A DNA stretch of 21,933 nt. Origin: a virus. The stretch is taken from positions 1 through 21,933 of IMG/VR virus record IMGVR_UViG_3300037264_004909; one strand, 5' to 3'. The notes under the pieces were generated by a model that saw only the letters and a program-made list of their open reading frames with translations, was not told where the DNA came from and searched no databases. Positions 1-21,933 of the stretch are shown in pieces; within the stretch, counting starts at the first letter, position 1; each line of letters begins with the position of its first letter. The position numbers and the translations under genes were made by a program.

Positions 1-34
1 TGGTCGGCCGGTGGGTTAACCCTGTTGGGCGCCT

Positions 35-226
35 TCACGACGCCACCTCATGGGTCTCGGCTGGCGCTAGAGCCGGGGCCGTCGGCTGGACTCGAACAGA
101 CGGCAGCTGCATCAACAGCTGCATGATCGGGTTGGTCTGGGTCCACGGGATCTCGAGCTGGCCGATGAAGTCGGCGATCGCTCTGATCTGCTGGGCCGTG
201 ATTGCAAACATTTGTGGCTCATTCAT
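35..226 (-). CDS. Small hypothetical protein after the tail fibre
   Basis: This 63-aa protein begins at an ATG (226-224) preceded by GGGAGG with 5 nt spacing and ends at TGA. An in-frame reading extends further upstream into the fibre gene, but that part is Arg/Ser/Thr-rich shadow sequence, so the RBS-backed start was chosen. It lies 10 bases after the fibre stop and is the last gene visible in this transcription unit. The first ~35 residues look helical, with an acidic/hydrophobic pattern (ITAQQIRAIADFIGQLE), followed by a Pro/Ala-rich tail. There is no signal peptide or membrane segment, so a holin is unlikely. Its place behind a large fibre would suit a fibre-assembly helper, but nothing in the sequence proves that. 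I do not recognise the family. Confidence 0.6.
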   Translation of the reverse strand: MNEPQMFAITAQQIRAIADFIGQLEIPWTQTNPIMQLLMQLPSVRVQPTAPALAPAETHEVAS

Positions 227-236
227 CGTGTCCTCC

Positions 237-3200
237 CTAGTTGATGGACCTGCTGACCTCGTACCAACTTGTCCCATCGTGAACAAGCTCCAGCACGGAA
301 TCGTCCGCCGACGTGAACACGCCAGATAAATCGACGGTGTCGGCCGCGTGGGTGTTGTCGTCCGTGACCGTGACGAGGGCGTCGATGAACAGGAGCAGCA
401 GCCGCATGCCCTCATAGCCACCCGTGATGGTCGCGATGGTGTTGCCGCCCGCATCGCCCGTCACCTCGGCGAAGCTGGACGTTACGGCAAACGTCACGTC
501 GGTGGCCCCGAGGACGACCGGCTCCTTGCGGCTGGCGGTGGCGCCGCCGGCGCGTGACGACCAGCCGGTGCCCACCTGCATGCTGTTGGCAACCACATTG
601 GCCCCTTGGCCGAGCTGAAAAGAGTTGTCGGCGAGCGCCTCAATGTTGGCAGTGATGGCCAACCCAAACCCGAGCGCACCTCTTCCGCTCGCTGTGATGG
701 AAAAGCCGTCTGCAGCCCCGCCGGCGTGAGATCCTTCTCCGCTCGCCGCAATGCCAGCCGCTCCGTTTAGGCTATTGGCACTGCCCGTCGCGACTGCGCC
801 CCTGCCGCTGGCTTCTACTGTTGCATCGCCGAGCGCGCCGACTGGCGCATATGATGACGCTGAAGCGAACGCTGCTGATCCAGTTGCTCGTACTACCGCA
901 TTGAAGCTGGACTCGCTAATTGCAGCGCCAGTCGCGAAAGGCGCGTCGCCAAACATCGAGCTAACTTCGGCTCCCCCAGAATCGAATGAGTATGCGATTC
1001 CTCGGGCTACCGAGCCTTCAACATGAGCTTGGATACTAGCCACGCCAGTAATTGCGTACGCATATCCGCCTGCGTTTGCACCAGCTTGACCTGCTAAAAT
1101 GCCGACCGATGATGTTGGCGTTTCTGACTCAGCCTTACCGTGCGCAAACCCACCGCCATACGCTATTACGTTCGCGTTACCATCAATCGTGAGTGATACG
1201 CCGAACGCGATTCCGTCGGTGGATAAAAGCGACGCGTATCCGTCACCGCTGACTAGTGCGCGACCTATGCTGAGTCCGCGTTGTGCGAATAACGCTGCGA
1301 TCCCACCAACTGTGGCCCCAACCGTTCCGGCAAGGATGCCAGTTGTCTCTATGTTCAAGCTTTCGACGCCGCCGGATGCCTGTTTCTCTGCAAACGTGCC
1401 CTTTGCAGAAAGCACGTTAGCCCATCGAACGAATTCATTTCCAAGTGCGCTCGTGTTATCGACATGCGGTTCGATCGCGCTGGGCACGATCAACGATTCA
1501 ATACCTGGCCAAAGGTCCCCGACCTTTGGAACGGCTGGGGCGTCTTGGAGCAGCCGCATGCCGGTTCCGACCTGAAGACTCATGGGTTCTGTGTTGCTAC
1601 CCGGACCAAGCTGCCAGCCGTTGTCAGCGCTCGCGATGATGTCAGCGTCAAGTGCGTACCCGAACGCGCCACTGCCTATGCCTGAAGCTACCGCTGACGC
1701 ATTGGCGGCTACGGACTCGATATATGCATTGACGAACGAGGCGGTCCCGCTGGCTTCGAGCAGCGCGGCGAAACCACCGACTGATGACACCCTGCCGAAC
1801 GCGTGGCTAGCCTTCCCAGTAGCTCGAGCGATCGCGGAAGAGGCTACGCCCTCAGAATAGACATATGCGTCGCAGAAGCTGGGGTCGTAGTAGCTAACCC
1901 CGGCGACAGCTTGTGAGCTGCCCTCTGCGTAGGCAAGAGAAACGCCACGCACGTGCCCTTGTGGTGTTGCCGTCAGGCGGGACACGGAACCTGTGTCCGC
2001 TTCGACGTACCCGCGGCACGTAGCGTAGTCGGCGGCGGTAGCCTCTGCGCGGGCAGCTAAACCATAGGCTATTGCCGTGGCAACAACCTCTCCGCCGTAG
2101 TACGCATGGACCAACGCGGACGCGTCGGTGCCGACGTAAACATGGGCCAGCACGGTTCCACCGGTCGCATTGATTTCAGCCAAACCACCGTCTTCAACGA
2201 AAACGCTTGAGCCCAGGAGAAACGAGTCATTCAGCCGGTTGATGAGTGCAGTGCCCAAGCCGTCCACATTGACAACGTGGCCAAAAATGGCGCCGCCGTG
2301 GATGTTGGTGAGTCCAACGTCTTCTGCGAACAGCACGGAAGAAGTGTCCCCTTCGATCGTCAAGGACTTGATCTTCTCCGTCGAGAGATCACGGACCGCA
2401 AGTTCTCTCCATCTGGCCGCAGCTTGTGCGTCTGACCCGCGGATATCGGTTCCGCCTAGAATCACCACCCCAAGTCCTGGGTACGGTCTCGAATACAAGG
2501 ACGTGGACCCGTCAAACGCCTTGGCAACGTAGATCGATTGGTCGAATCCTGGTGTCAGCGTGTAGATGCGGACCGTATCGCCGACAAGTAAAGCAGCGGG
2601 CAGTGCCACAACCTCAGAAGCCAGCACGGTGTCGAGGCCCGCCGCCACGATCAACGCTTGCACCTCCAGCTGCGCTGTGGCCGCGTCCGTAACTGCTCCA
2701 GTGAGAATCAGCTGAAAAGGCGTGGTGTCATTGATGACCAACTCCAGGGTGGCATCCCCCCAAGCCCCGGACCACAGAAACACTTCGGCCGGACTCGCTG
2801 CAGCAGCTTCGAGCCCGAACGAGAACTGGTTATCTACGGCCGGAATCAGGTCTTGGTCTACGACCCACCGCCTTGCCGGCAGCTCGGCCTCTCCGTATGT
2901 CGTGGAACCGATCCCAATGCTGTACGTGATGAGAGGATCGGAGTTTGTTGTCTGGTTGAGCGTGAGAGACGAGCCAGTGCCAGGGAGGGAGCGTTCGATT
3001 CTGATGGAAGTATCGGACACCACAATGGGTATGATCTCGTCGTCCAGGCCCAGTATGGACAAGTTCGAGAGCATGAACGAGGCCAACTCGGACGGGTCGT
3101 TGTAGGAGTTGTTCGTGAAGCTGAACTGATCTGCCTCCTCGGTCTCGATCTGGAAACTAACTTGCCTGCCGAATAGGAGATTCGAAATCAAGATGGAAGC

Positions 3201-3485
3201 GCGTGACTCGGCGACAGCGTTGCGACCAATCTCCAGGGCTGCGTCTGAATCCGGCACCATATCGTTCGCGGATCGGAACACCCGGGCCCAGTCACCACCG
3301 AAGTCTTTCTGCCAAAGCTGAGCTGGAATCTCTTGCTGGTAGTAGGTGCCGACGGGGGCACCGGTCAGGATGGCGGGAGCCGCAATGTCGTTGGGGTCAC
3401 CGTCGTACGAGCAGAACGTGGCCGTTAGGAATGATGGTCGTCGTCCCAGCTCGTCGGCGGCAAACGTTTCGAACGGTGTTGGCAT
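237..3485 (-). CDS. Large tail fibre with YadA-head-like repeats
   Basis: A 1082-aa tail fibre/adhesin. The N-terminal ~330 residues are a mixed globular part that probably attaches to the baseplate. From about residue 370 the protein becomes Gly/Ala/Ser-rich with short alternating repeats like the left-handed beta-roll heads of trimeric autotransporters. Two related modules end this pattern: ADNGWQLGPGSN...SLQVGTG near residue 620 and ADNSFQLGQGAN...SMQVGTG near residue 958. The last ~60 residues, ending in SWYEVSRSIN, resemble the C-terminal tip domain common in phage fibres. The start ATG overlaps the upstream stop by one base (TGATG), with GAGGAG 8 nt before it. The middle of the gene (about 880-2400) is visibly poorer in GC and uses more A/T third positions than its neighbours, which suggests exchange of the receptor-binding part. 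Fibre is a confident call; the ligand is unknown. Confidence 0.85.
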   Translation of the reverse strand: MPTPFETFAADELGRRPSFLTATFCSYDGDPNDIAAPAILTGAPVGTYYQQEIPAQLWQKDFGGDWARVFRSANDMVPDSDAALEIGRNAVAESRASILISNLLFGRQVSFQIETEEADQFSFTNNSYNDPSELASFMLSNLSILGLDDEIIPIVVSDTSIRIERSLPGTGSSLTLNQTTNSDPLITYSIGIGSTTYGEAELPARRWVVDQDLIPAVDNQFSFGLEAAAASPAEVFLWSGAWGDATLELVINDTTPFQLILTGAVTDAATAQLEVQALIVAAGLDTVLASEVVALPAALLVGDTVRIYTLTPGFDQSIYVAKAFDGSTSLYSRPYPGLGVVILGGTDIRGSDAQAAARWRELAVRDLSTEKIKSLTIEGDTSSVLFAEDVGLTNIHGGAIFGHVVNVDGLGTALINRLNDSFLLGSSVFVEDGGLAEINATGGTVLAHVYVGTDASALVHAYYGGEVVATAIAYGLAARAEATAADYATCRGYVEADTGSVSRLTATPQGHVRGVSLAYAEGSSQAVAGVSYYDPSFCDAYVYSEGVASSAIARATGKASHAFGRVSSVGGFAALLEASGTASFVNAYIESVAANASAVASGIGSGAFGYALDADIIASADNGWQLGPGSNTEPMSLQVGTGMRLLQDAPAVPKVGDLWPGIESLIVPSAIEPHVDNTSALGNEFVRWANVLSAKGTFAEKQASGGVESLNIETTGILAGTVGATVGGIAALFAQRGLSIGRALVSGDGYASLLSTDGIAFGVSLTIDGNANVIAYGGGFAHGKAESETPTSSVGILAGQAGANAGGYAYAITGVASIQAHVEGSVARGIAYSFDSGGAEVSSMFGDAPFATGAAISESSFNAVVRATGSAAFASASSYAPVGALGDATVEASGRGAVATGSANSLNGAAGIAASGEGSHAGGAADGFSITASGRGALGFGLAITANIEALADNSFQLGQGANVVANSMQVGTGWSSRAGGATASRKEPVVLGATDVTFAVTSSFAEVTGDAGGNTIATITGGYEGMRLLLLFIDALVTVTDDNTHAADTVDLSGVFTSADDSVLELVHDGTSWYEVSRSIN

Positions 3486-5245
3486 CAGATGGTCTCCTCA
3501 AACGCCAAAAGCTGGGCTGTGCCGCCAGAGTTGGTGCCGGCCGCGACGGTGTCGAGCCAGATCAGCGTCGTAGGATTCACGCCGACGGCGTCGATAGTGT
3601 AGCCATTGATGACCGGCGGGGCCGTGCCGATCGGCTGTCGGATCGACTGGCTCGCCGTCGCCGTGAATTGTCCGGCCTGCACCTTGCTGAAGTCCGAGAC
3701 TTCGGCGCCGATCGCCGTGGTGGTGGCGAAGGCCGCGAACGTGAGATCGCGCTGCACCATGCCGCCCAGCGCGTAGCTACCGTCCCCGCTGATCGTGCTC
3801 TGCGTCAGGCCGGCGAGGCCGGTGGCCAGCAAGGCCTCCCACGTGAACGTGCCCTTCTCGTCAGGGACCAGCTCGCTCACCCGCAGGCTGCGGGTCCACA
3901 CCGATGGTCCTCCGGCCCACATGCCTAGGAACGTGCCTCGGGACCCGCCGGAGTCGGCGTCGAGCGCGGGCGCCGACAGCAGCGGCTGGTTGCTCGACAA
4001 CGTGATGACGTGGTCCTGGGCCGCTGTCCCATTGTTGCCGCCGCTGCGAAGCCGGGCCGCTGGCTCCATCACCATGATGGTCGGAGCCACGTTCGCGATG
4101 ATGACGACCGCGTTAACGGTCGTCTGGGCCCCGTTGGCGTTCCTGGTCATGAGGTAGCGGAAGTTGGTCGTGGCCCCGTTGTAGATGGCGCCGGCCGTGC
4201 ACGTCACCGACTTGCTGCCCTCGAAGACCGCAGGATTGGCAATGGACAGCTGGGCGGCCGTAGGGTCGGAGTACGCGATCGAGTTGTAGTCGGCGGCCGT
4301 GTTGATGACGGTCGCGGACTCGACACCCTTCAGCGCGCCCTGGCCGCCAGGGTACACGACCAAGCTGACGGCACCGCTCGGGTGCAGGTTGTTGAGCGTG
4401 ACGACGTGGACCCCGTCGGTGGTGCCGCCGCCGAAGTTCGTGTCGCGGGTCGCGGAGTACGCGGCCGTCACGGAGTCGCGGACCCGCACGCGAGCAGCCA
4501 GCGCCTGCGCTGCAGTACCTCGATTCGCAATGGTGATCGAGACGGTGGCGGATAGGCCTGACGGCACCGCGATCTGCTGCGAGATGCCGGCCCCGAAGTC
4601 CTGCACGTCCACCTGGTCGAACGCCTTGTCGGCCGTGACCTGGACCTGGAACGTGTCGCCGGCCTTCACCTCGGTCTGCAGGCCGCCCGGCCCCGTCGGG
4701 TACGGACCCGTGAACGCCGCCGCCGTTATGGCGGGCGGGAGGTCGAGCGTGACGTCGCAGGTGTCGAGCGCGCCGTCCTCGCCGTCCGGCGTCAGCACGA
4801 CCGCTTCGATCGGGCCGCTGGCGCCCAGCATGATCGGGACGCTGCCGGAGTAGTACGCGCCGGACACGCGCGTCAGTTCTGCATCGACGCCGGCGACCCG
4901 GACCAGCGGGTAGCTGGCCCGCACCACGATGTTCATGGTCCCGGTCGAGACCGTCGCGGACTGCAGCACCGTGTTGGCCGGGTCATCTTGGAAGATCCGG
5001 TTCGTCACGGACTCGCCGCCCGCCACCGTGATGTTCTCGATGTAGATCCAGCCGCCCCCGACCGCGACCGGCTCATCGTGCCAGTTGGTCAGTCCGAAGC
5101 CGCGCTTGACCTGCGAGCGGATGGCATTGAGGTCGTCCTGCAGCGAGGCCGCGTCGGTCTCGAGCGTGGGTCCGAAGGGCAGGTCGTCGTCGAACGTGTT
5201 GGACTGGCGGATCTGAACGTCCTGGTCGAGCTTCGTTCGTGCCAT
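3485..5245 (-). CDS. Beta-rich fibre or baseplate protein
   Basis: This 586-aa protein is almost wholly Thr/Val/Ala/Gly-rich beta sequence, as in phage fibres built of Ig-like or similar sandwich domains. The N-terminus (about residues 1-50) differs: a polar segment (LDQDVQIRQSNTFDDDL) then a helical stretch (SLQDDLNAIRSQVKRGFG). I read this as a trimerising or attachment region at the baseplate, a pattern seen at the start of many fibre proteins. There are no catalytic motifs, so enzymatic depolymerase activity is not supported. The gene lies 24 bases after the 242-aa gene, and its TGA overlaps the fibre ATG by one base, so the two are probably translated together. The ATG at 5245 has no strong Shine-Dalgarno. 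The role is inferred from position and composition; it could equally be a baseplate wedge or side-fibre adaptor. Confidence 0.65.
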   Translation of the reverse strand: MARTKLDQDVQIRQSNTFDDDLPFGPTLETDAASLQDDLNAIRSQVKRGFGLTNWHDEPVAVGGGWIYIENITVAGGESVTNRIFQDDPANTVLQSATVSTGTMNIVVRASYPLVRVAGVDAELTRVSGAYYSGSVPIMLGASGPIEAVVLTPDGEDGALDTCDVTLDLPPAITAAAFTGPYPTGPGGLQTEVKAGDTFQVQVTADKAFDQVDVQDFGAGISQQIAVPSGLSATVSITIANRGTAAQALAARVRVRDSVTAAYSATRDTNFGGGTTDGVHVVTLNNLHPSGAVSLVVYPGGQGALKGVESATVINTAADYNSIAYSDPTAAQLSIANPAVFEGSKSVTCTAGAIYNGATTNFRYLMTRNANGAQTTVNAVVIIANVAPTIMVMEPAARLRSGGNNGTAAQDHVITLSSNQPLLSAPALDADSGGSRGTFLGMWAGGPSVWTRSLRVSELVPDEKGTFTWEALLATGLAGLTQSTISGDGSYALGGMVQRDLTFAAFATTTAIGAEVSDFSKVQAGQFTATASQSIRQPIGTAPPVINGYTIDAVGVNPTTLIWLDTVAAGTNSGGTAQLLAFEETI

Positions 5246-5269
5246 GGCAGCACGATGCTACCAGTCAAC

Positions 5270-5998
5270 CTAGACCGGGATCGAGTCCCTGATGTCCGAC
5301 AGCACCTTGACGATCGCCTCGAGCGCCTGGATGCCTGCATCCATGTCCTCCGGGTCCATGTCCTCGGAGACATTGATCGGAATCTCGGGCAAACCCACGA
5401 TCTTCCCGAAGGAGTTGATCAGCTCGATGAACGTCGACATGCCACCGAGTGCCGCCTGCAGGGCCGTGAACTGCGTCTGCACGTTGAGGCTCGCGGCGTC
5501 GATGATGCACTGGAGCGCCGGGACCTCGCCGACCATGGACTCGGCCGCGTCGATGCGGGCGAGCTGGCGGTTGAGCGCCTCCAGCTCGTTCACGGTTCCC
5601 TCGAGCACCTGAATGACCACGTCCAATAGGCCGACGATCATCAGTGGAATCGAGAGCTGCGGGACGAGCTGAAGGATCTTGTCGACCTGCTTCGTCAGGT
5701 TGTCGAGGGCCTCGACGAGGACCGATGGATCCGGCGGCGGGCCGAGCGAGTCCGGGATGGCGTCGGCGAACTTCTTGATCGCCAGGATGGTCTCGATGAT
5801 GGTGAACACTGGCGCGAGCGGGGCCAGGGCGGCGTTGGCCTGCGCCACGAGCTGCTTGCCTAGCTGGAGCCCCGAGGGCGGCGAGAGCGTCGCTGGGAGC
5901 TGCGCGCAGATCCTGTTGCCGCCAGGGAACACCACGCACAGGCCGGACGGGCCGGCGATGATCTCCGCTGAGATGGTGCACGGGTCAACGAGCGGCAT
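5270..5998 (-). CDS. Helical tail-module protein, unknown function
   Basis: A 242-aa protein I do not recognise. The first ~35 residues contain three cysteines (PCTIS, LCVVF, RICAQ) in a beta-like pattern. The rest is predicted by eye to be long amphipathic helices rich in Leu, Ile and Ala, with a very hydrophobic stretch around residues 115-135 (LSIPLMIVGLLDVVIQVLEG) and an acidic C-terminal third. It sits between the spike and the fibre-type genes, 9 bases after the spike stop, which points to a baseplate-proximal virion component. Possible roles are a structural coiled-coil part, a membrane-interacting protein released on ejection, or an adaptor between hub and fibres. None can be chosen from sequence alone. 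The ATG has no clear ribosome site, so translation may depend on coupling to the spike gene. Confidence 0.7.
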   Translation of the reverse strand: MPLVDPCTISAEIIAGPSGLCVVFPGGNRICAQLPATLSPPSGLQLGKQLVAQANAALAPLAPVFTIIETILAIKKFADAIPDSLGPPPDPSVLVEALDNLTKQVDKILQLVPQLSIPLMIVGLLDVVIQVLEGTVNELEALNRQLARIDAAESMVGEVPALQCIIDAASLNVQTQFTALQAALGGMSTFIELINSFGKIVGLPEIPINVSEDMDPEDMDAGIQALEAIVKVLSDIRDSIPV

Positions 5999-6007
5999 GG
6001 GCGGATG

Positions 6008-6589
6008 CTATATCGGATCGCTCCCCGCGCGAACCACCCTGCCGTTGATCTGCACCTGGCAGCCGACGATGTCCACGAGCCCGACCGTCTCGATCCTCAC
6101 GGCCGCCGTGCCCTTGATCGTGATGCCGCGCTGCACAGCATCGAGCTCGATCCCGTCGCCGGAGCGCTTGTCCTGGATGAGCAGAGAGGCGGTGGACTCG
6201 TTGTCGTCGAAGACGACCAGCCACCGCTCCGTCTCGAGCGCGCCAACGAGGCACGCCTCCTCCGGCGGCCGGTCGGCGACCTTTCCTGGTGTCTCGATGG
6301 CGCCACCAGGAGCCCCCCAGTTGCCTCCGAGGTAGTACGGATGGTCCGGGTCGCCCTGGTTGAAGAACACGGCCACGTCGGCGCCCAGCGCCGGCACGAG
6401 GTTCAATCCTCGACCACCGCTCCCGCCGCCGATCGTGAGCGGCCACACCCAGCCGCTCTCCGGCTCGATGAGGCCAGGGATGCGGACCTTCACCCGGCCG
6501 AGCTTCATCGGATCGATCCGGTTCGTGACCACCCCGATGCACACGCCGGGAAGCCGCAGCCCGCCCTCTGGATCGTCGTACTCTGGCAC
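6008..6589 (-). CDS. Baseplate central spike protein (gpV/gp5-like)
   Basis: This 193-aa protein is the membrane-piercing spike at the centre of the baseplate. Residues ~12-95 form an OB-fold of the gp5/VgrG kind: GVVTNRIDPMKLGRVKVRIP, a conserved WVWPL segment, then GADVAVFFNQGDPDHPYYLG. These are hallmark phrases of the family. After a linker, residues ~120-193 are short beta repeats (SLLIQDKRSGDGIELD, GITIKGTAAVRIET) typical of the triple-stranded beta-helix needle. There is no lysozyme domain between the two, so it resembles P2 gpV and VgrG tips rather than T4 gp5. The start is GTG at 6589, backed by GGGAGG 7 nt upstream. It follows the hub gene at once, the usual partner order. A separate PAAR tip gene is not visible in the window. 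Confidence 0.9.
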   Translation of the reverse strand: MPEYDDPEGGLRLPGVCIGVVTNRIDPMKLGRVKVRIPGLIEPESGWVWPLTIGGGSGGRGLNLVPALGADVAVFFNQGDPDHPYYLGGNWGAPGGAIETPGKVADRPPEEACLVGALETERWLVVFDDNESTASLLIQDKRSGDGIELDAVQRGITIKGTAAVRIETVGLVDIVGCQVQINGRVVRAGSDPI

Positions 6590-6603
6590 CGCTATTCCTC
6601 CCG

Positions 6604-8022
6604 CTAGAACCCGGAGCCAGCCACGCCGGACTCGTCAATGCTCTGCGTGGCGGCCGGAGCCCCGCTCGCGTCCACGTAGCTGACAACGGCCGCGCCGGTC
6701 TCCTGATCGATCGACATCTGCGCCGTCAGTGGCTGGTCGAGCGACATGCCGGCCGCGATCTCCTCAGGCGTAGCCCCGGGCGGCAGTGGCTGATCGTTCT
6801 GGTTACCCACCTGACGTCGGCCACCGTCCAGCAGCTCGAGCCCGCTGACGACCTTGCTGGTCGTGTCGTGGCCACCGCTGCCGTCCGAGACGAGCGAGGC
6901 CTCCATCTTGTAGCTCCCTGGACCGATGACGTGCTTCACGGAGCGCACATAGTAGCGGACGGACAGTCGCTTGCCGAATCCGCGAAGCTCCACGATCGTC
7001 TTCGCCAGCAGCATCGGATCGCCGATGGTGCTGAGCTTCATCTTGACGGCCACCTGAAGGGCACGTCTTGCGATTCCAGAAGCCTCACGCACGGCGGCTC
7101 CGGCATCAGACGTCGGGCCCGTGTCCTCGACCTCGGTGTCGCGCTCGCGAAGCATCGGAGCCCTGGTCTCTGGGTCGATGACGATCTCGGGCTCCCCGGG
7201 CACCGGCTCCGGCTGCGTGCTCCACTGCGGCTCGGCCCCGTCAGTGGTCATGGCGACCTCCTGCACGGGCGTGAGCACGCTCTCGTTCGGCGCCTGAGCC
7301 GCGGAGTCGCCCTCCACGTCCTCCTTCGCGAGCGGATCCCTGGCTCGTCGCCGCACCCTTCCGGGCTTCGCCGTGAGGTCGTTCTCAACGTCGAACGTGA
7401 TGACCTCGCCCATGCCAGGGTCGGTGTAGTAGTGGAACACGCGGGCCGGAGCGGCGGAGAAGTCGCGCTTGTGGAAGTGCATGCCCGTGCTGTCCACGTA
7501 GAACTGGAAGCCCTCGAGCCTTGCGAGCCGCATGATGAACTGCGCGTCCGTCAGCCCGGCCTGGTGGATCGCCGGGTAGCGAACCACGGTGTCCTCCACC
7601 ACCTGTGCCGACTCGCCGAAGCCGTACTCGGCCGCGACCTGTCGCACGACCTCGGCCCGCGTTACGTTCTCGAACGTGCGCGCTCTGCGCCTCTTGTTCA
7701 TCAGCTCGGCGAGCGACTTCGCCTCCACCGCGAGCGTGAGAGATCCGCTGACCTTGGTGATGACAACCTCGCGCGGAACCGACATGCGCCCCGGATAGCC
7801 CCAGCTCACAACGAGCCGGTTTCCCTTCTTCCACACCGGGTCGTCGAAGTTGGACAGGTCGCGGTTGCTGATCGAGAGCCTGCACTTGTCCGCGCCCTTC
7901 TCCGTGTCCTCGTACTCGAACGAGAGGAGCCGGTCGCCGAGGAACAGTCTGTGCTCTCCGGCGTCGCTGAGGAGGCGCACCCAGAAGCGCGGGGCGCTGC
8001 GATCGTAAGGTCCAGTCGTCAC
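6604..8022 (-). CDS. Baseplate hub protein (gpD/gp27-like)
   Basis: A 472-aa hub protein of the phage late control D/gp27 group, which forms the trimeric ring joining the tail tube to the spike. Features seen are an early FEYEDTEKGADKCRLSISN segment, a wedge-like WGYPGRMSVPREVVITKVSG, a helix-rich ARTFENVTRAEVVRQVAAEYG region, and LTDAQFIMRLARLEGFQFYV, which closely matches the typical 'FL..LA...G' segment of gpD proteins. The C-terminal ~130 residues after about 340 are Gln/Pro/Gly-rich and look like an extension. It starts with GTG overlapping the LysM gene stop (GTGA, 4 bases), so the two are probably translationally coupled, and it is followed by the spike gene 14 bases later. At 472 residues it is longer than typical P2 gpD. 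The assignment is strong from both sequence and order. Confidence 0.9.
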   Translation of the reverse strand: MTTGPYDRSAPRFWVRLLSDAGEHRLFLGDRLLSFEYEDTEKGADKCRLSISNRDLSNFDDPVWKKGNRLVVSWGYPGRMSVPREVVITKVSGSLTLAVEAKSLAELMNKRRRARTFENVTRAEVVRQVAAEYGFGESAQVVEDTVVRYPAIHQAGLTDAQFIMRLARLEGFQFYVDSTGMHFHKRDFSAAPARVFHYYTDPGMGEVITFDVENDLTAKPGRVRRRARDPLAKEDVEGDSAAQAPNESVLTPVQEVAMTTDGAEPQWSTQPEPVPGEPEIVIDPETRAPMLRERDTEVEDTGPTSDAGAAVREASGIARRALQVAVKMKLSTIGDPMLLAKTIVELRGFGKRLSVRYYVRSVKHVIGPGSYKMEASLVSDGSGGHDTTSKVVSGLELLDGGRRQVGNQNDQPLPPGATPEEIAAGMSLDQPLTAQMSIDQETGAAVVSYVDASGAPAATQSIDESGVAGSGF

Positions 8023-8363
8023 CGACCTCGCCTCTTCTCGCTGAACAGCTCCTCGCGAACAACGCGCTGGGATGGGATGACCATCACGCGGCCTGGCTCC
8101 AGCGGTATGGTCGGGTCGACCACCGGGTCCTCCTGAAAGTCAGCGATGACCCACCAGAGGCCCGCCGGCCTCGGCATGCCGCGGAAGTAGCGCGCCGCCA
8201 GGTTGAACAGCGTGTCCCCGCGCGTCACGACGTGCGTCCGATTGTCCTCGTACTTGCGGAACAGAAACGGGGAGCGGTCCGTGAGGAACAGGCGCTCGTC
8301 GCCCTGGCTCGAGTACTTGATCCCCTGGGTGAACGTGTGTCGGCTGAACCTTCGCGGCGGCAT
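8019..8363 (-). CDS. LysM-domain baseplate protein (gpX/gp53-like)
   Basis: A 114-aa baseplate protein with one LysM domain at about residues 42-105: THVVTRGDTLFNLAARYF, then LWWVIADFQ, then LEPGRVMVIPS at the end of the fold. LysM folds bind peptidoglycan-type sugars elsewhere, but in phage baseplates (P2 gpX, Mu gp44-region, T4 gp53 and CIS counterparts) they serve as structural connectors between tube-initiating proteins and hub. The first ~40 residues are basic and polar and probably form an arm. The ATG has GAGGTG 6 nt upstream, and its stop overlaps the hub start by 4 bases. Its position between a tube-initiator-like gene and the hub is the standard order, which adds weight. The exact equivalent among the named proteins is uncertain. 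Confidence 0.88.
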   Translation of the reverse strand: MPPRRFSRHTFTQGIKYSSQGDERLFLTDRSPFLFRKYEDNRTHVVTRGDTLFNLAARYFRGMPRPAGLWWVIADFQEDPVVDPTIPLEPGRVMVIPSQRVVREELFSEKRRGR

Positions 8364-8367
8364 TGTC

Positions 8368-8883
8368 TCACCTCAGGCCGAGCCGAAGCTCGTCGTCGTT
8401 GTAGACCGACTCGGACGTGATGCGCACGTCGCGGATCTCGCTGAGCTGGACCTGCGCCCTGAACTCGACCGAGCGCGCGAGCCGATTGAATCGATTGTGC
8501 GTGATGTTGACGCTCCTGATCGAGCAGGTGAGGGCCAACATCCCCGGCCACACGAACAGCGCGCGCGGAGGTCCGCCGCTTCCCACCTCGTCTGCCACGC
8601 CGGTCGGGTAGGCGAGCGAGAAGAGGAAGCGGCGGTGGTGCTGCAGCTGCTCCTCGCTGACCATGCTCCGTGCCATGTAGTGCAGCTCGATGCTCACTGA
8701 GAAGTTGCTGGTGTGCGAGAACTGCGACACCTGGTGGCTGAGCCCCGGCACGGTCTCGTCGCCGTAGTTCGCCGACACGGACTCCGCCAGCTGTTCAGGG
8801 TTGGCCTGAACCTCGATGCCGACCCCTGTCGCGAGGTTGGTAATCGTGCAGCGCGGCGGGCGGATGATTGCCTGGTTGAGCAT
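8368..8883 (-). CDS. Probable tube-initiator/baseplate hub ring protein
   Basis: A 171-aa protein directly downstream of the tape measure gene, with its ATG touching the tape measure TAG (TAGATG) and GAGGAG 3 nt before it. It reads as a beta-rich tube-like protein: CTITNLATGVGIEVQANPEQLAE, then VSANYGDETVPGLSHQVSQF, and a later ALTCSIRSVNITHNRFN. The 'NPEQL.ES...NY....VPGLS' style is typical of CIS tube/initiator proteins that precede a LysM protein in contractile systems, and the position equals P2 gpU or the T4 gp48/gp54 layer. From this I infer that it forms the ring on which tube polymerisation begins, between hub and tube. The family call is by recollection of style and gene order, without a search. 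Confidence 0.7.
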   Translation of the reverse strand: MLNQAIIRPPRCTITNLATGVGIEVQANPEQLAESVSANYGDETVPGLSHQVSQFSHTSNFSVSIELHYMARSMVSEEQLQHHRRFLFSLAYPTGVADEVGSGGPPRALFVWPGMLALTCSIRSVNITHNRFNRLARSVEFRAQVQLSEIRDVRITSESVYNDDELRLGLR

Positions 8884-11424
8884 CTACTCCTCACCGATGG
8901 AGACGCGGCGCTGGAACGACGAGGCGTCTCGGCCACGCCCCACGCGCGACATCGTCTCCGCCAGCACGTCGCCGTCCACGCTGAACGACGCCTGCAGGTT
9001 GATGTTCTCCGGGCCCGTCGGGCGACTCTGCATCGCCGCAAGCGCATGGTTCAGGCCAGCAAGGCTGGACTCCATCGACTCGCGCCTACCCGATGCCTCC
9101 GCGCCGGCCGGGAACGGCTCGCTGCTGAACGGCATCGGCTGACGCCGGGTCTTGGTGATCCCAGCACCAGGCTCCCTTTCGCCTAGCGCGTCATAGGCGA
9201 GCCCGGCGAGCCGCGCCGGCGCCAGCGTGGTCCACGTGAGTAGTTTCACCACCGGCAGGTCGAAGAACTCCTTCACCTTGTTGATCATGAGCGTGATCGC
9301 GGTGAGGACGACCGTGGTGGCGTGCGCCATCCAGCCCAGCGCAGAGACCACGCCACCGAGCACGGCGGCAAGAACGATCCCGGCCTTCACGAGAAGGTTC
9401 ATCGCTGCAGTGAAGCCGCTCACCTTGTCGTTCGATGTGCCGAAGCCGATCCCGAGCTGCACGAACAGCCTATCGAGCGAGTCGAGGAAGAGGGACACCC
9501 CGGGCTCTGCCACGTCCCAGAAGATCCTGGCCATCTCAACCAGCGTGGTGCCGAGCCTGGCAATCCACGTCACGCCCTCGACGAGCACGAGGGCGAGCTT
9601 GCCGATCGTCTCCCCGAGCGCGATACCGCGCGCATTGGCATCTGCGGACGGAGCGCCAGCAAACGCCTCCATCGAGTCGCCCGCGAACCCAAGCGCCCGC
9701 CCAAGCTCGAAGAACGCGACGACCAGCAGGTTGATCGTGTAGGCGTTCTGGTCCATGAACGCTCCGAATCCGCTCGTCAGTCCCTCGAAGAAGCGCTGGA
9801 TGCGGAAGCCGATCGCGTAGACGTTGGAGATGAACTGGAGCAGCCCCTCGTTCTCCGCCTTCGTCAGCTCGGCCACGAGCGGCCCGGAAATGCGGCCGGA
9901 TGAGAACAGCTGCGACAAGGCATCGAACGCCATGAACGCGTTGTCCTTGAAGCGCTGCAGCATGTCGCCCAGCCCGCCGATGTTCCTGCGAACTGCCACA
10001 GCGAGCGCACCGATGGCGACACCGAGTGCTCCTGCGGCAGCGATCACCGGCAAGGCACCGGCAGCGAGCCCTAGCAGCACCGTGCCGAGCACCTCCAGTA
10101 CCGGGATGAGGAGCGTGATGGTCAGGGCCGCTGCCGTCATCCCGCCGAACGCGACCATGGCGAGACCGACGGCGCCGACGATGCCCATCATCGCCGTCTG
10201 CACGGGCTTCGGTATGGCATCAAAGACCCTGATCGCCACGTTCAACGTCTGCGTGAGAGCCTCGACGAACGGCGCGAACAGGCGCGCCGATGGCTCACCG
10301 AGCACAACGCCGAGCGTCTGCAGCGTGCCAGTCAGGAGCGTCTGCTGGCCCTTGAACGTCTCGAGCAGCTTGCCGGTAAACTCCTCCGTCACGCCGGTCG
10401 ACCTCTGCATCTCCTCGCGCAGCGCGGCAATGGCGTCGCGTCCAGACAGCGTCACCTCTCTTCCATCTCGCATGGTCGTGAACTGCGCCTGCTGGATGGC
10501 GTTGAAGGCGAGCATGCCGCGCGCTCCGAGGGCATCCACTATGATCGCGTTGCGGCGCTGGTCCGTCATCCCGGTCGTCGCGTCGACGAGGTCCATGATG
10601 ATGTCGACGGAGTTGCGCATCGCCCCGGTCTGCTTGTCGAAGATGTCGACCTGGGCACTTGCAACGGCCGCCTGCGCGCCCTGGTCCGATGCCAGGCGCC
10701 GGACGGCCTCGCGGAAGGCCGTGGCGCTCGAACTGGCGTCGATGTTCCTGTTGCGCAGGAGACCGACCGTGATGAGCACATCGTCCAGCTCGGTGCCGAA
10801 CGTGGCGCCGGCAGCCGCCGCCTTGGCCAGCCCGGTCTCGAAGTCCTTGGTGGCGAAGTTGGTGAGCTGCGTGATCCGCAGCAGGCGGTCGGTGACGTTG
10901 CCGGCCTCCGTCGCGCTCATGCCGTAGGAGTTCAGCGTGCCCACGATCGCCGCCGCGGACTCGGCCATGCCCAGCTCGCCCAACGAGGCTGCTGCTAGGC
11001 CGAGAGTCGGGAGCAAGGTCTCCGTAGCCTGCTTGGCCGTCTGACCAGCCGTGGCCAGGCTGAGCAACCCTTCCACGGCTTGATCTGGGGAGAACTGCGT
11101 GGCGATACCGGCGTCGATCGCCGCGCGTCGCAGCACGACCATCTCCTCGGAGGTAGCTTTCGTCACTGCGCCGACGCCGGCCAAGGACCGCTCGAAGTTG
11201 CCCGCTTGGTTGGCGAGCGCGAAGAGGCCCGTGATCGTCCCGGCCCCTGCAGCCATCGTCGCAAGCGCGCCGCCGAGCCCGAGCGCTGCAGCCTTCATCA
11301 CGCTCGCTGTCGCGGTGCTCTCGCGCGCCAGCCCGGCAATGCCGCTGTTGACCATGCGGATCTGCGCAGACGCCTGATCCTGGGCGGAAAAAATGAAACC
11401 CATGCCCCACTGATTTAGTGACAC
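8884..11424 (-). CDS. Tail tape measure protein
   Basis: This 846-aa protein sets tail length and is packed in the tube lumen until ejection. Residues ~75-330 carry the TP901-type tape measure core: FERSLAGVGAVTKATSEEM, the FSPDQAVEGLLSLATAGQ segment, and NFATKDFETGLAKAAAAG. A small Ala/Gly-rich hydrophobic block lies at residues ~43-70 and a long one at ~410-480 (MMGIVGAVGLAMVAFGGMTA onward). These are typical of tape measures that insert in the host membrane. At the usual 0.15 nm per residue it would imply a tail of about 125 nm (inference). The start is GTG at 11424 with only a distant GGAAAGG about 11 nt upstream. An internal ATG at residue 8 is an alternative. The homing endonuclease gene lies just upstream on the other strand and separates this gene from its chaperone. 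Confidence 0.93.
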   Translation of the reverse strand: MSLNQWGMGFIFSAQDQASAQIRMVNSGIAGLARESTATASVMKAAALGLGGALATMAAGAGTITGLFALANQAGNFERSLAGVGAVTKATSEEMVVLRRAAIDAGIATQFSPDQAVEGLLSLATAGQTAKQATETLLPTLGLAAASLGELGMAESAAAIVGTLNSYGMSATEAGNVTDRLLRITQLTNFATKDFETGLAKAAAAGATFGTELDDVLITVGLLRNRNIDASSSATAFREAVRRLASDQGAQAAVASAQVDIFDKQTGAMRNSVDIIMDLVDATTGMTDQRRNAIIVDALGARGMLAFNAIQQAQFTTMRDGREVTLSGRDAIAALREEMQRSTGVTEEFTGKLLETFKGQQTLLTGTLQTLGVVLGEPSARLFAPFVEALTQTLNVAIRVFDAIPKPVQTAMMGIVGAVGLAMVAFGGMTAAALTITLLIPVLEVLGTVLLGLAAGALPVIAAAGALGVAIGALAVAVRRNIGGLGDMLQRFKDNAFMAFDALSQLFSSGRISGPLVAELTKAENEGLLQFISNVYAIGFRIQRFFEGLTSGFGAFMDQNAYTINLLVVAFFELGRALGFAGDSMEAFAGAPSADANARGIALGETIGKLALVLVEGVTWIARLGTTLVEMARIFWDVAEPGVSLFLDSLDRLFVQLGIGFGTSNDKVSGFTAAMNLLVKAGIVLAAVLGGVVSALGWMAHATTVVLTAITLMINKVKEFFDLPVVKLLTWTTLAPARLAGLAYDALGEREPGAGITKTRRQPMPFSSEPFPAGAEASGRRESMESSLAGLNHALAAMQSRPTGPENINLQASFSVDGDVLAETMSRVGRGRDASSFQRRVSIGEE

Positions 11425-11468
11425 GGTTGGATTTGCCTTTCCGGCGAAAGGTTGCTATCAGGGTCGGC

Positions 11469-12173
11469 ATGACCAAGTGGAAGCCTGTGCATGGATACGA
11501 TAACAACTACTCCATCTCGGACGATGGCCGAGTGCGGCGCGATACCACGCGGACCTGCGCTCAACGCGGAACGTTCCTCAAAGAGTTTGCCGACCGCGAC
11601 GGATACACGCGCGTCGCCCTCTCGCTGCCCGGGCGCGGGGGACGCCAGCACGTTGTCCATCGCCTGGTGTGGGAGGCATTCCATGAGGCCATTCCCAAAG
11701 GGCTGCAGATCAATCACATCAACGGAAAGCGGCAGGATAACCGGCTCGAGAACCTCGAGCTTGTGACGTGCTCCGAAAACATCCGCCACGCCATCCAGGT
11801 GCTCGGTCGCGACTATGGCGGAGCCAATAATCCATCGGCACGGCTCACCCCGGCCGAGGTGGTTGAGATGCGCAAAGAAGTGGCTCAAGGGTACAAGCGC
11901 GCTGACGTTGCCATCCGATACGGCATCACTATGGTGATGCTGCGAAACATCACCACCGGGAAAAGCTGGACCAGCGCAGGTGGCCCCATCACGCCATCTC
12001 GAGCGCTGGCTCGGATGCCACACGAAGTGCTCGCGCGACTTGGTCCCCGGGACGTTGCTGAAGCCGTCCGCCGCCATCGCGCAGGCGAGAGCGCAAAGGC
12101 GCTCGCTTGTGAGTACGAAGTAACCGCGACCACCATCCTGAACTGGGCCAAGGGCAGAACACGCCGAGGGTAG
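11469..12173 (+). CDS. Free-standing HNH homing endonuclease (NUMOD4)
   Basis: The only gene on the plus strand; 234 aa from ATG 11469. Residues 3-25 are a NUMOD4 motif (WKPVHGYDNNYSISDDGRVR), which supports this start over an in-frame GTG at 11418. Residues ~60-105 are an HNH nuclease domain of the SPO1/I-HmuI type: HRLVWEAF, then INHINGKRQDNRLENLELVT, with His64, His83, Asn91 and Asn95 as likely active-site and metal-binding residues. Two helix-turn-helix-like segments follow (RADVAIRYGITMVMLRNI and AKALACEYEVTATTILNW), likely for target DNA recognition. Such enzymes nick or cut an allele lacking the gene and copy themselves in. It sits antisense between the tail chaperone and tape measure genes. 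A weak promoter-like pair lies just upstream (TTGCCT at 11433-11438, 17 bp, TATCAG at 11456-11461). All key residues seem intact, so it may be active. Confidence 0.93.
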   Translation: MTKWKPVHGYDNNYSISDDGRVRRDTTRTCAQRGTFLKEFADRDGYTRVALSLPGRGGRQHVVHRLVWEAFHEAIPKGLQINHINGKRQDNRLENLELVTCSENIRHAIQVLGRDYGGANNPSARLTPAEVVEMRKEVAQGYKRADVAIRYGITMVMLRNITTGKSWTSAGGPITPSRALARMPHEVLARLGPRDVAEAVRRHRAGESAKALACEYEVTATTILNWAKGRTRRG

Positions 12174-12198
12174 AGGAGCAGCCGCCACGGCTCCGATG

Positions 12199-13163
12199 TT
12201 ACCCCGCCGACGGCTTGCCTCCTAGAGCCCTGGATTCAAGGCGCCGCCGCTCGCGCAGCCACTCCACGTGGCTCTCGATCTCGCCGAGCCCCATCTCCAT
12301 CACGTCGGCCCGGGTGAACGAGTACCCGGACCCGCCGTGCTGCGAGTAGCAGAGGTCCCGGATGAGCTGGTGAACGTCCCGCCGATCGTGCAGCGGGAAG
12401 AGGCCGCCTACCGTCTCGCGGAGGCCCGGTTCCGTGACCGCGGCAGGAAGAACCCCGCATCGAAAGGGAGCGACACGTCCATGTACTCCCGGCAGCGCGG
12501 GCAGATGACCTCGAGCGCCGTGTCGATCCCGCCGTCAACCGCCTCGAACGCATCGAACATGGTCGTCAGGTCGGCGGCTCGGCAGTCCTTCAGGAACGCC
12601 GCCACGTCCTTCGGCCGCGCGATCACTTTGTCAGCCTGCTGGATGCGAATGATGCGCGGCACGAGCATGTCGATGATGGTCGGCGACTCCTGCACGAGCG
12701 ACATGGCGGCCCGCTCGTCGGCCCCGACCGTCAGCTTGTAGGTCACCGTGGCGCCGTCGATGTCGACGCTGAACTCGTTGCCAGACTTGAACGCCTCGAC
12801 GGACTCGGCCGGAAGCGCCTTCACCGGGAGCTGGTCAAGCGGGAGGTCCCACCAGAACTTCTTGCGCCGACACTTGCCGCCGCACGGCACCTGGAACTCG
12901 TACACGCTGCCGTGGGTCGCGACGCGGATCATCAGGAGCGTGTAGAAGCGATCGCACGTGAGGATCTCGGCCCACCGAGGTCTCCCGCCTTGCGCCAGCT
13001 GGTACGGCCCCGGGTCGCTCGTGCTCTGCCAGCAGGCGTCGAGTATCCGATCGAATGCCGCCCCGCTGGCAATGGCCGACTGGTCGGAGAGGATCTCCAG
13101 CTCCGCGCCCCTCAGGTGCCTGATGTCCCCGGAGAGCCCGGACGGACAGGTGATCGTGCTCAT
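12199..13163 (-). CDS. Tail assembly chaperone GT fusion by -1 frameshift
   Basis: A predicted 321-aa product made when ribosomes slip -1 at CCCTTTC (12468-12462). It comprises residues 1-234 of the shorter chaperone, ending VSLPF, then 87 residues read from 12462 to the TAA at 12201-12199. The second part has a clear protein-like pattern (FPLHDRRDVHQLIRDLCYSQ, GYSFTRADVMEMGLGEIES, WLRERR) and no credible start codon or ribosome site of its own, so it can only be reached by frameshifting. In lambda-type phages the short form (G) coats the tape measure protein and the T part of the fusion recruits tube subunits during tail assembly. The next minus-strand gene is the tape measure, as expected. 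The frame relation (-1) and the heptamer are read directly; the biological use is inferred from the well-known G/GT precedent. Confidence 0.85.
12408..13163 (-). CDS. Tail assembly chaperone, short (G-type) product
   Basis: A 251-aa zero-frame product, ATG 13163 to TAG 12410-12408, with a GGAAGG about 9 nt before the start. Two Cys pairs, PCGGKC (about residue 95) and ICPRC (about residue 220), are spaced as a likely structural zinc site. The second pair leads into YMDVSLPFDAGFF, a phrase typical of tail/baseplate chaperone proteins of myoviruses. The middle is helical (AAMSLVQESPTIIDMLVPRI). It lies between the tube gene and the tape measure gene, the standard tail-chaperone place, interrupted only by the endonuclease. 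The last 17 codons after the slippery site are the part replaced in the fusion form. It could alternatively be called a T4 gp26/gp51-like hub assembly factor; the frameshift favours the chaperone reading. Confidence 0.8.
   Translation of the reverse strand: MSTITCPSGLSGDIRHLRGAELEILSDQSAIASGAAFDRILDACWQSTSDPGPYQLAQGGRPRWAEILTCDRFYTLLMIRVATHGSVYEFQVPCGGKCRRKKFWWDLPLDQLPVKALPAESVEAFKSGNEFSVDIDGATVTYKLTVGADERAAMSLVQESPTIIDMLVPRIIRIQQADKVIARPKDVAAFLKDCRAADLTTMFDAFEAVDGGIDTALEVICPRCREYMDVSLPFDAGFFLPRSRNRASARR
12417..12454 (-). promoter_or_regulatory. Possible H-type pseudoknot stimulating the frameshift
   Basis: Stem 1 pairs GGTTCT (12454-12449) with GGAACC (12433-12428), 6 pairs including one G-U. 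Stem 2 pairs CGCGG (12442-12438), which lies in the loop of stem 1, with CCGCG (12421-12417), 5 pairs. Linkers are 6, 4 and 6 nt. The spacer from the slippery heptamer to stem 1 is 7 nt, within the usual 5-9 nt. Chance pairing is common in GC-rich sequence, so this is a hypothesis drawn by hand. Confidence 0.45.
12462..12468 (-). promoter_or_regulatory. -1 ribosomal frameshift slippery heptamer
   Basis: On the minus strand the bases read C CCT TTC, with zero-frame codons CCT (Pro) and TTC (Phe). This fits X XXY YYZ exactly, so both tRNAs can re-pair after a one-base slip (to CCC and TTT). The new frame is open for 87 codons, while the old frame stops 17 codons later. Position inside a tail assembly chaperone gene is where such sites are expected. 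Confidence 0.85.
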
Positions 13164-13181
13164 GCGTCGCTACCTTCCCCC

Positions 13182-13211
13182 GGTCGCCGCGAAAGGAGCT
13201 AGTCGGCGACC
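13182..13211 (-). terminator. Stem-loop between tube and chaperone genes
   Basis: A perfect 8-bp stem GGTCGCCG/CGGCGACC encloses a 14-nt loop (13190-13203) in the 68-bp gap. In the transcript it comes after the tube stop and just before the ribosome site of the chaperone. No U-run follows, so it is not a classic intrinsic terminator. It could be an attenuator, an mRNA-stability element for the abundant tube/sheath message, or a block on chaperone initiation. Confidence 0.45.
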
Positions 13212-13231
13212 AGGGGCCGGAGCGTAGCGCA

Positions 13232-13693
13232 TCAGCCGATGTCGAAGAAGTCCTGGACGAGGGTGATCGAGCGCACCACGTTCTCGTCGGCGTTGTTGTC
13301 CCAGGAGCCGGCGATGAACTTCTTGACCCAGCAGCTCTGGACCCGCCACCGCATCAGCTCGGCGTTGTCACGGTCGAGCTGCACGATGTCCGCCGTGCGA
13401 CGGTAGAACGGGTCGATGAGGCCACCGTTCGCCGCGGCGTCCGCGCACTCCTTGAACCAGTCGAACAGCTCGAGGTCCTGCGTGGCGCCCTGCGTGAGCG
13501 TGATGTCGGGGAACGTGAGCCGCCCCGGGTCCTTGGCGAGGGCGATGAGGCCGCCGCCCTCCCACTGCTCGACCGTCGCAAGCTCCGCGGACAGCTCGGA
13601 GCAGTCCTGGAAGCCCGCGTAGCCGAGCCCGTCGATCTCGACGATGAACTTGAACTTCTTTGCGAACGTGCGAGGTGTCCCGAAAACTGGCAT
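13232..13693 (-). CDS. Tail tube protein (gp19-like)
   Basis: This 153-aa protein forms the hexameric rings of the inner tail tube. The order of segments matches the T4 gp19/CIS tube family: FKFIVEIDGLGYAGFQDCSE at the start (first tube strand), then a WEGGGLIALAKDPGRLTFPD loop with the 'tfpdiTLtqG' phrase, FDWFKECADAA, and a C-terminal IVQLDRDNAELMRWRVQSCW strand followed by SITLVQDFFDIG. The length is normal for the family. The ATG follows a GGAAGGAG site about 9 nt upstream and lies 27 bases after the sheath stop. Sheath followed at once by tube is the classic pair in contractile tails and the two are made in similar numbers. Confidence is high from sequence and order together. Confidence 0.94.
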   Translation of the reverse strand: MPVFGTPRTFAKKFKFIVEIDGLGYAGFQDCSELSAELATVEQWEGGGLIALAKDPGRLTFPDITLTQGATQDLELFDWFKECADAAANGGLIDPFYRRTADIVQLDRDNAELMRWRVQSCWVKKFIAGSWDNNADENVVRSITLVQDFFDIG

Positions 13694-13720
13694 GTCTGCT
13701 AGCTCCTTCCTTGGTTGGCC

Positions 13721-15970
13721 TCAGAGACCGGCAGCCGCCAGCTCCTCATCGAGCGCACGCGTGTCCTGGCTGACCTTGATGATGATCCACTCGGTCGGCT
13801 TGTTCGTGGCCAGCCCGAGCACCACGTTCATTCGCTGCGCGAAGATCTCGCTCTCCGGGTTGATGCCGGGACCGACGTCCGTGTAGAACGAGGTCGACGG
13901 CGAGGTGCCGCGGAACGCGCCCTTGCGCCACTGCTGGAGCAGGAAGAGGTCCATGGACCGCTTCACGCTCGCGCGAAGGCTCGCGGTGCCGTTCTTGTGC
14001 CGCGCGTAGTCGATGCCGGCGCGGATCGACTGCTCGATGAACGTGACGCCCCGACGCTCGCCGATGCTCGGGAAGTTGCCGTCCTGCTTCAGCGTCTTCG
14101 TCCCGTCGACGTACCCGGGCGAGACGACCGGGTTGATGCACTCCGGGTACAGCAGGTCCCGCGTGGCCTCGTCGTCGATCTCGTCGGTCTCGGGCGCGAC
14201 CACGCCGGCCAGCTTGAAGCCGCTGTCGGTCCCGGCGGGCTGGTCGTACACGCCGCCGTCGCGGCGACCATCGACGCGGGCCCAGAAGCCGGCGATGAAG
14301 CCCGAGAGCGGGACCGTGATCGTGGCCACATTGCCGAACACGGAGGCATCCGGGTTCAGCACCTTCCAGTGCGGCCAGTAGACGACGCCGAACTCGGACA
14401 GGCCCTTCAGCGCTGCGGTCGTGACCACGTACGTCTTGGCGTCCTCCTTGGAGAGCCCGGCCGGCGTGTCGATGATGGCCTGGCAGCTCCCGCCGCGCTC
14501 GTTCTCGCAGTAGGAGACGAGGGCCGAGGCCACGGCCGGCGTGGGCTGGTCGGGGCAGATGATGGTGCGGATGTCGGGGCGGACATTGAACGACTGCATG
14601 CCCGTCTTGCTCACGGACGAGCCGATGAAGTCGAGGTCCACGAGGCCCGTGAGACCATCGTCGCCGCCGGTCATCGGGCCGAACGGGACCGGCGCGCCGC
14701 CGACCAGCGTGCTGTTGGCGGGACGCAGGCCAAGGAGGTCGGTCGCCACGGCGTAGTCGGAGCCGTTGTCCGCGTCGTTGACTACGTCCTCGACGTACCG
14801 CTCCGCCCCGGGCGTGATCGAGAGGTTGGCGAACAGCTCCTTCGCCACGCCCTTGAAGTGGACTGCGAGGTTGAAGTCGTCGACGGCGCCGTTGGTCGCG
14901 GCCGTGACGACGAACTCGACGTCGTTGCCGTAGGCACCATAGCTCTTGCCGTCGAACTGCAGCGTGGCCGCGGCGGCACCGGTGCCGCCAGAGTGGAGCG
15001 CGTTGTCGAGGCCGAGCTCGTCGTCGGCCGTGCTCGCCGCCCCGACCTGCACGCTCGATAGCGCCCCGGTCGTGTTCGACGCGATGCGGACTGCTCCGGC
15101 GACGTTGGTCACGGTGCAGCCTGCCACGGCTGCCTCGACCACGGCCTTCACCTCGGCCACTGCCACGGCGTCGATGTTCGCCACGTTGCCCGTGCCAGCA
15201 ACCGCGCCGGTCACGAATCCGAGGCGATTCACGCCCCCGCTGTTCGCGGTGCCGCCCGTCACGTTCACGCTGGAGCCGGAGCCGCGCGTGTCGGACGTGA
15301 TCCGCACAGCACCAACGAAGACCGTGGCGAAGGCCCCGACGATCTTCGCGTTGATGACCGCCGCCACCTCGAGCGCCGTCGCGTTCGTGATGTCGACGAA
15401 CTCGGCGGTGAGGAACGCGATGGACTGCACGGGCCCGCCGTCGATCGAGACGAGCAGCGTGAGCCCGTTGGTCAGGTCGAACGTCTCGACGTTCGCCGAT
15501 GTGCGCGCTGCCGCAGTCGCGGTGAACGTGGCCGTGAGCAGGCCGCCGCCGTCGACGGCCACGAGCAGCGTGTCGCCGGGCTCGAGGTCGAACGGAGCGG
15601 TCGCGCTCCCGAGGATCGATCCGGGCGTCGGGGCAGTCGCAGCGCTCAGGAGCTGCAGCGTGGCCTTTGCCGCCGTTGCCAGCACTCCGCCGTCGAGGTC
15701 GGAGTAGTGCGCGGTGCGGCACGACCAGAGTCCCTGGCCGCCGTTCTGGTAGAAGCCACGGACCTCGCTGCACGCGAGCCCGTCGACGATGTCACCGCCG
15801 AACACCTTGAACCACTCCGCGAACGACTGCGTGTACACGCTCTCGCCGATCGGGCCGCGCTGCATGAGGCCGACGATGGCGCACAGATTGGTCGGGACGC
15901 CCTGGATCGTTCTGATCTTGGGCTCCTCTTCTTGGATGACGGTCTTGGATGCCAGGAGTTCACGGCCCAT
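13721..15970 (-). CDS. Contractile tail sheath protein, enlarged
   Basis: A 749-aa sheath subunit; it polymerises round the tube and contracts to drive it into the cell. The N-terminal ~105 residues (PTNLCAIVGLMQRGP, AEWFKVFGG, YQNGGQGLWSCRTAHY) and the C-terminal ~350 residues match sheath proteins; the latter includes DIRTIICPDQPTPAV, SGFIAGFWARVDGRRDGGVYDQPAG, a YPECINPVV loop and RMNVVLGLATNKPTEWIIIK. Between them, about residues 115-335, is an insertion of Thr/Val/Ala-rich repeats (AVRITSDTRGSGSSVNV and AVRIASNTTGALSSVQV, among others) that makes it longer than many sheaths. The insertion would be exposed on the outside of the tail in known sheath structures (inference). ATG 15970 has GAGGTGA 4 nt upstream. 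The tube gene follows. Confidence 0.95.
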   Translation of the reverse strand: MGRELLASKTVIQEEEPKIRTIQGVPTNLCAIVGLMQRGPIGESVYTQSFAEWFKVFGGDIVDGLACSEVRGFYQNGGQGLWSCRTAHYSDLDGGVLATAAKATLQLLSAATAPTPGSILGSATAPFDLEPGDTLLVAVDGGGLLTATFTATAAARTSANVETFDLTNGLTLLVSIDGGPVQSIAFLTAEFVDITNATALEVAAVINAKIVGAFATVFVGAVRITSDTRGSGSSVNVTGGTANSGGVNRLGFVTGAVAGTGNVANIDAVAVAEVKAVVEAAVAGCTVTNVAGAVRIASNTTGALSSVQVGAASTADDELGLDNALHSGGTGAAAATLQFDGKSYGAYGNDVEFVVTAATNGAVDDFNLAVHFKGVAKELFANLSITPGAERYVEDVVNDADNGSDYAVATDLLGLRPANSTLVGGAPVPFGPMTGGDDGLTGLVDLDFIGSSVSKTGMQSFNVRPDIRTIICPDQPTPAVASALVSYCENERGGSCQAIIDTPAGLSKEDAKTYVVTTAALKGLSEFGVVYWPHWKVLNPDASVFGNVATITVPLSGFIAGFWARVDGRRDGGVYDQPAGTDSGFKLAGVVAPETDEIDDEATRDLLYPECINPVVSPGYVDGTKTLKQDGNFPSIGERRGVTFIEQSIRAGIDYARHKNGTASLRASVKRSMDLFLLQQWRKGAFRGTSPSTSFYTDVGPGINPESEIFAQRMNVVLGLATNKPTEWIIIKVSQDTRALDEELAAAGL

Positions 15971-15978
15971 GGTTCACC

Positions 15979-16317
15979 TCAGTCCTTCTTGGAGCGCTTG
16001 TAGGATGAGAAGGACGGCTCGGGAGCCGCCTGCGGAGTCGGTGCGGAGCGCACGGCCCGGAGCTTGCCCTGCCTCACCGCCGAGGCAACGGACGCGATCT
16101 GCAGCGCGTCGTCGGGAAGCTCCCTGGACTCGCCAGGTGCCAGCCTGAGCGTGCCGGGATGCACTCGCCTCACCGTGCGCGGGCTCACCGTGCCGTCGGC
16201 CGCCTGGTCGAAGACCCTGATCGCCCTCTGCTCGAAGCCCCATGCTCCTCGATGGAACGTCGGGTGATCGAGCAGCACGATCGCAACCTGGTTCGTCGTG
16301 TTGGTTAGCGTGACCAT
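15979..16317 (-). CDS. Small tail-module protein, unknown function
   Basis: A 112-aa protein lying between the terminator-candidate gene and the sheath. Start: ATG 16317 has GGAGG 5 nt before it and is preferred over a GTG at 16338 that overlaps the previous stop (GTGA). The two starts differ by 7 residues. It begins with a beta-like NTTNQVAIVLLDHPTFHRGA, continues with charged beta/loop sequence (VSPRTVRRVHPGTLRLAPGE) and ends in a Lys-rich tail (SSYKRSKKD). There are no known motifs, signal or membrane segments. The position suggests a virion or tail-assembly role at the neck or sheath start. I do not recognise the family. Confidence 0.7.
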   Translation of the reverse strand: MVTLTNTTNQVAIVLLDHPTFHRGAWGFEQRAIRVFDQAADGTVSPRTVRRVHPGTLRLAPGESRELPDDALQIASVASAVRQGKLRAVRSAPTPQAAPEPSFSSYKRSKKD

Positions 16318-16334
16318 GTTCTCCTCCGGGTCCG

Positions 16335-17552
16335 TCACTCCGCGATCGACGTCACCCTGATCTCCTCGACCTGAGCCGTGCGATCGACAATGCCCTCGTC
16401 CTCAAAGCCTGGCAGGTCCTCGATGTCGAACCCTCGGACGACGAACGTACCAGAGAAGGAACGCAGGTTCGAGTCACTCGCGATGCCGGCCACCTTCGGA
16501 AGCCCGCCCGGCGACCAGTCCATCTCGTACTCGACCTCGCCCATGCTGGGGTCCGTCGCGTCTCGGAGCATCCGCATCCGCTTGTTTCTGTGAAAGAACT
16601 GCACCACGAGCGACTGCAGGCTCAGCAGCTCGCTCTTGCTGTCCGAGACGCCGACGATGCTGAACCCGAGGTCGACCGTGTACGGGACCCGCCGCTGAAC
16701 CGCCTCGCCGGCCTCGCCTCCCGACTCCGGGTCGAGGTAGTTGACGCTGAAGAACCTGTTCTCGTCCAGCTCAGGCCCGATCAGGGCGAGTCCAGGAAGC
16801 TCGGCCAGCTCCACGCCGCCGAGCGACAGCGGCTCCGAGTCATAGTCTGTGTGCGTCGAGGTCGAAACGTTCGCGATGGTCCCGAGGCGCAGCAGCCTGA
16901 CAAGCTCCCGCACGAGGCGCTGTAGCTCCGCCGGCTCCGCGAGCTGCACGCGGCGGTAGCGGAGGGCGAGTAGTGCAGTCACGGTCTCGCCGGCGATCAG
17001 GTCACCGTTGTCGTCGAGGTTCTCCACGGTCACGTCGACCAGGCCCTCGCCGTACGTGCGGCAGGTCACGGTCGCCCCGATGGCCGGCTCGTCCACGAGC
17101 GACTCTGAGGCCTCGAGCACCAGAGACGACGTGGAGACGGTCGCCACCGAGTAGCTGCGGTTCGCCCTGGTCGAGTCGTTGGAGGCGGAGCCGGTGACGA
17201 CCGCTCGGCACCCAGGCACGAAGCCGTCGGTGACGAACGAGCCGGATGCGCGACCGATGGTCCGCGTACCCGCAGTGAAGGTGTGCAGCGCTGCACTCGA
17301 TCGAGCAAGCACCGGCGGCAGCGGGGATGGCGGCAGCTCCACCAGCAGCCTGTTGGAGCGGGGCACCAGGACGCGCCTGGATCTCGAGCCGCCGAATGTG
17401 ACGCGAACAGTTGGCGGAGGAGCAGGCACCGGACCCGTGATCACGGTCGGGATCGTGCGCACCCGGAACCCGCCGCCGTAGACCGAGACAAGGTTGCCAC
17501 CGGCCGTCGAGCAGATGCTCGGGGTGACCCGCACGATCATCGGCACCGCCAT
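16335..17552 (-). CDS. TIG-domain protein in tail-terminator position
   Basis: This 405-aa protein has at least three parts. Residues ~4-78 look like an IPT/TIG Ig-like domain (VTPSICSTAGGNLVSVYGGGF ending with VRVTFGG and NRLLVELPP). Residues ~88-165 hold a beta domain with GTRTIGRASGSFVTDGFVPG and a 'VTGSASNDSTRANRSY' stretch, a type often seen in phage structural proteins. Residues ~195-405 are a different fold (RLVRELVRLLRLG, VPYTVDLGFSIVGVS, VVQFFHRNKRMRMLRD). Order between the tail completion gene and the sheath is where the tail terminator is usually encoded, so the C-terminal part is a candidate terminator with decorating domains; this is inference from position. The ATG (17552) has no clear ribosome site and lies 21 bases after the previous stop. 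Confidence 0.6.
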   Translation of the reverse strand: MAVPMIVRVTPSICSTAGGNLVSVYGGGFRVRTIPTVITGPVPAPPPTVRVTFGGSRSRRVLVPRSNRLLVELPPSPLPPVLARSSAALHTFTAGTRTIGRASGSFVTDGFVPGCRAVVTGSASNDSTRANRSYSVATVSTSSLVLEASESLVDEPAIGATVTCRTYGEGLVDVTVENLDDNGDLIAGETVTALLALRYRRVQLAEPAELQRLVRELVRLLRLGTIANVSTSTHTDYDSEPLSLGGVELAELPGLALIGPELDENRFFSVNYLDPESGGEAGEAVQRRVPYTVDLGFSIVGVSDSKSELLSLQSLVVQFFHRNKRMRMLRDATDPSMGEVEYEMDWSPGGLPKVAGIASDSNLRSFSGTFVVRGFDIEDLPGFEDEGIVDRTAQVEEIRVTSIAE

Positions 17553-17573
17553 GGCGCCGATGATAGCACCGAG

Positions 17574-18200
17574 TCAGCGGCCGAGGAGCCCCGCCGCCTC
17601 GCCGACCACACGCAACATGATCCGCTCGGCTGTCTTCGCCCGGGTCGAGTAGTACTTCTTGAAGATGGGCGACAGGAACGGGCGGGCCGGGATGATGATG
17701 ACCTTCGTCGACTGCTTGAGGCCGATGCCGGTGGTGGCCAGCAGGTAGGCGCGCATCTTCGGCGTGACTGGAACCTTTGCCCCGAACTCGTGGATCTCGG
17801 CGATGTTGACGAGCGACTTCCCGCCACTCTTGGCCTTGCGGCTGACCCCAACGAACGTCTCCATTGCCGGACTGTTGGGCTCCACGACCACGCTCTTTCG
17901 CAGCTCGCCCGAGCGAATGAGAGCCTTCGTGCCCCGGAACCTCGACAGCTTGCGCGCCCGGAGCGTGAACCACGAGAGCTTCTTGAATGGCTTGCCTGCC
18001 GGCGACTGGGACGTGATGCCGTCGATGATCTGCCGTCGGCACCACTGGGCCTCCTTGAACGTGCCCCTCATGATCGCGGCCTTCAGCTTGCGCTCGAACG
18101 AGGTCGGCTGCGTGGCACTCAGCGCGCGCCTCCAGTCACCAGTCAGGCGCATACTGAGGTGGAGCGGAAGCCCCTTGGGCGTGCTTCGCCTTCCGGCCAT
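17574..18200 (-). CDS. Tail completion protein (gpG/HK97 gp10-like)
   Basis: A 208-aa protein of the virion morphogenesis/tail completion type. Supporting phrases are IIDGITSQSPAGKPFKKLS, FRGTKALIRSGELRKSV, FVGVSRKAK, IAEIHEFGAKVPVTPKMRAYL and a final STKVIIIPARPFLSP. The 'I..Q..P.GK.....L...T', 'L..sG.L..S', 'A..HEfGa' and 'iPARPFL.P' patterns are well known in this family, which joins head and tail. The reading frame is open far upstream, but that part is Arg/Pro-rich shadow. The ATG at 18200 overlaps the upstream stop by one base (TGATG), which fixes the start by translational coupling. The protein is basic, mostly in the N-terminal two thirds. Confidence 0.85.
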   Translation of the reverse strand: MAGRRSTPKGLPLHLSMRLTGDWRRALSATQPTSFERKLKAAIMRGTFKEAQWCRRQIIDGITSQSPAGKPFKKLSWFTLRARKLSRFRGTKALIRSGELRKSVVVEPNSPAMETFVGVSRKAKSGGKSLVNIAEIHEFGAKVPVTPKMRAYLLATTGIGLKQSTKVIIIPARPFLSPIFKKYYSTRAKTAERIMLRVVGEAAGLLGR

Positions 18201-18718
18201 CAGCCCCTCACCGAGAGCTGCCGATCGGCGAAGATCATCAGCAGCAGGTTGCGACGCTGCCCGAGCCAACCGCCACCCGGAGTCACCGCGACGGCGAACA
18301 GGCCGGGCGGATCGCGGAACGTCTCCACGAGCGCCCCGCTCACCGGGTCGCGCAGCTCCGCAAGCCGGTCGCCGATCCTCAGCAGCGGAGCGCCGTCCGC
18401 GGCCACCAGGCCCTTCTCCTCCAGCTCCGCGTAGTGGAGCACGAGCGTGAGGGCCGAGGTCGGGCTCGCGCCCGTCGCTGCCTCCGACAGCCGCTCCGTG
18501 TCGGCCGGCTCGACCTGGGCCAGCAGGTCGACCATCGTCTCCCGGCGCGTCCCGGCGCCGCGCTCCGAGGTGTCGGCCTGTGCCACGATCATCGTCTCGC
18601 GAAACTCGTCGTCGTAGCCGCTCTGGAGCGGCCCCGCCCCGTCCGGATCGGCATCCGTGGCCACCGGGTCCAGCCGCCCGATCCGGGCCAGCAGAGGGAA
18701 GAGGAGCCGTCCGCGCAT
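18200..18718 (-). CDS. Probable head-closure/connector protein
   Basis: A 172-aa protein between the adaptor and the tail completion gene, where most phages encode head closure. It reads RGRLLFPLLARIGRLDPVAT at the start, then an acidic loop, ETMVDLLAQVEPADTERLSE in the middle, LTLVLHYAELEEKGLVAADG and finally GWLGQRRNLLLMIFADRQL. The 'LF..iar.d...t' opening and the 'RR..L...i.D' ending resemble head-tail joining proteins, but no decisive motif is seen. The ATG at 18718 has only a poor ribosome site, and the gene is preceded by a 218-bp repeat-rich gap, so it may begin a new translational or transcriptional segment. The function is inferred mainly from gene order. Confidence 0.6.
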   Translation of the reverse strand: MRGRLLFPLLARIGRLDPVATDADPDGAGPLQSGYDDEFRETMIVAQADTSERGAGTRRETMVDLLAQVEPADTERLSEAATGASPTSALTLVLHYAELEEKGLVAADGAPLLRIGDRLAELRDPVSGALVETFRDPPGLFAVAVTPGGGWLGQRRNLLLMIFADRQLSVRG

Positions 18719-18790
18719 GAGCCCAGGCTAGCACCCCCGGGACGAACCCCACAGCGACCCCGCCCAGTGGGCACGCCGGAGGCCCCGTTC

Positions 18791-18834
18791 CTGCCACTGG
18801 GCTGCCACTGGGCTGCCACTGGGCTGCCACTGGA
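18791..18834. repeat. Four tandem 11-bp repeats
   Basis: CTGCCACTGGG occurs four times head to tail (starting at 18791, 18802, 18813 and 18824), with the last differing only at its final base. The 11-bp period is close to one helical turn, so all copies face the same side of the DNA. An inverted core (CCCAGTGG) at 18763-18770 could pair with any copy in RNA. Confidence 0.9.
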
Positions 18835-18903
18835 CGGCATAACCCCGCCCCAAACCCAGCCCAGGCCGTTCCAGGCCCCCAAGGGCGCCCTGGGCGCCTG
18901 CGG

Positions 18904-18917
18904 TCATATATAAATGA
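18904..18917. promoter_or_regulatory. AT-rich patch, possible promoter element
   Basis: TCATATATAAATGA stands out in a very GC-rich setting and has TCAT/ATGA ends as an imperfect palindrome. It could supply a -10 element for the leftward genes, but no good -35 is seen 17 bp upstream on that strand. Evidence is weak. Confidence 0.25.
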
Positions 18918-18936
18918 ATCCGCCTCGGCAGGATGC

Positions 18937-20007
18937 TCAGACGAGGGCGAGTCGGATCGGGCGCCGGTGCTGGAGCAGGATGCGGTCGATCGCGGGGTCG
19001 CCCGTGAGCGGCCCGATGCCCTGACGCCCGACCGAGGCCGCGTGCGGGTCACCGTAGTCAATCTGCTGGTCCCGCGTCTTGATGCTCTTGATGCCGCCGA
19101 CCGGCGTCGGGTTCTGGAACGCGGCCCAGGCGCCGCCGAGGTAGCGCATCGACATGAGCGTGGTCGCGTACCGGATGGCCGCCGGGGTGCGCCCCTGCGA
19201 CGACCCGTCGAACTCCGTGTAGCCGAACACGCCTTCGACGCTCACGTTGCGCTGGCCGCGCGGCCACACGCCCCGGCCCCGCATCTCGCGCCAGTAGATG
19301 CTCTCCGGTCGAGGCTGGTAGACCTCGATCCTCGGGTTCGCCCGATCGTCCGGGTCCAGCAGGTTCTCTGTGAGGTGGCGGTTGTAGATGACGAAGTCGG
19401 CCGGGTCGACCGGCTCGCCGTCCAGCGCGACTGCAGCCACCGCGATGATCGGGTGCTCGAAGAACAGGCAGGCCCCGTCCTCGCCATCGAGTGTCACCGT
19501 TAGTTCGCGCGGCTCGAAGAAGCGGCCCGTGTAGCGGTCGACGTCGCGCGACGCGAGGTCGATGGCGCGCAAGCATCGGTCGTCTGAGTACGTCAGCGGG
19601 ACGCCCTCGTTGCGAAGGTCCTGCAGCGTGCAGTACCCGATGCTGGTGGCCGGCAGCGGCGACGCGAGCACCTCGAACTCCTCGATGAACGACTGCTCGG
19701 GAGAAGTAGGCGTGAGCCTGAAGAACCACCTCAGCTCGTGCGTGCCGAGAGGCTCGGTGGGCGGCGGGGTGTACACCGCCACGTAGTGCCCGGTCCCGAT
19801 GCGCTGTCCCGCGGGGCACGGGTCCGTGACGTTCACCGCCTGCCTTCCGCTCGGCGGGTACACCTGCACGGGTGTCGGTCCCGTGACCTTCTCGAACACC
19901 TGGAACTCGAGCTGCGACAGGTCGGTCAGGACGCCGCTCACTGCGATGAACAGGTCGAGGACCGGGTTGGCGCAGTTGCTCGCCTGGCTTCGGCTCAGCG
20001 CTGGCAC
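18937..20007 (-). CDS. Head-tail adaptor with N-terminal beta domain
   Basis: A 356-aa protein. Residues ~130-355 contain an adaptor-like part (CTLQDLRNEGV, SDDRCLRAIDLASRDVDRYT, GRFFEPRELTVTLDG, then a beta region and a final helical RYATTLMSMRYLGGA), as in gp6/gp15-type connector proteins that bind under the portal. Residues ~15-120 are an added beta-sandwich-like domain (LDLFIAVSGVLTDLSQLEFQ, GTGHYVAVYTPPPTEPLGTH, ELRWFF, SFIEEFEVLA), likely Ig-like. The start is a GTG at 20007 without a clear ribosome site; no better one fits the conserved-looking N-terminus. It lies 20 bases after the 102-aa gene and is followed by the repeat-rich gap. The adaptor call is fairly good; the role of the N-terminal domain is unknown. 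Confidence 0.75.
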   Translation of the reverse strand: MPALSRSQASNCANPVLDLFIAVSGVLTDLSQLEFQVFEKVTGPTPVQVYPPSGRQAVNVTDPCPAGQRIGTGHYVAVYTPPPTEPLGTHELRWFFRLTPTSPEQSFIEEFEVLASPLPATSIGYCTLQDLRNEGVPLTYSDDRCLRAIDLASRDVDRYTGRFFEPRELTVTLDGEDGACLFFEHPIIAVAAVALDGEPVDPADFVIYNRHLTENLLDPDDRANPRIEVYQPRPESIYWREMRGRGVWPRGQRNVSVEGVFGYTEFDGSSQGRTPAAIRYATTLMSMRYLGGAWAAFQNPTPVGGIKSIKTRDQQIDYGDPHAASVGRQGIGPLTGDPAIDRILLQHRRPIRLALV

Positions 20008-20027
20008 GAGCGAGAACGTAGCACGCG

Positions 20028-20336
20028 CTACAGCGTCGGGTCGACGCCGCTCGCCTGCACGAGGAGCCAGGCCGCGTCCGGGTCGTTCACCTCGAACTGC
20101 ACCTGGAGCGTGTCGGCGGACTGGGGCGCCTCGAGCATCTCGAACCCGGCGAGCCCCGGGTCCTCCTCGTAGTCGTCGCCGCCCACCAGCGTGCCCCCGA
20201 GCAGTCGGACGCCATTGTGGTGCACCAGGAGCGAGCCGGCCAGGAACGGCCCCCCGGAGACGACGAAGGACGTGGCGAGCCCGTCGATCTGGCCCGTCAC
20301 GTCCTCTGTGATCGTCTTCGTTGGAAGGCCGGCCAC
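20028..20336 (-). CDS. Small beta-rich virion-type protein
   Basis: A 102-aa protein starting at GTG 20336, five bases after the preceding stop. Its core (TSFVVSGGPFLAGSLLVHHN followed by GVRLLGGTL) is the 'F..sg.f..GSL.V..NG.rl..G.dY.E' pattern that recurs in phage fibre and appendage proteins as a small beta domain, and it continues with an acidic DDYEEDPG turn and TLQVQFEVND strand. This suggests a virion surface or joining component. It lies between the HeH-motif protein and the adaptor, so it may be head- or neck-associated. No enzyme motif is present. The function is not established. Confidence 0.6.
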   Translation of the reverse strand: MAGLPTKTITEDVTGQIDGLATSFVVSGGPFLAGSLLVHHNGVRLLGGTLVGGDDYEEDPGLAGFEMLEAPQSADTLQVQFEVNDPDAAWLLVQASGVDPTL

Positions 20337-20341
20337 CTAGC

Positions 20342-20929
20342 TCACTCGTCGTCGCCGCCGTAGATGGCGGAGTCCAGCGCCGACTTGATGGCGCCCTTCG
20401 TCATCCTCTCGTCCACCCCGGCCACGCCGTACTCCTTCGCCGTGAGCAGGAGCTGCGTCTTGCTCATCGCGTCCAGGTCCGGGCCCACGTCATCGCCCTC
20501 CGCGGGCTCCGCCAGCGGAGCAGCCTCTGGTGGCGGCGGTGGTGCGGCTCGCTTCGTGCTCGGGATGCCGATGCTTCGCGGGTCGATCTCACGCACCTGC
20601 GGCATCCCGTCGAACACGCCCCTCACGGGGCCGCCCTTCGGAGTCGGCGACGCCTCCGGGATGGAGGCCGACGTCATCATCTGCCCGGCCCGCATGTATG
20701 CCGCGGCCAGCTCGGCGCGCGAGATGTCGGCGTACTGCTCCGGCGTCATCACCTGGAAGAACGCCACGCCGCTGGACTGCCGAAGCTCGCCGAGGTTCCG
20801 CGCCCACTCCTCCGGCATCTCGTACCATCGCTCGGACTCGAAGGTCCTGCTGCCGACCGTGTAGCGTCGACAGCAGGCTCCGGCTTGCGGGTTGTACGGC
20901 ATGAGCCGCACGTAGAGATTCGTCGTCAT
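20342..20929 (-). CDS. Head-region protein with C-terminal HeH/SAP-like motif
   Basis: A 195-aa protein with ATG 20929 and a GGAGG about 8 nt upstream. The N-terminal ~70 residues look globular (VRLMPYNPQAG, RYTVGSRTFESERWYEMPEE), including a Cys-Cys pair near residue 20. The middle is a Pro/Ala-rich linker with five consecutive prolines. The last ~40 residues, from Met155, read as a helix-extended-helix motif of the HeH/SAP/Rho-N kind (MSKTQLLLTAKEYGV then ERMTKGAIKSALDSAI), a small fold often used to bind nucleic acid. In other phages such tails occur on head-associated proteins near the capsid gene. A DNA- or RNA-contact role inside the head is a reasonable guess, but not shown. Confidence 0.7.
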   Translation of the reverse strand: MTTNLYVRLMPYNPQAGACCRRYTVGSRTFESERWYEMPEEWARNLGELRQSSGVAFFQVMTPEQYADISRAELAAAYMRAGQMMTSASIPEASPTPKGGPVRGVFDGMPQVREIDPRSIGIPSTKRAAPPPPPEAAPLAEPAEGDDVGPDLDAMSKTQLLLTAKEYGVAGVDERMTKGAIKSALDSAIYGGDDE

Positions 20930-20951
20930 TCCTGCGCTCCTCCCTCACCTT

Positions 20952-20989
20952 CCCCGTGAGCGGGGTAGAGCCCAGCGGGGTAGCCCGCT
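20952..20989 (-). terminator. Two stem-loops after the 83-aa gene
   Basis: In the transcript the first stem is AGCGGG/CCCGCT with a 4-nt loop (20989-20974), overlapping the TAG of the 83-aa gene. The second is CCCCG/CGGGG with a 4-nt loop (20965-20952). Both are perfect. No U-run follows, so these may attenuate, or protect the 3' end of the upstream message rather than terminate it outright. Confidence 0.45.
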
Positions 20990-21239
20990 AGACCTTCGCC
21001 GTCAAGAGGGCGGCAGGCGTGAGCGTGGCCTCGTAGTCCTCGCTCAGCGTCGAGTTGAGCACCGCCAGGTTCTGGGCGGTGAAGTCGACATCGAGCTTCA
21101 CGAGCAGCGCGATGAACTGCGTGTGCAGCTCGGTGAAGTCGTCCGCCGCGTCTCGCAGCGCGTCCGCGATGGAGGGCGTACCGTGGCCCGGGACAACGTT
21201 CACGCCGCCCTTGCCGAAGTGCTCGCTGATGTTCGCCAT
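20988..21239 (-). CDS. Small head-region protein, unknown function
   Basis: This 83-aa protein starts at ATG 21239, with GGAGGAG 6 nt upstream. The frame is open further upstream across the decoration-type gene, but that part is shadow sequence and overlaps a real gene. It begins with a Gly-rich stretch (SEHFGKGGVNVVPGHGTPSI), followed by a helical segment (ADALRDAADDFTELHTQFIA, LLVKLD) and a typical ending ('DYEATLTPAALLTAKV'). Small proteins with such a helix plus 'DY....TPAALLT' ending are common near capsid genes of tailed phages, but no function is known to me. Two stem-loops follow at its stop codon. Confidence 0.65.
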   Translation of the reverse strand: MANISEHFGKGGVNVVPGHGTPSIADALRDAADDFTELHTQFIALLVKLDVDFTAQNLAVLNSTLSEDYEATLTPAALLTAKV

Positions 21240-21265
21240 GAGTCTTCTCCTCCAGGCTCGCCGCC

Positions 21266-21589
21266 CTAGTGGACGACGACCCCTTCGATGACGAGGCCCG
21301 TGTGACCGGATAGGTTCACGGCCGCCGTCACCTCGACGCCAGGGGCGCCGCTGGTGTTGACGAAGCCCTGCACCTTGCCAGCGGCCGAGACCTTGAACCA
21401 CCGGAGCGCGGCCCCGCTGTAGTGCGGAACCGTGGGCGACGAGACCACGGTCCCGCCCTCCAGCTGGTCGGAGATGTCGTACCCGCCCGTCGGGTACGAC
21501 GTGTCGAGCGTCACGTTGATCTTCACCACGCGGAGCGGAGCCGACGGCATTCCGTTGCTCAGCGCGGCGCTGTTGACTGTGATGGTCAT
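21266..21589 (-). CDS. Probable decoration-type virion protein, copy 2
   Basis: A 107-aa protein, tandem paralogue of its right-hand neighbour. By hand alignment 73 of 107 residues are identical without gaps, and the most variable part is about residues 71-93. It is beta-rich with the phrase LDTSYPTGGYDISDQL near residues 28-43. The 'YPTGG' turn after a 'fDssYp' strand recurs in small phage proteins encoded near the capsid gene. WFKV near residue 64 and SGHTGLVIEGV at the end form the other conserved strands. ATG 21589 has GGAGG shortly upstream. The role is inferred: a capsid decoration or minor head protein. Confidence 0.6.
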   Translation of the reverse strand: MTITVNSAALSNGMPSAPLRVVKINVTLDTSYPTGGYDISDQLEGGTVVSSPTVPHYSGAALRWFKVSAAGKVQGFVNTSGAPGVEVTAAVNLSGHTGLVIEGVVVH

Positions 21590-21608
21590 ATCCTACCTCC
21601 CGCGCCGC

Positions 21609-21932
21609 CTACTGGACGGCCACGCCCTCGATGATGAGCCCGGTGTGTCCGCTCACGTCCGTCGTGTCCGTGGTCTCCACATCGGGAGCCCCGTTGGCTG
21701 TCTCGAGAGAGACGAGCATCCCGGCCGCCGTGACCTTGAACCAGCGCAGGTCGGCGCCGTCGTAGTGCGGCACGGTCGGCGATGACACGACCGCTCCGCC
21801 CTTGAGCTGATCCGACACGTCGTACCAGCCTATCGGATACGACGTGTCGAGGTCAACGTCGAGCTTGACGAATCGAAGTGGCGCCGACGGCATCCCGTTG
21901 CTCAGCGCCACAGCATTGACCGTGATGGCCAT
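21609..21932 (-). CDS. Probable decoration-type virion protein, copy 1
   Basis: A 107-aa protein complete within the window, with its ATG at 21932-21930, one base from the right end; its ribosome site lies outside. It is a paralogue of the next gene (73/107 identical). It has the same core phrases (LSNGMPSAPLR, SSPTVPHY, LRWFKV, SGHTGLIIEGV) but TSYPIGWYDV in place of TSYPTGGYDI, so the small turn motif is altered here. A 19-bp gap separates the copies. More copies could lie outside the window. Probable virion surface component by style and place; no partner or fold is proven. Confidence 0.6.
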   Translation of the reverse strand: MAITVNAVALSNGMPSAPLRFVKLDVDLDTSYPIGWYDVSDQLKGGAVVSSPTVPHYDGADLRWFKVTAAGMLVSLETANGAPDVETTDTTDVSGHTGLIIEGVAVQ

Positions 21933-21933
21933 G

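Follow-up and report, generated by a model that had tools for sequence, protein, structure and literature searches.

A T4-related tail assembly chaperone in an uncultured contractile-tailed phage is very probably extended by −1 frameshifting on C CCU UUC

Tail assembly chaperone genes of phages can yield two products from one start. Is this the case for the chaperone gene in a 21,933-nucleotide stretch of viral DNA (IMG/VR record IMGVR_UViG_3300037264_004909; the window), or does the chaperone simply end at its stop codon? The initial annotation had proposed a lambda G/GT-type −1 frameshift, and the three elements that this reading needs are present at the locus:

12408–13163, minus strand: TAC-N, short tail assembly chaperone (gpG-like), 251 aa, with PF12322, phrog_150 and AF2 fold matches
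12462–12468, minus strand: slippery heptamer C CCU UUC, in the right phase and kept in relatives
12199–12462, minus strand: TAC-C, the T-like C-terminal domain in the −1 frame, 87 aa plus stop, with a phrog_20255 match and pN below pS

The chaperone ORF encodes a protein of 27.7 kDa. CCCTTTC occurs once within it, at 12468–12462 in the phase C|CCT|TTC, where it encodes part of an L-P-F motif 17 codons before the stop. The −1 frame has no stop from 12534 down to 12201–12199, and the segment after the heptamer (RCGVLPAAV...GKPSAG) is 87 residues long. The conceptual −1 fusion (TAC-NC) is 321 aa and 35.4 kDa. In the −1 frame, ATG, GTG and TTG are all absent ahead of the conserved core; the first such codons (12303, 12300 and 12294) lie inside it. 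Heptamer, open frame and lack of a start were thus all as initially described. Neither of two possible stimulators of slippage was seen in the window: the predicted 3′ RNA structure does not exceed shuffled sequences in stability (z 0.08), and there is no Shine–Dalgarno-like motif of the cyanophage type about 9 nt from the heptamer.

An open frame of 87 codons would arise by chance with a probability of about 0.12 at the 66 % GC of the window. Openness alone is therefore weak, and comparative support is needed. The L-P-F motif can likewise encode a heptamer by accident (P about 0.06 at this site), so a GC-rich chance ORF with an incidental heptamer had to be considered, and the related loci described below bear on it.

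The identity of the chaperone is clear from profile matches. It matches PF12322 (T4_baseplate) with E 3.5e-7 and 30.6 bits, above the curated cut-off of 24.5, and phrog_150 with E 4.7e-10. T4 gp26 and gp51 match both profiles as well. By these profiles, the window chaperone is a member of the PF12322/phrog_150 family of T4 gp26 and gp51, a relation of which the earlier reading made no mention. Direct hhalign comparison of the window-family alignments with those of T4 gp51 and gp26 was too weak for a link; the link stands because of the Pfam and PHROG profiles together with cyanophage and KVP40 intermediates. The AF2 model of the chaperone has a pLDDT of 89, and among its closest matches in BFVD, which reach E 1e-14, are hub and hub-assembly proteins of T4-like baseplates. 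Sequence searches of the PDB with the N and C domains gave no match, nor did a PDB fold search with the N domain. The protein also carries a zinc-ribbon-like four-cysteine pattern (C..C, CPxC).

The genes around the chaperone are those of a contractile tail:

8884–11424, minus strand: tape measure protein, the expected chaperone client (PhageMin_Tail, E 2.3e-29; phrog_1533, E 1e-43)
11418–12173, plus strand: homing-endonuclease-like HNH_3/NUMOD4 gene (family match), outside the frameshift system
13232–13693, minus strand: gp19-like tail tube protein, with which the C domain would be expected to interact (PF06841, E 1.6e-27)
13721–15970, minus strand: tail sheath protein of the contractile tail (phrog_17610, E 9e-41; tblastn matches to Streptomyces phage sheaths)

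The order of sheath, tube, chaperone, C domain and tape measure is the usual one for a tail chaperone, which lies here between the tube and tape measure genes, with the antisense HNH gene preceding the tape measure. This HNH_3/NUMOD4 gene separates the C domain from the tape measure gene; no gene occupies this place in the related contigs L001 and L002. A second ORF of the window (3485–5245, minus strand, 586 aa) matches phrog_15433, which is named tail sheath. The sheath proper is encoded at 13721–15970, and the name of phrog_15433 is possibly a misnomer.

The −1 frame is significant because of its conservation across related viral loci. Two IMG/VR contigs, L001 and L002, encode chaperones that are 60 % and 52–53 % identical to that of the window. 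Both have the CCCUUUC heptamer, and their C segments are 70 % and 60 % identical to the window's. A search with the C segment added nine loci (L006–L014); L008 and L009 are the same in sequence, which leaves 11 distinct loci including the window. The chaperones of the eight additional distinct loci are 26–41 % identical. The initial annotation had called the −1 segment protein-like and had raised the possibility that it lacks homologues. Homologues exist, and at every related viral locus found a same-family chaperone precedes the C segment, whose frame is offset from it by −1. The domain has a motif common to these loci, LCYxxHGGSG. In the part of the C segment past the 0-frame stop, pN is below pS (pN/pS 0.18/0.44, 0.25/0.44 and 0.23/0.36).

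Exactly one in-frame X XXY YYZ heptamer was found in the stretch examined at each of the 11 distinct loci. It is CCCUUUC in seven of them (the window, L001, L002, L007, L011, L012 and L014), CCCUUUG in L006, UUUUUUC in L010 and L013, and AAAUUUU in L008. The L-P-F codons of L010 and L013 are not slippery; UUUUUUC lies a few codons downstream instead. We calculated a codon null by recoding the same proteins with the codon usage of each locus, with independence assumed. For all 11 loci to carry an in-frame heptamer in the overlap, the joint chance is about 9e-10; leaving out the two closest relatives (L001 and L002) raises it to about 4e-7. CCT makes up 6–24 % of Pro codons, yet it is used at all eight heptamer-bearing [L/V]-P-[F/L] sites, with a chance of 6e-8 (1e-5 for the six sites that remain without L001 and L002). 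This second figure is not independent of the first, because the eight sites were chosen for carrying the heptamer. Joint conservation on this scale, together with a homologous, motif-bearing domain that is always in the −1 frame, makes the chance ORF with an incidental heptamer extremely improbable.

The same loci bear on whether the frames could overlap because of an error in sequencing or through decay of a gene once fused in frame. The window comes from one metagenomic record (21.9 kb), which leaves room for such a reading. Other viral records from separate assemblies show the same phase, however, and the extension is under purifying selection. A sequencing error at the junction of the frames, a concern raised at the outset, is excluded in practice because the independent contigs L001 and L002 are arranged alike. 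We regard error or decay as the least probable of the explanations considered, with a negligible chance of being right. The −1 homologues and the one in-frame heptamer at each distinct locus support the frameshift.

The C domain itself matches phrog_20255 (E 3.2e-4 for the window, E 3e-8 for L001). This family carries no assigned function, and its likely role is that of a tail chaperone C domain. A Pfam search with the domain gave no family, and a scan of the genome contigs gave no match. When compared by hhalign with the T4-type C domain, the window domain gave a weak match (E 0.013–0.07), equalled by 0, 1 or 9 of 150 column shuffles depending on the target. In BFVD, the second-ranked match of the window C model is a 57-aa protein of phage pf16 (TM 0.79 by target length), with an E value of 2.8 that is not significant alone. 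The ORF that follows the pf16 chaperone in the −1 frame, pf16_157, is also 57 aa, and the two were matched by length only. This predicted fold match is suggestive of a relationship between the window and T4-type C domains. A homology of the two would rest on position, helix pattern and the pf16 fold match.

The T4-like phages show how the same family is arranged elsewhere. The N domain takes up the phrog_150 profile as far as about column 235, and the remaining columns correspond to the C-terminus of gp51. The cyanophages P-SSM2 and S-PM2 match these two parts in different frames, offset by −1. The pair is annotated there as gp26 and a 57-aa gp51, and a single further codon follows UUUUUUC at the end of gp26. 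In P-SSM2, S-PM2, KVP40 and pf16 the C domain follows U UUU UUC or U UUU UUU in the −1 frame, the pf16 heptamer being UUUUUUU. When the pieces from P-SSM2, S-PM2 and KVP40 are conceptually fused, their alignment with T4 gp51 continues through the junction, and the C-domain profiles match gp51 (Prob 98, E 1.6e-13), where the domain is fused in frame. The fused form therefore exists in nature. T4 gp26 is the N form alone.

We found U UUU UUC to be invariant in 80 of 80 IMG/VR relatives of P-SSM2 gp26 (L063–L142), which are close relatives and not independent trials. The second Phe codon of the heptamer is UUC in all 80, whereas elsewhere in these ORFs UUC makes up 15 % of Phe codons. Ahead of the two Phe codons, the codon invariably ends in U, although the amino acid it encodes varies. 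Four codons upstream, Glu is encoded by GAG in 77 of 80 loci, nearby Glu being mostly GAA, and this places GAGG about 9 nt upstream of the heptamer. KVP40 and S-PM2 have GAGG at the same spacing.

These phages also provide the case for a different reading of the window, namely that the C domain is a separate small gene with its own start or expressed by termination–reinitiation, so that no fusion is made. The C domain of the cyanophages and KVP40 is annotated in this way, with an ATG just past or overlapping the chaperone stop. In 74 of the 80 P-SSM2-like loci an ATG lies 5 nt from that stop, so both fusion and reinitiation are possible there. Against a separate gene, the window offers no start codon ahead of the core, and one is likewise missing ahead of the match in L007 and L010. 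The heptamer is kept at the codon level, and T4 gp51 is a fusion. We consider a separate gene very improbable, although it is the strongest of the competing explanations.

The combined evidence makes it highly probable that 12408–13163 and its −1 extension form a programmed −1 frameshift cassette that gives TAC-N (28 kDa) and TAC-NC (35 kDa), as judged from sequence. We infer that most ribosomes would terminate at 12408 and release the 28-kDa TAC-N. A minority would slip by −1 on C CCU UUC (12468–12462), with the Pro and Phe tRNAs re-pairing on CCC UUU, and would read 87 more codons to give the 35-kDa TAC-NC; the shift itself and its efficiency are predicted from the arrangement of the locus. 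If the system works as gpG/gpGT does in lambda, the N part may coat the tape measure protein (8884–11424), while the C part may recruit the tail tube protein (13232–13693). Both TAC-N and TAC-NC would be expected to be absent from the finished virion.

Other arrangements occur in the family. In the Streptomyces phages BRock (L148, 7861–8944) and LuckySocke (L147, 7261–8368), whose loci were reached through the sheath protein, a C-domain-like ORF comes after a phrog_150 chaperone and is in the +1 frame relative to it. Both chaperones end in CUC UGA, which is reminiscent of the prfB +1 site, and the pieces are annotated as separate genes. In the Streptococcus phage vB_SagM-GXN1 (L025, 5869–6886), the sequence ...CGT CCC CGA is followed in the +1 frame by the C domain (A3 profile, E 0.003), and a +1 shift at CCC CGA is possible. 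The relation of chaperone and C domain is likewise +1 in RM378. In a 595-kb phage (LR756511; L026, 4656–5932), a chaperone gene of this family contains U UUU UUC, and its −1 extension ends in a short domain, which may be of the same kind as the chaperone C domain. A tentative view, to which we give somewhat less than an even chance, is that phrog_150 has kept a two-product output while the route of production changed several times: −1 shifts at C CCU UUC, U UUU UUC/U and A AAU UUU, apparent +1 shifts at CUC UGA of the Streptomyces phages, in GXN1 and in RM378, and separate genes in T4. On this view the window lineage would have arrived at a solution independently, using a slip site of its own, and its C domain has possibly been replaced.

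How does this locus compare with known systems? The likeness to lambda gpG/gpGT lies in a short and a long chaperone, a −1 slip near the end of the first ORF and a position beside the tape measure gene. Lambda has the heptamer GGGAAAG and a non-contractile tail, both unlike the window, and no lambda families were among the profile matches obtained. The gpE/E′ shift of P2 is −1 and that of Mu is −2. Both phages resemble the window in having a contractile tail and a frameshifted chaperone, but their slip sites differ, and their chaperones belong to what we take to be other protein families. Slippery heptamers besides GGGAAAG are common. The novelty implied by the initial annotation was overstated on this count, and also because frameshifted tail chaperones are standard in contractile-tailed phages, as in P2 and Mu (PMC5009743). 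The chaperones of the Vandenendeviridae and Andersonviridae, phage Adele among them, have a conserved −1 frameshift with the slip motif GTTTTT, and annotations usually list the C part as a hypothetical gene (PMC12846349). These chaperones represent another lineage with a slip motif other than that of the window.

The closest comparison is with the T4-like phages. A review from 2016 still gave T4 as an exception (PMC5009743). As cited in PMC12846349 and PMC10885494, Vladimirov, Gautam and Davidson (Virology 2022) describe T4-like chaperones of which some are frameshifted and others consist of a short gene and a fused long gene. Our picture of P-SSM2, S-PM2, KVP40 and T4 agrees with their work as cited there. 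We rejected as a new idea the view of T4 gp26 and gp51 as short and long chaperones, since according to the same two sources it was published in 2022. The chaperones of T4 (gp26/gp51), KVP40, the cyanophages and pf16 have the N-domain family in common with the window. KVP40, P-SSM2, S-PM2 and pf16 place the C domain in the −1 frame, as the window does, whereas T4 itself relies on two genes. Among the T4-like frameshifters examined the slip site is U UUU UUC/U, and those of the cyanophages and KVP40 have a Shine–Dalgarno-like motif 9 nt ahead of it, whereas the window uses C CCU UUC without this motif, and its C domain (phrog_20255) is weakly similar to theirs. The fusion is still missed by annotation, as the records of P-SSM2, S-PM2, KVP40, pf16, BRock and LuckySocke list separate genes. 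To our knowledge, a C CCU UUC slip site with a phrog_20255-type end domain had not previously been tied to T4-related chaperones. The system is very probably real and its mechanism is ordinary; what is new is the lineage, the slip site and the likely role of phrog_20255. Frameshifted tail chaperones of the T4 family thereby extend to an uncultured, GC-rich lineage of contractile-tailed phages, and C CCU UUC is added as a naturally conserved slip site.
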